Assembly: GCA_947626745.1 (NCBI GenBank)
Contig: CANQTF010000009.1
Span: 34,707-98,706, forward strand
Length of the DNA: 64,000 bases
Source of the DNA: an uncultured Lachnospiraceae bacterium
Lineage (GTDB): Bacteria; Bacillota; Clostridia; Lachnospirales; Lachnospiraceae
Direction of reading: 5' to 3'
The notes beneath the pieces are model-generated. The model worked only from the letters and a program-made list of their open reading frames with translations, had not been told where the DNA came from and did not search any database. Each line of letters opens with the position of its first letter. The stretch's first letter is position 1. Both the position numbers and the translations under genes were made by a program. Of the stretch, positions 1-64,000 are shown piece after piece.

Positions 1-487
1 ATTTATTGTACAGCTTGCCGACGATGCTGCCGTCCTCGCTCGGGATATCCCTGACATTCACATAGTCGTTGACCTTGGCGATGACCAGATTCTTAAAGCT
101 CTCTTCCTCCTCGGACAGACCGGTGTTTGCCGCCTTCTTCAGATCCTCCGTGTAGCCTTTACTGAAAACGACCGTATCCTCTATCTTCTTCGACGGCGCT
201 GCACTGACCGTATCCTCGGTGCTGGCGATCTCCGCATAACTGCCGACCTGCACGCTGCCGATGCTCATACCGCCGGCCTCCTCATTCGCAGCGGCCGCCT
301 TCTCGGACTCTTCCTGCAGGGAAGAGAGGGAAGTGGACTTGTCTTCACTCTGTAAAGAGTAATCGATCCCCGAGGACGGCAGGACCGTCGCCACATTATT
401 GGAAGCGTTCACGTCAAACCCCGCGCCCGTAAAACCGAGCGCCGCCGCCATCGCACAAGCTGCTATTCTTACGTATCTGCTCTTCAT
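1..487 (-). CDS. Secreted SH3-domain protein, 3' end outside window
   Basis: The first 162 codons are present and the gene runs off the left edge. The start ATG at 487 follows an AGGTAA-type ribosome binding site. Residues 1-28 form a signal peptide (MKSRYVR, then an Ala-rich hydrophobic core). A low-complexity Ser/Glu/Ala linker follows, and near residue 140 a bacterial SH3 motif begins (VNVRDIPSEDGSIVGKLY). SH3 modules of this kind bind cell wall in secreted peptidoglycan hydrolases. The catalytic part, if any (NlpC/P60 or amidase), would lie outside the window, so the enzyme class is inferred. A sigmaA promoter and a WalR-like box lie just upstream, which fits a cell-wall role. Confidence 0.75.
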   Translation of the reverse strand, partial: MKSRYVRIAACAMAAALGFTGAGFDVNASNNVATVLPSSGIDYSLQSEDKSTSLSSLQEESEKAAAANEEAGGMSIGSVQVGSYAEIASTEDTVSAAPSKKIEDTVVFSKGYTEDLKKAANTGLSEEEESFKNLVIAKVNDYVNVRDIPSEDGSIVGKLYNK

Positions 488-500
488 AAATTACCTCATT

Positions 501-517
501 TGTTACAAATTTGTTAC
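501..517. promoter_or_regulatory. WalR-like box
   Basis: TGTTAC-AAATT-TGTTAC matches the published WalR (YycF) consensus TGTWAH-N5-TGTWAH, and the complement TGTAAC-AAATT-TGTAAC matches too. It lies between the predicted transcription start and the start codon of the SH3-domain gene, a position that suggests repression or modulation. Binding is inferred. Confidence 0.45.
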
Positions 518-528
518 ATGTTGGCTAT

Positions 529-557
529 AATATAACATCGGAAATACGTTTTGTCAA
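529..557 (-). promoter_or_regulatory. sigmaA promoter of the SH3 gene
   Basis: On the minus strand, TTGACA (557-552), a 17-bp spacer and TATATT (534-529) form a near-consensus housekeeping promoter about 40 bp upstream of the start codon of the SH3 gene. Confidence 0.75.
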
Positions 558-665
558 CTACAGCATATACCAATAAAAGCGCGTATTTACGCAACTTCTT
601 GTATATTATGCCACGCTTCACATATTTTTCACATTTGTAACAATTGGCAGATATGCACTTTACAC

Positions 666-688
666 AAAAATAGCCGCGGCCGCAGCCG
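666..688 (-). terminator. Putative trxB terminator
   Basis: On the minus strand a GC-rich hairpin GCTGC-GGCC-GCGGC is followed by ATTTTTG, about 25 bp after the trxB stop. The stem is short and contains a wobble pair, so confidence is moderate. Confidence 0.45.
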
Positions 689-712
689 TCCTGCCTGTAT
701 TTTGAACAAGGC

Positions 713-1630
713 TCATCGTTTCGCTGTCAGATAGCGCTCCACGGACGCCACGGCGCACGCGCCGTCCGCCACCGCCGTGATGATCTGGCGCACCTGCTTC
801 GTGCGCACATCGCCGGCCGCAAAGATACCCTCTGTCCGGGTGGCGCAGTCCTCTCCGGCTATCACATAGCCCGACGCATCGCAGGGCACGACGTTCCTGA
901 ACGCCTCCGTGTTCGGGTGCATGCCCACCGCGATGAACAGGCCGTCCACAGGCAGCTCCTCGCTTGCCTGTCCCGCCGTATCGAGGAGCGTCACGCCCTC
1001 TAAGGCGCCCGCGCCGTGAATATCCTGCACCGTTTTGTTCCACAGGATCTCCACATTCTCACACGCGGTCAGCTTGTCCTGCAATCCCTTTGCCGCGCGC
1101 AGACTGTCCCGCCTGTGGATCAGCCGCACCTTATTGCACATGCGCGCAAGATAGATCGCATCCTCCACCGCCACGTCGCCGCCGCCCACTACCGCCACGT
1201 CTTTTCCCCTGAAAAAAGCGCCGTCGCAGGTCGCGCAGTAGGACACACCCCTGCCCTTGTACTCTTCCTCGCCGGGCGCGCCTAACAGCTTGTGCTCCGC
1301 GCCTGTCGCCAGGATCAGCGCCCTTGCCTCATACGCCGTCCCGTCGGCTGTCCTGACGGTCTTTGCGTCGGGCGCGTCACAGATCTCTGTGACGGACGCC
1401 GTCTTGAAGGAAGCGCCCGCCATGTCCGCATGCTCCCGAAATTTCATTCCCATATCAAAGCCGTTCATGCCGGGCAGTCCCAGATAATTGTCCACCTCGT
1501 ATGTGTTCAGGACCTGTCCGCCGCTCATGGGCTTCTCCTCTATCACCAAAAGCTCCAGCCCCGCGCGCCTTCCGTAGACGGCCGCGGACAGACCCGCCGG
1601 TCCCGAACCGATAATGATCAGATCGTACAT
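713..1630 (-). CDS. trxB: Thioredoxin reductase
   Basis: This flavoprotein transfers electrons from NADPH through FAD and a redox disulfide to thioredoxin in the cytoplasm. The 305-residue protein has the N-terminal FAD motif GSGPAGLSAA, the redox-active centre CATCDG, the NADPH-binding motif GGGDVAVEDA and a C-terminal GDVRTK FAD motif. Length fits the low-molecular-weight TrxB family. The start at 1630 (MYDLII) is preferred over an in-frame ATG 18 codons upstream because GGAGG lies directly before it. Thioredoxin itself is not next to it. Some family members use ferredoxin or flavodoxin, so the exact electron partner is not proven. Confidence 0.95.
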   Translation of the reverse strand: MYDLIIIGSGPAGLSAAVYGRRAGLELLVIEEKPMSGGQVLNTYEVDNYLGLPGMNGFDMGMKFREHADMAGASFKTASVTEICDAPDAKTVRTADGTAYEARALILATGAEHKLLGAPGEEEYKGRGVSYCATCDGAFFRGKDVAVVGGGDVAVEDAIYLARMCNKVRLIHRRDSLRAAKGLQDKLTACENVEILWNKTVQDIHGAGALEGVTLLDTAGQASEELPVDGLFIAVGMHPNTEAFRNVVPCDASGYVIAGEDCATRTEGIFAAGDVRTKQVRQIITAVADGACAVASVERYLTAKR

Positions 1631-1688
1631 CTTCCCTCCGTTCCGAGCGCCTCCGCCAGGCAGGAAATGCGGCTTTTCGCACAAAGCC

Positions 1689-1718
1689 TTGGCTTTTCGC
1701 GCTCATATCCTATATAAT
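1689..1718 (+). promoter_or_regulatory. Promoter of the SDR gene
   Basis: TTGGCT (1689-1694), an 18-bp spacer and TATAAT (1713-1718) precede the plus-strand reductase gene by about 100 bp. Confidence 0.55.
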
Positions 1719-1816
1719 ATAGTTATTACCATAACATGCGGCCGCATACCCTGCCGCGCAACGCTATCCTATTATCAGTGTACCACATTTTTGATAGGGA
1801 AGAAACGGAGAAGATC

Positions 1817-2560
1817 ATGACACGCAAAACCGATATCCTTTCCCCCAAATACGCGCTGGTCACCGGCGCATCGCGCGGCATCGGCGCAGCGATCGCCGAA
1901 GCCCTTGCAGCCGAGGGCTTCCACCTGTACCTGACCTGTCTGCGCTCCGCGGACAGGCTGGCCGAGCTGGCGGCAAGACTCTCCAGCGCATACGGCGTCA
2001 GGTGTACGCCTGTCGCGGCGGACATGGGCGATCCCAAGGACGTGGCGCGGCTCTTTGCGCAGATCGACTCGCTGGATCTCGTCGTCAACAACGCCGGCGT
2101 CTCCTATGTGGGGCTTCTGCACGAAATGTCCGACGCCGACTGGCAGGGCGTGATGCGGACGAATCTGGACAGCGTTTTCTATACAAGCCGTCTGGCGGTC
2201 CCGCTCATGCTCGCCAGGCACAGCGGCCGGATCATCAACATCTCTTCCGTCTGGGGAACCGTGGGCGCTTCCACGGAGGTCGCCTACTCGGCTTCGAAGG
2301 GCGGGGTCAACGGCTTCACGCGCGCGCTCGCCAAAGAACTTGCGCCCAGCGGCATCGCGGTCAACGCTATCGCCTGCGGCGTGATCGACACGGAAATGAA
2401 CGGCTTCCTGTCTGCGGAGGACATGGAAGCCCTGCGCGCGGAGATTCCTGCTGACCGCATCGGTCAACCGTCGGAGGTGGCCGAGGCCGTCCTCTCGCTC
2501 TTACGCGCGCCGTCCTATTTGACCGGACAGGTCATCACGCTGGACGGCGGGTGGACGTAG
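1817..2560 (+). CDS. SDR oxidoreductase, FabG-like
   Basis: This 247-residue classical short-chain dehydrogenase has the Rossmann dinucleotide motif TGASRGIG near the N-terminus, the NNAG structural motif, the catalytic YSASK (Tyr-x-x-x-Lys) preceded by a catalytic Ser (NISSVWG), and the terminal LDGGWT typical of FabG. Length equals 3-oxoacyl-ACP reductase. The start at 1817 follows GGAGAAG; an in-frame ATG 27 codons upstream lacks a binding site. It stands alone, away from any fatty acid synthesis cluster, so it may act on another ketone or alcohol substrate. Its 3' end overlaps the convergent DUF6020 gene by 26 bp. Confidence 0.8.
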   Translation: MTRKTDILSPKYALVTGASRGIGAAIAEALAAEGFHLYLTCLRSADRLAELAARLSSAYGVRCTPVAADMGDPKDVARLFAQIDSLDLVVNNAGVSYVGLLHEMSDADWQGVMRTNLDSVFYTSRLAVPLMLARHSGRIINISSVWGTVGASTEVAYSASKGGVNGFTRALAKELAPSGIAVNAIACGVIDTEMNGFLSAEDMEALRAEIPADRIGQPSEVAEAVLSLLRAPSYLTGQVITLDGGWT

Positions 2561-4328
2561 CAGCCTCTCCCCTTTCCGGCAGCTCCACAAGCGCCGTCAT
2601 CAGGCAGAAGGGCGCGGAAAAGATCAGAAAATAGACATAGCGGAAATCCGCCGCCACCGGGGTGGCGATCATGACGGTGAGATACAGGGCGAGGTTCGGC
2701 AGATAACAGACGAGCTTCGCCTTTTCCTGTCTGACGAAGGCATTGGCGACGCCAAACAGCAGCAGCCAGAATGCCGCGCCCATGTTCCAGAGCAGCCCGT
2801 ACAACGGCAGGATGCTTCCCATTTTCAGCGCGATCTCCTTGGCCTTGACGACGACGGGGCCGCCGATCAGCGGCGTGTGTGCCACGGGCAGCGTCGTCTC
2901 GCTGACGCCCTCTATATCCGCCGTCGTGTACAAGACGTCCGGATACCAGTAGCCGTATGTCTGATCGATATAGGCCTGCAGATAATCCGCCGGATAGGCC
3001 AGCCCGAGCTGCACCCACAGCCGGAAGTAGGCCGCCTTGTGCTGCGCCAGATACTCCTGATCTCCGGCCCGCACCAGCTCCTTCATGTTGTCCGCGAAGC
3101 CCGGGCTGTACAGTTCTTTGATATAGCGCGTGTCGATGACCTTCTCGATCAGCGCCCTCTGCTCATTGTTTAAGGGCCTGTCGTGGCACAGGACGGCGGC
3201 GATCTGCTGCGTCGGGATCGACAGCGATTCGATCAGATCCGGCTGCGCCACATGCAGCGCAGTCATGACCGGATATCTGACGATCGCCGCCGCCAGAAGG
3301 ATCGACGCTATGGCGGGGAACAGCTTTTTCGCCTGACGGCGGTACGCAAACAGCAGGAACGGCACGCACAACAGGAAGCCGTACCAGCCGTTGCTGCGAA
3401 ACAGGCAGATCATCACGCCCGAGCAGACAAACATGGCAAGCTCCGCCGCGCCGCACCTCTGCAGCATGCGCAGCATACTGCAGCCAAACAGCATCACCGC
3501 CGCCGCAAACGGTATGTCCTTCCAGACCGTGACGGAAAATACCGCATGGTACGGCACCAGCGCATAGAAAAGGGCGAACAGGATCAAAACCGCCTTGCGG
3601 ACGCGGTACCGCTCCAGCGTCCTCAGGAAGTAACAGACGCCAAACGCCAGAAAACACATCTGAAAGAAGGTATACAGCGCAACCGCCGACACCATGCTGC
3701 CGGTCATGAAATACCCGATGTGATAGAACAGCGAAAAGAGCATGGTATGCGCAAAGGGGTGATGATTGCTGTATCCGATCAAGCCGACAGCCTGTTCCAG
3801 CTGGTTGATGCTGTCGGGCGTCATGACGCCCGGATACAGATACAGATAGTACGGGAGCCAGCACAGCAGACAGCCTGCAGCGCACCAGAGGCACAGATGC
3901 TTCCCATGCCCTCCTTCCTCCCGGCAGAGCAGCCGCCCAAGCAGCTTCCTGTCGCCGCTGTAGGAGAAGAGAAAGAGAAGCGCCTTGCAGAAGCAGACGA
4001 AAAATCCGATGCAGACCGCCGCCAGCACGACGCCCCTGTAGAGCCCGCTCGTCAGCGCCTCCACGTACCGCCCGTGATCCGCCAGCACATAGGTCAGTGT
4101 ATAGACAGCAGCCAAGAGCGCGGCCGCCGCCCGCGCCGTCCGCGTATCGGCAGACGGCCTGTCCGCCAGACGGCCGTCGATATGCCTGTACAAAATATAG
4201 AATGTCAGGAAGAGTACGCCCGTCAGAAGGTTGCCCGGCCGCATACTGCCGGCCTTCATAAAGGCCCAGGATGTAAAAAAGCTCTCCGCCAGATTCCGTA
4301 TGGTGTGTTTGCAATCTTTTGTGTTCAT
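2535..4328 (-). CDS. DUF6020-like polytopic membrane protein
   Basis: The 597-residue integral membrane protein has roughly a dozen hydrophobic segments. It also has a conserved-looking loop (LYPGVMTPDSINQLEQA, then SNHHPFAHTMLF) that resembles the periplasmic acidic loop of GT-C type lipid-linked glycosyltransferases. I recognise it as the DUF6020 family; no reaction is established. AAAGGAAGATC precedes the ATG at 4328. It is the last gene of the kinase/VTC/DUF4956/CotH operon, 42 bp after the CotH gene, so it probably contributes to the same cell-surface process. It overlaps the convergent reductase gene by 26 bp, leaving no room for a separate terminator. Confidence 0.7.
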   Translation of the reverse strand: MNTKDCKHTIRNLAESFFTSWAFMKAGSMRPGNLLTGVLFLTFYILYRHIDGRLADRPSADTRTARAAAALLAAVYTLTYVLADHGRYVEALTSGLYRGVVLAAVCIGFFVCFCKALLFLFSYSGDRKLLGRLLCREEGGHGKHLCLWCAAGCLLCWLPYYLYLYPGVMTPDSINQLEQAVGLIGYSNHHPFAHTMLFSLFYHIGYFMTGSMVSAVALYTFFQMCFLAFGVCYFLRTLERYRVRKAVLILFALFYALVPYHAVFSVTVWKDIPFAAAVMLFGCSMLRMLQRCGAAELAMFVCSGVMICLFRSNGWYGFLLCVPFLLFAYRRQAKKLFPAIASILLAAAIVRYPVMTALHVAQPDLIESLSIPTQQIAAVLCHDRPLNNEQRALIEKVIDTRYIKELYSPGFADNMKELVRAGDQEYLAQHKAAYFRLWVQLGLAYPADYLQAYIDQTYGYWYPDVLYTTADIEGVSETTLPVAHTPLIGGPVVVKAKEIALKMGSILPLYGLLWNMGAAFWLLLFGVANAFVRQEKAKLVCYLPNLALYLTVMIATPVAADFRYVYFLIFSAPFCLMTALVELPERGEAATSTRRPA

Positions 4329-4370
4329 GATCTTCCTTTAACCGGTCCGGGCGGGATCCCCGCCGCCGTC

Positions 4371-6410
4371 CTAGCGCACAAGCAGCAGCGCGGACGCCGC
4401 CGCGTCCTGTTCGTCAAAAGAGGCGTACTGCAGCATGACATCGTCGAGCACCGTCTCCGCCCCGGCGTCCAGCACCGTGATCCTGATGTCCGACGCCTCG
4501 TCGTTCAGTACCCCGTCCAGCTCGGCCCTCTCTTCCGCCGTGAGCGTATCCTGCCCCTGCACGGTCCGCCCTTCTCCGCTGCCGCGCAGCACGAACACGC
4601 CGCCCACGCTGCCGACGCTCTCCCGCGTCACGCCAAGCGCCTCAAATGCAGACGCATACCGCTCATCCTGCAGGACTTCCGCGTTATTGATCTTAAGCGC
4701 CGCCGTACAGTCCGCATATTTTAAAGCCTGAAGATAATACGCCGTGTCGGTGAACGTGGAAAACTGCACCTGCAGTTCATAGGCCGTCCTTCCGTCATCG
4801 TGCGTCCGGTTCAGCTCCTCATAGTAACGATCCGTCTCCCGCAGCCGTTGTGCCACATACGCCCGAAAAGTGTCCAGTCCCGCAGACGCTTCCGTGTAAG
4901 TGCCTTCCGGCCATCTCTCCATTTCCCGCCGATATGCGCCGGACAGGTAGATCTCTCTCTCGTACGCGTCCAGCATGGCGCCGATCGTCTCGTCCGACCA
5001 GGCCGATTCCCGCAGACGCCTGTACTTTTCATAGATCCGATCCCATGCGCCGCCGTCGCCGTTCACCAGGATCTGATTCAGATACCCGCTCTGCATGAGC
5101 ACATGATTGGACGGGGTGAGCTGATACGGGGACACCAGATTCACCGACAGATCGTTCGCGAACCAGTTGCCCCACGTGAGATCCATGTCCCAAGGGGCGT
5201 ACAGCGCCGTAGGCCCGTTCTCTCCCGCGCGTATCGCGAGGTACAGATTTTTGATATTTTTGCCGCCGACGTTATCTCCACCCTGAATCAGGTTAAAAAA
5301 CAGATAGATGTCTATGGCGTTGTCGATGTCGATGCCCGCGTACAATCTCTCATTGTCACCGCGGCCTTCCCATAGGGCATAATAATAATCCAATAGCGGC
5401 GCCCAATTCCTTTTCGCCTCGTTGACCGCTCCCTTGATGCGGAATCCCACCGGATTGCCGCCCTCCGTAAAAGCGATGCTGCCGTCCGCAGACCAGATCA
5501 CGCCCTTGTATAATCCGTCTTCGCCCGAATCGGGATCCAGCATGAGCTGTTTCTCGTCGATCGGATAGCCCAGCGCATACAAGCCCCAGTATTCTCCGTT
5601 CATAAACAGCTCCAGATACTTATATTCCGTCCCCGTGTCAACTCCCAGCGCATTGTCATCGGCGCAGGAGGCTTTCCACAGGTTGGCGCAGAATACGTTC
5701 CTGACCTTTTCCTGATCGTTGTAGGCCGGGTAGAGGATCCAGTCGTCGTCCTGCCGCATGCCCAGAAGAGAGACCTGATTGGAACGGGTATGATTGCCCG
5801 CAGAATCCGTGACAAGAGACAGACGGTATCCCTTTTTCGGAAACGCCGTCGTGGTGTTGCCCCGCACATGGATCGTTCCGTCCGACACCGCAACGCGTTT
5901 TACCGCGCCGTCCGCGTTGTCAAACAGCGTCATATGCATGGCCGCCATATCTTCCCCGATCTCGCCGCCGTCATATTCGATGTTCATGAGCGGGAGCGTC
6001 GTACATTTCAGCGTAAACCGCGCGTACGACTTATCCGTATAGAGAAGAAAACTGATGCCGGTATCGGCGGCGATCGCTTCGTCCGTGATGCTTTCCTCCA
6101 GAAAAGCGATCTTTACACCTCTCTCCCTGCTCTGTATCCTGATGTGCGGGTCGTATGCCCCGGCGTCGCCCTGTACCAGCGAATAATAATAGGTACCCGA
6201 CATGACATCGCACTGCAGCGCTTCGTCGTCAAACAGCAGCCGTTCCGGCAGACCCAGAGACGCGCTGCGTTCCGCCATGACAGCCTCGAACTCATTTTCC
6301 GTCATCACACACGCCGAATAGCGAAACGGCCGCCCGCGAAAGCATACCAGACAGATCCCGGCGGCCGCCGACAGGATCAGGATGATGATACCGAGCGCCT
6401 TCTTCATCAC
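4371..6410 (-). CDS. CotH kinase-like secreted or anchored protein
   Basis: The 679-residue protein begins with a membrane anchor or signal segment (residues 4-24). A long CotH-like domain follows, marked by HVRGNTTTAFPKKGYRL, then LGMRQDDDWILYPAY, YLELFMNGEYWGLY and a late ALYAPWDMDLTWGNWF. CotH of Bacillus is a spore-coat protein kinase, and these motifs are typical of that family outside sporulation too. Its start overlaps the DUF4956 stop (ATGA), indicating translational coupling. Association of CotH with DUF4956 and VTC domains is a recurrent bacterial arrangement. Its substrate here is unknown; an extracytoplasmic phosphotransfer role is inferred. Confidence 0.8.
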   Translation of the reverse strand: MMKKALGIIILILSAAAGICLVCFRGRPFRYSACVMTENEFEAVMAERSASLGLPERLLFDDEALQCDVMSGTYYYSLVQGDAGAYDPHIRIQSRERGVKIAFLEESITDEAIAADTGISFLLYTDKSYARFTLKCTTLPLMNIEYDGGEIGEDMAAMHMTLFDNADGAVKRVAVSDGTIHVRGNTTTAFPKKGYRLSLVTDSAGNHTRSNQVSLLGMRQDDDWILYPAYNDQEKVRNVFCANLWKASCADDNALGVDTGTEYKYLELFMNGEYWGLYALGYPIDEKQLMLDPDSGEDGLYKGVIWSADGSIAFTEGGNPVGFRIKGAVNEAKRNWAPLLDYYYALWEGRGDNERLYAGIDIDNAIDIYLFFNLIQGGDNVGGKNIKNLYLAIRAGENGPTALYAPWDMDLTWGNWFANDLSVNLVSPYQLTPSNHVLMQSGYLNQILVNGDGGAWDRIYEKYRRLRESAWSDETIGAMLDAYEREIYLSGAYRREMERWPEGTYTEASAGLDTFRAYVAQRLRETDRYYEELNRTHDDGRTAYELQVQFSTFTDTAYYLQALKYADCTAALKINNAEVLQDERYASAFEALGVTRESVGSVGGVFVLRGSGEGRTVQGQDTLTAEERAELDGVLNDEASDIRITVLDAGAETVLDDVMLQYASFDEQDAAASALLLVR

Positions 6411-7079
6411 AGGATATCCTCGCTGTCATACGCTATGACGGAGGAGCGCTCCACACCGGCTTCCCGCAAGTCCGCCGCCAACTCCCCGGGATCCTTGACG
6501 GACAGCTCTACCACCATATCCAGATCATCGCCCACATAATTCCTGCTCTTGATGCGGTATCTGGGCGTATGCGCCGCGATCCTCTCCGTGACATCGGCTT
6601 CCTTCTGCGCATCACAGTGCAGGACCAGCACAAAGGGCTTCCTGCCGATATGGATATGTTCAAAACAGAGCATGACGACGGTGACCATCAGGGAAGTCAG
6701 CACCGCCAGCTCGTATAGCTGACACCCGCATGTGATGCCGATATGCACGGACCACATCAGATACAGCATGTCAACGGGATCCTTGATCGCCGTCCTGAAA
6801 CGCAGGATCGCCAGTGCGCCGATCGTGCCCAGCGTGATCACGATGTTGGACTGCAGACTGAAGATAATGGTGGAGATGAAAAACGGAAGGACCGCGATGC
6901 AGATATGGAACGATCGGTTATAGAAGGCCCTGTGGGACACGAGCCTGTATACCATAAATTCGTATACGCTCAAGATCAGCACCATAAGCAGCACCGAAAG
7001 GATCACTTTAGCCCCCCCCCACTACGGGATTGGCGTATGCACTCGCAATGTTTTCCAAGATATCCTGTATCATATTCAT
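6407..7079 (-). CDS. DUF4956 membrane protein, frame broken by a G9 tract
   Basis: The body is a DUF4956 protein with several transmembrane segments and the conserved GALAILRFRTAIKDP stretch. The natural start appears to be ATG at 7079, which follows AGAGGAG. From it, nine Gs (7020-7012) put the reading frame into a stop after 23 codons. Removing one G, or adding two, would restore a 223-residue protein (MNMIQDILENIASAYANPVV, then GG, then AKVILSVLL). As it stands, translation could only restart at GTG 7006, two bases after that stop, giving 199 residues without the N-terminus. The gene is translationally coupled to CotH downstream. A sequencing error is the main alternative to phase variation. 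Confidence 0.8.
7012..7020 (-). repeat. G9 homopolymer inside the DUF4956 gene
   Basis: Nine consecutive Gs on the coding (minus) strand near codon 20 of DUF4956. Tract length decides whether the long reading frame is open; nine leaves it closed. Confidence 0.9.
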
Positions 7080-7157
7080 TGTTTTTCTCCTCTTTGCCGT
7101 ATCCGCACGGCCGTCTGTATTCTTTTTGCCGGCGCTGCCTCCCGACAGCCGGACGCG

Positions 7158-7865
7158 CTATCTTCCCATCCGCTGCAGCGTCTTTCTTCCCAGCGCATAC
7201 TTGGAAAAAGACGACTGGATCAGATGATGATCCGTAACGATATGCTTGATATAAGAAGGCAGGATATGATCGAACTTGACCTCCAGCACATGCTCCCCTG
7301 CCTCTTGGATCGGATAGCAGAGATATCCGCCGTCCGTGAAACGGCCAAAATCATCGGAGACGGATATATTCTGATCCATCGTGATCCGTATGTTGGTGAT
7401 CTTCTCCACATAGGCGCGCCTCTCAAAGTCGATCACCGCCGCGGGTGCAAGAAGCCCCGTCATACAGCGGACGCAGAACATCTGCAGGAGCGGCTCGTCC
7501 GTCCGCCAGAACACCTCCCCTGCACGGCCCGCCATGATCAGCGCCAGCTCTTCGGCCGTGATCGGGCAGCTCGTCTTGTGGCAGCGCCCCTCCGATTTCT
7601 CCTTGCGTTCCAGACGCAGCCTGTCGCTGCGGTCATTGTAGTAGCGGACACGGTATTTCACCCGCTCCGACAGCCCCAGATCGTTTGCCCTGGCACAGGC
7701 ATTCGTATAGTCGTCAAAATAGAGGCTGCGGATACGGTATCTGCCGTCCGCGCCGCCGTATTCGTCCTTGTCCATGACCGCATCCAGTCTGCTGCCTATG
7801 ATCTGCAGTTCGTTCAGGCTGCAGCAGTACTTCCACTCATTTCTGTATACTTTGATCTTCCTCAC
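7158..7865 (-). CDS. VTC-domain polyphosphate polymerase
   Basis: The 235-residue protein matches the VTC catalytic domain, which makes polyphosphate from ATP inside a basic tunnel. Visible family signatures are RYRIRSLYFDD, VKYRVRYY, LRLERKEKSEG, VIDFERRAYV and a C-terminal LEVKFDHILPSYI, giving the expected Arg/Lys and acidic metal ligands. Its N-terminus overlaps the kinase gene end by 29 bp. The start is uncertain: GTG at 7865 is the only conventional start near the conserved N-terminus, but the GGAGG is immediately adjacent to it, giving almost no spacing. The next gene, DUF4956, often accompanies VTC and may form a membrane partner or channel. Confidence 0.85.
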   Translation of the reverse strand: MRKIKVYRNEWKYCCSLNELQIIGSRLDAVMDKDEYGGADGRYRIRSLYFDDYTNACARANDLGLSERVKYRVRYYNDRSDRLRLERKEKSEGRCHKTSCPITAEELALIMAGRAGEVFWRTDEPLLQMFCVRCMTGLLAPAAVIDFERRAYVEKITNIRITMDQNISVSDDFGRFTDGGYLCYPIQEAGEHVLEVKFDHILPSYIKHIVTDHHLIQSSFSKYALGRKTLQRMGR

Positions 7866-9348
7866 CTCCGGCCGGAGCGGATGCGTCCGGTTTCAGCCAC
7901 GGGCTGTAGGCGGCTTCCGGAACGGGCTGGGGCAGATAACGCGACCGCAGCTCGTTGGGGCGCGAGGAATAGACTTCCACCGCAAATCGGTAAGACCCGC
8001 CCGAGTGTCCCCAGCTTGCCACGTCAAACCAGACGCCTCTGCCTATCTCCATGATCTCCGCCTTGCTCCATATGTTATTGCCGATACAGTTGCCGGCCTC
8101 ATCGTAAAAGCTCACATTAAAGCGATCTTTGCTGTCGTAGTCGTCCATATTTTCCCACGCGGCACAGTACGACCCCCCCCCGCTTTTCCGGTCATAAAGC
8201 ACATCCCATTTCAGTCCGACAGGCTCCGGGATCACAGGCGCGTCCTCTCCGGTGTACACAAAAACATCGGAGACGACGTACGGGCTGTCCGCATAGGCGA
8301 CGCCGTCCCCTGCCGCCGACACGGTATAATAATAGCTGCCGTTCTCCCCGAACCCTTGCGCAAGGGCGACCGCATATTCGCCCTCCTCGTTGACGGAAAA
8401 ATTGCCCCACATATCGCCGTTCATGACGCACAGATCACTTTCCGGATCGGGCTCCTGTTCCGATTCGCACCTATAGAGCCTGTACCGGTAAGCCATCTCA
8501 CCGTTGACGCCGCTCTCCGGCACGACGCCCCACAGGGCGGTGCCCGTCTCCCCGTCCCAGTGCGGATCTTCCGGCGCCGGCAGCGCTGCCGGAAAGCCGT
8601 CGGCCACAGCAGACGCTTCTTCCCGCGGCATCCGCAGACTCCATGCCGCCGCACCGGCCAGACAGCACACGATTGCCGCGGCCGACAGGCATAAAAGCTG
8701 CGTCCTGACGCCGAACAGATCTCTTTTGACCGCTTTGACGGAATCGTACCGCTTATCGGGATCCAAGCTTGTGCATTTCCGAAGCGCCTTCCTGTAGCGC
8801 GGTCTGTCCGCCGCGCTTCCCATGAGCTGTCTGAGCGTGACGCCGAGCGCATAGATATCCGCCCTGCAGTCGGTCTGCGCAAAGCCGTATTGTTCCGGCG
8901 GCGCATACCCTCTCGTGCCGAGCAGACTGGTATCCTGCTCCAGATCGTCCTTCGGCATACGGGCCGCGTCAAAGTCGATCAGGCGGATATGGCCGTCCCC
9001 CGCCAGCAGGATATTGGACGGTTTGATGTCCCTGTGTATGATATTCTTCTCATGCAGAAACGCCAGCACATCGCACAACTCCCGCACGGCCCGCATCAGC
9101 TTCCTGCCGGACAGATCGGCGCTCCCGATCGACACGCCCTCTATGTACTCTTCTATGACCGTTACGGAATCGGCCGTCTGATCCACCTCGTAGATCTTAG
9201 GCAGATAAGGGTGCGGACAGTCGCGCAGGACTGTGAAGACCTCGTGTCTGCCTTTTAATATCTTCCTGATGTAAAGACCGTCGCTGCGCACCAGCTCTAC
9301 CGTGCTCTTGCCGCTCTCTTTGATCCGTCTGACCACTTCGCAGTCCAT
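7837..9348 (-). CDS. Membrane Ser/Thr protein kinase with extracellular C-terminus
   Basis: The 503-residue protein has an N-terminal Hanks-type kinase domain (about residues 1-210): catalytic loop HRDIKPSN at 105-112, DFD in place of DFG at 125-127, and the APPEQYG activation segment at 149-155. DFD variants are common in bacterial kinases and keep the metal-binding Asp. One transmembrane helix spans about 217-236, followed by a roughly 265-residue outer domain with no family I can name. GAGGAGG lies before the ATG at 9348. It heads the VTC/DUF4956/CotH/DUF6020 operon, so it may gate polyphosphate or surface assembly. A G9 tract encodes Gly390-392 in the outer domain and is in frame here. 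Confidence 0.85.
   Translation of the reverse strand: MDCEVVRRIKESGKSTVELVRSDGLYIRKILKGRHEVFTVLRDCPHPYLPKIYEVDQTADSVTVIEEYIEGVSIGSADLSGRKLMRAVRELCDVLAFLHEKNIIHRDIKPSNILLAGDGHIRLIDFDAARMPKDDLEQDTSLLGTRGYAPPEQYGFAQTDCRADIYALGVTLRQLMGSAADRPRYRKALRKCTSLDPDKRYDSVKAVKRDLFGVRTQLLCLSAAAIVCCLAGAAAWSLRMPREEASAVADGFPAALPAPEDPHWDGETGTALWGVVPESGVNGEMAYRYRLYRCESEQEPDPESDLCVMNGDMWGNFSVNEEGEYAVALAQGFGENGSYYYTVSAAGDGVAYADSPYVVSDVFVYTGEDAPVIPEPVGLKWDVLYDRKSGGGSYCAAWENMDDYDSKDRFNVSFYDEAGNCIGNNIWSKAEIMEIGRGVWFDVASWGHSGGSYRFAVEVYSSRPNELRSRYLPQPVPEAAYSPWLKPDASAPAGGEEDQSIQK
8173..8181 (-). repeat. G9 homopolymer inside the kinase gene
   Basis: Nine Gs on the coding strand encode three Gly in the kinase ectodomain. 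Any change not a multiple of three would replace about the last 110 residues while leaving the kinase domain and transmembrane helix intact. Confidence 0.9.
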
Positions 9349-9399
9349 GGCGCTCCTCCTCTGTCATGTCAGTCATGCATGGTATCATTTTAGCATAAC

Positions 9400-9428
9400 T
9401 TGCATAATAATGCCAGATAATGTATAAT
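9400..9428 (+). promoter_or_regulatory. sigmaA promoter of the XRE gene
   Basis: TTGCAT (9400-9405), a 17-bp spacer and TATAAT (9423-9428) lie 42 bp before the XRE start. The same 120-bp gap must hold the divergent kinase promoter; a minus-strand TAAAAT about 40 bp before the kinase ATG is a candidate -10 for it. Confidence 0.75.
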
Positions 9429-9470
9429 CAACGATGTAAATATCCAAAGAATAAGAGAGAGACAATCGAC

Positions 9471-9911
9471 ATGGATAAAGTACAGAAACACAAGACCACA
9501 GAAGAGTTGAACCACGAAATAAGCGCGGCGACCGACGTAGACGATTATCTGGAACGCAACAGAAACGATCTGCTGACGGGTACGCTGTCCGAGCATCTGC
9601 GGGGACTTCTTGACCGCAAAGGCTTAAGCCGCGCAGATGTTGCACGCGGCTCTCAGCTTGACAGGACATATCTATATCAGATCTTTTCCGGCAAAAAGAA
9701 TCCGTCACGGGACAAATTGATCGCCATCGCCTTCGGGCTTACGCTCACTGCCGAGGAAACCCAGCAGATGCTCAAGATATCCGGCTACAAAGAGTTGTAT
9801 GCCAGAAACGAGCGGGACGCGCTGATCCTTTTTGCCCTGCACCACGGCGATACCCTGCTTAAGGCCAATGAATCGCTGTACGAGCATCATTGTGCCGTGC
9901 TGGGTAATTGA
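9471..9911 (+). CDS. XRE-family helix-turn-helix regulator
   Basis: This 146-residue protein carries a helix-turn-helix of the XRE/Cro type (HLRGLLDRKGLSRADVARGSQLDRTYL, then QIFSGKKNPSRDKLIAIAFGL) at about residues 43-90, with a short C-terminal helical tail. The start at 9471 lies downstream of a purine-rich GAGAGAGA. It is divergent from the Ser/Thr kinase across a 122-bp shared promoter region and convergent with the five-gene GTPase/HerA operon, ending 6 bp from it. Placement next to a kinase suggests it regulates that operon, possibly as a phosphorylation target; this is inference. Confidence 0.8.
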   Translation: MDKVQKHKTTEELNHEISAATDVDDYLERNRNDLLTGTLSEHLRGLLDRKGLSRADVARGSQLDRTYLYQIFSGKKNPSRDKLIAIAFGLTLTAEETQQMLKISGYKELYARNERDALILFALHHGDTLLKANESLYEHHCAVLGN

Positions 9912-9917
9912 GCCGCC

Positions 9918-10307
9918 TTAAAAGATCACGATATTTTCTCCGCTGCGCAATGCCGCGCAGATTCTTTCCAGTCCTTTTTCGTTTTGCATAACCTGTATGA
10001 CTTTGTCCGCCTGTTCTCCTGCGGAAATGACCCCCATGCCCAGAGAATCTTTCAGATCCGGGTTGTCCCTGATGACTTGCAGCATCCGGTCCTCTTCCTC
10101 CTGGCTCAGAGAGAGCAATTCCTTATCACAGAGCGCCTCGATCCTGCTCTCCGCAAACTGTTCGACCGTCTCCAACGCTCCCACAACGCTTCTCGGCATG
10201 TCTTTCATTTTTTTGGACCAATGCAGTTGTGCGCATGCCGCATTTGCTTTGACGCAGAGAACAACAGGCTCTATCGTCTTGTCATCTGCTACGGAATATA
10301 CTTTCAT
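9918..10307 (-). CDS. Uncharacterised 129-residue protein, last gene of the GTPase/HerA operon
   Basis: I do not recognise a family. The protein is soluble and largely helical by appearance, rich in Glu and Leu (EDRMLQVIRDNPDLKDSLGM, then EQADKVIQVMQ, ending GENIVIF), with no signal peptide or membrane segment. The start ATG overlaps the stop of the upstream nuclease-like gene (ATGA), so the two are translationally coupled. If the upstream protein is a toxic nuclease, this could be its immunity or inhibitor partner; if the operon is a defence machine, it could be an adaptor. Neither is shown by the sequence. Confidence 0.65.
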   Translation of the reverse strand: MKVYSVADDKTIEPVVLCVKANAACAQLHWSKKMKDMPRSVVGALETVEQFAESRIEALCDKELLSLSQEEEDRMLQVIRDNPDLKDSLGMGVISAGEQADKVIQVMQNEKGLERICAALRSGENIVIF

Positions 10308-11221
10308 GATTCTGCTACCTCCTTTATGGCATCTTCCACGTCAGCTACGCTCTCATCCAAGGTGATCAATTTGGCATCGTATTTATCGCAGACACTCTCC
10401 GCAAGCCCCGGCTGCACATCTTTGATATCCGAGGTCGTGAGCAATACTTTACTGCCTTCCTGCCCGGAAAGCTGATTCGGAATATGGCTGTTAAGCTGAT
10501 CCTCCATGTATGCGGAGCCGCCGCACTTGCATTCCACCGAGATCGTCTCACCGGGCTGTACGGTTGTTCCCAGAGCCTCTATCGGCTGATCGGTATCATT
10601 CTTTGCAATCACGTCGGGTCGTGTACCGCCGCTCTCGCCTTCAACAACTTTTTGTTTTGCCTCCACATTTAATCCGGCATCTGCCATGGCATCTTTGACA
10701 GCCGTTTCCAGCAGCTGTCCTTTCAGATTGCTTAACTTTGACTGTGCGCTCCGAATTTCAGTCGGTGAAGCATTCGGATCATTCAGTGTCTCCAACGCCT
10801 CAAGCTGCTTCTTCCACAATTCGGCCTTTTCCGGATGCCGCTCTATCAGTTTACGGATACCTTCCGGCGTTCCCACCGATTCTTCGATTTCTTTCACAAG
10901 CGGGTCGGACTTGTCTAAATCCGCCCCTTTCAGCTTGTCTCCCCCATCGTCGATATCCGACAGGGCATCTATGATGTCTTCCCCGTCGTCGATATCCGGC
11001 AGGGCGTCGAGGCCGTCTCCTTCTTCATCGATATCCGGCAGGGCATCGAGGCCGTCTCCTTCTTCATCAATATCCGGCAGGGCATCGAGGCCGTCTCCTT
11101 CTTCATCAATATCCGACACGTCATCCGGGCTGTCTTTTTCATCGTCGGTATCCGACACGTATACGTCCGGCTTGGGTTTCAATATATCCGAAAGGGAATC
11201 CCTAAAATTACCAAATGCCAT
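10304..11221 (-). CDS. Acidic-repeat protein with PD-(D/E)xK-like nuclease motif
   Basis: The 305-residue protein has two parts. Residues 37-75 are three exact 13-residue repeats (DIDEEGDGLDALP), followed by two degenerate copies, making a very acidic N-terminal arm. Residues about 165-265 carry an ordered set typical of PD-(D/E)xK endonucleases: Glu172 (LLETAV), Asp203 (TRPDVIA) and Glu230-x-Lys232 (VECKCG), followed by a Gln-rich helix. The motif spacing supports a restriction-endonuclease-like fold, but I cannot name the family. Its ATG overlaps the HerA stop (TAATG). HerA-type ATPases often work with a nuclease partner, so a HerA-nuclease complex is the leading inference. A polymorphic toxin is the alternative. 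Confidence 0.6.
   Translation of the reverse strand: MAFGNFRDSLSDILKPKPDVYVSDTDDEKDSPDDVSDIDEEGDGLDALPDIDEEGDGLDALPDIDEEGDGLDALPDIDDGEDIIDALSDIDDGGDKLKGADLDKSDPLVKEIEESVGTPEGIRKLIERHPEKAELWKKQLEALETLNDPNASPTEIRSAQSKLSNLKGQLLETAVKDAMADAGLNVEAKQKVVEGESGGTRPDVIAKNDTDQPIEALGTTVQPGETISVECKCGGSAYMEDQLNSHIPNQLSGQEGSKVLLTTSDIKDVQPGLAESVCDKYDAKLITLDESVADVEDAIKEVAES
10997..11113 (-). repeat. 39-bp tandem repeat encoding acidic 13-residue units
   Basis: Three almost identical 39-bp units encode DIDEEGDGLDALP. Two decayed units continue to about 10934. In-frame units can change copy number without breaking the gene. Confidence 0.85.
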
Positions 11222-14200
11222 TACATCGGCCCCCTTCCTATAAATTTTTCATATCTTTCAACAAAAGAGTCCACATTCGGCTTGTCAGCAACATATTGCA
11301 AAATGAGCTGACGGATCCTCATAACCAGCTCGTTATTGTCAAGCTGCCACATTCGTTTGAGCTTTTCTTCCATTTTCTCGATTTCCTTGGAGGCATCCTC
11401 TACGCCGTCCCTGAGGGCAATCGCCGCCGCTTTGCCCGCGAACAGATTGTATGCCACCTTTTGCATCTCCTTTTCGGTGAGCGGTTCTTTCCGCAGCACT
11501 TTCCGCAATATGTTCTGCGTATCGGGCGGATAAGGCAGTCCGGCGATCCAGTTGGCGATCCGATCTGCGGCTTCTTTCTCCATGCCTCTATTATCGCGCA
11601 TCTGAAACAAAATTTCAAAATATTCGTTGTACGCAATTTTCTCCGGGTCGGTCTTTTCCGCTGCCGCATCGGTCTGCGTCGCAGCGCCGTTCGCAGAAGG
11701 CGATGCGGATGCAGACGCAGGAGGCTCAGACGCAGGAGGCTTAGGCTCATACTTCTCAAATCTGCAAAGGACCGCTTCGACCCAGTCGTTCTGATAGACT
11801 GCGGCCACTCCCCTCGGCAGCTTCGCCAGTTCTTCGATCTGATCCTCCCGCAGCGCTGCCGCTCTGCCGACCAGCTCCCTGTCCGCAGCATCGGGAAGTC
11901 TGAGGATTATCTTGGTGTTCGTGTTGCGGATCACAGCCTCGTCCAACAGCCCCGGCGCCTGATCGGCGATGATAAAGCCCTCGCCGTAGGTGCGCATCTC
12001 GGCAATGGAATTTGTCAGCATCTCCACCGATTTGCCCTGCAGATTCGCACTGTCCTGCGCCTGTCCGAACGACGTCCTTCTAAGCAGATTATGCGCCTCC
12101 TCCAGTACGGTCACATGTTGAAGATCCTCGTTGCTCACCGCCGATGAACTCATATGATACTCCTGCAGCTTCATGATCAGCACACCCATCAGCAGCGCCT
12201 TGGTTTCGACCGAACCCACTCTGCTGATATCCACTACGATGTTTTGCCGAAACATCTCCTCATCGGAAAGCTCGACGCCCGCACACAGCACTCTGCCGTT
12301 GATTCCGTTCGTCAGCGATTTGACACGCGTCACCAGCGCGCCGGCGTAATCGCTCTTGGTATCTTGGGAATATGCGGAACTGTTTACCACCTCCGGCAGT
12401 GCAATCAAAAGATCCTTAAAAGTCGGGAAGGCATCCGACAAATCGCACCGGCACCGGCTCGACACAAGATCCCAGCCCTTCTCGATATACGTCTTTTCTA
12501 TGGCGTCCTTTAAGACGGCGGGCATAGCGGCGTACATCGGCCAGCACGCATTCAGGATCTCCGTCAACCGGTCAATGTGCTCCAAAACATGTATGGGTCT
12601 ATCCACACCTTCTCCCGTCGGAAAAGTAAACGGATTTATGCTGAGCAGTTCCATATCCGGCATATTGGGGTTTGTCCCGTAAACCTTATCGCAGACGCCT
12701 TTGAGCGCATCTTTATACTCGCCCTTGGCTGGCTCAATGACCATAAAGTTTTTCTGCTTATCATGCAGTTCCGTCACGATCCGGTAAACGGTATTTGACT
12801 TTCCTGTACCCGTAGAGCCCGTGACAAAGACATGGGACGCAAGGCTGTTCACGTCAAGCGATACCTTTTTGTTCTCGACCTGATACATATGTACGACTTT
12901 TCCGATCTCCAGGAAATCCGCAGGATCGCCGTCCGGAGCATCCGCGCCATCCGTCTCGATCACGGAAAACCTGTGCGTTTCTCTTCCAAACGCCGCGCTG
13001 TTGATCACCGGAAATCCCGCAACGGATTTTCTGGGAAAATTCAGAGCCCGCACCAATTCTTTGCCGGAGATCAGCGTAAACAGATCCACTTCCGGGGGCA
13101 GCATGGAATAGTCCTCGTATTGCTCGCACTTCTCCTTGTCAAGGACAAATGCGGGATGCAGGATCCGTTTAAGATTTTCCAAAATAACCGCGGCTTCCTT
13201 TTGCTGATTTGTCCCATGCCAAAAATTGAGCACGGCACGGGACAGATAGGACTCCTCCCCCTGCGTCAACGCAAGATACATACGGGCCACATCTTTCGCG
13301 ACAGCCGGAGCCTCCGATACCGCATAGGCTGCGAATCTCCACATCCCGAGGGCCGAGCACTGTTCCAGCCTTTTCATCTGGCTCTCCAGCAATTCCAGAC
13401 TGTGCTTGACGGCATAATTCGTGATTGTTTTGTTCTTTCCCTGAATCTCCCCTACCGTCTCATTTCGGTTTACCGTTTTCCCAAAATTAAGGCCAAAATT
13501 TATGCCGGCATTTACGCCGAAATTCACACCGACATTCATTCCGACGCTTACGCCTGCATTTATGCCTATGCTCTTCGCCAGCGAACTGCCGCTGCCAAGA
13601 GTCGTGCTCTTGTTTACGGAAACCGACTCCTGCCATTCCGCATACGGAGACAGCGCATTATACATAGCAAACAGGAGATCCTTTTGCGTCTCCACCTCCG
13701 CATCGCTTACCGGGCTGGCCAACAGGATCAGTCTATATTCTTCGTCCTTTTCCGGCACTATGCCGTCCAACAGCTTCTCCATGCTCTGACTGATAAAATC
13801 CTCGGATTTATCCGTCGCAAGATTTGTCACGGCCGCCACGGAATACGCTTTCCTAACCTGGCAATTATCATTGTATCGGACGGTACCTTTCATGCAGTCT
13901 GGTACGCCCCACTTTTTCTTTTCTGTTATCTCTGCCCCCGGGAAATTGCCCCGTATTGCCCGCTGCAGCCTATCGCTGTATCCCGTCACAATAGCCCGAT
14001 TCGATTTATCTCCTGTATTTACAACCGCCATGGTAACCTTGCACCCGTCTTGTTTTCTGTCATAGATCAGCGCAATATTACAGTTCTCCCCCGATAAGGT
14101 CTGATATACGTTGATCAGCTTCTCTATATTCTTCTCTTCCGTATCGGTGACCCAGCGCGTAATGTCAAAGGATACGATCCTCGATGCCGCATCAAACTTA

Positions 14201-14517
14201 GAGGGATCAAAGGCGCATATCGGCTCATAGGCTTCGCCCACATACGGCAGATGCGCATTGTACAGCTTGATGCCCAAAGCGCCCAAAGCCCGTTGCGTCG
14301 ATGTGTTCTCTTCGTCCTGATCCTCCTGAATAATAGAAAAGTAATCTTTTCTTGCTTCTTCGATCTCCTTCCTGAGTTTTTCCCCTTTCTCAGCCCGAGC
14401 GGCAAGATAACTTTTTTCCTTCTCCTGTATAGCGTTGTCAGCTTTTTGGGCAAACTGTACCGCCGCATCTTTAGCGCCCTGCCCCATCTCTTTGACGCCC
14501 TGTACCATTTTCTTCAT
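11221..14517 (-). CDS. HerA/FtsK-type DUF87 ATPase, 1098 residues
   Basis: Numbered from the ATG at 14517, the protein has an N-terminal coiled-coil region, an unassigned domain to about 310, a Gly/Asn-rich stretch at about 317-348 and a RecA-like motor. Motor motifs are Walker A TGSTGTGKSNT (about 566-576), IEPAKGEY, Walker B VTVLEEAHNLL (about 802-812) and a sensor segment ADQAPGLLDEAVIRNTNTK. This is the HerA/DUF87 pattern of hexameric DNA translocases that cooperate with nucleases. The ATG at 14517, with AAGGGAAG upstream, is preferred over TTG at 14541. Its stop overlaps the nuclease-like gene start (TAATG). Confidence 0.85.
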   Translation of the reverse strand: MKKMVQGVKEMGQGAKDAAVQFAQKADNAIQEKEKSYLAARAEKGEKLRKEIEEARKDYFSIIQEDQDEENTSTQRALGALGIKLYNAHLPYVGEAYEPICAFDPSKFDAASRIVSFDITRWVTDTEEKNIEKLINVYQTLSGENCNIALIYDRKQDGCKVTMAVVNTGDKSNRAIVTGYSDRLQRAIRGNFPGAEITEKKKWGVPDCMKGTVRYNDNCQVRKAYSVAAVTNLATDKSEDFISQSMEKLLDGIVPEKDEEYRLILLASPVSDAEVETQKDLLFAMYNALSPYAEWQESVSVNKSTTLGSGSSLAKSIGINAGVSVGMNVGVNFGVNAGINFGLNFGKTVNRNETVGEIQGKNKTITNYAVKHSLELLESQMKRLEQCSALGMWRFAAYAVSEAPAVAKDVARMYLALTQGEESYLSRAVLNFWHGTNQQKEAAVILENLKRILHPAFVLDKEKCEQYEDYSMLPPEVDLFTLISGKELVRALNFPRKSVAGFPVINSAAFGRETHRFSVIETDGADAPDGDPADFLEIGKVVHMYQVENKKVSLDVNSLASHVFVTGSTGTGKSNTVYRIVTELHDKQKNFMVIEPAKGEYKDALKGVCDKVYGTNPNMPDMELLSINPFTFPTGEGVDRPIHVLEHIDRLTEILNACWPMYAAMPAVLKDAIEKTYIEKGWDLVSSRCRCDLSDAFPTFKDLLIALPEVVNSSAYSQDTKSDYAGALVTRVKSLTNGINGRVLCAGVELSDEEMFRQNIVVDISRVGSVETKALLMGVLIMKLQEYHMSSSAVSNEDLQHVTVLEEAHNLLRRTSFGQAQDSANLQGKSVEMLTNSIAEMRTYGEGFIIADQAPGLLDEAVIRNTNTKIILRLPDAADRELVGRAAALREDQIEELAKLPRGVAAVYQNDWVEAVLCRFEKYEPKPPASEPPASASASPSANGAATQTDAAAEKTDPEKIAYNEYFEILFQMRDNRGMEKEAADRIANWIAGLPYPPDTQNILRKVLRKEPLTEKEMQKVAYNLFAGKAAAIALRDGVEDASKEIEKMEEKLKRMWQLDNNELVMRIRQLILQYVADKPNVDSFVERYEKFIGRGPM

Positions 14518-14542
14518 ATCATTCTTCCCTTCCGAGATCAAT

Positions 14543-14893
14543 TCATCTTTCGTTCACCAGAAACACTAAGACAGCCACGAGCGCTATCGCAATCACGATC
14601 CCTGCCGCAATCACCAGCCATTTTGGCACGCCCTTATGCACCTCATCGCTGACCTCCGCCATATACAGATAGAATTCCCTGGATCCTGCGCCTCTTACAC
14701 TGAGCGCTCTCAGTTCCTCGAGATACTCCATGCTCCACGGCTTGGGTTTTCTCGTCACAACATAGCTGTTAAAGCAATCTTCTCCATACTGCTTTGCGAT
14801 CCTGTCCAATTCCCTTTCCACTTCAGGTCTGTGGATCTCCCCGTTTACGATCCTCGAGACCAACCTGATCTGCTCCTCCACTGCTCCCATCAT
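14543..14893 (-). CDS. Small membrane-anchored protein, 116 residues
   Basis: Residues 1-80 are soluble and charged (EEQIRLVSRIVNGEIHRPEV, then DRIAKQYGEDCFNSYVVTRKP). Residues about 88-112 form one strong transmembrane helix (VIAAGIVIAIALVAVLVFLV), ending in VNER. A tail-anchored topology with the bulk in the cytoplasm is likely. The ATG at 14893 overlaps the stop of the dynamin-like GTPase, and the stop is just upstream of the HerA gene, so all three are coupled. It could tether the operon's complex to the membrane. No family recognised. Confidence 0.75.
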   Translation of the reverse strand: MMGAVEEQIRLVSRIVNGEIHRPEVERELDRIAKQYGEDCFNSYVVTRKPKPWSMEYLEELRALSVRGAGSREFYLYMAEVSDEVHKGVPKWLVIAAGIVIAIALVAVLVFLVNER

Positions 14894-17265
14894 CTCTGTC
14901 CCTCCGTGCTTCTTTTTTGAAACGCTATCTGCTGTTCGATCTTTCTTTTCTCTTCTTCAATCTGACTGATCTGCGCATTTTTTGTATCGATCTCTTTCTC
15001 ATACTTCGCGAGCTGATCGGCTATTTCTTTCAACTCAGGATTGAAGGAAATGATATTATTTTGCAGTTTTCCTATGACGGCAGCCGTCATCGCTTCAAAA
15101 TTTTGCTCATTCATCGTTGTTGCATCATGATTATTTTTGAAAATGTTCTCCTCAAGAGTACTCCGATATTGCCTGATCCATGCGCCTTTGTCTTCCCGCA
15201 CTTTTTGCTTCTTCTCCGCCCACTGTTTCCGCCCCAAGGCCCTAAAGATCTTACCGACCAAAGAATCTGTTTTTCCCAATGCGAGCCGGAACACATCATG
15301 ACGATTCGGCACCTTCGCCGTTTCCATCAGATTATCCGCCAGGAGCTTTTTCTGATCCTTTGTCAGCGCATCGCTGTCATACACAATTTTCAGGAGCTTG
15401 TCCTTCAGGTCTTGCGTACACTCTGCCCAATATTTTTCTGTGGATTCGGTTGCTTCCTTGGCATAATTTGTGATATCCTCTTGATATGCTTTAGTCAGCT
15501 CGCTTAGAAACCATTCCTGATTATCGACATCTATTTTCCCTCCACATTTTTTTTGAGCCTCGTCTATGCTTCCCCTGATCCGCGATTCTTCCGTATACTT
15601 CTTTACTATGAGGTCTATTGCCCCATTCGCAAACTCTGTGGTATACTTAGCGTATCTTTCCTTGCACGTCTCCTTCAGCTTGCTTATCAATTCCTTTTTC
15701 TTATCGTCCAGCCATGTTTGATGAGTTCGGCGGAGATTTTCACTTACTTCTTTGGCAATTTCTATTTTCTTTTCTGCTTGTTCCGCCGCTTTCGTCAGAT
15801 ACCCGATCGCATTCAGGCACTTGTTGTATAACGCATATTTCTTTGCGAAGCCGCCTATATCCTGCGCGACACACGGTATCCCGCTGTTCCACAGAAGCGA
15901 GGCATCGCCGTCTTTCGCACGGCCCTCCAGCTCCTCTTTTTCGTCCTCCGGAAGGATATTGTAGGTAGGCAGATCTAGGTAAAAGTCGTCGTCTTTATCT
16001 TTGAATTTATTCTCGTGATCTTTGTAAGTAGCATAATATTGCTGATCGAACCAGCTCGTGCGCTCTAAGGGGCGCTCCTTCTTGCCGCCCAGCCCTATAA
16101 TGGAGGAGACAAAGTATACGCGGGCCGGTCTGTAGTTTAGCTGCCGCTGTTCCTCTCTTTTTGCAACAATCGTTTGCAAAGCAGACGGAATCTTGTCATC
16201 GCATCGATTGACAACGATCAGCATATTGGAGAGATCCAGTTTCCCATCCAACTCGTCAAGAATTTCATCGAGTTCCGTCTGCGCCGCCTTATCCAGGCTA
16301 TCCGGTTTCGCCACAATGATCGGCAGTCCGTTTGTCTGTTCTTCCATGGCTTCCCGCAGGACTTCCAGATGCTCCTTGTGCCCCGCCGAATCCGACCCCG
16401 GCGTATCATAGATAACAAAGTCATAATCCTTCGGCAGATCCGACGCGTCAAAAGGAACGTGAATCTCAATCATATCAGCCAGTTTCTCCCGATTCTCCTT
16501 ATGATTGCCGAATTCATTCAGTGCAGCGAGCGTCCAGTACATCGCCCCGCTCTCCGTCTCAGGTTTTTTCTCCTCCAGCTTATTCTGTATCAGCTTTATG
16601 ATCTCACTGACGGAACGCGGCGTGACCTTCGGCACAGACCCGTCGAAGGTCAGTGTATACTCTTGGTTCTGAACGCTAAAGCGGATCGAAGATTCCGCTG
16701 ACGCCCTTATCTTATAGATTCTTGCCGTTTCAGGATTGTCAGCGCTCGGCAGTATCTCCCGCCCGATGAGGCTGTTGATAAAGGCGGACTTGCCGGAGCT
16801 GTACAACCCCATAACGCACAAAACGATCTCCTCTTTGACCGTTTCCTGATACTTGTTGATAACGCTTTCCATCTCAGGATCCGGATAGTCCTTGAAATAT
16901 TCCTCCAACACGTTGAATGACCTCTCTATCTGCTTTATGACATCTTTGGCACATTTTATTTCCCGTTCTCCATGGGCAAGCTTGATATTATCCTCAGGGA
17001 AAAAAGTGGTCAGAACCGTTTTTAAGGCGCGATAGTCGTCCTCCGTGCCTTCAAAGGAAAGGCACATGCCTTCTTCTTCGTTGTAAAAGCATTCCTTAAT
17101 ACAATCGAATATCTTGTATGCTATGTGTGAGACAGGCCATTTTTTGGCTTCATCCACACCAAAAAAGGTGTCACCTATACCCACGTCCTCTTTACTGCCG
17201 TTTCCAATCCAGAAATATTGATTTTCCTTGTGATACGGGTCGCTCTGCATTACCATTTCTTCCAT
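14890..17265 (-). CDS. Dynamin-like GTPase
   Basis: The 791-residue protein has an N-terminal segment of about 145 residues and then a dynamin-family GTPase domain: G1 GLYSSGKS at 153-160, a Thr-containing switch near 180, G3 DTPG at 287-290, and G4 NRCD at 353-356. A long helical stalk region follows (about 480-790), rich in Glu/Lys, ending in a coiled coil. No transmembrane helix is evident. Bacterial dynamins remodel membranes, and several act in phage or stress defence. It is the first gene of the five-gene operon and is divergent from a Fic gene. The ATG at 17265 has an AGGAG about 12 bp upstream; later ATGs at residues 4 and 6 are possible starts. Confidence 0.85.
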   Translation of the reverse strand: MEEMVMQSDPYHKENQYFWIGNGSKEDVGIGDTFFGVDEAKKWPVSHIAYKIFDCIKECFYNEEEGMCLSFEGTEDDYRALKTVLTTFFPEDNIKLAHGEREIKCAKDVIKQIERSFNVLEEYFKDYPDPEMESVINKYQETVKEEIVLCVMGLYSSGKSAFINSLIGREILPSADNPETARIYKIRASAESSIRFSVQNQEYTLTFDGSVPKVTPRSVSEIIKLIQNKLEEKKPETESGAMYWTLAALNEFGNHKENREKLADMIEIHVPFDASDLPKDYDFVIYDTPGSDSAGHKEHLEVLREAMEEQTNGLPIIVAKPDSLDKAAQTELDEILDELDGKLDLSNMLIVVNRCDDKIPSALQTIVAKREEQRQLNYRPARVYFVSSIIGLGGKKERPLERTSWFDQQYYATYKDHENKFKDKDDDFYLDLPTYNILPEDEKEELEGRAKDGDASLLWNSGIPCVAQDIGGFAKKYALYNKCLNAIGYLTKAAEQAEKKIEIAKEVSENLRRTHQTWLDDKKKELISKLKETCKERYAKYTTEFANGAIDLIVKKYTEESRIRGSIDEAQKKCGGKIDVDNQEWFLSELTKAYQEDITNYAKEATESTEKYWAECTQDLKDKLLKIVYDSDALTKDQKKLLADNLMETAKVPNRHDVFRLALGKTDSLVGKIFRALGRKQWAEKKQKVREDKGAWIRQYRSTLEENIFKNNHDATTMNEQNFEAMTAAVIGKLQNNIISFNPELKEIADQLAKYEKEIDTKNAQISQIEEEKRKIEQQIAFQKRSTEGQR

Positions 17266-17393
17266 GTAGAATAATCGCTCCTCTCCGCAGTATATGCCAT
17301 TATTCTACACCATTCTTTCCGATTTGTTGTATGCTGCCGGCATACATATGTACTTTTTTTCATGCGTTAAGTTTGGGCGGCAATAAAAATGTC

Positions 17394-17509
17394 TGCTATT
17401 TTTGCATAATCCAGCTTTGTATCTGCATATACTATGGCGTGATTATATGCAGAAAATCGGAGCGTCTTCTTTACTTTATGCATATAAACCGCTATAATAA
17501 TATGCAGAA
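17394..17509. promoter_or_regulatory. Cluster of TATATGCAGA-like motifs between the GTPase operon and fic
   Basis: Copies of a motif close to TATATGCAGAAA occur near 17394 (inverted), 17421 (inverted), 17445 and 17500, plus a TATGCATA palindrome near 17478. They straddle the fic promoter and a possible divergent TATAAT (complement of 17442-17447). They look like operator half-sites shared by both transcription units. Confidence 0.5.
17470..17498 (+). promoter_or_regulatory. sigmaA promoter of the fic gene
   Basis: TTTACT (17470-17475), a 17-bp spacer and TATAAT (17493-17498) lie 25 bp upstream of the Fic start codon. Two motif copies overlap the promoter, suggesting repression by occlusion. 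Confidence 0.75.
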
Positions 17510-17523
17510 ACGGAGAACAAAGT

Positions 17524-18570
17524 ATGAAAAGATTTGACTACTCTTTTTTGGATAACGGGATGCTTCCGGCCGGTCTTGTGAATCTGACTGCGAATATTGC
17601 GGCGCTCAAAACCATGGCGGGCGTCCGGAAAGAGGCATACGCACAGATCTTTACAGAGCTGGAGGCGGTCGCCAAGGTGCAATCCGTCAAAAGCTCCAAC
17701 GCCATTGAGGGGATCGTCACCAGCGACGAGCGTATCGCCGCCATTGTCAATCAGAACAGCGCGCCCCTAAACCACAATGAGGCAGAGATCGCCGGATATA
17801 GGGATGCGCTGAATGCCATCCACTTGGGCTTTGACCATATCGACTTTACACAGCAAAATATTCTCCGTCTGCATGAGATAATGATGTCCATTGCCGGTTA
17901 TGAATACGGCGGACAGTACAAGACGGACAACAACGTGATTTTGGAAGTGGACGCAGACGGCAATCGCCGCGTGCGCTTCCGTCCGACTTCCGCCGCAGAG
18001 ACCCCGAAAGCAATGGAACAGTTGGAGCTGGCCTATCTTGCGGCACGGGACGACGCGAATATCAATCAGCTTCTGCTGATCCCCTGCGTGATTTTGGATT
18101 TCCTCTGCATCCACCCGTTCCGGGACGGCAACGGCAGAATGTCCCGTCTGCTTTCCCTGCTGCTCCTTTATAAAAACGGGTATGACGCCGGAAAATATGT
18201 GTCCTTTGAGGAACAGATCAACAACTATAAAGCCTATTACTATGAGGCTCTGCGGCAGTCCTCCGCCGGGTGGGACACGAATGAAAACAGCTATTTCCCC
18301 TTTATAGAAAATTTCCTCTCCACGCTCTATATGTGTTATAAGGAGTTGGATAAACGGTTTGCCGTGGTCAACGGAAAGAAAATCACGAAAAAAGCGCGTG
18401 TGGAAGCCACGGTGTTGAATAGCCTGACGCCTCTTTCCAAAGCGGAGATATGCAAGATCCTCCCGGATGTCAGTCCGACTACCGTGGAGGCCGTGCTGGG
18501 CGCAATGGTCAAAAGCGGTTCCGTTCAGCACATTGGCAGCGGAAGATCTACAAGATATATGAAAAAGTAA
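17524..18570 (+). CDS. Fic-family protein (AMP transferase type)
   Basis: The 348-residue protein has the full Fic catalytic motif HPFRDGNGRM at about 197-206, used to transfer AMP or another nucleotide to a protein hydroxyl. It also has an N-terminal inhibitory helix motif SSNAIEG at 57-63, whose Glu blocks productive ATP binding in class II Fic proteins. Residues 290-348 look like a winged helix (LSKAEICKILPDVSPTTVEAV), so it may bind DNA and regulate itself. CGGAGAAC precedes the ATG. It is divergent from the GTPase/HerA operon across a motif-rich 258-bp gap. Its target is unknown. Confidence 0.9.
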   Translation: MKRFDYSFLDNGMLPAGLVNLTANIAALKTMAGVRKEAYAQIFTELEAVAKVQSVKSSNAIEGIVTSDERIAAIVNQNSAPLNHNEAEIAGYRDALNAIHLGFDHIDFTQQNILRLHEIMMSIAGYEYGGQYKTDNNVILEVDADGNRRVRFRPTSAAETPKAMEQLELAYLAARDDANINQLLLIPCVILDFLCIHPFRDGNGRMSRLLSLLLLYKNGYDAGKYVSFEEQINNYKAYYYEALRQSSAGWDTNENSYFPFIENFLSTLYMCYKELDKRFAVVNGKKITKKARVEATVLNSLTPLSKAEICKILPDVSPTTVEAVLGAMVKSGSVQHIGSGRSTRYMKK

Positions 18571-18610
18571 TGTGGGGGTAATCCGCATAACAAAAAAGCA
18601 CAGTCGTTAT

Positions 18611-18767
18611 ATCTGCGGAACTCAAGAGCTGAACCTCGATTCCGCTCCGCTTCATCTCGGTCATCTCTTGGATTCGCGCATGCCCCTGCATTCGCGTAGA
18701 TTATCTGCGGAACCCAAGAGCTGAACCTCGATTCCGCTCCGCTTCATCTCGGTCATCTCTTGGATTC
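18611..18767. repeat. Two 65-bp direct repeats with internal inverted ends
   Basis: Copies at 18611-18675 and 18703-18767 differ at one base. Each contains an inverted pair (about CAAGAG...CTCTTG, separated by about 45 nt), so each RNA copy could fold. The gap between fic and rpsI (18571-18854) holds these and a terminator but no gene. Confidence 0.85.
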
Positions 18768-18787
18768 CTATGGAATCTCGGATATAT

Positions 18788-18828
18788 AAAAAAGCACAGC
18801 CGCAAGTGAACTTGCGCTGTACTTTTTT
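18788..18828. terminator. Bidirectional terminator between fic and rpsI
   Basis: An A-rich 5' arm (AAAAAAGCACAGCCGCAAG), a TGAA loop and its complement ending in CTTTTTT give a long stem with T runs in both directions, serving rpsI on the minus strand and fic on the plus strand. Confidence 0.85.
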
Positions 18829-18854
18829 CCATATCCTCGTTCCGCAGATAATCC

Positions 18855-19262
18855 TTATCTCTTTGAAAACTGCGGCGCTCTTCTTGCGGCTTTGAGGCCG
18901 TATTTCTTACGCTCTTTCATACGGGGATCTCTGGTAAGATAGCCCGCTGCCTTCAGGGTCGGTCTGTAGTCCGCATCCGCCTGAAGAAGCGCTCTCGCGA
19001 TGCCGTGTCTTACAGCGCCCGCCTGGCCTGTAAAACCGCCGCCCTTGACTGTGACGATCGCGTCAAACTTGTCTGCGGTATCCGTGGCCGCAAGAGGCTG
19101 ACGAACGATGACCTTAAGCGTCTCCAATCCGAAATAATCGTCGATATCTCTCTTGTTGATCGTAATCTGACCTTTGCCCGGCACTAAATATACTCTGGCA
19201 ACAGAGGTCTTTCTTCTGCCGGTTCCGTAATATTTTGCTGCTGTTTTAGCTGACTTAGCCAT
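18855..19262 (-). CDS. rpsI: 30S ribosomal protein S9
   Basis: The 135-residue protein has the S9 hallmarks [35 protein letters not shown] and the basic C-terminal tail RRAPQFSKR, whose last residues reach the P-site tRNA. It follows rplM by 29 bp in the usual rplM-rpsI operon and ends before a strong bidirectional terminator. Confidence 0.97.
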
Positions 19263-19291
19263 TCTTATTTTCTCCTTTCAGTCCTTGCGAA

Positions 19292-19720
19292 TCAAAACGT
19301 CAATACTTCCGGCTTCTGTGCCGCCTGCTTGTGCTCGGGGCCTGCGTATACATGAAGTTTTGTATACATCTGTCTTCCCAAGGGTCCTTTCGGGAGCATA
19401 CCTTTGACTGCGTGCTCAACCACTCTCTCAGGGTGTGTCTTAAGCATCTCCTTCAGAGTCGTCTCTTTCATACCGCCTACATACTCGGAGTGATGATAGT
19501 AGATCTTCTGATCCAGCTTCCTGCCTGTCACCTTTACCTTCTCGGCATTCACCACGATCACATAATCGCCTGTGTCGATATGAGGCGTGAAAATCGGCTT
19601 GTTCTTGCCTCTCAGCACTTTGGCGACCTCAGATGCCAAACGGCCGAGCGTCATATCTGTCGCATCGACTACGTACCATTTTCTCTCGATCGTAGCCGGA
19701 CTTGCCATAAAAGTCTTCAT
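19292..19720 (-). CDS. rplM: 50S ribosomal protein L13
   Basis: The 142-residue protein matches L13 ([50 protein letters not shown]). L13 is an early assembly protein of the 50S subunit. TAGGAGG precedes the ATG. Its own consensus promoter lies about 180 bp upstream and leaves a long leader, typical of an L13-type regulated mRNA. It lies downstream of truA in the conserved Firmicutes order. Confidence 0.97.
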
Positions 19721-19901
19721 GATATTACCTCCTAGTAACGATTCGTCTTTCGACTGTCTGTGCCGCCGCGACGATCTCTCGGGGCGGATGTCCGGGCCGC
19801 CTCTCTGAATCCGTCAGACAACGGACGATATTTCTGTCATATTGAAAAAATGCCCTGCCGGGGCTTTGGCCGGACACTTTCAAACACTGTCACAGTTATC
19901 T

Positions 19902-19930
19902 ATTATATTATACGCTTCCGAGTGTGTCAA
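19902..19930 (-). promoter_or_regulatory. Consensus promoter of rplM-rpsI
   Basis: TTGACA (19930-19925), a 17-bp spacer and TATAAT (19907-19902) on the minus strand match the consensus exactly. The transcript would carry a leader of about 175 nt before rplM. The leader includes a short GCCC-CGGCA-GGGC hairpin followed by ATTTTTT near 19845-19864 that could act as an attenuator. Confidence 0.85.
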
Positions 19931-19963
19931 CCCATTTTTTGCTTGATTTTTCTTCCCTTTTCC

Positions 19964-20767
19964 TCATGGGTTTTGGTCGTCCGGCGCAAACGCTATCCCC
20001 GCCAGCGTCAGCCCGCAGGCCGGGGCGGTGGGGCCGGCCGCCTGTCTGTCCCGCGCCTCCAAAATATCCTGCATCTGCTCCGGCATGATGCGGCCTCTCC
20101 CCACTTCCATCAGTGTTCCCGCGATGATGCGCACCATATTATAGAGGAAACCGTTGCCTGACACACGTATCACAATATCTTGACCGCGCCGGTCAATATC
20201 GTCGCCCATACCGGCGGCCGGACCGTCGTCCCGCGGCGCAAGCACTTGTATCGAATCGATCCGCCGCACGGTCGTCTCCGCCTGTGTGTCTGCGCTGCAG
20301 AAGCTCTTGAAATCGTGCTCGCCCGTCAGATACGCCGCCGCCTGACGCATCGGCGCAAGCTCCAGCGGCACATAGGTATAGTGGGCGTACAGTCTTTTGG
20401 TCGGCATCGGGAAAGGGGCGCAGTAGATCCGGTACTCGTAGGTCTTGCGGCTCGCACAATGCCGCGGGTGGAAGCCGGCCGCCACTTCTTCCGACTTCTG
20501 TATCCTGATGTCTTCCGGAAGGCTCCTGTTCAGGGCATAGGATATCTTGTCCGCCGGGATCGGGCTTTCCGTGTCAAAGACCGCCACATTCCCTATGGCA
20601 TGGACGCCGGCATCGGTACGGCTTGCGCCCGTCACCTCGATCTTTTCGCCGAGAAGTGCAGAAAGGCATCTGTTCAAGATGCCTTCTATCGTCTCTCCGT
20701 TCGGTTGTATCTGCCACCCGTGATAGTTTGTTCCGTCATAGGCCACCGTGAGCATAACTCTTTTCAT
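19964..20767 (-). CDS. truA: tRNA pseudouridine(38-40) synthase TruA
   Basis: The 267-residue protein carries the N-terminal VAYDGTNYHGWQ and the catalytic Asp in SRTDAGVHA, and the C-terminal signature FLYNMVRIIAGTLMEVG. TruA modifies uridines 38-40 of tRNA anticodon arms. A 15-20 residue hydrophilic insertion (around RDDGPAAGMGDDIDRRG) sits before the last domain. It follows ecfT in the conserved ecfA1-ecfA2-ecfT-truA series. Confidence 0.95.
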   Translation of the reverse strand: MKRVMLTVAYDGTNYHGWQIQPNGETIEGILNRCLSALLGEKIEVTGASRTDAGVHAIGNVAVFDTESPIPADKISYALNRSLPEDIRIQKSEEVAAGFHPRHCASRKTYEYRIYCAPFPMPTKRLYAHYTYVPLELAPMRQAAAYLTGEHDFKSFCSADTQAETTVRRIDSIQVLAPRDDGPAAGMGDDIDRRGQDIVIRVSGNGFLYNMVRIIAGTLMEVGRGRIMPEQMQDILEARDRQAAGPTAPACGLTLAGIAFAPDDQNP

Positions 20768-20810
20768 GATCCACGCCTTCTCTTATGGCCCTGCCGCCGG
20801 GCCGCATCCC

Positions 20811-21611
20811 TTATAAGTATATCCGTATCGCGATGCACAGCGCGAAATACGCCGCAAGCACGCCGTAAGCGATACGGTCCCTCGCCGCATACTTAAGGGG
20901 CTTCATCTTCGTCCTGTGCTCCCCGCCCCGGTAACACCTTGCCTCCATCGCCATGGCGAGATCGTTCGCACGCCGGAACGCGGAGATGAACAGGGGCACA
21001 AGCAGGGGCACCATCGCTTTCGCCTTCTTGACAAGATTGCCGCTCTCGAAGTCCGCGCCTCTGGCGATCTGCGCCTTCATGATCTTATCCGTCTCTTCCA
21101 GCAGGATCGGGATAAAACGAAGGGCGATCGACATCATCATCGCCACCTCATGCACCGGCACCTTGAACAGCTTCAGGGGCTTCATCAGATCCTCCATGCC
21201 GTCGGTCAGACTGTTGGGGGTAGTCGTCAGCGTCATCACGGAAGAACCTACGATCAGGAACGACAGCCTTACCGCCATCATCACCGCCAGCTCCAGCCCT
21301 TCTCTCGTGATCCGCAGCTTCCACACGGATACGAGCGTCTCGCCCGGCGTCAGGAAGAGGTTGAACACCACCGTGATGAGCAGGATGAAAACGATCGCTT
21401 TCATGCCTTTTACCATATATTTAAAGGGTACGTTCGACAGCCTGATCATCACCGCAAGAAATACCGCCGCCGCCACATAACCGACCCAGCTTTTCACCAC
21501 AAAGAGCGACACGATAAAACAGATCGTCGCCGTCAGCTTCACCCGCGGGTCCAGTTTATGTATGACGGATTCCGTCTGATAATACTGGCCCAATGTAATA
21601 TCCCGTAACAT
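20811..21611 (-). CDS. ecfT: ECF transporter transmembrane protein EcfT
   Basis: The 266-residue protein has about six hydrophobic segments and the coupling-helix signatures of EcfT (RGADFESGNLVKKAKAMVPLLVPLF, with Ala-Arg-Gly, and the later AMEARCYRGGEHRTK). It couples the EcfA1/A2 ATPases to exchangeable vitamin-binding S components. BioY in this window (56501-57112) is a possible S component. It lies 73 bp after ecfA2. Confidence 0.95.
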   Translation of the reverse strand: MLRDITLGQYYQTESVIHKLDPRVKLTATICFIVSLFVVKSWVGYVAAAVFLAVMIRLSNVPFKYMVKGMKAIVFILLITVVFNLFLTPGETLVSVWKLRITREGLELAVMMAVRLSFLIVGSSVMTLTTTPNSLTDGMEDLMKPLKLFKVPVHEVAMMMSIALRFIPILLEETDKIMKAQIARGADFESGNLVKKAKAMVPLLVPLFISAFRRANDLAMAMEARCYRGGEHRTKMKPLKYAARDRIAYGVLAAYFALCIAIRIYL

Positions 21612-21684
21612 AACCGATTCCTTTCCTGTATCCGTCGTCCGCAGCGCCCTGCGGCCTTTCGCGCGCTCTGTCCGCGGGGCCGGC

Positions 21685-22533
21685 TCACCTTCCCAGCGCT
21701 TTCAGGATCTCCTGTTTTGCCTCCCCGATCGTGGTGGCGTCCGTCGCCACCGGCATACCGTTTTCGTGAAGCGCCCGCATGATATAGGTCACCTGCGGCG
21801 CGGCCAGCCCGATCTGCTCCAGCTCGCGGTAATGGGCGAACACTTCCTTCGGCGCGCCGTCATACATCACGCTGCCCTGATTCATCACGATAATGCGCTC
21901 CACATACTTCGCCACATCTTCCATGCTGTGCGATACGAGAATGACAGTGATCCCCGTCTCCTCCTTCAGCTTTGCGATCTGGTCGAGGATCTCATCTCTG
22001 CCCTTGGGGTCTAAGCCCGCGGTCGGTTCGTCCAGAACGAGCACGTCGGGCTTCATGGCGAGCACGCCCGCGATCGCCACCCGCCTCTTCTGCCCGCCCG
22101 ACAGATCAAAAGGCGACTGATAGAAATATTCGTCCTCCAGCCCGACCTGTTTGAGCGCCGCATAAGCCCGCAGCTCCGTTTCTTTCTTGGACAGTCCCAG
22201 ATTCTTCGGCCCGAAGCACACATCGGAAAAGACGTCTATCTCGAAAAGCTGGTGCTCCGGATACTGGAAGACCAGCCCGACCTTGCTGCGCAGCTTCTTC
22301 TTATCATAATCCGCCGCATGGATGTCCTCACCGTTATAGTATATGCTCCCTGCGGTCGGCTTGATCAAACCGTTCAGATGCTGCACCAGCGTTGACTTGC
22401 CCGAGCCCGTATGGCCGATCAGACCGATGAACTGTCCGTCGGGAATCACCAGACTGATATCTTTGAGCGCGTGTACCGCGAGCGCCGTATCGCCCCCGTA
22501 CACATAATCCACATGATCTAAGATGATCGACAT
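21685..22533 (-). CDS. ecfA2: ECF transporter ATPase EcfA2
   Basis: The 282-residue ABC ATPase has Walker A GHTGSGKST, Q-loop FQYPEHQLF, signature LSGGQKRRVA, Walker B VLVLDEPTAGLDP and the H-loop His. The FQYPEHQLF and PFDLSGGQ forms are typical of EcfA2. Together with EcfA1 it forms the asymmetric ATPase dimer of the energy-coupling factor module for vitamin and metal uptake. Confidence 0.95.
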   Translation of the reverse strand: MSIILDHVDYVYGGDTALAVHALKDISLVIPDGQFIGLIGHTGSGKSTLVQHLNGLIKPTAGSIYYNGEDIHAADYDKKKLRSKVGLVFQYPEHQLFEIDVFSDVCFGPKNLGLSKKETELRAYAALKQVGLEDEYFYQSPFDLSGGQKRRVAIAGVLAMKPDVLVLDEPTAGLDPKGRDEILDQIAKLKEETGITVILVSHSMEDVAKYVERIIVMNQGSVMYDGAPKEVFAHYRELEQIGLAAPQVTYIMRALHENGMPVATDATTIGEAKQEILKALGR

Positions 22534-22611
22534 GATCCCTTGCGCTTCCTTTCCTTCGCTTCACTGCGGCCCTTCGGCAGCCGCCTTGCCCGATACGATA
22601 TGACACGCATG

Positions 22612-23493
22612 TCATTGTTGTCCGCGGTATGTCTGCAGGAGCGCCTGTGTCAGCTCCTCCACTGTCAGAATGCCGTTCGGCAGATCCACCCCGCTCTTTT
22701 GCAGCTCGTAGGCGAGCAGCGTCACCTGCGGTACATCGAGCCGCAGCGCTTTCAGCCGCTCCACCTGTGAAAAGATCTCCCGCGGCGTACCCTGCATGGC
22801 GATCCTGCCCTGATCCATGACAAAGACCTTGTCCGCGTGAATGATCTCCTCCATGTAGTGCGTGATCAGCACGACCGTGATGCCCTCCACATCGTTGAGC
22901 GCCCGCACCGCCCGCACCACTTCCCTGCGGCCGCTCGGGTCAAGCATGGCGGTCGGCTCGTCCAGAATGATGCATTTCGGGTGCATCGCGATCACGCCCG
23001 CTATGGAGACGCGCTGCTTCTGTCCGCCGGACAGCTTATTAGGCGAATATTTCCGGTACTCGTACATATCGACCGCCTTCAGGCTCTCCTCCACCCGCGC
23101 CCAGATCTCCGCCGTGGGTACGCCCATATTCTCCGGCCCGAAGCCCACATCTTCCTCGACCACCTGTCCGATGATCTGGTTGTCCGGATTCTGAAAGACC
23201 ATGCCGGCCTCCTGTCGGATATCCCACAGACGCTTCTCGTCCTGCGTGTTCATGCCGTCGACCCACACCGTGCCCTCCGTCGGATAGAGGATCGCGTTGA
23301 TGTGCTTGGCGAGCGTGGATTTGCCGGAGCCGTTATGCCCCAGAATGGCCACGAAGTCGCCCTGCTTCACGTCCAGATCGACCTCGTCCACGGCGCGCGT
23401 GATCCCCTCCACGTTGCCTTCCTCGTCGCGGCGTATATATTCAAAAACCAGTTTTTCGGTCTTGATGATCTCCATTCCGTCTGCTCCTGTCAT
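22612..23493 (-). CDS. ecfA1: ECF transporter ATPase EcfA1
   Basis: The 293-residue ABC ATPase has Walker A GHNGSGKST, Q-loop FQNPDNQI, signature LSGGQKQRVS and Walker B CIILDEPTAMLDP, the forms expected for EcfA1. GGAGG is seven bases before the ATG at 23493; an alternative start five codons later (MEIIKTEK) also has a binding site. In most relatives it directly follows rplQ; here about 4 kb of other genes separates them. Confidence 0.95.
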   Translation of the reverse strand: MTGADGMEIIKTEKLVFEYIRRDEEGNVEGITRAVDEVDLDVKQGDFVAILGHNGSGKSTLAKHINAILYPTEGTVWVDGMNTQDEKRLWDIRQEAGMVFQNPDNQIIGQVVEEDVGFGPENMGVPTAEIWARVEESLKAVDMYEYRKYSPNKLSGGQKQRVSIAGVIAMHPKCIILDEPTAMLDPSGRREVVRAVRALNDVEGITVVLITHYMEEIIHADKVFVMDQGRIAMQGTPREIFSQVERLKALRLDVPQVTLLAYELQKSGVDLPNGILTVEELTQALLQTYRGQQ

Positions 23494-23564
23494 ATCTGTC
23501 CTCCGCCTATTATACTAACTAATGCGCCAAAACACAAGGGCAAACGCCTCCCGGCGGGCGGCTG

Positions 23565-23593
23565 TTGTTTTTTTGTCCCCGATACCCTATAAT
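23565..23593 (+). promoter_or_regulatory. sigmaA promoter of the M15 peptidase gene
   Basis: TTGTTT (23565-23570), a 17-bp spacer and TATAAT (23588-23593) lie 38 bp before the start codon at 23632. Confidence 0.65.
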
Positions 23594-23631
23594 AATTGGA
23601 AGATACGGATAGCAGGAAAGGAGCCGATACC

Positions 23632-24639
23632 ATGTCTCAGAACAGATCCTCCGGCAGAAGGCCGGCTGATGCAAAAGAATTGCTGCGGGCCGTCGCGCGG
23701 CCGCTGACCTTCCTATTGTGCCTGATCATGGTCTGTGCGTTTCTGGCGCACTATCTGCTGGACTCGGAGACGCTGGCGGAATATGCCGCAAACGACCCCG
23801 AAGCCGCGTACGGCAGACAGGAGGCTGACGGCGGGACAGAGACGGCCCGGACCGCCGAAGACACGTCCGCAGATGCCGACAAGGATACGCCCGCAGACAA
23901 CAGCGCCGTCACGCCGGACGAGCCGGGCGCATATGATACCTCAGAAGCGCAGAACGGGGGTGTATCCGCAGTCTCCCCCGCAACGCAGCAGGAAGAGGGC
24001 GAGCAAGACATGGCAGAACAGGAAAATGCAGACAGGACCGTCTATCGGGACGGCTTTTACTATGAACCGCTGAGCGATGCGGTCAAGGAGCGCATTACGG
24101 GGATCTCCTACCCCGAGGAGGGCTGCACCGTACCCTATGAGGATCTGAACTACGTGGGACTTCTCTATGTGGACTTTGACGGCAACGTACAGGAAGGCGA
24201 ACTGATCTGCAATCGGGCGATCGCACAGGATATGGTGGAGATCTTCTATGAGCTGTACCGGAACGACTACCGCCTCGAGCGCGTCCGTCTGGTTGACGAG
24301 TACGGCGGCGACGATACGCTCTCTATGGAAGACAACAACACTTCCTGCTTCAACTATCGGGTGGTGGACGGCACTTCCACGCTCTCCAAGCATGCGCTCG
24401 GCTGCGCCATCGACATCAACCCGTTCTACAATCCCTATATCGTATACAACAAAAACGGAAGCGGTGAGACATATATCTCTCCCAAGGGAAGTGAGATATA
24501 CGCAGACCGCTCCCAAGATTTTCCTTATAAGATCGATGAAAACGATCTGTGCTACAAGCTGTTCACACAGCACGGCTTCACATGGGGAGGCAACTGGAAT
24601 TCCACCAAAGATTACCAGCACTTCCAGATCGTTCTCTAA
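23632..24639 (+). CDS. Membrane-anchored M15-family D-Ala-D-Ala carboxypeptidase-like protein
   Basis: The 335-residue protein has a short cytoplasmic start, one transmembrane segment (about residues 25-45), a low-complexity Ala/Asp/Glu/Thr linker to about 135, and a C-terminal M15 metallopeptidase domain. The zinc ligands are visible in [13 protein letters not shown] (His and Asp) and DYQHFQ (His), with WGGNWN between them, the pattern of M15C/VanY-like enzymes that trim peptidoglycan stem peptides. AAGGAG precedes the ATG at 23632. It is divergent from ecfA1 and overlaps the convergent chemoreceptor gene by 4 bp, inside the rplQ-ecfA1 insertion. Confidence 0.85.
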
Positions 24640-26339
24640 TCCGTTTCAAACATCGACATGCTGTCATCCAGCCTGTTGGAGATGTCTTTCAGATCGACCG
24701 CATTGTTGGCGATCTCACCGACGATGCTGCTGATCTCCGTAACGGAGGCCGATGTCTCCTGCGAGCTCGCCGCATTCTCCTGCGCGATCGCAGACAGATT
24801 CTGCACCGTATCTACCACGCTGCTGCGGGCCTCGTTGATCCTGTTCGTCTTCTCGACCACTTCCTCGATACCCGCAAGCGATTCTTCCACGTCCTGCAGA
24901 AGGTTCATGACCTGCGTGTTCGTGTTCGCGACATTCTCGCTCTGCTGCTCCATGATCTCTTTCACTTCGTTCATGGTGGTGACAGATTTGTCGGAATCCT
25001 CGATCAGCGAGAGGATAATGCGCTCGATCTGCTTGGCGGATTCGTTGGACTGCTCGGCCAGCTTCTGGATCTGCGCCGCCACGACTGCGAAGCCTCTGCC
25101 CTGTTCGCCCGCGCGCGCCGCCTCAATGGACGCGTTCAGCGACAGCAGGTTCGTCTCCTCCGCTATGTTGGTGATGAGCGCCGTAGCCTCCTTGATCTTC
25201 TGTGCGGACTCGTTCGTCACGTTCGTCTGCTCGTAGATGATATCAATGGATTCGCTCGTCTTTTCGTTGGTGGCCTGCAGTTCGCGAAGCGCCTTGATCG
25301 CGGCCTCGCCGCGCTCCTTCATGGACTTCGCGCTCTCGCTTAAGCTGCCCAGCTCATCGACCGTCTCCTCAATCATATTGCCCATCACAATGATATTTTC
25401 CGTCGCGTCCTGCGTCTCCTCCGCCTGACTGCCCGCGCCGATCGCGATCTCGCCGACGGCCTTCTCCATCTGTTCCACATGGCTGCTGGTGTCGGTGGTC
25501 TTCTCGCTCAGCTGTTCGGAAGCGCTCAAAAGCGTAGTGCTGTCATTCTTAATGGAAGAAATGATATCCGTCAGATTGCTCTTCAGCTTATGTATCGCCC
25601 GGCTGATATCGCCGATCTCGTCCTTGCTCTTAAGCTGCGCATCGCTCAGATGCACGTTCAGCTTGCCCTCGGAAAGCCGTGTCAGGGCGTCCACGCCCTC
25701 CGTGATACTCTTGACCATCTTGTTGACGATCATGAAGATGAGCACGACGCACACAAGCGCCACGGCCACAACGATACCGACGATCAGGTAGATGATGCTC
25801 CTGATCTGGTTCTTCGCGTCCGCCTGTGACATGCCGGCAAATACCATACCCACGATCTGGCCCGTCGTCTCGTCCGTGAGCGGCACATAATAGCCGAAAT
25901 AATCCTGCCCTACCACCACCACGTCCGTGGCGAAATAATCTTCTCCGCCCTTCAGCACGGTGTTGATGACGGCCTCGCCCGCCTGTGTCCGCAGCACGCG
26001 GTCACCGTTCTCGTCCAGCACGGAGGTCATATAGCGCGTATCCCCGTAAAACACCGTGATATCCGTATTGGCGCTCTTGCGCAGTTCGTCCGCCAGCCGC
26101 GTATGCTGAGTGACGTTGTAATCGCCCTTGCACAGCTCATCGTTCTCGTCGATGTAAAATGCCTCGTCGTTGATCTCCTCCAAGGAGTCCAAGACCGATA
26201 TTGCCGCGCTCCGCAGACCGTTCTCAATGGCGGAGGTGAGCACCGCGTTGATACGCTTGTTGCTGACCCACAGCATGACCACGCCCAGCAGCACGATAGG
26301 CGCAATCGAGATCAATAAGATTTTCTGTTTTAACTTCAT
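24636..26339 (-). CDS. Methyl-accepting chemotaxis protein with single-Cache-like sensor
   Basis: From the ATG at 26339 the protein has about 567 residues: transmembrane helix 1 (about 7-25), an extracellular domain of about 160 residues resembling single Cache sensors ([20 protein letters not shown], then [19 protein letters not shown]), helix 2, a HAMP domain, and a cytoplasmic signalling hairpin with the conserved tip [20 protein letters not shown]. Single-Cache receptors usually sense small organic acids. GGAGGG lies about 10 bp before this start; an in-frame ATG 24 codons earlier lacks one. It is divergent from the PocR chemoreceptor. Confidence 0.9.
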
Positions 26340-26436
26340 CTCTTGTCTTTTCCCTCCAATAGCTATAACAGTTATATACTTTCCAAAGTGTATTTTAACA
26401 CTTTTTGGCAAAAATGTACAGAAAAATTTGGCGTCA

Positions 26437-26445
26437 CCCCCCCCC
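26437..26445. repeat. C9/G9 homopolymer between two divergent chemoreceptor genes
   Basis: Nine Cs on the plus strand lie in the 262-bp gap between the Cache receptor (26339) and the PocR protein (26602). A candidate plus-strand promoter TTGTGC-N16-TATAGA starts about 25-30 bp downstream of the tract, so the tract could act as upstream promoter or regulator spacing. Confidence 0.85.
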
Positions 26446-26601
26446 TTTGTGATTTTTGCCTATTATTGTGCATTCTGCCGCAAAATCTATAGAATAATTG
26501 TCTTTCAATCGTCAAATGATTATGGTAAAATAGGACTAGGGCGAGTGCTGTCGGTTTGCCGCAGCCTGGTCCGATATATGCAAACGCAAGGAGGATCAGT
26601 T

Positions 26602-27378
26602 GTGAAACTTACAGATTTTATGGATTTGAAGATACTGCAGAAGATTCAGGACGCTTTTTCCGATGCAACGGGTCTGGCGGCGATCGCAGTGGACAATGAC
26701 GGAAAATACATAACGGAGGGCAGCAACTTCACGGATTTCTGCATGAAGTATACCCGCGGCTGCGCGGAGGGTTCCAAGAGATGCGTGAAATGCGATCAGG
26801 AGGGCAAAGGAACATATGAGTGCCACGCCGGACTGATGGACTTCTCCATTGATATCGTGCTGAACGGCGAGAAGCTCGGCTCCGTCATCGGCGGTCAGGT
26901 GCTTCCCGCGCCGCCCGACGAAGAGAAATTCGCCCGGATCGCGGAGGAGCTCGGCATCGACCCTCAGGCCTATGTCAACGCCGTGAAGAAGGTTCCCGTG
27001 CGTCCCAGAAAATCCATTCTTGCCGCCGCCGACCTGTTGGAGGATGTGGTCAACCGCATCGTGAAGCAGGAATATATGAACGCGACGGAATACAAGAAGC
27101 TGAACGTGTGGGAAGACGAGCTGCACATCGCTACGGAGACGATCGGCGAGATCAAGCAGTGTACCAAGGAACTGGAAACGATCTCTTCCAGGCAGTCGAT
27201 CATGGCGCTGAATGCGGCGATCGAGACTGCAAGAGTCGGCGCTGCCGGCGCGGGCTTCGGCATCATCGCCAAACAGATGGGCGAATTTTCCAGACAGTCC
27301 TCCGATATCTATAAGCATATTACGGAATCCGCCAACAAGATCTCCGTCTCTATCGACAAGATGAACAACGCGAAATAG
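26602..27378 (+). CDS. Soluble PocR-domain chemoreceptor-like protein
   Basis: From GTG at 26602 (after AAGGAGG) the protein has 258 residues and no transmembrane helix. Residues about 5-165 match the PocR sensory domain, including the Cys-rich segment with CMKYTRGCAEGSKRCVKCDQ and ECHAGLMDF. Residues about 190-258 contain a chemoreceptor tip (SRQSIMALNAAIETARVGAAG and FGIIAKQMGEFS), but the long coiled-coil hairpin is very short. PocR domains bind small diols and related ligands in known members. It may be a cytoplasmic chemoreceptor. Confidence 0.85.
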   Translation: MKLTDFMDLKILQKIQDAFSDATGLAAIAVDNDGKYITEGSNFTDFCMKYTRGCAEGSKRCVKCDQEGKGTYECHAGLMDFSIDIVLNGEKLGSVIGGQVLPAPPDEEKFARIAEELGIDPQAYVNAVKKVPVRPRKSILAAADLLEDVVNRIVKQEYMNATEYKKLNVWEDELHIATETIGEIKQCTKELETISSRQSIMALNAAIETARVGAAGAGFGIIAKQMGEFSRQSSDIYKHITESANKISVSIDKMNNAK

Positions 27379-27414
27379 CATAACGCCGAATTTTCTGGCT
27401 TTTCGGATCTCTGC

Positions 27415-27453
27415 AAAAAATCCCTTATGAGCGTCAGCCCATAAGGGATTTTA
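27415..27453. terminator. Bidirectional terminator between PocR gene and rplQ
   Basis: AAAAAATCCCTTATG and its complement CATAAGGGATTTTAT flank a 9-nt loop. The T-rich arms on both strands fit termination of the PocR gene and of the ribosomal operon reading from rplQ. Confidence 0.85.
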
Positions 27454-27478
27454 TGATACCGTATCATCGTCCCGGCTT

Positions 27479-28015
27479 TTATACCAGCTCCAGAACGACT
27501 TCCATTGCCGCGTCGCCTTTGCGGGGACCGATCTTCACGATCCTCGTGTAGCCGCCGTTGCGGCTCGCATATTTAGGGCCGTACTCGTCGAACAGCTTTG
27601 CGACCAGATCGACCTCTTTCGTGCCTTTCTTTCTGCCCGCTCCCGCCTTGGGTACTTCCGTCACAGGATACAATACGCGCAGCATCTTTCTTCTCGCGTG
27701 CAGTCTGGAAGGCATATCTTTCTTGATCTCCTTCTCGACCGTATCATATACGGTGACCTTCTTGCCGTCCTTGACTTCCTTGACTCTCTTGCCGTCCTTA
27801 TCCTTGCGGGGCACCTTCGCGCTGACCTTGACGGTCTCGAAATTGTCCTTTTCCTTGACGGCAAGCGCGATCAGACCGTCTGCTATCTTGCGGACTTCCT
27901 TCGCTCTCGCCTCTGTGGTAATGATCCTGCCGTTGTACAGCAGCGCCGTTACCTGACTTCTCAGCAGCGCCTTTCTCTGGTCGGACGTTCTGCCGAGTTT
28001 TCTGTATTTTGCCAT
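27479..28015 (-). CDS. rplQ: 50S ribosomal protein L17, long form
   Basis: Starting at MAKYRKLGRTSDQRKALLR (28015), the protein has 178 residues, longer than the roughly 115-130 of most bacterial L17. The extra residues form a charged insertion around positions 60-115 (containing DGKRVKEVKDGKKVTVYDTV) before the conserved RRKMLRVLYP. The ORF extends 19 codons further upstream but the ribosome binding site supports this start. It follows rpoA and closes the ribosomal super-operon before a bidirectional terminator. Confidence 0.95.
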   Translation of the reverse strand: MAKYRKLGRTSDQRKALLRSQVTALLYNGRIITTEARAKEVRKIADGLIALAVKEKDNFETVKVSAKVPRKDKDGKRVKEVKDGKKVTVYDTVEKEIKKDMPSRLHARRKMLRVLYPVTEVPKAGAGRKKGTKEVDLVAKLFDEYGPKYASRNGGYTRIVKIGPRKGDAAMEVVLELV

Positions 28016-28170
28016 TACAGACTCCTTTCTCACCGGGGAGTTCTCTCCCGCGTCATGGTGTGCATACGGCAACGCTCTTTGGACTTACTCACCGAATGCA
28101 TTTCTTGTTCCATTTATGAGCAGACACGCCGGCGCTCATCGGTCTTATCCCGCATGCCTTTCACATATGT

Positions 28171-29130
28171 TTAAGCCTCGTCGCTCGGATTGAGCTGTAA
28201 GCCTAACTCCTTTAATTTGGCCAGAACTTCCTCGAGAGACTTGCGGCCCAGATTGCGGACCTTCATCATGTCCTCGGAAGTCTTGTTGGTCAGTTCCTCC
28301 ACCGTGTTGATACCGGCTCTCTTCAGACAGTTGTATGAGCGGACGGACAGTTCCAGTTCGTCGATGCTCATCTCCAGCACCTTTTCCTTCTCGTCGTCTT
28401 CCTTCTCCACCATCACCTCTGCGGTTCTGGCGTTCTCGGACAGATCGATGAAAAGGCTCAGATGCTCGCTCAGCACCTTCGCCGCAAGGCTGACCGCCTC
28501 GTCGGGCGCAAGCGTACCGTTCGTGTACACGTCCAAAGTCAGCTTGTCGAAGTCCGTGATCTGACCGACACGCGTATTCTCGACGGTGACATTCACCCTC
28601 TCGATCGGCGTATAGATAGAATCCACCGCGATCACACCGATCGGGAGATCCTCCGTCTTGTTCCTGTCGGAGCTGACATATCCTCTGCCTTTTGTGATCG
28701 TCAGTTCCATGTAGAGTTTGGTATCCTTGCCGCTAAGCGTGGCAATGACCAGATCGGGATTCAGGATCTCGATATCCTGATCCACCTGAATATCGGATGC
28801 TCTGACAACGCCCTCTCCCTCATACTCAATGTACGCCGTCTTGGGCTCGCCTGTCTCGCTGGTGTTCCTGATCGCAAGGCTCTTGATGTTCATGATGATC
28901 TCCGTGACATCTTCTTTGACGCCGGGGATCGAGCTGAACTCATGCAAAACGCCTTCGATCTTCACCTGACTGACCGCCGCGCCCGGTAAGGAAGAAAGCA
29001 TGATTCTCCTAAGAGAATTACCAAGGGTAATACCGTAGCCTCTCTCTAACGGTTCAACTACAAATCTGCCATACTTCTTATCTTCCGAGATTTCTGCAAC
29101 CTCAATGTTGGGTCTCTCAAAATCAAACAC
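28171..29130 (-). CDS. rpoA: RNA polymerase alpha subunit
   Basis: From GTG at 29130 the protein has 319 residues. AAAGGAGG lies eight bases upstream, which decides this start over TTG at 29151. The N-terminal assembly domain ([37 protein letters not shown]) and C-terminal DNA-binding domain ([37 protein letters not shown]) are both complete. It is placed between rpsD and rplQ as in other Firmicutes. The 155-bp gap to rplQ shows no gene or clear signal. Confidence 0.97.
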
Positions 29131-29160
29131 GCAAATACCCTCCTTTGCCAAACACGATAA

Positions 29161-29754
29161 TTATTTGGAGTACAACTCGACAATAAGCATCTCGTCTACC
29201 GGAACGTCGATCATCTCTCTTGTCGGGAGATATTTGATTGTTCCCTTAAATGCGTCCTGATCTACCTCCATCCACTCGGGGACCAGTCTGCCGGACGTTA
29301 CCTCAAGGATATCTTTATAGCGCTGCAGGGATCTGGATTTTTCCCGCACCTCGATCACATCTCCTGCCTTGGTCAGATAAGAGGGGATATTGACCGGCTT
29401 GCCGTTCACAAGGAAATGCTTGTGGCCTACGACCTGTCTTGCCTCTCTTCTCGTCCTCGCGAAGCCCATTCTGAACACTACGCTGTCCAGTCTGCTCTCC
29501 AGCATGACCATCAGGTTTTCACCGGTCATGCCCTTCATTCTCTCGGCTTTCTCATAGTAATTCCTGAACGGCTTCTCCAATACGCCGTAGATGAATTTCG
29601 CCTTCTGCTTCTCTCTCAGCTGCAGACCGTACTCGCTGACTTTCTTGCCGGCCCGCATATTCTTTCTCTTGGATTTCTTGTCATATCCCAAATAGATAGG
29701 ATCTAACTCAAGTGATCTGCATCTCTTCAATACAGGGACTCTGTTTACTGCCAT
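29161..29754 (-). CDS. rpsD: 30S ribosomal protein S4
   Basis: The 197-residue protein is S4: [10 protein letters not shown] at the start, LRLREKQK-type segment ([15 protein letters not shown]) and the S4 RNA-binding domain ([23 protein letters not shown]). The N-terminal zinc Cys cluster of some S4 paralogues is absent (C- form). S4 initiates 16S assembly and often represses its own operon. Confidence 0.97.
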
Positions 29755-29890
29755 TTTTTCGGCTCCTCTCTTATTTTTGTTTACAGCGCCCTCGCGCCTT
29801 CTTCCAAAGTTTCCAATACGTTACCTGTTGCCGTGGAAATATCTGCACCGGCAGATTTTTCCGAAGATATCCACGCAGCGGATCTTTCCG

Positions 29891-30286
29891 TCAGACGCGG
29901 CGTCTCTTCGGCGGGCGGCATCCGTTGTGCGGCACTGCCGTCACGTCACGGATACTTGTCACTTCCAGACCGCATGCCTGCAGTGCGCGGATCGCGGCCT
30001 CACGCCCCGAACCCGGACCCTTCACCATGACGTCCACTGTTTTTAACCCATGAACCAATGCAGCCTTCGCGGCTGTCTCTGCAGCCATCTGCGCTGCGTA
30101 CGGAGTAGATTTCCTTGAACCTCTAAAACCAAGACCACCGGCGCTTGCCCAGCTCAACGCATTACCCTCGGTATCCGTCAGGGTAACGATCGTGTTGTTA
30201 AAAGAAGACTGGATATGTGCCTGTCCACGTTCAACGTTTTTCTTTACACGCTTTTTTGTCACTTTTTTGGTAACTTTTTTAGCCAT
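29891..30286 (-). CDS. rpsK: 30S ribosomal protein S11
   Basis: The 131-residue protein has a Lys-rich start and then the S11 core ([43 protein letters not shown] and the tail [12 protein letters not shown]). It lies between rpsM and rpsD in the alpha operon. The 136-bp gap to rpsD holds no gene. Confidence 0.97.
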
Positions 30287-30325
30287 AATAAACTAACCTA
30301 CTTTCTCACTTTCTACTGGTTTATG

Positions 30326-30694
30326 TTACTTCTTCTTATTTGCCACCGTTCTCTTAGGGCCTTTTCTTGTTCTGGCATTGGTCTTCGTTCTCTGCCCGCG
30401 GACCGGAAGCCCCTTTCTGTGACGGATCCCTCTGTAGCAGCCGATCTCCTGAAGCCGCTTGATGTTCAGTGCGACCTCTCTTCTCAGATCACCTTCCACC
30501 ATGTAGTCCTTGTCGATCACTTCCGCGATCCTCTTTACCTCGTCGTCCGTCAGTTCCCTGACACGGGTATCGGGATTTACATTCGCCGCCTCAAGGATCT
30601 TGTTTGCGCTTACTCTGCCGATTCCGTAGATATAAGTCAAACCGATCTCTACACGTTTTTCTCTCGGTAAATCAACACCTGCAATACGAGCCAT
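30326..30694 (-). CDS. rpsM: 30S ribosomal protein S13
   Basis: The 122-residue protein matches S13 ([43 protein letters not shown]). It contacts P-site tRNA and the 50S subunit in bridge B1. The gap to rpmJ upstream (30695-30885) is unusually long and holds two palindromes. Confidence 0.97.
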
Positions 30695-30760
30695 TTACGT
30701 TTCCTCCATTTTTCTGTTTCATAATCTGTATACCTGCGTATACGTGACACTAATTGATTG

Positions 30761-30875
30761 GGGTAGGTCCTACCCAACCGGATCAGCCGATCCGATCTTT
30801 CCAAACATAAGGTCTGGTATCAAAAAGTTATCTCCTATGGGCTCTCTCAAATATATGAACCCCGTTATATATAAC
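30761..30875. other. Two palindromes in the rpmJ-rpsM spacer
   Basis: GGGTAGG-T-CCTACCC (30761-30775) and the 12-bp palindrome GTTATATATAAC (30864-30875) lie in the 191-bp spacer between rpmJ and rpsM. The spacer has no ORF. They could be a processing or regulatory element; no known family matched. Confidence 0.5.
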
Positions 30876-30885
30876 CTTTCGGGGA

Positions 30886-30999
30886 TTAACCTTGCACCTG
30901 CTTATGTTTCGGATTCTCACAGATCACTCTGATCTTTCCTTTTCTTTTAATGATCTTGCACTTTTCGCAGATCGGTTTTACTGATGATCTTACCTTCAT
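30886..30999 (-). CDS. rpmJ: 50S ribosomal protein L36, zinc form
   Basis: This 37-residue ORF reads [20 protein letters not shown] and continues with [13 protein letters not shown]. Cys-x2-Cys, Cys and His form the zinc site of the C+ L36 type. It is preceded by GGAGGG and lies between infA and rpsM, the expected position. Confidence 0.97.
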
Positions 31000-31096
31000 C
31001 TCAAACCCTCCTTTCAAAAAAGACCGTTTTACATTATATCACCATACCCATGATTTGGCAAGGGATTTTTTCGGGCTTTTCTTTGCCGGCCGTCTC

Positions 31097-31315
31097 TTAT
31101 TTATCACGCCAGATGATCCTGCCTTTGGACAGGTCATAAGGCGACAGCTCCAACGTCACTCTGTCGCCCGGCAGGATGCGGATAAAGTTCTGACGCAGCT
31201 TCCCGCTTATGTGTGCCAGCACGACATGGCCGTTCTCCAGTTCCACCTGAAACATGGTGTTCGGCAGTTTCTCAATGACTGTTCCTTCGATTTCGATTAC
31301 ATCAGCTTTTGACAT
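31097..31315 (-). CDS. infA: Translation initiation factor IF-1
   Basis: The 72-residue OB-fold protein has the IF-1 pattern ([52 protein letters not shown]). It blocks the A site during initiation. It overlaps the upstream KOW gene by 14 bp. Confidence 0.97.
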
Positions 31316-31556
31316 TTGATCCCTCCTGATACTTTTTGATTGTTCGTCTGATCTCCTGATCCTGAAAACCGTTCTCCGGTCTTTCTATCTGTATTTTCTT
31401 AATGACCTGCACATGCTTCCTGTTCTTCTTCTTCGGTCTGTCCGCCGTCCTCGTGCGGCCGTCGGCCGCCAGTACATAGCCGTCCGTCTCGCCCACGATG
31501 ACATAGACGGCGCCTCTGTCATGTCCGGCTGTGGAAACGGCAAGCATTCCTATCAT
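31302..31556 (-). CDS. KOW-domain RNA-binding protein
   Basis: The 84-residue protein starts with a KOW-like fold ([20 protein letters not shown]) similar to archaeal/eukaryal L14e and has a basic tail ([15 protein letters not shown]). A small KOW protein between map and infA is a regular feature of Firmicutes. It probably binds rRNA or mRNA; its function is not established. It overlaps infA by 14 bp and follows map by 18 bp. Confidence 0.85.
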
Positions 31557-31574
31557 ACTGTAACCCCCTCTTCT

Positions 31575-32336
31575 CTACGGGATCGCACCGAGGGTCAGGA
31601 TCTCCGGCTCCCCGTCCGTGATCAGCACGGTATTCTCATAGTGGGCGGAGAGGGAGTGATCGGCCGACACGACCGTCCAATCGTCGTCCAGCCACTCCAC
31701 GTCCGCGGTCCCCATATTGATCATCGGCTCGATCGCCAGCGTCATGCCGGCCCGCAGCTTCGGCCCTTTTCGCCGCTGGGCAAAGTTGGGGATCTGGGGC
31801 TCTTCGTGAAGTCTCGTGCCTATGCCGTGCCCCACCAACGCCCTGACGATGCCGTAACCGTAAGGCGTCACATAATCCGCTATGGCATTTGAGATGTCAT
31901 GCAGATGCATGCCGGCACGCGCCATTTTGATACCCTCGTAAAAGCTCTGTCTCGTCACGTCTATGAGCTTCTGCGCCTCCGGACTGATCTGCCCCACCGC
32001 ATGCGTCCTCGCCGCATCGGAGTGGTAGCCGTGATAGATCAGGCCCATGTCCAGACTGACGATATCGCCCTCCTGAATGATACGCTTGTCGCTTGGAATG
32101 CCGTGTACCACCTCGTCGTTGACGGAGACGCACACCGAGGCCGGATACCCCTGATAATGCAGAAAATTGGGGGTGCAGCCGTAACTCCTGATGATCTCCT
32201 CACATACCCTGTCGATCTCTTTTGTGGAGATGCCCGGGCGGATCAGCTTCGCCAGCTCATCATGCACGAGACTGAGCAGTCTGCCCGATTCCCGCATCAG
32301 TTCGATCTCCCTCGGAGATTTGATCGTGATCGCCAT
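31575..32336 (-). CDS. map: Methionine aminopeptidase type I
   Basis: The 253-residue enzyme removes the initiator Met from nascent proteins. Metal ligands appear in order: VSLDMGLIYHGYHSDAART (two Asp), GHGIGTRLHEEPQIPN (His), LAIEPMIN (Glu) and HYENTVLIT (Glu). It is downstream of adk in the spc-alpha junction. Confidence 0.96.
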   Translation of the reverse strand: MAITIKSPREIELMRESGRLLSLVHDELAKLIRPGISTKEIDRVCEEIIRSYGCTPNFLHYQGYPASVCVSVNDEVVHGIPSDKRIIQEGDIVSLDMGLIYHGYHSDAARTHAVGQISPEAQKLIDVTRQSFYEGIKMARAGMHLHDISNAIADYVTPYGYGIVRALVGHGIGTRLHEEPQIPNFAQRRKGPKLRAGMTLAIEPMINMGTADVEWLDDDWTVVSADHSLSAHYENTVLITDGEPEILTLGAIP

Positions 32337-32384
32337 GTGATATCCCTGCCTTACCTTTTGCTCTGTCCAACCTGCGGCGGACGC

Positions 32385-33029
32385 TTACGCCCCGAGGATC
32401 TTCTCGATCGCCGCGAACACATCTTTCATATCCTTCGTGCCGTCCACGGTCTTCAGCACGCCCTTTGCCTGATAGAACTCGATCAGCGGCTGCGTCTGCT
32501 CATGGTATACGTTCAGGCGTTTCTGCACCGTCTCCGGCTTGTCGTCGTCGCGGAGCACCAGCTCCTGACCGCACACGTCGCAGATGCCTTCCTTCTTGGG
32601 CGGTACATGCTCTATATGGTAGGTTGCGCCGCAGGAGAGGCATGCGCGTCTGCCGCTCATCCTCCTGACGATATTCTCGTCCGGCACATCCACGTCAATG
32701 GCGTGATCTATCTTCTCGCCGAGTTCCCCGAGCGCCTTGTCAAGCACTTCCGCCTGGGGGATCGTCCGCGGGAAGCCGTCCAGCACATACCCGTTCCTGC
32801 AGTCGTCCTGCGCCACCCTGTCAAGCAGGATCTTCACCGTCAGCTCGTCGGGCACCAGCAGTCCTTTGTCCATATACTGCTTTGCCTCCATACCCAGCTT
32901 CGTGCCGTTCTTGATATTCGCCCTGAAGATGTCGCCCGTGGAGACATGCGGGATCCCGTATCTGTCCGCGATCATCTTCGCCTGTGTTCCTTTGCCCGCA
33001 CCGGGCGCACCCAGCATAATAATCTTCAT
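32385..33029 (-). CDS. adk: Adenylate kinase, zinc-containing
   Basis: From ATG 33029 (after AAGGAG) the enzyme has 214 residues, typical of long adenylate kinases. The P-loop [22 protein letters not shown] and a lid with four Cys (CLSCGATYH and CDVCGQEL) are visible, the latter a structural zinc site common in Gram-positives. An in-frame extension of 16 codons upstream is not supported by a binding site. Confidence 0.96.
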
Positions 33030-33127
33030 ATCTGCGTCTGCTCCTTCCCTACCGGCAGCCGTCTGCCGCTCATACAAAAGAAAGTATGGGGGACGGTTAT
33101 CCTACCGTCCCCACGATAAACTCATGA

Positions 33128-34441
33128 TCAGTCATTTAAAAATCCTTTATAATTGCGCACCAGCATCTGGGATTCGATCTGCTTGACCGTCTCCAGAACA
33201 ACGCTCACGATGATGATAAGGCTCGTTCCGCTGAACGATACGCTCGCGCCGAATACGCCGTTGAAGAAATACGGCACCACGCACACGATCGTAAGTCCCA
33301 CCGCACCGATAAAGATAATGTAGGTGAGCAGTCTGTTCAGATAGTCGCTGGTGGGTCTGCCCGGTCTGATGCCCGGGATAAAGCCGCCCTGCTTCTTCAT
33401 GTTCTCTGCAACCTCTAAAGGATTGAAGGTGATCGAAGTGTAGAAATACGCAAAAAGGATAACCAGCACTACATACACGATCAGGCCGACAGAGTAGACC
33501 GGCTGGCTCGGATTGCACCAGTAGTTGGAGTTTAATCCCTTTAATATCTCACCCCACACGCCTGTCCCCGTAATATTGAAAAAGGAACAGATGATCACCG
33601 GAAGCTGCATCAGAGATGATGCGAAAATAACCGGGATAACACCCGATGTATTGATCTTCAGCGGAATGTTCGTGGACTGTCCGCCGACCATTCTCCTGCC
33701 CTGCACTTTCTTGGCATACTGCACGGGGATCTTGCGCACGCCGTCATTCAAGATGATGACGAGGACTACCATCAATACGATGATCGCAATAATGATGATC
33801 GCCGCCACAACGCCCTTCGCGATCGACCTGCCGATCACGAACTGCTCAAAAAGCTGCGCGATATCCTGCGGCATACGCGACAGGATATTGATCGTCAGCA
33901 CGATAGAGATACCGTTGCCCACGCCATGCTCCGTGATCCGCTCGCCGACCCACATCAGGAATGCGCTGCCCGCGGTAAGCGCCACAATGACCGTGAGGAC
34001 ATTGATAACGTTGTATGTCTGGAGCAGTCCCTGCCGTCCGAATCCGATCGCCATAGCGCTGGACTCGATCAGGGCAAGGGCCACCGTCACATATCTGGTG
34101 ATAGAAGCGATCTTCTTCCTGCCGTCAGCACCGTCACGCTGCATCTCCTCCAGCTTCGGGATCGCGATCGTCATGAGCTGCATGATGATCGACGATGTGA
34201 TGTACGGCGTGATGTTCAATGCCAGAACGGACATATTCAGGAAAGATCCGCCCGTAAACGCATCAAAGAAGTTAAATGCATCTCCGGTCTGCTGCGAGAA
34301 CCAATCCGCAAAGAAGGTCCTGTTGATACCCGGAACAGGAAGCTGTGATCCGAGACGGATCACAACCAGCATCAAAAAGGTAAAAATGAGCTTCTTCCTG
34401 ATCTCCTTGATCTTAAACGCATTCTTTAAGGTTGTAAACAT
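33128..34441 (-). CDS. secY: Protein translocase subunit SecY
   Basis: The 437-residue protein has ten membrane segments and standard SecY signatures (GSQLPVPGINR, GGSFLNMSVLALNITPYITSSIIMQL in part, GGFIPGIRPGRPT). It forms the channel for secretion and membrane insertion. The ATG overlaps the rplO stop (TAATG). Confidence 0.97.
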   Translation of the reverse strand: MFTTLKNAFKIKEIRKKLIFTFLMLVVIRLGSQLPVPGINRTFFADWFSQQTGDAFNFFDAFTGGSFLNMSVLALNITPYITSSIIMQLMTIAIPKLEEMQRDGADGRKKIASITRYVTVALALIESSAMAIGFGRQGLLQTYNVINVLTVIVALTAGSAFLMWVGERITEHGVGNGISIVLTINILSRMPQDIAQLFEQFVIGRSIAKGVVAAIIIIAIIVLMVVLVIILNDGVRKIPVQYAKKVQGRRMVGGQSTNIPLKINTSGVIPVIFASSLMQLPVIICSFFNITGTGVWGEILKGLNSNYWCNPSQPVYSVGLIVYVVLVILFAYFYTSITFNPLEVAENMKKQGGFIPGIRPGRPTSDYLNRLLTYIIFIGAVGLTIVCVVPYFFNGVFGASVSFSGTSLIIIVSVVLETVKQIESQMLVRNYKGFLND

Positions 34442-34881
34442 TAAATCACCTCTGCCGTTCCGCCAAGAGCCTCGATCTTCTCCTTCGCGGATGCGCTGTA
34501 AGCGCCTGCTTTCACGTCGAGTTTCTTCGTCAATTCTCCGTTTCCAAGGATCTTAACACCGTCGCGGGGGTTTTTGATGATCCCTTTTTCGATCAATGCT
34601 TCCACGTCAACCGTTGCGCCGTTGTCAAATACCTCCAGCGCGCTCAGATTGATCGCAACGATTTCCTTAGAGTTCCTGCATTTGAATCCTCTCTTGGGAA
34701 GTCGTCTGTATAACGGCATCTGGCCGCCTTCAAAGCCCGGTCTCGGCGCTCCGGAACGAGCCTTCTGACCTTTGTGGCCCTTACCTGCTGTCTTGCCGTT
34801 GCCTGAACCGTGTCCACGGCCTCTTCTAAAATTATCGCTCTGTACCGAACCTTTGGCGGGTCTCAAATTTGATAATTCCAT
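34441..34881 (-). CDS. rplO: 50S ribosomal protein L15
   Basis: The 146-residue protein carries the Gly/Arg-rich N-terminus ([23 protein letters not shown] in part, [33 protein letters not shown] in part) of L15. It is coupled to secY by a one-base overlap. Confidence 0.97.
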
Positions 34882-34895
34882 ACCGGCACCTCCTT

Positions 34896-35102
34896 CTATG
34901 CTTCTTCTACTTTGATCATATGACTTACCTGTCTGATCTGTCCTCTGGTTGCTGCGTTGTCAGGCAGTTCCACCGTCTGATTGATCTTGTGCAGCCCCAT
35001 AGCCTGAATCGTGGCTCTGTTTTTGGGGATCTGACCAATGGTAGATCTAACTAAGGTAATCTTTAACTTCTTCGTCTCTGCCTCTGCTTTTTTTGCTGCC
35101 AT
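34896..35102 (-). CDS. rpmD: 50S ribosomal protein L30
   Basis: This 68-residue L30 has the core [20 protein letters not shown] and [20 protein letters not shown]. It lies between rpsE and rplO, 14 bp before rplO. Confidence 0.96.
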
Positions 35103-35149
35103 CTTTTTTTCCTCCTAAACTTTCTACCCGATGACTGTTCTCCGGTAAC

Positions 35150-35659
35150 TTAAGCGCGAATCTCTTCCACGGATTTGCCGCGATTTCTAGCCACCTCTTC
35201 AGGAGTCTTCAACTGGCTTAAGCCTGTGATCGTAGCAAGCACAACGTTCTGCTTGTTGTTAGAGCCCAGAGATTTTGTACGGATATTCTTGATGCCCGCA
35301 AGTTCGCATACGACACGCGCAGGACCACCGGCGATGATACCTGTACCTTCCGCAGCCCTCTTGAGGAGGACGGAAGCCGAACCGAATTTGCCGATAAAGT
35401 CATGTGTGATACTGCTGTTATCATCAAGCGCAACGGAAACCAAGTTCTTGATCGCATCTTCCTTTCCTTTGCGGATCGCCTCGGGAATCTCAGTCGCCTT
35501 ACCCAAACCTGCGCCGACATGACCGTTGCCGTCCCCGACTACTACAAGAGCCGTGAAACGCATGTTACGGCCACCCTTAACAACTTTGGTAACACGTTTG
35601 ATGGTTACGACTTTTTCAGTCAATTCCAACTGACTTACGTCAATGATTGTACGTCTCAT
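35150..35659 (-). CDS. rpsE: 30S ribosomal protein S5
   Basis: The 169-residue protein has the double-stranded RNA-binding start ([21 protein letters not shown]) and the S5 C-terminal fold ([36 protein letters not shown]). S5 contributes to decoding accuracy and the mRNA entry site. Confidence 0.97.
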
Positions 35660-35678
35660 GTGATTTCCCTCTCCCTTC

Positions 35679-36047
35679 CTAGAATTCTAAGCCGGCTTCT
35701 CTTGCCGCCTCGGCCAGTGCAGCGATCTTGCCCTGGTATATGAATCCGCCTCTGTCAAAGACAACGGTCTTGATGCCTTTCTCGATCGCTCTCTTGGCGA
35801 TTACTGTGCCTAAATATGCTGCCGCATCAACGTTATTGGTTTTATCCAGCTCGGACTTAACGGCCTTCTCAAGAGTGGACGCCGAGACTAAGGTATTTCC
35901 AACTGTATCGTCAATAATTTGAGCATACATATGATTATTGCTTCTGAACACCGACAGACGCGGTCTCTCAGCCGTACCGCTGAAACGGTTGCGCAGTCTC
36001 TTGTGCTTCTTTACACGAACTTCCTGTCTTGATTCCTTTCTAACCAT
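35679..36047 (-). CDS. rplR: 50S ribosomal protein L18
   Basis: From [19 protein letters not shown] (36047) the protein has 122 residues, the normal length; GGAG is nine bases upstream. A Met two codons earlier is too close to the binding site. L18 binds 5S rRNA together with L5 ([34 protein letters not shown]). Confidence 0.96.
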
Positions 36048-36067
36048 TTTCATACTCTCCTTATCTG

Positions 36068-36610
36068 TTATTTCTTACCAGTCTTACCGACTTTACGTCT
36101 GATCGTCTCATCAGCGTACTTGATACCCTTGCCCTTGTAAGGCTCAGGTCTCCTCTTGTCTCTGATCTCAGCCGCAAACTGACCTACTTTTTCTTTATCA
36201 ATACCCTTAACGATGATAATGTTCTGTCCGTCTACAACAGTCTCGATACCCTCGGGATCTGTCATCTCTACCGGATGGGAATAACCCAGATTCAGCGTCA
36301 GCGTTTTGCCGGACTTGGACGCCCTGTAACCTACGCCGTTGACTTCGAGTTTCTTCTCATATCCCTCCGTAACGCCCACTACCATGTTATGGATCAACGT
36401 TCTCGTCAGGCCGTGGAAGGATTTCATCTTCTTCAGATCGTTGGGTCTGGAGACTACGACCTGCTCGCCTTCCACTTTGATCTCCATTTCCGACGGAAGC
36501 ACTCTCTCAAGTGTTCCCTTAGGACCTTTTACAGTCACCTTATTATTTTCTGCGACATCCACAGTAACGCCTGCGGGGATCGCGATTGGCATTCTTCCTA
36601 TACGTGACAT
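36068..36610 (-). CDS. rplF: 50S ribosomal protein L6
   Basis: The 180-residue L6 has its two repeated folds ([34 protein letters not shown], and [16 protein letters not shown] near the end). It lies 193 bp after rpsH, an unusually large gap for this operon, filled with hairpins. Confidence 0.97.
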
Positions 36611-36651
36611 GCCCGTACCTCCTGTTTTATAATCTTACACCAATACCTACC

Positions 36652-36801
36652 GAGAATGTCTCGAAGAGGCATTCTCCCAGACTCGAGAATCTCTCGTTGC
36701 CGGTCGCTCCCCGAGAATGTCCCGCAGGGACATTTCTCGCCAACAAAGCTGTAGTGTTTCTTAGGCGGCGTATTTTGACGCCTTAGAAACTCTCTTTGTT
36801 G
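36652..36801. repeat. Hairpin cluster inserted between rpsH and rplF
   Basis: Three inverted repeats fill the spacer: GAGAATG...CATTCTC (36652-36676), GAGAATGTCCC-GCA-GGGACATTTCTC (36713-36738), and a long two-part stem at 36741-36801 with outer arms CAACAAAG/CTTTGTTG and inner arms TTTCTTAGGCG/CGCCTTAGAAA. No ORF is present. Confidence 0.8.
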
Positions 36802-36803
36802 TG

Positions 36804-37205
36804 CTACCAAACGAACGCCAGTACTTCGCCGCCCACCTGAAGCTCTCTTGCTTTCTTGTCCGTCACAACGCCCTGATTCGTAGAGATGATCGCAACGCCC
36901 AGACCGCCGAGGACCTTCGGCAAATCCTCCTTGCCTACATATACGCGAAGACCCGGCTTGGAAATCCTCTTGATACCGGAGATGATCTTGTCATTCTTAT
37001 CCTCGCCGTACTTCAGTGTGATATGGATGGTCTTGAAGTTGCCGTTGTCGATTAAATCGAACTTTCTAATATAACCTTCGTCCAGAAGGATCTGCGCAAT
37101 CGCCAGCTTCATCTTGGATGAGGGTACATCTACTGTATCATGTTTTGCAGTGTTTGCATTACGGATTCTTGTAAGCATATCTGCAATCGGATCGCTCATT
37201 GTCAT
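36804..37205 (-). CDS. rpsH: 30S ribosomal protein S8
   Basis: The 133-residue S8 reads [20 protein letters not shown] at its start and ends with the family's [26 protein letters not shown] motif in part. S8 binds 16S helix 21 and in many bacteria represses the spc operon. The hairpin cluster begins directly after its stop codon. Confidence 0.97.
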
Positions 37206-37245
37206 GATTTTTCCTCCTTATATCATTGATCGCTTATTCAGCCGC

Positions 37246-37431
37246 CTACCAGCTTGCTTTCTTCACGCCGGGGATCTGACCTTTATATGCTAATTCACGG
37301 AAGCAAATTCTGCAAATTCCGTATTTTCTCAAATATGCATGTGGACGTCCACAGATCTTGCAGCGGTTGTATCCTCTTGAGGAGAATTTCGGTCTGCGCT
37401 GCTGTTTCACCTTCATTGCTGTCTTAGCCAT
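37246..37431 (-). CDS. rpsZ: 30S ribosomal protein S14, zinc type
   Basis: This short 61-residue S14 carries [20 protein letters not shown], the two Cys-x2-Cys pairs of the zinc form (S14 type Z). It lies between rplE and rpsH. Confidence 0.97.
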
Positions 37432-37445
37432 GAATTTACCTCCTT

Positions 37446-37988
37446 CTATTTAGCGAATGGCATGTTAAACAATCTCAACAACTCACGAGCTTCCTCGTCC
37501 GTCTTGGCAGTGGTGACGAAGATGACATCCATACCTCTCACCTTGTCTACCTTATCGTACTCGATCTCCGGGAAGATGATCTGCTCCTTGATACCGAGCG
37601 CATAGTTCCCTCTGCCGTCAAAAGAGTTGGGATTGACGCCTCTGAAGTCGCGCACACGGGGCAGCGCAAGGTTCACAAGGCGATCCAGAAACTCATACAT
37701 CTTATCGCCGCGAAGCGTCGTCTTACAACCGATCGACTGGCCTTCTCTGATCTTGAAGTTTGCGATAGAATTCTTTGCCTTCGTAACGACCGCCTTCTGG
37801 CCCGTGATGATCTCCATATCGCTCACAGCGGACTCCAAGACTTTTGCGTTCTCCTTAGCCTCGCCGACGCCCATGTTGACGACGATCTTGTCGAGCTTCG
37901 GAACTTCCATAACATTTTTATATCCAAACTTTTTGACCATAGCATCTACGATCTCGTTCTTATACATCTCTTTCAGTCTACTACTCAA
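37446..37988 (-). CDS. rplE: 50S ribosomal protein L5
   Basis: The 180-residue L5 has [38 protein letters not shown] in part, and [20 protein letters not shown]. It binds 5S rRNA and touches P-site tRNA. It lies 24 bp after rplX. Confidence 0.97.
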
Positions 37989-38012
37989 CGTCTTAGACCT
38001 CCTTTCCTAGAA

Positions 38013-38324
38013 TCAATCAATGATGTCGCCTGTGGATTTCGCAAAGCGGACCTTCTTGCCCTTCTCGATCTTAAATCCGATCCTCGTTGCTTTTCCCTTG
38101 TGTACATACATTACGTTGGAAGCGTCTATGGGAGCTTCCTTCTGAACGATGCCGCCGTTCTGATTGGCAGCGGAAGGCTTCTCATGCTTGGTGATCATGT
38201 TGATCCCCTCGATCAGGACCTTGTTCTTCTTCCTGTCTACGGAAATGACCTTGCCTTCTTTGTCTTTATCTTTGCCGGCGATCACCTTGACGGTATCGCC
38301 CTTCTTAATCTTAAATGTTGACAT
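38013..38324 (-). CDS. rplX: 50S ribosomal protein L24
   Basis: The 103-residue protein begins with a KOW motif ([21 protein letters not shown]) and continues with [21 protein letters not shown]24 starts 50S assembly. It lies 11 bp after rplN. Confidence 0.97.
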
Positions 38325-38335
38325 GCCGGCACCTC

Positions 38336-38704
38336 CTATAATACTTCCGGAGCCAGTGAAACAATTTTCATAAACTGTTTATCACGAAGCTCTCTTGCCA
38401 CTGGCCCAAAGATACGGGTCCCTCTCGGAGTCTTATCCTCCTTGATGATAACAGCGGCATTTTCGTCAAATCTGATATAAGATCCGTCTTTGCGGCGAGC
38501 GCCCTTGACGCTGCGCACAACTACAGCCTTCACAACGTCGCCTTTTTTTACAACGCCGCCCGGTGTTGCATCTTTGACCGTAGCTACGATCACGTCACCG
38601 ATACGTGCATATCTTCTTGTAGAACCGCCCACAACCCTGATGCACAGGAGCTCTTTCGCACCGGTATTGTCAGCGACCTTAAGTCTGCTTTCCTGTTGAA
38701 TCAT
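38336..38704 (-). CDS. rplN: 50S ribosomal protein L14
   Basis: The 122-residue L14 has [40 protein letters not shown] and the end EVL-type tail ([11 protein letters not shown]). It sits at the subunit interface near the binding site of translational GTPases. Confidence 0.97.
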
Positions 38705-38736
38705 GCTATCTTCTCCTTATTTTAGTGATAATACTG

Positions 38737-38991
38737 TTATTTAGCCCTCTCAACGATCTCAACGAGTCTCCATCTCTTGTCCTTGGACAGCGGTCTGGTC
38801 TCCATGACTCTGACCGTATCGCCGATATTGCACTCGTTGTTCTCATCATGCGCTTTCAGTTTATACGTTTTCTTTACGATCTTATTGTAAAGCGGATGCT
38901 TCACATGGTTTTCGATAGCTACCACGATGGTCTTATCCATCTTATTGCTCGTCACCTTACCGGTACGGGTTTTTCTCAAATTCCTTTCCAC
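38737..38991 (-). CDS. rpsQ: 30S ribosomal protein S17
   Basis: From GTG at 38991 ([20 protein letters not shown]) the protein has 84 residues. AAGGAG eight to nine bases upstream decides this start; the open frame continues 42 codons upstream into rpmC sequence. S17 is an OB-fold protein ([37 protein letters not shown]). Confidence 0.95.
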
Positions 38992-39013
38992 GATTGCTTC
39001 TCCTTCCCGCTGC

Positions 39014-39223
39014 TTAATTTGCCGCTTTGGCCTTCTGCGTGATAACGGTCTGGATCCGCGCGATGTTCTTTCTGACATCTTTGATCCGCGCCGTATTGTC
39101 CAACTGATTCGTCGCATTCTGGAATCTCAGATTGAAAAGTTCTTTCTTAGCATCGACCAGCGCCTGCGCCAACTCCGCAGACGTCTTTTTCTGCAGATCC
39201 TCTACATACTGATTAGTTTTCAT
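39014..39223 (-). CDS. rpmC: 50S ribosomal protein L29
   Basis: From ATG 39223 ([20 protein letters not shown]) the protein has 69 residues, normal for L29, with the [20 protein letters not shown] core. The open frame extends 39 codons upstream inside rplP. L29 borders the exit tunnel. Its start overlaps the 3' end of rplP. Confidence 0.95.
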
Positions 39224-39650
39224 TTGCCACACCGCCTTCCAAGTCTGCTTTAGAAACGATCTTACACTTGCAGGGCAGTTTATGTGTTGCAAGACGTAAC
39301 GCTTCCTTAGCCACCTCCTCAGACACTCCTGAGATCTCAAACATTACGCGTCCCGGCTTTACAACTGCCACCCAGTACTCAAGCGTACCTTTACCGGAAC
39401 CCATTCGCGTTTCTGCCGGCTTTGCCGTTACCGGCTTGTCGGGGAAAATCTTGATCCAGACTTTACCGCCACGTTTGATATAACGTGTCATAGCGATACG
39501 GGCCGCCTCGATCTGGTTCGATTTGATCCAGCAGGGCTCCAATGCCACGATACCGTATTCACCGTATGTGATCGTATTGCCGCGGGATGCTTTACCGCTC
39601 ATAGAGCCGCGGAACTGTTTACGACGTTTTACTCTTTTAGGCATTAACAT
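39213..39650 (-). CDS. rplP: 50S ribosomal protein L16
   Basis: The 145-residue L16 ([29 protein letters not shown] segment, [18 protein letters not shown]) lies at the A-site region of the 50S subunit. GGGAG is nine bases before ATG 39650; Met3 is an alternative start. It overlaps rpsC by one base and rpmC by 11. Confidence 0.97.
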
Positions 39651-40306
39651 TATTTATCGCTCCCTTCTACGTTAGATTTAGCAGGAAGTATCTCACCTTT
39701 ATAGATCCAAACCTTGACGCCGACTTTGCCGTAAGTCGTATCGGCCTCTGCAAAACCATAGTCGATATCCGCTCTCAGTGTCTGCAGCGGAATCGTCCCC
39801 TCGCTGTAAAACTCCGTGCGGGCGATATCCGCGCCGCCGAGACGTCCGGCAACCGCGGTCTTGATACCAAGCGCCCCGGCCTTCATGGTCCTGCCCATGC
39901 AAGACTTCATGGCACGTCTGAAAGATACACGGTTTTCAAGCTGCTGTGCGATATTCTCCGCAACGAGCTGCGCGTCTCTGTCAGGTCTCTTGATCTCCTT
40001 GATATCTACGAAAACTTTCTTGTTTGTGAGTTTGGTAAGCTCCTTCTTGGTTATCTCGATCTCTGCGCCGCCCTTGCCGATCACAACGCCCGGCTTTGCG
40101 GTGTAGATGATGACCTTCACTCTGTCGGATGCTCTCTCGATCTCGATCTTGGCAATACCGGCACTGTATAACTTTTCCTTCAAAAATTTCCTGATGTTGT
40201 AATCTTCTACAAGAAACTCAGAAAATTCCGCATCAGCGTACCACTTGGAATCCCAATCTTTAATAACACCGACTCTCAGGCCGTGTGGATTAACTTTCTG
40301 TCCCAT
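39650..40306 (-). CDS. rpsC: 30S ribosomal protein S3
   Basis: The 218-residue S3 has the KH domain ([20 protein letters not shown]) and the C-terminal signature ([20 protein letters not shown]). It forms part of the mRNA entry tunnel with S4 and S5. Confidence 0.97.
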
Positions 40307-40328
40307 GTTGTTCTCCTTCCTAATTATC

Positions 40329-40733
40329 CTATCTCTCGTCCAGAACGATCGTGATATGGCTCATCCGCTTCTCGATGCGGTAAGCCCGGCCCTGCGCTCT
40401 CGGTCTGATCCTCTTCATCGTGGGGCCTTTGTTTGCGTAGCACTCGGCAACGTAAAGGTGTTCCGGGTTAGGATACTTCGTGGGATCCTGACCGTACAAA
40501 TACTCAGCGTTTGCACGGGCGGACTCCAGCAGCTTCTTGATGATGCCGGAGGCATATCTGGGATTGTATTCCAAAATACCCAGCGCGGTTTCCACATCTT
40601 TGCCTCTGATGGCATCTAATACGAAACACGCCTTCTGTACAGACACTCTTGCGTATGACAGCTTTGCGGAGGGTCTTGTATCTTTGATCGCATTTCTCTC
40701 TCTCTTTATCTGGGATCTATGTCCTTTAGCCAT
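40329..40733 (-). CDS. rplV: 50S ribosomal protein L22
   Basis: From ATG 40733 ([13 protein letters not shown]), nine bases after AAGGAGG, the protein has 134 residues. The L22 core is visible ([20 protein letters not shown] and the [20 protein letters not shown] tail that lines the exit tunnel). Confidence 0.96.
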
Positions 40734-40754
40734 AGATAACAACCTCCTTTCAAA

Positions 40755-41036
40755 TTAGCGGACTTTGGACTTTCTCTCGTCTTTATCGTGTCCTCTGTAA
40801 GTTCTGGTAGCGACAAACTCGCCCAGCTTATGTCCAACCATATCCTCTGTAACATATACCGGTACGTGCTTTCTTCCGTCGTGAACCGCAAATGTATGTC
40901 CTACGAAGGAAGGAAAGATCGTAGAGCGGCGGGACCAAGTCTTGATGACCTGTTTCTGCCCCGAAGCGTTCATCGCATCTACTTTCTTCAGTAAGCTTGC
41001 ATCCGCAAAAGGTCCTTTTTTCAGTGATCTAGCCAT
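40755..41036 (-). CDS. rpsS: 30S ribosomal protein S19
   Basis: The 93-residue S19 has [42 protein letters not shown] in part and [16 protein letters not shown]. It contacts the 50S subunit in bridge B1. Confidence 0.97.
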
Positions 41037-41047
41037 GTTCTTTCCTC

Positions 41048-41893
41048 CTATTTACTAATCGCTCTGCCGTCTCTTCTTCTTACGATCAGCTTATTGGACG
41101 CTTTCTTCTTCTTGCGCGTCTTCAAGCCAAGTGCGGGCTTGCCCCAGGGTGTACACGGTCCGGGACGACCGATCGGCGCTCTGCCCTCACCGCCGCCGTG
41201 CGGGTGGTCGTTCGGGTTCATAACGGAACCGCGGACCGTAGGGCGGATACCCATATGACGTTTACGACCTGCTTTACCGATCTTCACGAGGTTGTGATCT
41301 ACGTTGCCGACAGTGCCGACGGTCGCGCGGCATACGAGCGGAACCATCCGCATCTCGCCGGAGGGAAGCCGCAGGGTCGCGTACTTGCCTTCCTTTGCCA
41401 TAAGCTGTGCGCTGTTGCCCGCGGAGCGTACCATCTGGCCGCCCTTGCCGGGATGCAGCTCGATATTGTGAACCAGCGTACCTACCGGGATCTGGGCAAG
41501 GGGCAGACAATTGCCGACCCTTACTTCGGCTTCGGGTCCGTTCATGACCTTCATGCCGTCCGTCAGTCCTTCCGGCGCAAGGATATATGCCTTCTCGCCG
41601 TCCTCATAACAGATGAGCGCGATGTTGGCCGTTCTGTTCGGATCATACTCGATGCCGATGACCTTGGCCGCAACGCCGTCCTTATTTCTCTTGAAATCTA
41701 CGTTTCTGTATAATCTTCTGCTTCCGCCGCCGCGATGTCTGACCGTGATCTTACCCTGATTGTTACGTCCGGAGTTTTTCTTGAGAGAAGTACAAAGCGC
41801 TTTCTCGGGAGTCGTCTTTGTGATCTCTGCAAAATCGGAACCGGTCATGTTACGTCTGGAAGGTGTATATGGGTTATATGTCTTGATTCCCAT
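41048..41893 (-). CDS. rplB: 50S ribosomal protein L2
   Basis: The 281-residue L2 contains RRHGGGGRR-like [18 protein letters not shown], the peptidyl-transferase-proximal [20 protein letters not shown] and a basic C-terminus. It is one of the most conserved 50S proteins and bridges the subunits (B7b). Confidence 0.98.
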
Positions 41894-41916
41894 GATCTTA
41901 TCTCCTTTTCTTTATA

Positions 41917-42216
41917 TTAGAGTCCCGCAAAGATCTCGATGTCCTTGCTGTCCTCTGTCAACTGCACGATCGCTTTCTTGGTCTTGGCCGTCTTGCCGTA
42001 CACCATACCGCGTCTCTTGGTCTTGCCGGCCAGATTCATGGTGTTGACCTTTGCGACCTTCGTTCCTTCAAACATTTTCTCTACAGCTTCTTTGATCTGT
42101 GTCTTATTTGCTTCCGGGTGAACCAGAAAAGTATATTTCTTCTCGCTCATGCCCGCCATACTCTTCTCTGTGATAACAGGTTTGAGGATCACATCATAAT
42201 ATTGGATCGCTGCCAT
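41917..42216 (-). CDS. rplW: 50S ribosomal protein L23
   Basis: The 99-residue L23 ([40 protein letters not shown]) forms the docking site for trigger factor and SRP at the tunnel exit. It overlaps the rplD stop by one base. Confidence 0.97.
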
Positions 42217-42836
42217 TATGCATACACCTCCTCGATCTTTGCCACGGCATCCTTGGTGAGTACCAGCGTATCGCCTTTCAAGATGTCATATACATTGATG
42301 CTGTCTGCAACTGCCATAGATATGGCAGGAAGATTCTTTGCGGAGCAGATCAGGTTCTGATCCTGCTCGCCGATCACTACCATTGCCTTCTCTACTTTCA
42401 GGTTATCCATGACCTCTTTGAATTTCTTCGTCTTGATCTCGTCGAGCTTCAGCTCGTCTAAGACAATCAGTTTGTTCTCCTGCACTCTGCTCGTGAGAAC
42501 GGACTTAAGCGCCGCGCGCTTCTCCTTCTTGTTCAGCTTGAAAGAATACTCCCTCGGAACGGGTGCGAACACAACGCCGCCGCCCTTCCACTGGGGCGCT
42601 CTTGTGGAGCCCTGTCTCGCATGACCAGTTTCCTTCTGTCTCCAAGGCTTTCTGCCGCCGCCGGAAACTTCGGAACGTGTCTTTGCCTTCTGTGTTCCCT
42701 GTCTCTTGTTAGCCAGCATCTGAACTACCGCCATGTGTACGAGGTGTTCATTGATCTTCACACCGAATACCGCATCGTTCAGGTCCATCTTGCCGACTTC
42801 TTTGCCTTTCATATTATAAACAGATACGTTTGCCAT
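42216..42836 (-). CDS. rplD: 50S ribosomal protein L4
   Basis: The 206-residue L4 has the tunnel loop segment ([21 protein letters not shown] and [17 protein letters not shown]). In some bacteria L4 also represses the S10 operon through its leader RNA; the structured leader upstream of rpsJ makes this worth considering here. Confidence 0.97.
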
Positions 42837-42871
42837 CTGAATGGTCCTCCTTTCATCTGTGACTCACGCCA

Positions 42872-43558
42872 CTATTTCGCTTCCACCTTAGTAGTCTCTT
42901 TAATGGTTACTAAGGCTTTCTTCGGGCCGGGTACTGCGCCTTTGACAAGGATCAGATCCTTGTCCGCATCCACTCTTACGACCGTAAGATTCTGAACCGT
43001 CACCTTCACGCAGCCCATATGTCCCGGCATGCCCTTGCCCTTGAACACCTTGCTCGGCGAGGAGCAGGCGCCGTTGGAACCCTGATGCCGATGGAATTTG
43101 GAACCGTGAGCCATGGGGCCTCTGTGCTGGCCATGTCTCTTGATAGCGCCCTGAAATCCCTTACCTTTGGAGATCGCGGTCGCATCCACTCTGTCGCCCG
43201 CCGCGAAGATGTCGGCTTTGATCTCGCTGCCGAGCGTGTACTCTTCCGCATTCTCCAATTTCAACTCTCTGACATATCTCTTGCAGGATACGCCGGCCTT
43301 GTCGAAGTGGCCCTTCATCGGCTTGTTCACGCCGTGTCTGTGGATCACTTCTTTTCTGCCGCCCTTATCCTTGTTGACGATCTTCTCCTTCTTGTCAACG
43401 AAGCCGACCTGTACGGCGCTGTATCCGTCGTTCTCCACGGTCTTGACCTGCGTTACCGCGCAGGGGCCCGCCTGAAGTACGGTGACCGGCGTCAGTGTGC
43501 CGTCCTCGTCGAAGATCTGTGTCATTCCGACCTTTGTTGCCAATATTGCTTTCTTCAT
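42872..43558 (-). CDS. rplC: 50S ribosomal protein L3
   Basis: The 228-residue L3 has [39 protein letters not shown] and [20 protein letters not shown]. It reaches the peptidyl transferase centre. GGAGG precedes the ATG. It is 92 bp after rpsJ. Confidence 0.97.
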
Positions 43559-43650
43559 TTCCTTTACCTCCTGTTGTTCTACAGCGGATCCAAAGCAGCC
43601 GCATTACGGCTGAGCCCGAAGTCTGCTTCAGATCATCCTAGTAGGGGTCG

Positions 43651-43968
43651 TTATTTGTTCTTCATCTTGATGTCGATGTAGACGCCCGCGGGCATCTCCA
43701 GTCTCTGCAGAGCATCTACCGTCTTCGGTGTAGGCGTGATGATGTCGATGAGCCTCTTGTGGGTCCTCTGCTCGAACTGCTCTCTGGAGTCCTTGTCCTT
43801 GTGGACCGCCCTGAGGATCGTAACCACTTCCTTCTTGGTGGGAAGCGGCACAGGCCCGCTCACCTGAGAGCCGGTCTTCTTTACCGTTTCGATGATCTTC
43901 TTTGCCGATGCATCAACTAACTGATGATCGTAGGCTTTTAATGTAATTCTCATTACTTGACTTGCCAT
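43651..43968 (-). CDS. rpsJ: 30S ribosomal protein S10
   Basis: This 105-residue S10 is the first gene of the S10 operon ([40 protein letters not shown]). GGAGG lies ten bases before ATG 43968; Met6 is an alternative start. Besides its ribosomal role S10 (NusE) acts in transcription antitermination. The leader upstream is about 230 nt and structured. Confidence 0.97.
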
Positions 43969-44008
43969 AAAAAAAGTCGCCTCCTTTTCGCACTTTTAAG
44001 TTCTAAGT

Positions 44009-44118
44009 ACGACAAGCGGTGACTGTACACTCTCCCGTGTGTGTCCTATTTTTGTAAAACACTAATCACGTTGTTTCCGGCTGTGCCGGACTATCTTGCT
44101 TGTACAGTGACTTGTCGT
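44009..44118 (-). promoter_or_regulatory. Structured leader RNA of the S10 operon
   Basis: On the minus strand, ACGACAAGTCACTGTAC (44118-44102) can pair with GTACAGTCACCGCTTGTCGT (44028-44009) with a three-base interruption. The pairing encloses a CCGGC-ACA-GCCGG hairpin (44089-44077). No ORF is present. This long-range fold is suited to autogenous control of ribosomal protein synthesis; the ligand is unknown. Confidence 0.65.
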
Positions 44119-44217
44119 CAGTTTCCTAACTTGACATTCGCTCCACGGAAAACCCGAACGCCATTGCTGACATCCAGCAACCTCACGCTTCACAGCTATC
44201 ATGCCACAGCAAGGGTT

Positions 44218-44246
44218 ATTATACATGATGTGTTTTCATTATGCAA
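44218..44246 (-). promoter_or_regulatory. Promoter of the S10-spc-alpha operon
   Basis: TTGCAT (44246-44241), a 17-bp spacer and TATAAT (44223-44218) on the minus strand lie about 250 bp before rpsJ. It probably drives the long ribosomal protein transcript. The rest of the 400-bp gap between rpsJ and the methyltransferase has no gene. Confidence 0.8.
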
Positions 44247-44368
44247 GTACTTTTTTGGATAAAATCGGAAGAATTTTTCATTTCCGTTCGTTTTATAGCT
44301 TTTCCGGGCAAAATATGCTATCCTTAATGCAGCCGTTACGGCGCAGAAGACAGAAAGGAACAGGCAAT

Positions 44369-45229
44369 ATGTGGACGACCGATAACTGGAAAGACTACGA
44401 GGTGTTAGACACCTCCGGCGGCGAGAAGCTGGAACGCTGGGGAAACTATATCCTGGTGCGTCCCGATCCGCAGGTGATCTGGGACACGCCGAAGACCGAC
44501 CGCGGCTGGAAACACCCAAACGCCCGCTATCACCGCAGCGCAAAGGGCGGCGGCGAATGGGAGTTCTTTGATCTGCCGGACGAATGGAGCATCTCCTACG
44601 GCGCGCTGACGTTTCGTCTGAAGCCCTTCAGCTTCAAGCACACGGGGCTTTTCCCGGAACAGGCCGTCAACTGGGATTGGTTTTCTTCTATAATAAAGGC
44701 AGCCGGAAGACCCGTCAAGGTGCTGAACCTCTTCGCCTACACCGGCGGCGCGACGGTCGCTGCCGCCAAGGCCGGCGCCGGCGTCACGCACGTGGACGCT
44801 TCCAAGGGCATGGTGGCTTGGGCGAAGGAGAACGCTGCGGCATCGGGGCTTTCAGACGCACCGATCCGCTTTCTGGTGGACGACTGCGTCAAGTTCGTGG
44901 AGCGCGAGATCCGGCGGGGCAATACCTACGACGCGATCATCATGGATCCGCCTTCCTACGGCAGAGGCCCGAAGGGCGAGCTTTGGAAGCTCGAGGAGAA
45001 TATCTTTCCCCTGATCCGGCTGACCGCACAGATCCTGTCCGGGGACGCCCTCTTCTATCTGGTCAACTCGTACACCACCGGTCTGCAGCCCGCCGTGCTC
45101 ACTTACATGATACATACCGCGCTCGTGCCGGCCTTTGGCGGCCGCGTGGAGGCGGACGAGATCGGCCTTCCGGTCACGTCCAACGGCCTGATCCTGCCCT
45201 GCGGCGCCGCCGGACGCTGGACGCGCTAA
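44369..45229 (+). CDS. Class I SAM-dependent methyltransferase (RlmI/RlmK-like)
   Basis: From ATG 44369 (after AAAGGA) the protein has 286 residues. Motif I is LNLFAYTGGATVAAAKAGA, followed by an acidic residue (HVDASKGMVAWAKENA), and motif IV is IMDPPSYGRGPKGE, the DPPSY form seen in rRNA cytosine-C5 and guanine methyltransferases of the RlmI/RlmK group. The usual N-terminal PUA domain is absent. It likely methylates rRNA; the target base is not known. Confidence 0.85.
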   Translation: MWTTDNWKDYEVLDTSGGEKLERWGNYILVRPDPQVIWDTPKTDRGWKHPNARYHRSAKGGGEWEFFDLPDEWSISYGALTFRLKPFSFKHTGLFPEQAVNWDWFSSIIKAAGRPVKVLNLFAYTGGATVAAAKAGAGVTHVDASKGMVAWAKENAAASGLSDAPIRFLVDDCVKFVEREIRRGNTYDAIIMDPPSYGRGPKGELWKLEENIFPLIRLTAQILSGDALFYLVNSYTTGLQPAVLTYMIHTALVPAFGGRVEADEIGLPVTSNGLILPCGAAGRWTR

Positions 45230-45663
45230 AAGGGAAAGAAACGCGCCAGCAGATTGTCCGCCCTGTAGACATAGGGCGCCCTGTCGGGAAAATACAGATA
45301 CATCCGCACGCCGTACACGATGACAAGAAATGACACAAGCGCGATCAGGATCGCTTTCATGCCCCGCGCTTTCCGGTTCAGCAGATAACGGTTCCCCAGA
45401 AAATAGACCGCCGCAAGCGCGATGGGAAATATCATCGGATTGAACTGCCACGCCTGACGCCACCTCCCCGTCAAAAGACACAGCGCCGCCCTGCTGACGC
45501 CGCAGCCCGGACAGGGTATGCCGCAGAAGATAACAAGCGGGCAGAACGCGCCGAACAGCAGCTCAACAAGAAGCGCATAGAGCGCAAATATGACCGCCGC
45601 GATACCGTATTTCCTGATATCCGCCGCGACTCTGCCGCAGACCTCCCGCACATACGTCTTCAT
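45226..45663 (-). CDS. DUF2752 membrane protein
   Basis: The 145-residue protein has three to four hydrophobic segments and the DUF2752 signature CPGCGVSRA. The Cys pair (CGIPCPGCG) suggests metal or thiol chemistry, but no function is established for the family. It overlaps the convergent methyltransferase gene by 4 bp and lies one base after the TraX gene, with which it is probably co-transcribed. Confidence 0.8.
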   Translation of the reverse strand: MKTYVREVCGRVAADIRKYGIAAVIFALYALLVELLFGAFCPLVIFCGIPCPGCGVSRAALCLLTGRWRQAWQFNPMIFPIALAAVYFLGNRYLLNRKARGMKAILIALVSFLVIVYGVRMYLYFPDRAPYVYRADNLLARFFPF

Positions 45664-45664
45664 G

Positions 45665-46546
45665 CTATCCCACCCGCATCGCCGTGCCGAACAGGAGGAT
45701 CGTCAGCCCGTACAAGGCCAGAAGGTGCAGCGGATAGAACGCATAGTAGAAGCTCTTCGGCAGCTGCTTTCCCTTGCTGCCGTTGTACAGCGCGATCGGC
45801 ACGAATGCCGCCAGCCCCCACATCTCTCCCAGGGCAAACTGCAGCAGCTCCCCCGCGGTGTAATATCCGTCCCACAGGCGGAGATTGTCAAACCAGTTGA
45901 CGGAGAAATCCCCGAAATACATCACGCACGCCACCGGCAGCACTCTCACCCACACCGGTCTGTCCCGCAGAAGATAGAAGACAAAGATCAATAACACACC
46001 CATATGCGCATAGTCAAAATGCAGGAAATACGCTATGGCGCAGCCGGCAAGCAGCGCGCCGATCCGCGCAAGCCGAAAGAGGCATACGCGCGCACGCACC
46101 GCCCCTTCCTGTGAGCCGGCCGCATCGCCGCGCAGTTCTCGGATCCGTTCCTTCGCCCACTCCCATACAGCCAGAACAAGCAGTCCCGTCATCAGCGTGA
46201 AAAAAATGTTCTGGTGTTCAAATTCCAGTACCGCCCCCATAAAAGTCAGATCGAAGGGTATCTCGGACAGGACGGCCAACACCCCCAGCCGCAGGATATA
46301 CCTGCTCCTGCTGTGCGTGTACGCAAACCCCTCCGCGAGCAGGAATGCGAAGAGAATAAAAGCCACTCTTCCGACCGCTCTGCCCGCCGCCTGTATTTGC
46401 AGAAGCAGACTCACATCCTGTCCGGCATTCCAGCACTTCCAGATGTAGGACTCGAACGGGGCGGCAAAAAAATGATCGATAAACATGGTCAGATAGGCCA
46501 GATTCTTTAAGACCGCTCCGCTAAACGGCATTCTGCTCTGCTGCAT
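45665..46546 (-). CDS. TraX-family membrane protein
   Basis: From ATG 46546 (after AAAGGATG) the protein has 293 residues with about eight membrane segments. The TraX family pattern is seen in LKNLAYLTMFIDHFF, GRVAFILFAFLLAEGF, LAVLSEIPFDL and EFEHQNIFFTLMTGLL. The namesake acetylates F-pilin; chromosomal Firmicutes homologues are uncharacterised and may modify surface polymers. The open frame extends 67 codons upstream without a binding site. Confidence 0.85.
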   Translation of the reverse strand: MQQSRMPFSGAVLKNLAYLTMFIDHFFAAPFESYIWKCWNAGQDVSLLLQIQAAGRAVGRVAFILFAFLLAEGFAYTHSRSRYILRLGVLAVLSEIPFDLTFMGAVLEFEHQNIFFTLMTGLLVLAVWEWAKERIRELRGDAAGSQEGAVRARVCLFRLARIGALLAGCAIAYFLHFDYAHMGVLLIFVFYLLRDRPVWVRVLPVACVMYFGDFSVNWFDNLRLWDGYYTAGELLQFALGEMWGLAAFVPIALYNGSKGKQLPKSFYYAFYPLHLLALYGLTILLFGTAMRVG

Positions 46547-46730
46547 GATGATCACATCCTTTGTTTTTTCTTTTGCTTTTTCTCTGAGTATACCACAGCT
46601 TTCCGCGTCCCGCCACCCGCAGGACAATGTTTTGTGTATCGGCTGTTGCTTTTTATCCCAAAAAAATATAATATGATAGATAGAGAACAATTCATAAATG
46701 CATACATATCTGCAGGACGGAGGATGAACT

Positions 46731-48467
46731 ATGAGCAAGAGCAACAAGCGCGGCAGCGGACAGACCAGCGCCGCGGCACTCTATGACAAACTGAAAGACA
46801 AGAAGGTAAAAGACAAGCTGAACTTCGCATTTTCCAGAACGCTGGTATTGATGGTCGTCTGTATCGTCATTTCCCTTGTCGGCCTGATCTTCCTGTCGAA
46901 CAGGCTGCGGACCTTCTATCAGGTCTCCTATCACAACGTCAAGCTTGCCAGCCAGAGCCAGTCCAACCTTCAGGAAGGCGGCAAGAACATGATACACGCC
47001 TGTCTGGTCACGGAGGACGAGGAGACAGAGGCCAAACTGAACGCGGCGAAGGACAACTTCGCGAACATGACGGCCCTGCTCACGGAGCTGAAAGCCTCCT
47101 CTGCGGCGGATCCCGCGCTGTTTGACACCGTCATTGAGGATATGGAACGGCTCAACACGCTGTTCAAGCCCTTTGAGACCTTCTGCCGTATCCATAACCC
47201 GCAGAGCGCGTACGGCGTCTATAACTCGCAGTATCTGGAGATCTTTGAAGAAATGGAACAGGGCATCGCCACCATAGAGCAGGTGGAGGACGAAAACGCC
47301 GTCCGCATGTACCGCATGGCCAATATCATCAAATACTGCTGCATCATTTTGGAGATCCTGCTCGGTGCGATCAGCGTTTTCTTCGGCATCAACCTTTCCA
47401 AATTCCTCGCGGATATGCTGAATGACAGCATCTCCGAGTTGAAAGGCTCCGCTCTCGAGATGACGAAGGGCAATTTTGACATCCAGATCGCTTACGAATC
47501 CACGGACGAGTTAGGCGAGCTTGCCGATGCGATGCGCCACATGTGCGCCGAGACACGCCTCATCATCTCCGACACCAGCGAGATGCTGGAGCAAATGGCG
47601 GACAACAACTTCAATATCCACGCCAAAATGGAAGAACGTTATGTGGGCATCTATGAGAATCTGATGTTGTCCATCCGGAAATTGAACTACCGTCTGAACG
47701 ATACGCTGCACAACATCAGCCAGGCTTCCGGACAGGTCAGTTCCGGCGCCCTGCAGCTCGCACAGAACGCGCAGTCTCTCGCGGCGGGCGCGACCGATCA
47801 GGCAAACGCGATCGAGGATCTGACATCGACGATCGAGAACGTCACCAATATGGCTGCGGAAAGCGCGAGAAATCAGGAGACGGCCGCCAAGAACGTGGAT
47901 CTGGTGGCACAGGAAGCCGCCAAGAGCCGTGAAGAGATCAGCAAGCTTTTGGACGCTATGGAAAAGATCAGCAGTACCTCCAAGGAGATCGAAAATATCA
48001 CCGTATCCATTGAGGAAATTGCTTCCCAGACAAACCTCCTCTCCCTGAACGCCTCTATCGAGGCGGCACGGGCCGGAGAGTCCGGCAGAGGCTTCGCCGT
48101 CGTCGCGGATCAGATCGGCAAGCTGGCTGCCGACAGTGCGCAGTCCGCCGTCAACACAAGGGATCTGATCGCCAAGTCGCTGGCGGAGATCGCCAACGGC
48201 AACGCCATTACCAAAAATACGGCCGCCGTTCTGGAGGAAGTGTTAAACTCCATGAACAAGGTGCAGGAGATCGTCAGCAGCGCCAGCGAGGCATCACAGA
48301 CACAGGCGGATATGATGAAAACGATCGTCCAAAACATCGAGAAGATCTCTTCTGTGGTGGAGTCCAACTCCGCCTCCGCGGAACAGAACTCCGCAACGAG
48401 TCAGGAGCTGACGAGCCAGTCGGAATCCATGAACAGCATGATCGCAGAGTTTCGTCTGCGCCAGTAA
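46731..48467 (+). CDS. Methyl-accepting chemotaxis protein with four-helix-bundle sensor
   Basis: The 578-residue receptor has transmembrane helix 1 at about 38-57, a mostly helical extracellular domain of about 130 residues (probably a four-helix bundle), helix 2 at about 192-213, HAMP, and a signalling domain with tip [26 protein letters not shown] lies before the ATG. It is 185 bp from the divergent TraX gene and directly before the flagellin terminator, so it sits with motility genes. A TATAAT near 46667 is a possible -10. Confidence 0.9.
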
Positions 48468-48513
48468 GACCTATGCGGCGGCGCGGCCGCACACAGACAT
48501 ATACAGTACAAAG

Positions 48514-48546
48514 AAAGGGCTGCCGGAAGATCCGGCAAGCCCTTTT
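48514..48546. terminator. Bidirectional terminator between chemoreceptor and flagellin
   Basis: AAAGGGCT(G)CCGG-AAGAT-CCGG(CA)AGCCCTTTT forms a strong stem with T runs on both strands, ending the plus-strand receptor and the minus-strand flagellin transcripts. Confidence 0.9.
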
Positions 48547-48610
48547 CTTATGATGTCCCCCAATCTGCTCTTACGCTGCCTGTGCGGCCTCCTTCCTCCT
48601 AGGATCGGGA

Positions 48611-50152
48611 TCAGCCGAGCAGGGACAGTGCAAGCTGGTTGCTCTGGTTCGCCTGTGACAGCATGGACGTACCCGCCTGCTGCAGAATGTTGTTGTTCGC
48701 GTACTTCACCATCTCGGTAGCGATATCCGTATCGCGGATCTGCGCCTCTGCACTCGTGGTGTTCTCCACTACGTTGTCGAGGTTGTTGATCGTGTGCTCC
48801 AGTCTGTTCTGCACTGCGCCGAGAGCGGAACGCTGTGCGGAAACTCTGCTCAGAGCCGCGGAGATAGTCTCAATGGCGTTCCTGCCGTTGGTGTCGTCCT
48901 TACCGTCCACTTTCAGGCCGCTGATCCCAAGGACCTCAGCGCTCATAGCGTCGATGTCCACGGAGATCTGGTTGTTCTCTGTCGCGTCAGCGCCCACATG
49001 GAGCGTCAGCGTCAGTGCGCCCGTGGAATACGGAACACCGGAATCCACCAGTTCATCCACATCCTCCTTCTTAACCGGGCGGATCTCATCGCCGAACTTC
49101 ACATACAGATCTGCGTCCGATTTCAGCGTGCCGTCGTCGTTCAGGTACTTATACAGGCCGTTGGCCGCGATCTCGTTGCCGTCCTTGTCGGCAAACTGCG
49201 CAAGACTCTTAGTCGTCTCGAGGGCATCGAACTCAACCTTATTCAGGCTGTTCAGCTTGCCCGCGCCGACGTTCTTGTAATAGCCGTCCACAGCCTCAAC
49301 GATAGTGCCCTCCGCCAGGTCCTTGCCGTACTTATCATAGATCGTCGTGCCCGCCTTGGTCTTGTACGCAGTCGTTCCGCCAACTGTTGCTTTTGTTGCC
49401 TTTCCTACTGTACCGTCCGCATTGAACGTGACCGTATAGTAGTCGCCGCTTCCCTTTTCGGCATTCTTATCGACCTTGACATAATCGTTTCCCTCTTTTC
49501 TGTAGAGGTCGTCCTGTCCGACGATCGTTACCTCGGTAAAATCGCCAGTCTCCGCCGCTTCACCCACTTTGCCGGGTTCAGAGCTGGTGTAATAAGTGAG
49601 ATTCTCATCCATACCGCTCTTGTAAGTGCCCGCCTTAACGGTCTGTACCTCTCCTGCCGAATCGAGATAATACACGTCCTGTGCCAGCACATCCGCCGCC
49701 TTATACTTGAAATTGGTCTTATGGACTGCTGTATCGTCGCCTTTGAGCAGATACGTCTCGTTGAACTTGGTGGTTTCGGCCACACGGTCGATCTCCGTTA
49801 CCAACTGGTCGATCTCGTCCTGGATCGCCTGACGGTCGGATTCGGAATTGGTGCCGTTGGAAGCCTTGACAGCCAGCTCGTTCATTCTCTGGAGCATGTC
49901 GTGTACTTCCGTCAATGCACCCTCTGCCGTCTGTACTGCGCTGATACCGTCCTGTGCGTTCAGGGAAGCCTGTGTCAGACCTCTGATCTGGCGTCTCATC
50001 TTCTCGGAGATCGCAAGCCCTGCAGCGTCGTCAGCCGCGCGGTTGATCTTGTAACCGGAAGAGAGCTTCTCCGTGGACTTTGCCTGTGCGCTGGTCGTAA
50101 GACCGAGCATCCTGTTAGAGTTCATGGCCGTAATGTTGTGTTGTACTATCAT
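48611..50152 (-). CDS. fliC: Flagellin
   Basis: The 513-residue protein has canonical flagellin ends: N-terminal [36 protein letters not shown] and [20 protein letters not shown], and C-terminal [20 protein letters not shown] and [20 protein letters not shown]. Between them is a central domain of about 240 residues (about 150-390), the exposed variable part. AAGGAGG precedes the ATG. csrA lies immediately upstream, and the leader carries a CsrA-type hairpin. I see no sigma28 promoter in the 109-bp gap before the gene, so transcription may depend on the promoter of csrA and hence on the invertible cassette beyond it. Confidence 0.95.
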
Positions 50153-50178
50153 AGCGATACCTCCTTGTGGTTGTTCTC

Positions 50179-50196
50179 CCGCAAATCCGTTTGCGG
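50179..50196 (-). promoter_or_regulatory. CsrA-type hairpin in the flagellin leader
   Basis: On the minus strand CCGCAAA-CGGA-TTTGCGG forms a perfect 7-bp stem with GGA in the loop, the classic CsrA recognition element. The flagellin ribosome binding site AAGGAGG, about 20 bp downstream, supplies a second GGA. This matches CsrA control of hag translation in Bacillus. Confidence 0.75.
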
Positions 50197-50261
50197 AAAA
50201 TTTTTTTATTTAGTTGTCATATAATCAACCGAAAAGCCTAGGATTTTTCGGCAATTACCAG

Positions 50262-50546
50262 TTACCTGACCGTCGTCTTCGCGCTCACGCGCGTGTCGTT
50301 GATGACGATGTTTTTCTTTCTGCGGTACTTCTCAGGCGTCTCCGGCTCCGCGTAGTACTTGGGGAGTTTTGCCTTCTCTGCCGGGTCTTCGGTGTGCTTT
50401 TCAATATAATTGCCCCGCACCACATTGACCTCCTTGGGCGCGTCCACCATGATCCGCAGATGTTTGCCCGTGCCGCCCAAAAATGCGATCTTGACGTTAT
50501 CGCCGAGCTGCAGATATTCCTCTGTCGAAAGTGTCAGCCTTAACAT
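50262..50546 (-). CDS. csrA: CsrA translational regulator with long C-terminal tail
   Basis: From ATG 50546 (after GGGAGG) the protein has 94 residues. Residues 1-50 match CsrA (MLRLTLSTEEYLQLGDNVKI, then HLRIMVDAPKEVNVVRG), including the Arg that contacts GGA loops. The last 44 residues (rich in Glu, Lys, Pro and Tyr) exceed the 60-75 residue norm and resemble nothing I know. CsrA binds GGA-containing hairpins to block translation. The partner gene fliW, often adjacent, is not in this window. No promoter is apparent directly upstream in the present orientation of the neighbouring cassette. Confidence 0.85.
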   Translation of the reverse strand: MLRLTLSTEEYLQLGDNVKIAFLGGTGKHLRIMVDAPKEVNVVRGNYIEKHTEDPAEKAKLPKYYAEPETPEKYRRKKNIVINDTRVSAKTTVR

Positions 50547-50603
50547 ATCGTTACCTCCCTGTATCCTTTTGGCGTCCCTGCCGCCGCTGTCATGCACACT
50601 CTG

Positions 50604-50632
50604 ATGTAACACTTTGTTATAGAATGTTGCAT
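50604..50632 (+). repeat. Left recombination site of the invertible cassette
   Basis: ATGTAACACTT-TGTTATA-GAATGTTGCAT: two 11-bp inverted arms (outer arm imperfect) around a 7-bp asymmetric spacer. The inner 18 bp are repeated in inverted orientation at 51332-51349. This geometry is that of tyrosine recombinase core sites. Confidence 0.8.
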
Positions 50633-50669
50633 CAGGGATATGCATTTTACAGACAAAGGAGAGAGACCT

Positions 50670-51251
50670 ATGGGTACAACGGAACCGATCAAAAACAGAG
50701 AGGACTTACTGAAATTCAAAGCTTACTATGAGAGTGTGCATCCGGACGGGCGCAACGCGCTCCTTCTGACTATCGGGCTGAACACGGCGCTCCGCATCGG
50801 CGATATCCTCGCCCTGCGGTGGCGGGACGTCTATGACTTTGACAGGGAATGTGTGCGCGGACATATCCGCGTGCAGGAACAGAAGACAGGGAAACTCAAC
50901 ATCGTGGCGATCAATCCGACGGTGCGCGAAAGGCTGCTGCTCTTTCGCGAGGAAAACAGAGAGGCGTCGGCGGACGATTATCTTTTTCAGAGCAGGAAGG
51001 GACAAGGAATGCCGCTCAGCCGTTATCAGGCTTTCCGTATCACAAGAGCAGCGGCCGTCTACGCGGGGCTGGAAGAACACGTAAGCTGTCACTCCCTGCG
51101 CAAGACCTTCGGTTATCATGCATGGAAACAGGGCGTACCGCCCGTTATGCTGATGAAGATATTCAATCACTCTTCCTATCAGATCACGATCCGCTATCTG
51201 TGCATTGAGCAGGATGAAAAGGACGAAGTTTTCCGCAATATCGCCCTGTAA
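50670..51251 (+). CDS. FimB-sized tyrosine recombinase (DNA invertase)
   Basis: The 193-residue protein consists only of the tyrosine recombinase catalytic domain: Arg42 (ALRIGD), Lys72 (EQKTGK), His141 and Arg144 (HSLRKTF), His167 (FNHSSY) and nucleophile Tyr176 (TIRYL). The N-terminal arm-binding domain of phage integrases is missing, the same architecture and length as the FimB/FimE invertases. AAGGAG precedes ATG 50670. The gene is enclosed by two inverted recombinase-type sites and by a sigma28 promoter at its 3' side, next to csrA-fliC. I infer it inverts its own segment to switch flagellin transcription. Confidence 0.85.
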   Translation: MGTTEPIKNREDLLKFKAYYESVHPDGRNALLLTIGLNTALRIGDILALRWRDVYDFDRECVRGHIRVQEQKTGKLNIVAINPTVRERLLLFREENREASADDYLFQSRKGQGMPLSRYQAFRITRAAAVYAGLEEHVSCHSLRKTFGYHAWKQGVPPVMLMKIFNHSSYQITIRYLCIEQDEKDEVFRNIAL

Positions 51252-51282
51252 TAGAAAAAAAGAAAAATTTTTGATTTCGCTC

Positions 51283-51309
51283 TAAAGTATTTTGCAGTAC
51301 AGCCGATAT
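51283..51309 (+). promoter_or_regulatory. sigma28 (flagellar) promoter inside the cassette, pointing right
   Basis: TAAAGTAT (51283-51290), an 11-bp spacer and GCCGATAT (51302-51309) match the enteric FliA consensus TAAAGTTT-N11-GCCGATAA at 14 of 16 positions. It lies after the recombinase gene and fires toward the right recombination site, where there is no plus-strand gene. After inversion it would face csrA-fliC. Confidence 0.85.
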
Positions 51310-51330
51310 ATGTTGTGAAAATAAAAAACA

Positions 51331-51366
51331 AATGCAACATTCTATAACAGAATGTTGCATTTTTAT
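51331..51366. terminator. Right site as hairpin terminator
   Basis: The palindrome AATGCAACATTCT...AGAATGTTGCATT is followed by TTTTATTTT on the plus strand and by TTTTTTATTTT on the minus strand. It should terminate both the recombinase/sigma28 transcripts and the small minus-strand ORF. Confidence 0.65.
51332..51360 (-). repeat. Right recombination site of the invertible cassette
   Basis: ATGCAACATTC-TATAACA-GAATGTTGCAT: perfect 11-bp arms around a spacer that is the exact reverse complement of the left site's spacer. The two sites are therefore inverted with respect to each other, the arrangement that yields inversion rather than excision. Confidence 0.85.
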
Positions 51367-51524
51367 TTTACCCCAAGAGAAGCCCGCCGATACCTTCGCA
51401 CCGCCTGTTGCTGCTTGTCAAGGACGTATTCATCATTTTCTATCAAATATCTTGTCTTTTCGATCTGATGCTGCAAGCAGGGCGGCGTCTGCCCCGCGGT
51501 GTTGGTCTGAATGTTGTCGCTCAT
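51363..51524 (-). CDS. Hypothetical 53-residue protein beside the switch
   Basis: ATG 51524 follows a strong AAAGGAGGAAC site. The product starts MSDNIQTNTAGQTPP and has a helical, Gln/Arg-rich second half (YLIENDEYVLDKQQQAVRRY). No family recognised. The stop codon abuts the right recombination site, which also serves as its terminator. It could assist recombination directionality, like a small accessory factor, but no helix-turn-helix is evident. Confidence 0.6.
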   Translation of the reverse strand: MSDNIQTNTAGQTPPCLQHQIEKTRYLIENDEYVLDKQQQAVRRYRRASLGVK

Positions 51525-51541
51525 GTTCCTCCTTTGAACGC

Positions 51542-51584
51542 AAAAAAGGCACATGGTTTACAATTTACTGTTCCATGCGCCTTT
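51542..51584 (-). terminator. Terminator of the Rpn-family gene
   Basis: On the minus strand AAAGGCGCATGG and CCATGTGCCTTTTTT form a 12-bp stem with a long loop and a T run, 30 bp after the Rpn stop codon. Confidence 0.8.
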
Positions 51585-51613
51585 ACGCTGTTATTTTGAT
51601 ATCAAATTATTGA

Positions 51614-52474
51614 TTATGCCAGTTGCATGATTTCGGCTTCTAATTCTTTGATGTCACTGTCAATCAAATCAGGAAAACAATCAGATACTTCATCAATTTT
51701 TATCTTTCCTAATTTCAAAAGCCTACGGGCATTTTCCTTTGTTTCTTCGTATCGTTCACTCTTGATAAACGACTTCATTATCTGTTCTTCATCAAACAAA
51801 CTCATCATAATCGTCACAACCTCCTTTTCTCTCTCAAGCAAATATTCCCTCAAAACATTCCTGTCTTTACATATTCTGATTGTTTCCATAACCGCTTTTT
51901 GTGTCATTCCATGCTGTTTTGTCTGCTCATTAAAAACTTTACAGAAAATAATGTACTGATTGATGATGTCGTCCTTATCGCTTTCATAGATAACCTTTGC
52001 TTTTACCTCAATGTCGATATCTGCACCCTCAAAAAATTCTTGTGAAAAAGATATCTTATCGGGTTTTCGCCCTTTGTTTCCTGTAAAAATCACATAAAGT
52101 TCAGGCTTCGGCATTTTCACTTTCTTGCTTTTGTAATAGTTTTGGTTCGTGCGCTGAAAATATTCGTGATAACTTTGCGCCAAATATAGCAAAACTCTTA
52201 CTAAAATATTCATTGTCCATGTTGATTGTGCTTCTACAAGGATCATCAACTTATTGTTGACAATAAAGCCTAAGTCGTTATAAAGATTATCGGTCAGCAC
52301 ATTTTCTATCGTTACATCGGTCAATGAGTCCTCTGTCGCTGTGACGTCCTCCGGGTGAAGTGTTTTATATAACTTTAGCAAATAACTCTTATTTTGAAAA
52401 AGGTCAAGGAATACACTGTTTTTTGCGGTACGCTTTGCCATTACCTCCTGTGTCTGCCTTGTATCGTCCTGCAC
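51614..52474 (-). CDS. Rpn/YhgA-family PD-(D/E)xK nuclease or putative transposase
   Basis: The 286-residue protein matches the Rpn (recombination-promoting nuclease) family: N-terminal AKNSVFLDLFQNKSYLLKLY, catalytic core LTDNLYNDLGFIVNNKLMILVEAQS (Asp and Glu-x-Gln), WTMNILVRVLLYLAQSYHEY, and a helical C-terminus with the repeated pattern seen in many copies per genome. GTG 52474, after GAGG, is the likely start; Met12 has its binding site too close. The coding sequence is clearly richer in A and T than its neighbours, which suggests horizontal acquisition. Confidence 0.85.
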   Translation of the reverse strand: MQDDTRQTQEVMAKRTAKNSVFLDLFQNKSYLLKLYKTLHPEDVTATEDSLTDVTIENVLTDNLYNDLGFIVNNKLMILVEAQSTWTMNILVRVLLYLAQSYHEYFQRTNQNYYKSKKVKMPKPELYVIFTGNKGRKPDKISFSQEFFEGADIDIEVKAKVIYESDKDDIINQYIIFCKVFNEQTKQHGMTQKAVMETIRICKDRNVLREYLLEREKEVVTIMMSLFDEEQIMKSFIKSERYEETKENARRLLKLGKIKIDEVSDCFPDLIDSDIKELEAEIMQLA

Positions 52475-52672
52475 CTTGTCACCTCGATTTCTTAAAATCT
52501 ATGGCAAAAGATATGATATAGCCAGCTTACTCTTGCCACACTTCAATTATACAAAAAAGCGCCTATCTTTACAATAAAATTCACATTAAATTTCTTCCTG
52601 TTATAGCTGATTACCTCGGCATACGCTAATTCTGTGACGGTCTTGGTCTGCTCCTTGTGCCGCATAATTCCC

Positions 52673-52709
52673 GTGTGAAAAATCAGCACATCAGTGTGAT
52701 TTTTCACAC
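52673..52709. repeat. Perfect 13-bp inverted repeat
   Basis: GTGTGAAAAATCA and TGATTTTTCACAC flank an 11-nt loop in the 307-bp gap between the Rpn gene and the FlxA-like gene. No ORF is supported in this gap. It could be an operator or the end of a small mobile element. Confidence 0.7.
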
Positions 52710-52724
52710 TATAACTCCATATTC

Positions 52725-52758
52725 AAAAAGGGCGCACGGATCAGAAGATCCATGCGCC
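52725..52758 (-). terminator. Terminator of the FlxA-like gene
   Basis: On the minus strand GGCGCATGGATC-TTCT-GATCCGTGCGCC followed by CTTTTTG is a strong intrinsic terminator 24 bp after the stop codon. Confidence 0.9.
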
Positions 52759-52781
52759 CCGCATCATAAGCTGTCCCGTAT

Positions 52782-53642
52782 CTACAGTTTCACGTCCACC
52801 GTCTGCCGCCCGCGGCTGAAGGGTACGCCAAGCATCGCCGTGTCAAAGGTATTCTGCGGCTGCCCGCCTGTCTGCTGCGCAGCGTCTGTACCCGCAGCTT
52901 TCTCGTCCGCGTCTGCCAAAGCTGCAGCGTCTTTTGGCGCATCGGCCTTCTGCTCCGTCTTGTCTGCGCCGTCGGCCTTCTGCTCTTCGCTCTCCTCGGA
53001 CCGATCCGCACGGTCGTCCTCCGCCTCTGCCGCTTTCTTCGCCGTCTCGGTCGCCTGTGCAAGCGCCCCCATCTGGGAAGCCGTCGCTTCGGCTGCCTTT
53101 GCTTCTACCTCCGCCAGTTGTTCCTTCTTCGCGCTTATGTTGCTGCCGGCGCCGGACATGCTGTCCATCTGGATCTCAGCCTTCAGCACCCCGGCCCGGC
53201 CTTCCATTTTCTGCGCGGTGCTGCCATGCACGTCCGCCTGTTTCATGGTGGCATCCGCCGAGATCAGCGCTTCCATGCTGCCCGCGGACATACCTGCGCT
53301 CTCTTTGCCGGCGCCCTTCGTCTGCTGCTTCGTGCCCAGCATCTCGTCCATAGAGTAATCCTTCTGACGCTTCTTCGCGGCTTCCTCGCGCTTCGCCTCG
53401 ATCTGCCGCTGTCTGAGCTGCGCCTCAAGATCGGTGATCTGTTTCTGTATGTCCTGCCTTTTCTTCGATTTCATCTCCGGCGGCAGCTCGCGATTCGACG
53501 AAAGCTCTTTTAACTGCTTCTGCAGACCCTGTATCTGATTCTGCAGATCTTTCACGACCGGGTCCGCCTGTCCGCCGATGCCCGCATCCATGCCGATCGC
53601 ACCCGCCGCTATGTTGATACCGTTTGTCCCGCTTACTTTCAT
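52782..53642 (-). CDS. FlxA-like coiled-coil protein
   Basis: The 286-residue protein begins with a glycine-rich segment (NGINIAAGAIGMDAGIGG). A coiled coil typical of FlxA-like proteins follows (VKDLQNQIQGLQKQLKELSS, QDIQKQITDLEAQLRQRQIE), then a long Ala/Glu/Lys low-complexity region. FlxA in enterics is a FliA-dependent, motility-linked gene of unknown function; its position near flagellin and chemoreceptors fits. No signal peptide. A strong terminator follows. Confidence 0.7.
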   Translation of the reverse strand: MKVSGTNGINIAAGAIGMDAGIGGQADPVVKDLQNQIQGLQKQLKELSSNRELPPEMKSKKRQDIQKQITDLEAQLRQRQIEAKREEAAKKRQKDYSMDEMLGTKQQTKGAGKESAGMSAGSMEALISADATMKQADVHGSTAQKMEGRAGVLKAEIQMDSMSGAGSNISAKKEQLAEVEAKAAEATASQMGALAQATETAKKAAEAEDDRADRSEESEEQKADGADKTEQKADAPKDAAALADADEKAAGTDAAQQTGGQPQNTFDTAMLGVPFSRGRQTVDVKL

Positions 53643-53748
53643 ATCTTCCTCCGTTCCGAGGCGTCCGTGCCTCCGTGTATCTTATCGTTCTGTCTTTTAT
53701 TTCGGCATCCGGCGCGCACCGCTTAAGCGAATTGTCGCCAAGCGCCCT

Positions 53749-55257
53749 TTATCGGTTGTGAACGGCTTTAGCCGCCTCGTTCTGCCTCATCTGCAGCATA
53801 ACGCGCAGCACGAAACGGTTCCCGCCGCCGCACGTCTCCCTGTCGATCTCCAGCTCCCCGAGATATTTGCGCGCCACGCGGCGAATGCCGGACAGACCGT
53901 ACCCGTGCCCGCCGTCCGCTTTCGTGCTGACAGGAAGGCCGCTCTGCGGATCTGTCTCCAGCTCGCCGGCATAGTCGTTTACGACTTCTATCATGAACAT
54001 GCTCCGGACACGGCGGGAAGCAAGCGATACCTTGGCCGTCCGTCCTTGGACGGCCGCACCGCCGTCCGTTCCGTTTGTGACAGTCGTGTCACAAGTCATC
54101 ATCCGCTCCGTCGCCTCGATCGCGTTGGCCAGTGCGTTATGCAAGATGATACTGATGTCAAACGCGTCGATATTTCCGTCCTGCGGGTAATGGAAGTCGC
54201 AGTCGAAGGCGATGCCCTTTTCCGCCATTTCCCGCTTCCTGCCGGACAGGATCACGTCGGTGACGGGATTGCCGCTCTGGACTTCCGCGGCCGTCGCCCG
54301 TATCTGTTCGCTGAGCGTCTCGGCATACTGTTCCGCGGCCTCGTACTTTCCCGCACTGTATAGCTCCTTGAGCGTCATCAGATGATTTCCCATGTCATGC
54401 CGCAGCCCCCGCATATCCCGGTAGAGCCGCTCCGTCTGCGCTATATGGTTCTCCATATCCTGCAGCTGCCTGTTCAGAAGCTCCCGCTGTCTCTCTTCTT
54501 CCTGCCCGTCCTTCCACCGCCTGAACACATAGACGATGAGAAAAAGCACCGCGGAGCTTAAGAGCGTCAGCCCGATATTGTAGATCTCATACCAATCGTA
54601 CTTATCGTAACCGTTTATGACCGTCATCCACGGCTCTTCCCTGTAGGCCGACACATAGCTGCCGCTCTTTCGCGCCGCGATGCAGAGCGCTATCGGCGCG
54701 GCAAGCACCGCCGCTTCAAAGCCGCTGATATCCTCCCGTCTGCGCCCGTAGAGCCTCTGCATCAGCCGGATACCGCCGTACAGCATCAGGAAGTGCAACG
54801 CTGTGTACACGATGCTCTCGATGACATACCAGAGCAGCCACTGCTCCGCGGTATCCAAGATCCGCCAGCCGTGCGCATGCGTACGGATATAGAACAAGTC
54901 CTCCGCCAACAGACTGATAAAACTGAGATTCGCTATGATCTCGGCCGCCTGTTTTTCCAGACAATAGTGTACGGCGGCAGCAAACGCCTTCTGTCTCGCA
55001 TATCGTCTATCCGCCAGCCACGCGGCGCCAAATGCGGCAAGGCTCCCCAGCGCATACGCCAGTCTGCCCGATATGTTATAGGGCATAAACAGCAAAAACA
55101 GCATCATGGCCGCATAGGCGGCTCCCACACGGAACGCGTTCCTGCGGCCGCACAGAAACGGTCTTATCCAAACAGTCAGGCAGAAGGCCGACAGCAGGAT
55201 CCAGCAGCTGCGCTTACACATGTTGACGATCTCGTAATACTGTTCCAGCTCGTTCAC
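53749..55257 (-). CDS. GHKL-type sensor histidine kinase (AgrC-like)
   Basis: The 502-residue protein has about six membrane helices in its first 250 residues, a helical linker and a GHKL kinase core: phospho-acceptor region GLRHDMGNHLMTLKELY near 285, N box LHNALANAIEAT and G box GGHGYGLSGIRRVARKYLG. This is the architecture of AgrC/quorum-sensing kinases paired with LytTR regulators. It starts directly after the response regulator stop. No AgrB/AgrD-like gene is visible nearby, so the ligand is unknown. Confidence 0.85.
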   Translation of the reverse strand: MNELEQYYEIVNMCKRSCWILLSAFCLTVWIRPFLCGRRNAFRVGAAYAAMMLFLLFMPYNISGRLAYALGSLAAFGAAWLADRRYARQKAFAAAVHYCLEKQAAEIIANLSFISLLAEDLFYIRTHAHGWRILDTAEQWLLWYVIESIVYTALHFLMLYGGIRLMQRLYGRRREDISGFEAAVLAAPIALCIAARKSGSYVSAYREEPWMTVINGYDKYDWYEIYNIGLTLLSSAVLFLIVYVFRRWKDGQEEERQRELLNRQLQDMENHIAQTERLYRDMRGLRHDMGNHLMTLKELYSAGKYEAAEQYAETLSEQIRATAAEVQSGNPVTDVILSGRKREMAEKGIAFDCDFHYPQDGNIDAFDISIILHNALANAIEATERMMTCDTTVTNGTDGGAAVQGRTAKVSLASRRVRSMFMIEVVNDYAGELETDPQSGLPVSTKADGGHGYGLSGIRRVARKYLGELEIDRETCGGGNRFVLRVMLQMRQNEAAKAVHNR

Positions 55258-55995
55258 TCAATCGCCCCTTTTCTCATTGATATAGCGCATGTAGCACCGC
55301 ACGAAGCCGGAGAACTGCTTCTTCGCGATAGGCGCAGACTTCCCTTGTTCCAGCCAGACAGTCTCCGCCGTATACTTCTCCACGTACCGCAGATTGACCA
55401 GATAGGCGCGGTGCGTCCTGTAAAAGCTCTGCCCCGCTTTTTCCGACAGGTCTGTCAGCCGCCCGTAATACTCGATATCGCCGCGCTTTGTATGCAAAAG
55501 GACCTTCCGGTTGAACACTTCCGCATAGATGATATCGTCGAAGGCCACCCTTGTGGAGACGCCGCCGCGCTTGACGAGCAGCGCCGGCTGTTCCGATGCC
55601 CTTGCCGTCCGGCCGCTCTGTATACAGCGGCGCAGCGCCCTGCCCAATACCTCCGCGAACCTGTCGTCCGCAAAGGGCTTCACCAGATACTGAAAAGCGC
55701 CCACGTCGAAGGCGTCGTAAACATACTCCGGGAACGCCGTCACAAAGATGAGGATCGTTTCACTGCAGCGCTCCCGCAGCTTCCTTGCGATATCCATGCC
55801 GTTTTGCACAGGCATACAGATATCGAGAAAGAGAATGTCCGGCGCAGGATCCTCCTGCAGGACCTGCGCGCCCGCATCGAGGCAGACGATCCGACAGGCC
55901 GTCTCCGTCTCCCGGCAGAACAGCGCCGTTTTTTGCTGCAGGATTTCCTGCATTTCTTTATCGTCGTCACATATCACGATCTTTACGCTCTGCAT
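55258..55995 (-). CDS. LytTR response regulator (AgrA-like)
   Basis: The 245-residue protein has an N-terminal receiver domain (VICDDDKEMQ, phospho-acceptor Asp in DILFLDICMPVQNGMDIA, conserved Thr/Lys in FVTAF and YLVKPF) and a C-terminal LytTR DNA-binding domain (IIYAEVFNRKVLLHTKRGDI, FYRTHRAYLVNLRYVEKY). It precedes its histidine kinase gene with no gap. An extended -10 (TGGTACAAT) lies about 40 bp upstream. Confidence 0.9.
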   Translation of the reverse strand: MQSVKIVICDDDKEMQEILQQKTALFCRETETACRIVCLDAGAQVLQEDPAPDILFLDICMPVQNGMDIARKLRERCSETILIFVTAFPEYVYDAFDVGAFQYLVKPFADDRFAEVLGRALRRCIQSGRTARASEQPALLVKRGGVSTRVAFDDIIYAEVFNRKVLLHTKRGDIEYYGRLTDLSEKAGQSFYRTHRAYLVNLRYVEKYTAETVWLEQGKSAPIAKKQFSGFVRCYMRYINEKRGD

Positions 55996-56035
55996 GATCT
56001 TTCCCCCTGCCGCACGGATTGCTGCGGCTGTGTCT

Positions 56036-56041
56036 ATTGTA
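56036..56041 (-). promoter_or_regulatory. Extended -10 element of the two-component operon
   Basis: TG-G-TACAAT on the minus strand (TACAAT at 56041-56036) precedes the response regulator by 40 bp. No good -35 is present at 17 bp, as expected for an extended -10 promoter. Confidence 0.5.
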
Positions 56042-56117
56042 CCATATCATGCAAGAGCCTTCTCCCATTTCCCGCGGAAATGTTGCGAAAGACCTTTTTT
56101 CGGTAATGAACGGCCTG

Positions 56118-56483
56118 TCAGAAACACAGCTCGTTCCACTGGCAGCCGCCGCATATCTGCGTGCGTCTGCCGGCCCGCAGGATCCGCTCACGGACCAGCG
56201 CCTCAAAGGCTTTCCACCTGATGCGCGTCCCGGCGCGCAGCCCGCAGGCGGCAAGCACCTGCCTGTCATAGTCTGCCGCTTTGTCATCCGAAATACACAC
56301 ACCCGCCTGATTATTGGGACAATGAGTACACACGTCGTCCGCCCCGCAGAGCAGAACGACATACGGATCCTGCTCCAGCTTCTTTTTCATCTCACACATA
56401 TTTTGTGTGAATCCGCTGCTGTATCCTTTTCCCTGAAAAAAGAAAAAGCACATGCCGTGATGTGCTCTTATCCTGTATTCCAT
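56118..56483 (-). CDS. DUF1284 iron-sulfur-like protein
   Basis: From ATG 56483 (after GAGGAG) the protein has 121 residues. It matches DUF1284 in RIRAHHGMCFFFFQGKGYSS and in its many Cys residues (CTHCPNNQAGVC, then CGGCQWNELCF), which suggest a metal cluster. Function is not established. It follows bioY by 17 bp and is probably co-transcribed. Confidence 0.8.
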   Translation of the reverse strand: MEYRIRAHHGMCFFFFQGKGYSSGFTQNMCEMKKKLEQDPYVVLLCGADDVCTHCPNNQAGVCISDDKAADYDRQVLAACGLRAGTRIRWKAFEALVRERILRAGRRTQICGGCQWNELCF

Positions 56484-56500
56484 ATGCGCCGCTCTCCTCT

Positions 56501-57112
56501 CTACGCCCCGTCCAAGATCCCGGCCAGCGGTCTTCTGAGTGCGCGGCTCAACAGCAGCGCCAGAGCGATCTTGACCGCGTCCGGAACAAGAAAGGGCAAC
56601 ACGCACCAGCCCAGTACCGTTGACAGCCCTACTGCGCCCATATCCCGCATGTACACGAACATGAACCACGCCGTGCCGAACGCGTAGCAGACGAGCAGCC
56701 CGACGGTCATGGATACCGCCTGTGCCCACGTCTTTCTCCCCAAAATGCTCTCTAACAGCCACATGACGAGCGCCGAGAAGATAAAACCGATGATATAGCC
56801 GCCCGCATTCCGCAGGATAATGTCGATCCCGCCCGTAAAGCCCCCGAAAACGGGAACGCCGACCGCGCCCAGCAGCACATAGACGACCACCGCCAGCGTC
56901 CCTCTCCTGCCGCCGAGCAGCGCCACCGCCAAGAATACGGCAAACGTCTGCAGCGTAAAGGGGATCGCTGTGGGAATGGAGATCCACGAGCATATGGCGA
57001 TCAGCGCCGTAAAAATGCCGATGTATGCCATGTCGTAGACCCTGCGGCGGTTTTGGGTACGCGCGACTGCTCCCGCCGCGTCTGCGGTCTGTATATCCTT
57101 AAGCTTTTCCAT
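56501..57112 (-). CDS. bioY: Biotin transporter BioY (ECF S component)
   Basis: From ATG 57112 (after GGGAGG) the protein has 203 residues and six membrane segments. BioY features are visible (ISIPTAIPFTLQTFAVFLA, GAVGVPVFGGFTGG, GGYIIGFIFSAL). It binds biotin and works with an ECF module, for example EcfA1A2T at 20811-23493. The open frame extends 30 codons upstream without a binding site. I did not find a convincing BirA operator. Confidence 0.92.
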   Translation of the reverse strand: MEKLKDIQTADAAGAVARTQNRRRVYDMAYIGIFTALIAICSWISIPTAIPFTLQTFAVFLAVALLGGRRGTLAVVVYVLLGAVGVPVFGGFTGGIDIILRNAGGYIIGFIFSALVMWLLESILGRKTWAQAVSMTVGLLVCYAFGTAWFMFVYMRDMGAVGLSTVLGWCVLPFLVPDAVKIALALLLSRALRRPLAGILDGA

Positions 57113-57192
57113 TCCTATCCTCCCTGCCGCACAGAACGATGTGCCGGCGTCCGCCGATCCTTCCGTTTTCTGTCCGGCCCTGTACTGAGGAT

Positions 57193-57221
57193 ATGGTATC
57201 ACCGGGAAATCATATTGTCAA
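57193..57221 (-). promoter_or_regulatory. Promoter of bioY
   Basis: TTGACA (57221-57216), a 17-bp spacer and TACCAT (57198-57193) on the minus strand precede bioY by about 80 bp. The -35 is perfect and the -10 weak. Confidence 0.55.
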
Positions 57222-57234
57222 CCTATTTTTATTT

Positions 57235-58935
57235 TTAGTTGACAATCAGTCTGCGATAGCGGTTGATGCACGCCATGATCTCCTGTTTGCGCGGTCTGGC
57301 AAGCTGTGCGGATACATCGCCGCGCTCAAACAGGCTCTCCAGGCCCTGCCCGTCGAGCTGCGCTTCCAGCATAGCGCCGATCTGCCGCAGGTCTTTCCTG
57401 CCGTCCATCAATTTAAGCTGCGCATATTTTAACAGATAGGCCAGCGCCGCCGTCTGCTCCTGATCCTTAAGCTGTTCAAGATAGCGCAGCTCCACGTTTT
57501 CTTTATTCACGGACAACTCGCTCGTTCCCGATGCCCTAAGCTTGATGCGCTCTTCCCGACGCAGCGCCATGTCCGGTGCGGGACGTCGCTCCTTATTATA
57601 GGAAGGAAAAGCCGCCTGTGTTTTCGCCGAAGCGCCGTAAGCCGCCGCCGCGCTCTTCGCGCGCTCGGTGATGTCGATCGGCATATACTCCTTCATCTGA
57701 ATGACCGTGTCCGCCACATCAAAGAACGCGCCGGAGCTGCCCGCCACGATGATCGAAGACACGCCCAGCTCCTCGTACATGCCGCGCACCCTGTCGATAA
57801 AAGGGGTGATCGGCTCTTCACCGGCCGCGATGACTTCCGCCATCAGCCTGTCGCGCACCATGAAATTCGTGGCCGAGGTATCCTCGTCGATCAGGATCAG
57901 ACTGCTGCCGCTCTCCAGCGCTTCTATCAGGTTCGCCGCCTGTGAGGTGCTGCCGCTGGCATCTTCTGTGGAAAAATGCTCCGTGTCCTTACGATTCGGC
58001 AGGTTTTGAATAAACGGCGAGATGTCCACGCCCGTGATGCTCCTGCCGTCCTCCGCCCGCAGCTTAAACGCCGATCGGTCCGTGATAACGTATTCCCTGC
58101 CGTCTCCGCCTATATGGTTGTATACGCCGTTCTGTAATGCCTGCAAGATCGTGGATTTGCCGTGATACCCACCGCCCACGAACAGAGTGATGCCTTTCGG
58201 GATCCCCATGCCGGAAATCTCTCCCCTGTTGGGAGTGTTTAACGTCACGCGCAAACTCTCCGGTGATTGGAAGGTTACGGCATCTTTCATCGGTTTCTCC
58301 GAAATTCCGCTTTCCCTCGGCAACACAGAACCGTCCGCGATAAAAGCGCATAAGCCGCGCTCTGTGAGGCAAGCCCTGATCGCCTGTTGGTCCTCGCACA
58401 GCCGGATCGCCCGCTTTAGCTTCTCCTGATCGATATTGGCATAGAAGAGACTCTTCCGCACACAGCCGGGCAGGATGTCGAACAGCATCTTCTCCAGCTC
58501 GCCGGCGTTGATCGTGCGCCCGTTGGCCGGAAAACCCGCCTCAAACCGCAGTATGACATCACCCTCCTGCACCCGCATCGCCGTGCGCTCCAACACCTGC
58601 TGCCCGCAGCGCGACACGGACAAAAGCCCGCTCTTGCCTGACCCTTTCGCCTGAAAACTGCCGCCAGCCACCCATTTCGCAAACAGGCGGGTGAGATGAT
58701 CCTGCAGCGTGACGCGCTTCTCAAAGGTGTCATAGTACGCCGCCGGAAATCCGGCCTTCTCCTTGTCCACCCGCACGGAAAGCCGCGAAGGCGCGGCAAA
58801 GGGGTCGCCCTGCACATGATCTATGGAAAGCACATAGTCGCCAAACCGATATTGCCCCCGCAACTCCTTGTAAGCGGGGTATCCCCTGTGGTCTATGCTT
58901 CTCAGTTTTGTCCGCAATTCCGTCGCTGTGTTCAT
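57235..58935 (-). CDS. ABC-class P-loop ATPase (ABC_ATPase family)
   Basis: The 566-residue protein has an N-terminal half with SIDHVQGDPFAAPSRLSVRV, a Walker A-like GGGYHGKSTILQAL near the middle and Walker B SSLILIDEDTSATNFM, followed by SSIIVAGSSGAFFDVADTVI. This is the stand-alone predicted ABC-class ATPase family (PF09818 type), with no transmembrane segment or transporter partner. Its biochemical role is unknown. It ends 122 bp upstream of bioY. Confidence 0.85.
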   Translation of the reverse strand: MNTATELRTKLRSIDHRGYPAYKELRGQYRFGDYVLSIDHVQGDPFAAPSRLSVRVDKEKAGFPAAYYDTFEKRVTLQDHLTRLFAKWVAGGSFQAKGSGKSGLLSVSRCGQQVLERTAMRVQEGDVILRFEAGFPANGRTINAGELEKMLFDILPGCVRKSLFYANIDQEKLKRAIRLCEDQQAIRACLTERGLCAFIADGSVLPRESGISEKPMKDAVTFQSPESLRVTLNTPNRGEISGMGIPKGITLFVGGGYHGKSTILQALQNGVYNHIGGDGREYVITDRSAFKLRAEDGRSITGVDISPFIQNLPNRKDTEHFSTEDASGSTSQAANLIEALESGSSLILIDEDTSATNFMVRDRLMAEVIAAGEEPITPFIDRVRGMYEELGVSSIIVAGSSGAFFDVADTVIQMKEYMPIDITERAKSAAAAYGASAKTQAAFPSYNKERRPAPDMALRREERIKLRASGTSELSVNKENVELRYLEQLKDQEQTAALAYLLKYAQLKLMDGRKDLRQIGAMLEAQLDGQGLESLFERGDVSAQLARPRKQEIMACINRYRRLIVN

Positions 58936-58973
58936 GCCTTGTGCGCCGCTCCTTCTTCTTTTTCATACGATTC

Positions 58974-60056
58974 TCAGCGGATCGCCGTGATGCTGAGCGC
59001 ATGCATATAGGCATCGTCTCCGCGGGCGCAGGTCACGCTGACCTTCTGCCCCTTGACCAGTATCTTATATCCGAACTGGCTGTTCACCGCGTCCAGCTTC
59101 AGTTCCATCTCACCGTTCGGCGTGTCCAAAAACAGGATATTTTCCGTTGACTTGCTTCCCACCGTGCCCGTCACCGTCGCCGTGGAGGAAGTCGCGATAT
59201 TGGTCGGAATCACACTGCTCTTGGCGCCGACGATACTGGAAGCATGCATACAGGCATCATTTCCCCGGTAGACCGACACGGCCATTTTCCTGCCGGGTAC
59301 TGCCATGATACCGCTTCTGGAATCCGTCTTGCTGTCGAGCGCGATCTCCATCACACCGCCATCTGTGGAAAGGAACAGCCGATCGCTTGTCGTCTTCTTG
59401 TCCACCGTGCCGGAGACCCATGTGGTGGACACATCCACCGTGCCGTCCGGAGACGGCGTCATATTCGACATGGCAACGCCGCCCGAACTCGAAGACGAGA
59501 CACCGCCGCTCGCATCAGAGATGCTGAGCGCATGCATATAGGCATCGCTGCCGCGCGCACACGTGATACTGTATGTCTTGCCCGCAACCAGCACCTTGCA
59601 CCCGCTCATATCCGTCGTGCTGTCGAGCTTTAACTCCATCTCGCCGCCCGACGTATTGAAAAACAGGATATCATCTTTACTCTTTTCACTGATCGTTCCC
59701 GTCACCACCGCGGTATTGGAAGAATCGACCGTGGCGACAGAAGCCTGTCCGTTGTTTGTGATCCTGACCGCGTGAAGATATCCGTCGGACTCGTGGGATA
59801 CCGAAACGCTGATCTTCCTGTCCGGAAGCAGCATTTTGCAGCCGCTCGTGTCCGTACCGCTGTCTATCTTGATCTCCATATTGCCCTCCGGTGTGGCGAG
59901 CAGCAGCAGATCGGAAGTGGTCCCCTTGCGAACCGTTCCGGTCACTGTCGCGATCACTTCACCGGCCTGTGCCGTCAGCCTGTTTGCCGGGATCAGCGTC
60001 ACACCGAGCGCCAGACACAGCGCCAGACACAGGTTTGCAGTCTTTCTCTTGTTCAT
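58974..60056 (-). CDS. Secreted protein with four internal repeats
   Basis: From ATG 60056 (after GGAGG) the 360-residue protein has a signal peptide (residues about 1-31, ending near AQA). Four imperfect repeats of about 75-85 residues follow. Each contains a beta-rich unit of the form TGTV..KST.D.LFL.T..GEMEIKLDS and a closing stretch like RGSDAYMHALSI. The repeats contain a recurring Cys in some units (SGCK). I do not recognise the family; the beta-rich repeats suggest an extracellular binding or structural role. A TTGCAT-N17-TATACT promoter lies upstream. Confidence 0.75.
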   Translation of the reverse strand: MNKRKTANLCLALCLALGVTLIPANRLTAQAGEVIATVTGTVRKGTTSDLLLLATPEGNMEIKIDSGTDTSGCKMLLPDRKISVSVSHESDGYLHAVRITNNGQASVATVDSSNTAVVTGTISEKSKDDILFFNTSGGEMELKLDSTTDMSGCKVLVAGKTYSITCARGSDAYMHALSISDASGGVSSSSSGGVAMSNMTPSPDGTVDVSTTWVSGTVDKKTTSDRLFLSTDGGVMEIALDSKTDSRSGIMAVPGRKMAVSVYRGNDACMHASSIVGAKSSVIPTNIATSSTATVTGTVGSKSTENILFLDTPNGEMELKLDAVNSQFGYKILVKGQKVSVTCARGDDAYMHALSITAIR

Positions 60057-60131
60057 AATTGCACCTCCATCGTACTGTAAAGTATATGCCGGAACCACAA
60101 GGTTCCATAATTATCCACTTTATGTAAACTC

Positions 60132-60160
60132 AGTATACAACATCTATGCGGGAAATGCAA
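60132..60160 (-). promoter_or_regulatory. Promoter of the four-repeat protein
   Basis: TTGCAT (60160-60155), a 17-bp spacer and TATACT (60137-60132) on the minus strand lie about 75 bp before the start codon at 60056. Confidence 0.7.
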
Positions 60161-60244
60161 CCATTATTCTATATTTTGTTTTTCAATCTATTTTCATATC
60201 CCTGACCGTATTGCGGCCGGCACACAAAACACAGACGTGCCGGC

Positions 60245-60736
60245 TCAGTCGATCGAGACGGTAAAGGTAAGCGTATCGGTATAGTTCCCCGCATACTGGG
60301 CGTGCTCCTTCTGCAGATCCGTAGAAAAATTCAGGATCGCCCAGCCCGAACTCTCTCCGGCCGCAACAGTCAGTATCGTATACTGATCATCTTTCGGGAT
60401 CTCATGATAATTGACCAAAAGATCGTAATCGATATATCCCTCGTTGCGCACCATGGTAAAATGATTGAGACTGGAAATATTTACATTGAGGACGCTCCCC
60501 TCATTGAGCACCACGTCACTCACCTGAAGCGATCTTTCGATCTCTTTTTCGGTATCCGAAAATGTCACACTGGCGGGGATCGTTACGGTATAAGTTACCT
60601 CGGCATTATAGCCCACAGTGATATTGCCGCTGTTCTCCTGCGAATCCTGCGTTATGGTCTCCCCTTCCGCCAGTGAAACACTCGGCACACTGAGCGCAAA
60701 AAATACAGTCAAAATACACGCGAACCATTTTTTCAT
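60245..60736 (-). CDS. Small secreted beta-rich surface protein
   Basis: From ATG 60736 (after GGGAGAAGG) the 163-residue protein has a signal peptide (MKKWFACILTVFFALSVPSV) and a mature part with segments such as EVTYTVTIPASVTFSD, typical of Gram-positive extracellular beta-sandwich proteins. No LPXTG or transmembrane anchor is present. It follows the membrane-anchored gene by 43 bp and is probably co-expressed with it. A GCCGGCAC hairpin downstream lacks a T run. Confidence 0.7.
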   Translation of the reverse strand: MKKWFACILTVFFALSVPSVSLAEGETITQDSQENSGNITVGYNAEVTYTVTIPASVTFSDTEKEIERSLQVSDVVLNEGSVLNVNISSLNHFTMVRNEGYIDYDLLVNYHEIPKDDQYTILTVAAGESSGWAILNFSTDLQKEHAQYAGNYTDTLTFTVSID

Positions 60737-60779
60737 CTTTCCTTCTCCCTTGCAATATATGTTTGCTCCCCGGCGGCTC

Positions 60780-61340
60780 TTAACCGACAATCAGCTTGAT
60801 CCTCATGTCAATATTGTTGGTGGGTGTCCTCTCCTCATTCATGCAATACGGCTGGACATGGACTACCGCCTCATACACGCCCTGCTCAAGCTCCCGCGAC
60901 AGCGTTATACGGTCAATGCGCTTCCCCGGCTCGACAAGCCCTGATGTATACAATACCTCGTAATCCTGACTGCCGTTGCCGCACAGCCTGAGTTCAAAAG
61001 TCAGATAATACAGCTTCGCATTTTCTTCCGGATTCCTGAAATCGGCTTTTACCTTTTTGGTGTCTGCCGCAATCGTCATGGAATCCCGCCCCGCAATGAC
61101 CACGCCCTGTTCCAAGACCGCTTCATCTTGGTATGACAGACCGCTCTCCGCGTCCGGGTCAATTACCAACGCCACCCCGCCGCCGGGTCTCTTGACGGGA
61201 GCAGACGCATTCCCGCTGCCCCTGCTATGCCGCATCAGGCTGATGCCTGCCGCTGTCCCAAGCAGCAGCAAGACCAGCAAAAGCAAAAATACGATCCGTT
61301 TTCCTTTTCTGCCTTTGTCCTTTTGGCGCTTTCCTTTCAT
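60780..61340 (-). CDS. Membrane-anchored extracellular protein
   Basis: From ATG 61340 (after AAGGGA) the 186-residue protein starts with a Lys/Arg-rich segment and one transmembrane helix (VFLLLLVLLLLGTAAGISL), followed by an extracellular beta-rich domain (FRNPEENAKLYYLTFELRL, LSRELEQGVYEAVVHVQPY). An alternative start at 61388 also has a GGAG. No family recognised. It probably pairs with the next secreted protein. The upstream gap 61341-61601 holds the terminator of the glycosyltransferase operon and no other gene. Confidence 0.65.
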   Translation of the reverse strand: MKGKRQKDKGRKGKRIVFLLLLVLLLLGTAAGISLMRHSRGSGNASAPVKRPGGGVALVIDPDAESGLSYQDEAVLEQGVVIAGRDSMTIAADTKKVKADFRNPEENAKLYYLTFELRLCGNGSQDYEVLYTSGLVEPGKRIDRITLSRELEQGVYEAVVHVQPYCMNEERTPTNNIDMRIKLIVG

Positions 61341-61540
61341 CGGCTTTCCCTTCTGCCCGATACCGCTGCAAATCCCGCTATCCGTCATCACGGGAATGCT
61401 CCGGCTCTTTCTATATACTATGACAATATCTGACACCCTGTTACTGAAAGCTACAAATTTTGCACAAGGCTGTGAGGTGGTGACAAAAGCCATACGTCTG
61501 AATCCGCTGAATACTATATTTCCCTTCCGATATGGCAAAC

Positions 61541-61572
61541 AAAAAAGTCACCCCACAATACGGGATGACTCT
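61541..61572 (-). terminator. Terminator of the glycosyltransferase pair
   Basis: On the minus strand AGTCATCCC-GTATTGT-GGGGTGACT followed by TTTTTT is an intrinsic terminator about 30 bp after the GT-C gene. Confidence 0.9.
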
Positions 61573-61601
61573 CTTTATATTGCACTTACTATTTTCCCCT
61601 T

Positions 61602-63104
61602 TTAATCCCCATGTTTATACACCTGCCATCCTTCTTCCGGTCTGCTTTCATCCTCCGCCCATATCAGCGTATAATCGTTATCATAAAGAAACTGTTCCAT
61701 CGGGTCATCGTAATATGACGGTTGAACGATAATCACTTTCGGCAGCTGCTCTTTCAACTGTACAAAATATCTATTTTTGATTTCAGGCATAACAATGCCA
61801 ATCGGAAATTGATAAGAATATCGTGTTGCGTGAGGTCTTCCGGTCAATACATAAAAAATATCACTGTTTCCATACACAGATATAGAGGTATCCGCGTTTG
61901 TATTTTCCTCAATGATCCGGCATATATTTTCCACGCCACTCGATTTTGTACTGCCATTTCTCTCATAAAAACCTCGGACCGAGTCAGAAATAAGCGGACC
62001 CCAAGCAGGCACCACCGTCCCTGCGACAAAATAAGCTATCAATAGAAACTGTATAAATCTTCCCTGTCTCTCAGGAAAAATTTCCCTGCATACGTTGAAC
62101 AAAGCCGACATCGGCAGTGTGATTGTCGGGATCAAAATCATACAATAATGTTCATACCCGGCGCCGGATATGCTTATAAAGAACAGGGTGACGATCATGT
62201 TTGCCAGACATATCCCATTGATAAGCTTTTCTTTAGTCCTGATCAGATATATGCTTGTCACCAATGACAGTACAATGACCGGCTGGTTGACAAACTGCAA
62301 CAATGAAGCCATCCGATTTTGGGGATTTCTCGAGCTGTATAACATATTAAATTCGATATACTGCTCCCAAAACGGCTGAAGCGATCGGGTAACGCCCAGC
62401 CAGATAATGATCGGCATTCCTACGGTCATGAGCCCCAATACAAAAAAGAATATATATTCCCCAAGTTCTTTCCACTTTTTCCACTTGATACACTGCGCCA
62501 AAACAACAATGCAGCATACGATCCAAACCGCTATCATATTAATGCGCAGCAGACAAACGCAGCCAAAGCACAGCCCACATATAAACAGCCGAAATCTGCC
62601 GATCCTCCGATTAACAAAATAATCCATAAAAATAAACAATGCTACGCTGATAACCGGCAATGCATATTCTTCGACCAGATTTCCTCCTTTAAAATATCCC
62701 GTCAGTAATGCCATCTGAACAACAATAACCAAACACGCTATTTTTCTTCCGCACAGTATCCTTGCAGTCTTATACAGATAACAAACTGTTATAAGCAAAA
62801 ATAAAAATTCAAAAACCCATACCCCTCTGTATACGGCAATCTTCCTTCCGACATAATCAATCAGATAAATCAGCGGCCCTTTGTGATCAAAGGTATCCCT
62901 GTACGGCATATATCCTTTGTCCATCATCATTGCAACTGTCATAAAGACGCTGGAATCCGTTCCAACTTCACCGTTTTTCCATATATGCAGCGGACTTTTG
63001 ATCAAAAAACAAAAAGTAAGCCCTGCGAAAAACAGCATCAGGAGAACTTGTTTTAACCATTTATGATCTTCAAATAGTTTCTTTATGAATACTTCCCTAT
63101 TCAT
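61602..63104 (-). CDS. GT-C/GT39-like membrane glycosyltransferase
   Basis: From ATG 63104 the protein has 500 residues with about eleven membrane helices. The first external loop carries the acidic motif of GT-C enzymes (VGTDSSVFMTVAMMMDKG, with YRDTFDHKGPLIYL), as in ArnT/PMT-like polyprenyl-phosphate sugar transferases. A soluble C-terminal region follows (DTSISVYGNSDIFYVLTGRP, WAEDESRPEEGWQV). Its start overlaps the stop of the GT2 gene by eight bases, so the two are coupled and probably act in one glycolipid or glycoprotein pathway. The gene is more AT-rich than the ribosomal block. Confidence 0.8.
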   Translation of the reverse strand: MNREVFIKKLFEDHKWLKQVLLMLFFAGLTFCFLIKSPLHIWKNGEVGTDSSVFMTVAMMMDKGYMPYRDTFDHKGPLIYLIDYVGRKIAVYRGVWVFEFLFLLITVCYLYKTARILCGRKIACLVIVVQMALLTGYFKGGNLVEEYALPVISVALFIFMDYFVNRRIGRFRLFICGLCFGCVCLLRINMIAVWIVCCIVVLAQCIKWKKWKELGEYIFFFVLGLMTVGMPIIIWLGVTRSLQPFWEQYIEFNMLYSSRNPQNRMASLLQFVNQPVIVLSLVTSIYLIRTKEKLINGICLANMIVTLFFISISGAGYEHYCMILIPTITLPMSALFNVCREIFPERQGRFIQFLLIAYFVAGTVVPAWGPLISDSVRGFYERNGSTKSSGVENICRIIEENTNADTSISVYGNSDIFYVLTGRPHATRYSYQFPIGIVMPEIKNRYFVQLKEQLPKVIIVQPSYYDDPMEQFLYDNDYTLIWAEDESRPEEGWQVYKHGD

Positions 63105-63837
63105 TATTTTTTGTTTTCTCCGTGTATACTTTATTGATATCCTTTTTGAACCCCCAAAAGTCATGCAGAGCCTTCCAGCCAATCTGCATAATTTTTCTGA
63201 TATTAATGGAATTTACACCACCTTGACGTGCCCGAAATGTGATTTCTCTGAATTCAACACTTTCGTTGAAATAAACAAAATAAACCGTCAGCATTGCATT
63301 CGGAAGATTGTAGTCTGACGGCATATGATGCAGATATTTTTTTAGTATCTCGGCCTTCATCAGACGGAAAGGCGCATTTGCATCCCTGATCCTGACGCCA
63401 AAATAAAGTCTCAGAATCAAGCACAGAATCTTTTCTACCAATCCCCTGACATACCCGTCTCCTCTTACCGGCCTTACTCCGATAATAGCATTTTTATTTT
63501 TTCTCCCGTTCCAAAAAGCGGCAAATTCTCCCGGATCTGTCTGTCCATCGGAATCCGTCTGAAAAATATAATCCGCTCCACGGTCGACTGCATATTTATA
63601 TAAAGCAATTACCTTGGGCCCATGCTCTTTCATGGTATCTTCCAAAATTTCCAACTTAGGATATTTCTCAGAAATTTGTTTCAGTATCATATGGGTTTTA
63701 TCATGACTTCCACTGTCGGCAACCACCAATCTGGAGTTTTCACTTTTTCCGGACAGAACCGGATACCATGCGTCAATCACTCTTTCTATATTGCTTTCTT
63801 CATTATAGGCTGGCATCACGATATACAAAGTATCCAT
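63097..63837 (-). CDS. Family 2 glycosyltransferase (polyprenyl-phosphate sugar type)
   Basis: From ATG 63837 (after GAGGAA) the 246-residue enzyme has the GT-A fold motifs VMPAYNEESNIERVI, VVADSGSHDKT, the metal-binding FQTDSDGQTDP and the acceptor region RDANAPFRLMKAE, similar to dolichol/undecaprenyl-phosphate mannose synthases. There is a possible amphipathic helix near 140 but no clear C-terminal membrane helices. It would charge a lipid carrier used by the coupled GT-C enzyme. Its promoter contains a G9 tract in the spacer. Confidence 0.85.
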   Translation of the reverse strand: MDTLYIVMPAYNEESNIERVIDAWYPVLSGKSENSRLVVADSGSHDKTHMILKQISEKYPKLEILEDTMKEHGPKVIALYKYAVDRGADYIFQTDSDGQTDPGEFAAFWNGRKNKNAIIGVRPVRGDGYVRGLVEKILCLILRLYFGVRIRDANAPFRLMKAEILKKYLHHMPSDYNLPNAMLTVYFVYFNESVEFREITFRARQGGVNSINIRKIMQIGWKALHDFWGFKKDINKVYTEKTKNNE

Positions 63838-63878
63838 TGTCGTTCCTCTATGCTGCGGCAAATATTATAATTTAATAT

Positions 63879-63906
63879 ATTTTACCCCCCCCCTAGGGTC
63901 TGTCAA
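63879..63906 (-). promoter_or_regulatory. Promoter with G9 spacer for the glycosyltransferase pair
   Basis: TTGACA (63906-63901) and TAAAAT (63884-63879) on the minus strand are separated by 16 bp, nine of which are consecutive Gs (63893-63885). One more G gives the optimal 17 bp. This is the layout of known slipped-strand phase-variable promoters. The region from 63907 to the window end shows no other supported gene. Confidence 0.75.
63885..63893 (-). repeat. G9 homopolymer in a promoter spacer
   Basis: Nine Gs on the minus strand lie immediately upstream of the -10 element of the glycosyltransferase promoter. Confidence 0.9.
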
Positions 63907-64000
63907 CTTTTTCCTTATAGGTCGATGAAGTAAACGAATTGTCAGTTGACATGAAAAAGATTGTTCCTAAAGAAAAATGATCTTAGACCTGTTTTCTTGA

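Follow-up and report, generated by a model that had tools for sequence, protein, structure and literature searches.

A csrA-flagellin operon of a Lachnospiraceae bacterium adjoins a predicted invertible cassette carrying its own tyrosine recombinase and a sigma-28-type promoter

Within the window (the whole stretch of 64,000 nucleotides analysed here), a cassette that encodes its own tyrosine recombinase and contains a predicted sigma-28 promoter lies beside a csrA-flagellin operon and, judging by its sequence, very probably inverts, joining the promoter to the operon or parting the two. In its sequence, the cassette comprises a pair of recombination sites, the recombinase gene and a promoter match of defined direction, together with the csrA and flagellin genes (Table 1). 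The kind of switch is known, its form is new, and many relatives in this gut family share it.

Table 1. Coordinates of the cassette and its neighbouring features in the window.
Feature	Position	Strand	Basis or remark
Flagellin fliC, 513 aa	48611..50152	-	PF00669 + PF00700
Hairpin CCGCAAA-CGGA-TTTGCGG in fliC leader, predicted CsrA-binding site	50179..50196	-	Folding + covariation
csrA, 94 aa, CsrA domain + C-terminal extension	50262..50546	-	PF02599 E 2.2e-14 (on longer frame 50262-50645)
csrA-side (proximal) recombination site	50604..50632	.	11-7-11
193-aa tyrosine recombinase inside segment, consisting of the catalytic domain alone	50670..51251	+	PF00589 E 4.4e-25
Sigma-28-type promoter match TAAA-N15-GCCGATAT	51283..51309	+	Sole strict match in 64 kb
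Terminator-like hairpin with T-rich tail, coincides with distal site	51330..51372	+ (also called on other strand)	Consensus + folding
Distal recombination site	51332..51360	.	11-7-11, arms perfectly palindromic

The two sites are 29-nt inverted repeats that match at 26 of 29 positions (90% complementary) and are identical over the inner 18 bp. Their spacers, TGTTATA at the proximal and TATAACA at the distal site, are reverse complements, and TGTTATAGAATGTTGCAT is common to both sites. The outer arm of the proximal site, ATGTAACACTT, breaks the palindrome, and three T are found among the ten bases toward csrA. The cassette measures 757 bp between its outer edges and 728 bp from start to start, and its inverted-repeat score of 22.1 compares with 15.7 for the best dinucleotide-shuffled flank pair. 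The earlier note had described two opposed 11-7-11 sites with reverse-complement spacers and 18 bp in common, enclosing the gene of a 193-residue recombinase with a full catalytic set; coordinates and sequence agree with the sites as described, the open reading frame falls within 50604-51360, and the PF00589 match, with the residues conserved in 79-80 of 80 aligned loci, bears out the enzyme.

The recombinase scores 88.9 bits against Pfam PF00589 (Phage_integrase; curated cut-off 27.1), which is its sole Pfam family at E 0.001, a Hin-type serine recombinase domain being absent at that threshold. Residues R42, K72, K75, H141, R144 and H167 are invariant across the 80 aligned loci, and Y176 is kept in 79 of them; we take R42, K72, K75, the H-x-x-R pair, H167 and Y176 to be the catalytic positions of tyrosine recombinases. 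Scores against the NCBIfam models NF007371 (46.7 bits, cut-off 222) and NF007370 (33.5 bits, cut-off 221), presumably those of FimB/FimE, lie far below membership. The best PHROGs family carries the label integrase. A scan of viral contigs returned two stretches with a pattern match and no confirmed relative, and thus, at that scan's sensitivity, no sign of a phage-borne form.

Sigma-70-type matches number four in 50100-51600 against 1.8 expected. The nearest one upstream of the recombinase on the same strand, a 9-of-12 match at 50540-50567(+), is outside the segment, about 100 bases 5' of the start codon. On inspection, the proximal spacer with the next two bases reads TGTTATAGA, like an extended -10 element. 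Recombinase expression could vary with orientation if either TGTTATAGA or the match at 50540-50567 acts as its promoter.

A flagellar promoter within the cassette had been proposed in the earlier note, which gave no position, and the match listed in Table 1 now supplies one. The strict pattern (TAAA, 14-16 bases, GCCGATA) was built on the sigma-28 consensus as generally known in the field. This consensus agrees with the one quoted in the available text of PMC3720852. The match sits between the recombinase 3' end and the distal site and is directed away from csrA-fliC; the assembled orientation is therefore predicted to be OFF, and inversion to give ON. An element of the same form (with TCCGATA) precedes two other flagellin genes of the genome. 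By sequence, the cassette has the arrangement expected of an inverton, with a promoter between inverted sites and upstream of its target.

A scan of genome contigs yielded 145 recombinase relatives, the best 80 of which were kept; the counts given here refer to these 80 and the window (81 loci), with one genome per species. Paired inverted sites are present in 70 of the 81 loci, and the recombinase lies inside the segment in 68. Of 80 loci tested, 66 have an inverted repeat with a score of at least 14 on either side of the recombinase, as against 7 of 240 dinucleotide-shuffled flank pairs; the scores of L007 (15.7), L012 (14.9) and L048 (15.5) are no higher than that of the best shuffle (15.7). 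Relatives that keep the recombinase and lack the sites would, according to the earlier note, speak against inversion. Beside the 70 paired loci, three (L015, L019 and L035) end at contig edges, two (L057 and L059) have a single site within the 1500 bases searched, and in six (L032, L039, L052, L055, L066 and L067) no paired sites, csrA or flagellin were found nearby. Their recombinases may act in trans or at other switches. The recombinase relative in L052 adjoins ATP synthase genes.

Two layouts occur, with the promoter either at the recombinase 3' end, as in the window, or at its 5' end, and both are seen ON and OFF; the loci seen with the second layout, L077 and L081 for example, have GTAACA arms. 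Enlarged cassettes with the same site form are found at L037:3936-5941 (2006 bp) and L043:3951-5770 (1820 bp), and small promoter segments with the recombinase outside at L041:3511-3726 (216 bp) and L047:737-1185 (449 bp). In L043, a 369-aa open reading frame (4542-5651) lies inside the enlarged segment beside the recombinase and promoter. csrA is present in 70 of 71 loci with a flagellin, the remaining locus being the contig-cut L015. Among the best 80 of the 145, at least five genomes carry two or three cassettes, the spacers differing within each genome, and L073 (1976-5576) holds two cassettes and flagellin genes in tandem, again with different spacers.

The titles of these best 80 of 145 records mostly name Lachnospiraceae, Acetatifactor, Roseburia or Blautia, others naming Eubacterium, Clostridium, Bacillus, Bacillota or just bacterium, and many mention gut samples of rabbit, deer, goat or sheep. 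At the level of protein matches, the recombinase has a match at E 1e-20 or better in 40 of 77 genomes of the genus (own genome included) and at 1e-30 in 33 of 397 genomes sampled from the family. Six genomes of the window's genus carry loci identical to L004-L009. Near the cassette, the window also encodes a 286-aa open reading frame (51614-52474, minus strand) that matches nothing in Pfam, NCBIfam or PHROGs at E 0.001; L040:528-1409 contains a relative at 64%.

Promoter direction relative to csrA-flagellin was compared across 70 loci: 63 point away (OFF), six point toward (ON; L007, L022, L026, L070, L076 and L081) and one, L071, is undecided, its promoter match being without the CGAT core. 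L048 (OFF) and L076 (ON) were called by csrA, no flagellin match being found in the stretch examined, and L075 was scored OFF, its match falling inside the recombinase gene; a first-pass tally over the 81 loci had stood at 57 OFF, 7 ON and 17 uncalled. In 68 of 69 promoter-bearing loci, 36-58 bp separate the end of the promoter from the outer end of the repeat toward which it points; in the 69th, L010, the distance was taken from a spurious first match, and the second match gives 42.

The six ON loci require six changes on the tree of 80 recombinases, against a mean of 5.9 for shuffled labels, so that orientation does not track descent. Three pairs of opposite orientation (L007 and the window, L070 and L073, L076 and L079) share 73-81% DNA identity, and in each of them an alignment that runs in one sense along the csrA flank runs in the other along the segment, the change falling at the sites. 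For the ON loci L022 and L026, alignments to OFF relatives stop short of the csrA-side site. Related loci thus present both orientations, broken at the sites, as expected of an inverton, and their occurrence across related species suggests that the cassette likely flips and turns an alternative flagellin on and off. The window's own assembly was searched for another copy of the stretch with promoter and distal site, which would have revealed the other orientation, and contained none.

Further evidence comes from the sites themselves. A tyrosine recombinase needs identity in the spacer, and in 65 of 66 loci the two sites have identical central 6-7 bp; between loci, this holds in 50 of 1632 comparisons. 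Within a locus, the spacer is the best-kept part of the sites (19 mismatches in 513 positions, against 72 of 726 in the inner and 157 of 726 in the outer arms). In 50 of 66 loci the palindrome is poorer at the csrA-side site than at the distal one (equal in 14, better in 2), and similarly in four of the six ON loci (equal in one, better in L022), so that, whichever way the segment lies, the weaker arm mostly remains beside csrA.

With 63 of 69 called loci OFF, the tally would equally suit a switch that is seldom used or mostly locked. On one such reading the inversion is real and mostly ancestral, the cassette now being largely locked OFF and the recombinase kept for some other task such as action in trans. 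Two OFF loci may be natural candidates for locked switches, namely L045 (4001-4579), where Cys replaces the catalytic Tyr, and L012, where the spacers of the two sites are unequal, and the six relatives with no paired sites, csrA or flagellin found nearby point the same way. However, the catalytic residues are kept in 79-80 of 80 loci, spacer identity within loci persists despite divergence between them, which decay would erase, and ON loci arise at six separate places on the tree; we therefore regard a mostly locked cassette as improbable and favour one that still inverts.

The genome containing the window (83.5% complete) yields six matches to PF00669: four are of flagellin type, and the two others, which are weaker, look to us like FlgL. 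Two of the three further flagellin-type genes sit behind sigma-28-type promoters, and a search for the cassette-type site pattern in the stretches around all three found none. A GCAGC-ATGGAA-GCTGC hairpin is present in the leaders of the flagellins on contigs C2 and C10. As the switch affects one of four flagellin-type genes, it probably does not govern flagellation as a whole, and with three further flagellin genes, two of them behind site-free sigma-28-type promoters, a change in filament composition is expected over a loss of motility. The earlier reading of the cassette as the switch for flagellin expression is supported by the two orientations in relatives, and narrowed to one flagellin of four. 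A switch governing motility as a whole, like the C. difficile flg switch, would accord with the flagellar sigma-28-type promoter and with an operon that encodes flagellin; in view of the three further flagellin-type genes, two of them behind sigma-28-type promoters and none with a cassette-type site found around it, we think such a role improbable.

The csrA product scores 53.6 bits against PF02599 (cut-off 27) and falls below the NCBIfam equivalog cut-offs (36.3 against 73 and 26.8 against 70.1). Two further csrA genes of the genome stand beside fliW; the cassette csrA is without it. The genome's shorter CsrA is a 72-residue open frame. CsrA sites have the form of a hairpin whose loop contains GGA, and such a hairpin occupies the csrA-flagellin gap in 65 of 68 loci, compared with 116 of 680 shuffles, ending 24-36 bases 5' of the flagellin start in 54 of the 65. 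Covariation was assessed on the 60 distinct sequences of the 68 loci, the NGGA being chosen by distance alone. In the leader stems 83% of cells pair, with 82 two-sided changes; the maxima of 500 shuffles were 65% and 38, and three slid-stem controls reached at most 40% pairing and 54 two-sided changes.

The distal site has the features of an intrinsic terminator. In the window its hairpin folds with -17.5 kcal/mol, and none of 200 shuffles was as good; the hairpin is A+T-rich, and promoter and terminator are both consensus matches. Over the ten bases outward, the distal site has more T than the proximal site in 66 of 66 loci (mean 7.1, range 4-9, against mean 2.8, range 0-6), some proximal sites carrying 5-6 T. 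The distal T fraction is 0.69 in the first ten bases and 0.31-0.34 from the third ten onward, and the proximal fraction is 0.18-0.26 throughout. The distal hairpin is the stabler of the two in 57 of the 66 loci, equal in three and less stable in six; in the ON locus L022 it is the weaker (-3.6 against -10.7 kcal/mol). The distal T excess is present in all six ON loci as well, as expected of flanks that do not flip. From these features we infer that the distal site would end the OFF transcript and that the proximal site is shaped for passage of the ON transcript. That the repeats are mere transcription terminators, or the ends of a small mobile element, would suit the terminator-like distal hairpin and the integrase label of the best PHROGs family, but is very unlikely given the segment inverted between its sites in three aligned related pairs, spacers identical within and mostly different between loci, csrA adjoining in 70 of 71 flagellin loci and no relative confirmed in the viral collection.

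Taking the repeats as inversion sites, the cassette would work as follows. Crossover in the 7-bp spacer would invert the 757-bp cassette. In the OFF orientation the promoter would fire rightwards and its transcript end at the distal site, whose hairpin, followed by a T-rich tail, would serve as intrinsic terminator; in the ON orientation transcription from this promoter would pass the proximal site, which is poorer in T and usually forms the weaker hairpin, and enter csrA and fliC. The sigma-28 promoter would tie the output to the flagellar hierarchy, CsrA binding at the GGA-loop hairpin of the leader would set the amount of flagellin, and inversion would alter the composition of the filament rather than abolish motility.

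More tentatively, the cassette could be a portable Lachnospiraceae counterpart of Hin, its "own Hin", combining tyrosine recombinase, invertible sigma-28 promoter, csrA and flagellin. The joint crossover site and terminator would make OFF tight, the co-switched CsrA would serve as an FljA-like silencer of the fixed flagellins through their GGA-loop leaders, and multiple modules flipping independently would produce a combinatorial flagellin coat. We hold this extended scheme as a possibility that is rather less likely to be right than wrong.

Lachnospiraceae flagellins are major gut antigens and TLR5 ligands. If the switch is real, flagellin display in these bacteria would be set partly by DNA orientation, readable from existing metagenome reads. 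It would also give the classic Salmonella system a counterpart with a different recombination chemistry, and a case in which recombination site and terminator are predicted to be the same DNA. A literature search by title and abstract start found no such Lachnospiraceae switch among the matches listed, its coverage lying apart from most subscription journals and bioRxiv, and in the available text of PMC3720852, on Eubacterium and Roseburia flagellin genes, the terms recombinase, integrase and phase variation each have 0 occurrences.

The flg switch of C. difficile resembles the cassette in that a clostridial tyrosine recombinase, RecV, inverts a segment upstream of flagellar genes (PMC5386303, PMC7446863, as far as their accessible text goes). 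According to the same parts of PMC5386303, however, the flg segment is 154 bp long, has no promoter activity and is too small for a recombinase, and the switch affects the early flgB operon at a step later than transcription initiation (Rho) (PMC5386303, PMC7446863); RecV also serves other switches (PMC5903667, in the portion available). In a RecV-type flg switch the recombinase lies outside and no promoter inside, whereas our cassette holds both a recombinase open reading frame and a promoter match.

In the fim switch of E. coli, the short tyrosine recombinases FimB and FimE, encoded outside, invert a promoter segment, and the target is fimbriae. The segment is short and promoter-only (PMC5903667, available part). 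The small promoter segments of L041 and L047, with the recombinase outside, share this fim-like layout. An 844-bp fimbrial segment of Providencia stuartii that encloses a recombinase is reported as a putative inverton in the available part of PMC5903667, a further precedent for such a cassette; it likewise has a recombinase inside a putative invertible segment near surface-structure genes, there for fimbriae and in an enterobacterium.

As to the regulator, the cassette has an extra csrA without fliW in the switched operon, unlike the Hag-FliW-CsrA system of B. subtilis. There, CsrA binds the flagellin leader. In this homeostasis CsrA helps to restrict flagellin (PMC6529632, in its accessible text).

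By function and layout, the nearest known system is hin-fljBA of Salmonella, of which our best reading makes the cassette a tyrosine-recombinase counterpart. In the accessible part of PMC9368917, the invertible segment likewise carries its own recombinase gene, hin, together with the promoter of the flagellin operon fljBA; that operon pairs a flagellin with a regulator of flagellin expression (FljA there and, by prediction, CsrA here), and another flagellin gene lies elsewhere. The earlier note had known of no cassette bearing both its recombinase and a flagellar promoter; this claim to novelty does not stand, since with Hin a self-encoded switch for flagellin was known before. Hin is, however, a serine recombinase that acts at hix sites with a Fis/HU-dependent enhancer (PMC9368917, same part), unrelated to the tyrosine recombinase (PF00589) of the cassette. 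Moreover, and unlike hin-fljBA, the csrA of the cassette precedes the flagellin, and its distal crossover site is at the same time a predicted terminator. The cassette and Hin thus differ in recombination chemistry, in the terminator-site and in the coupling to csrA.
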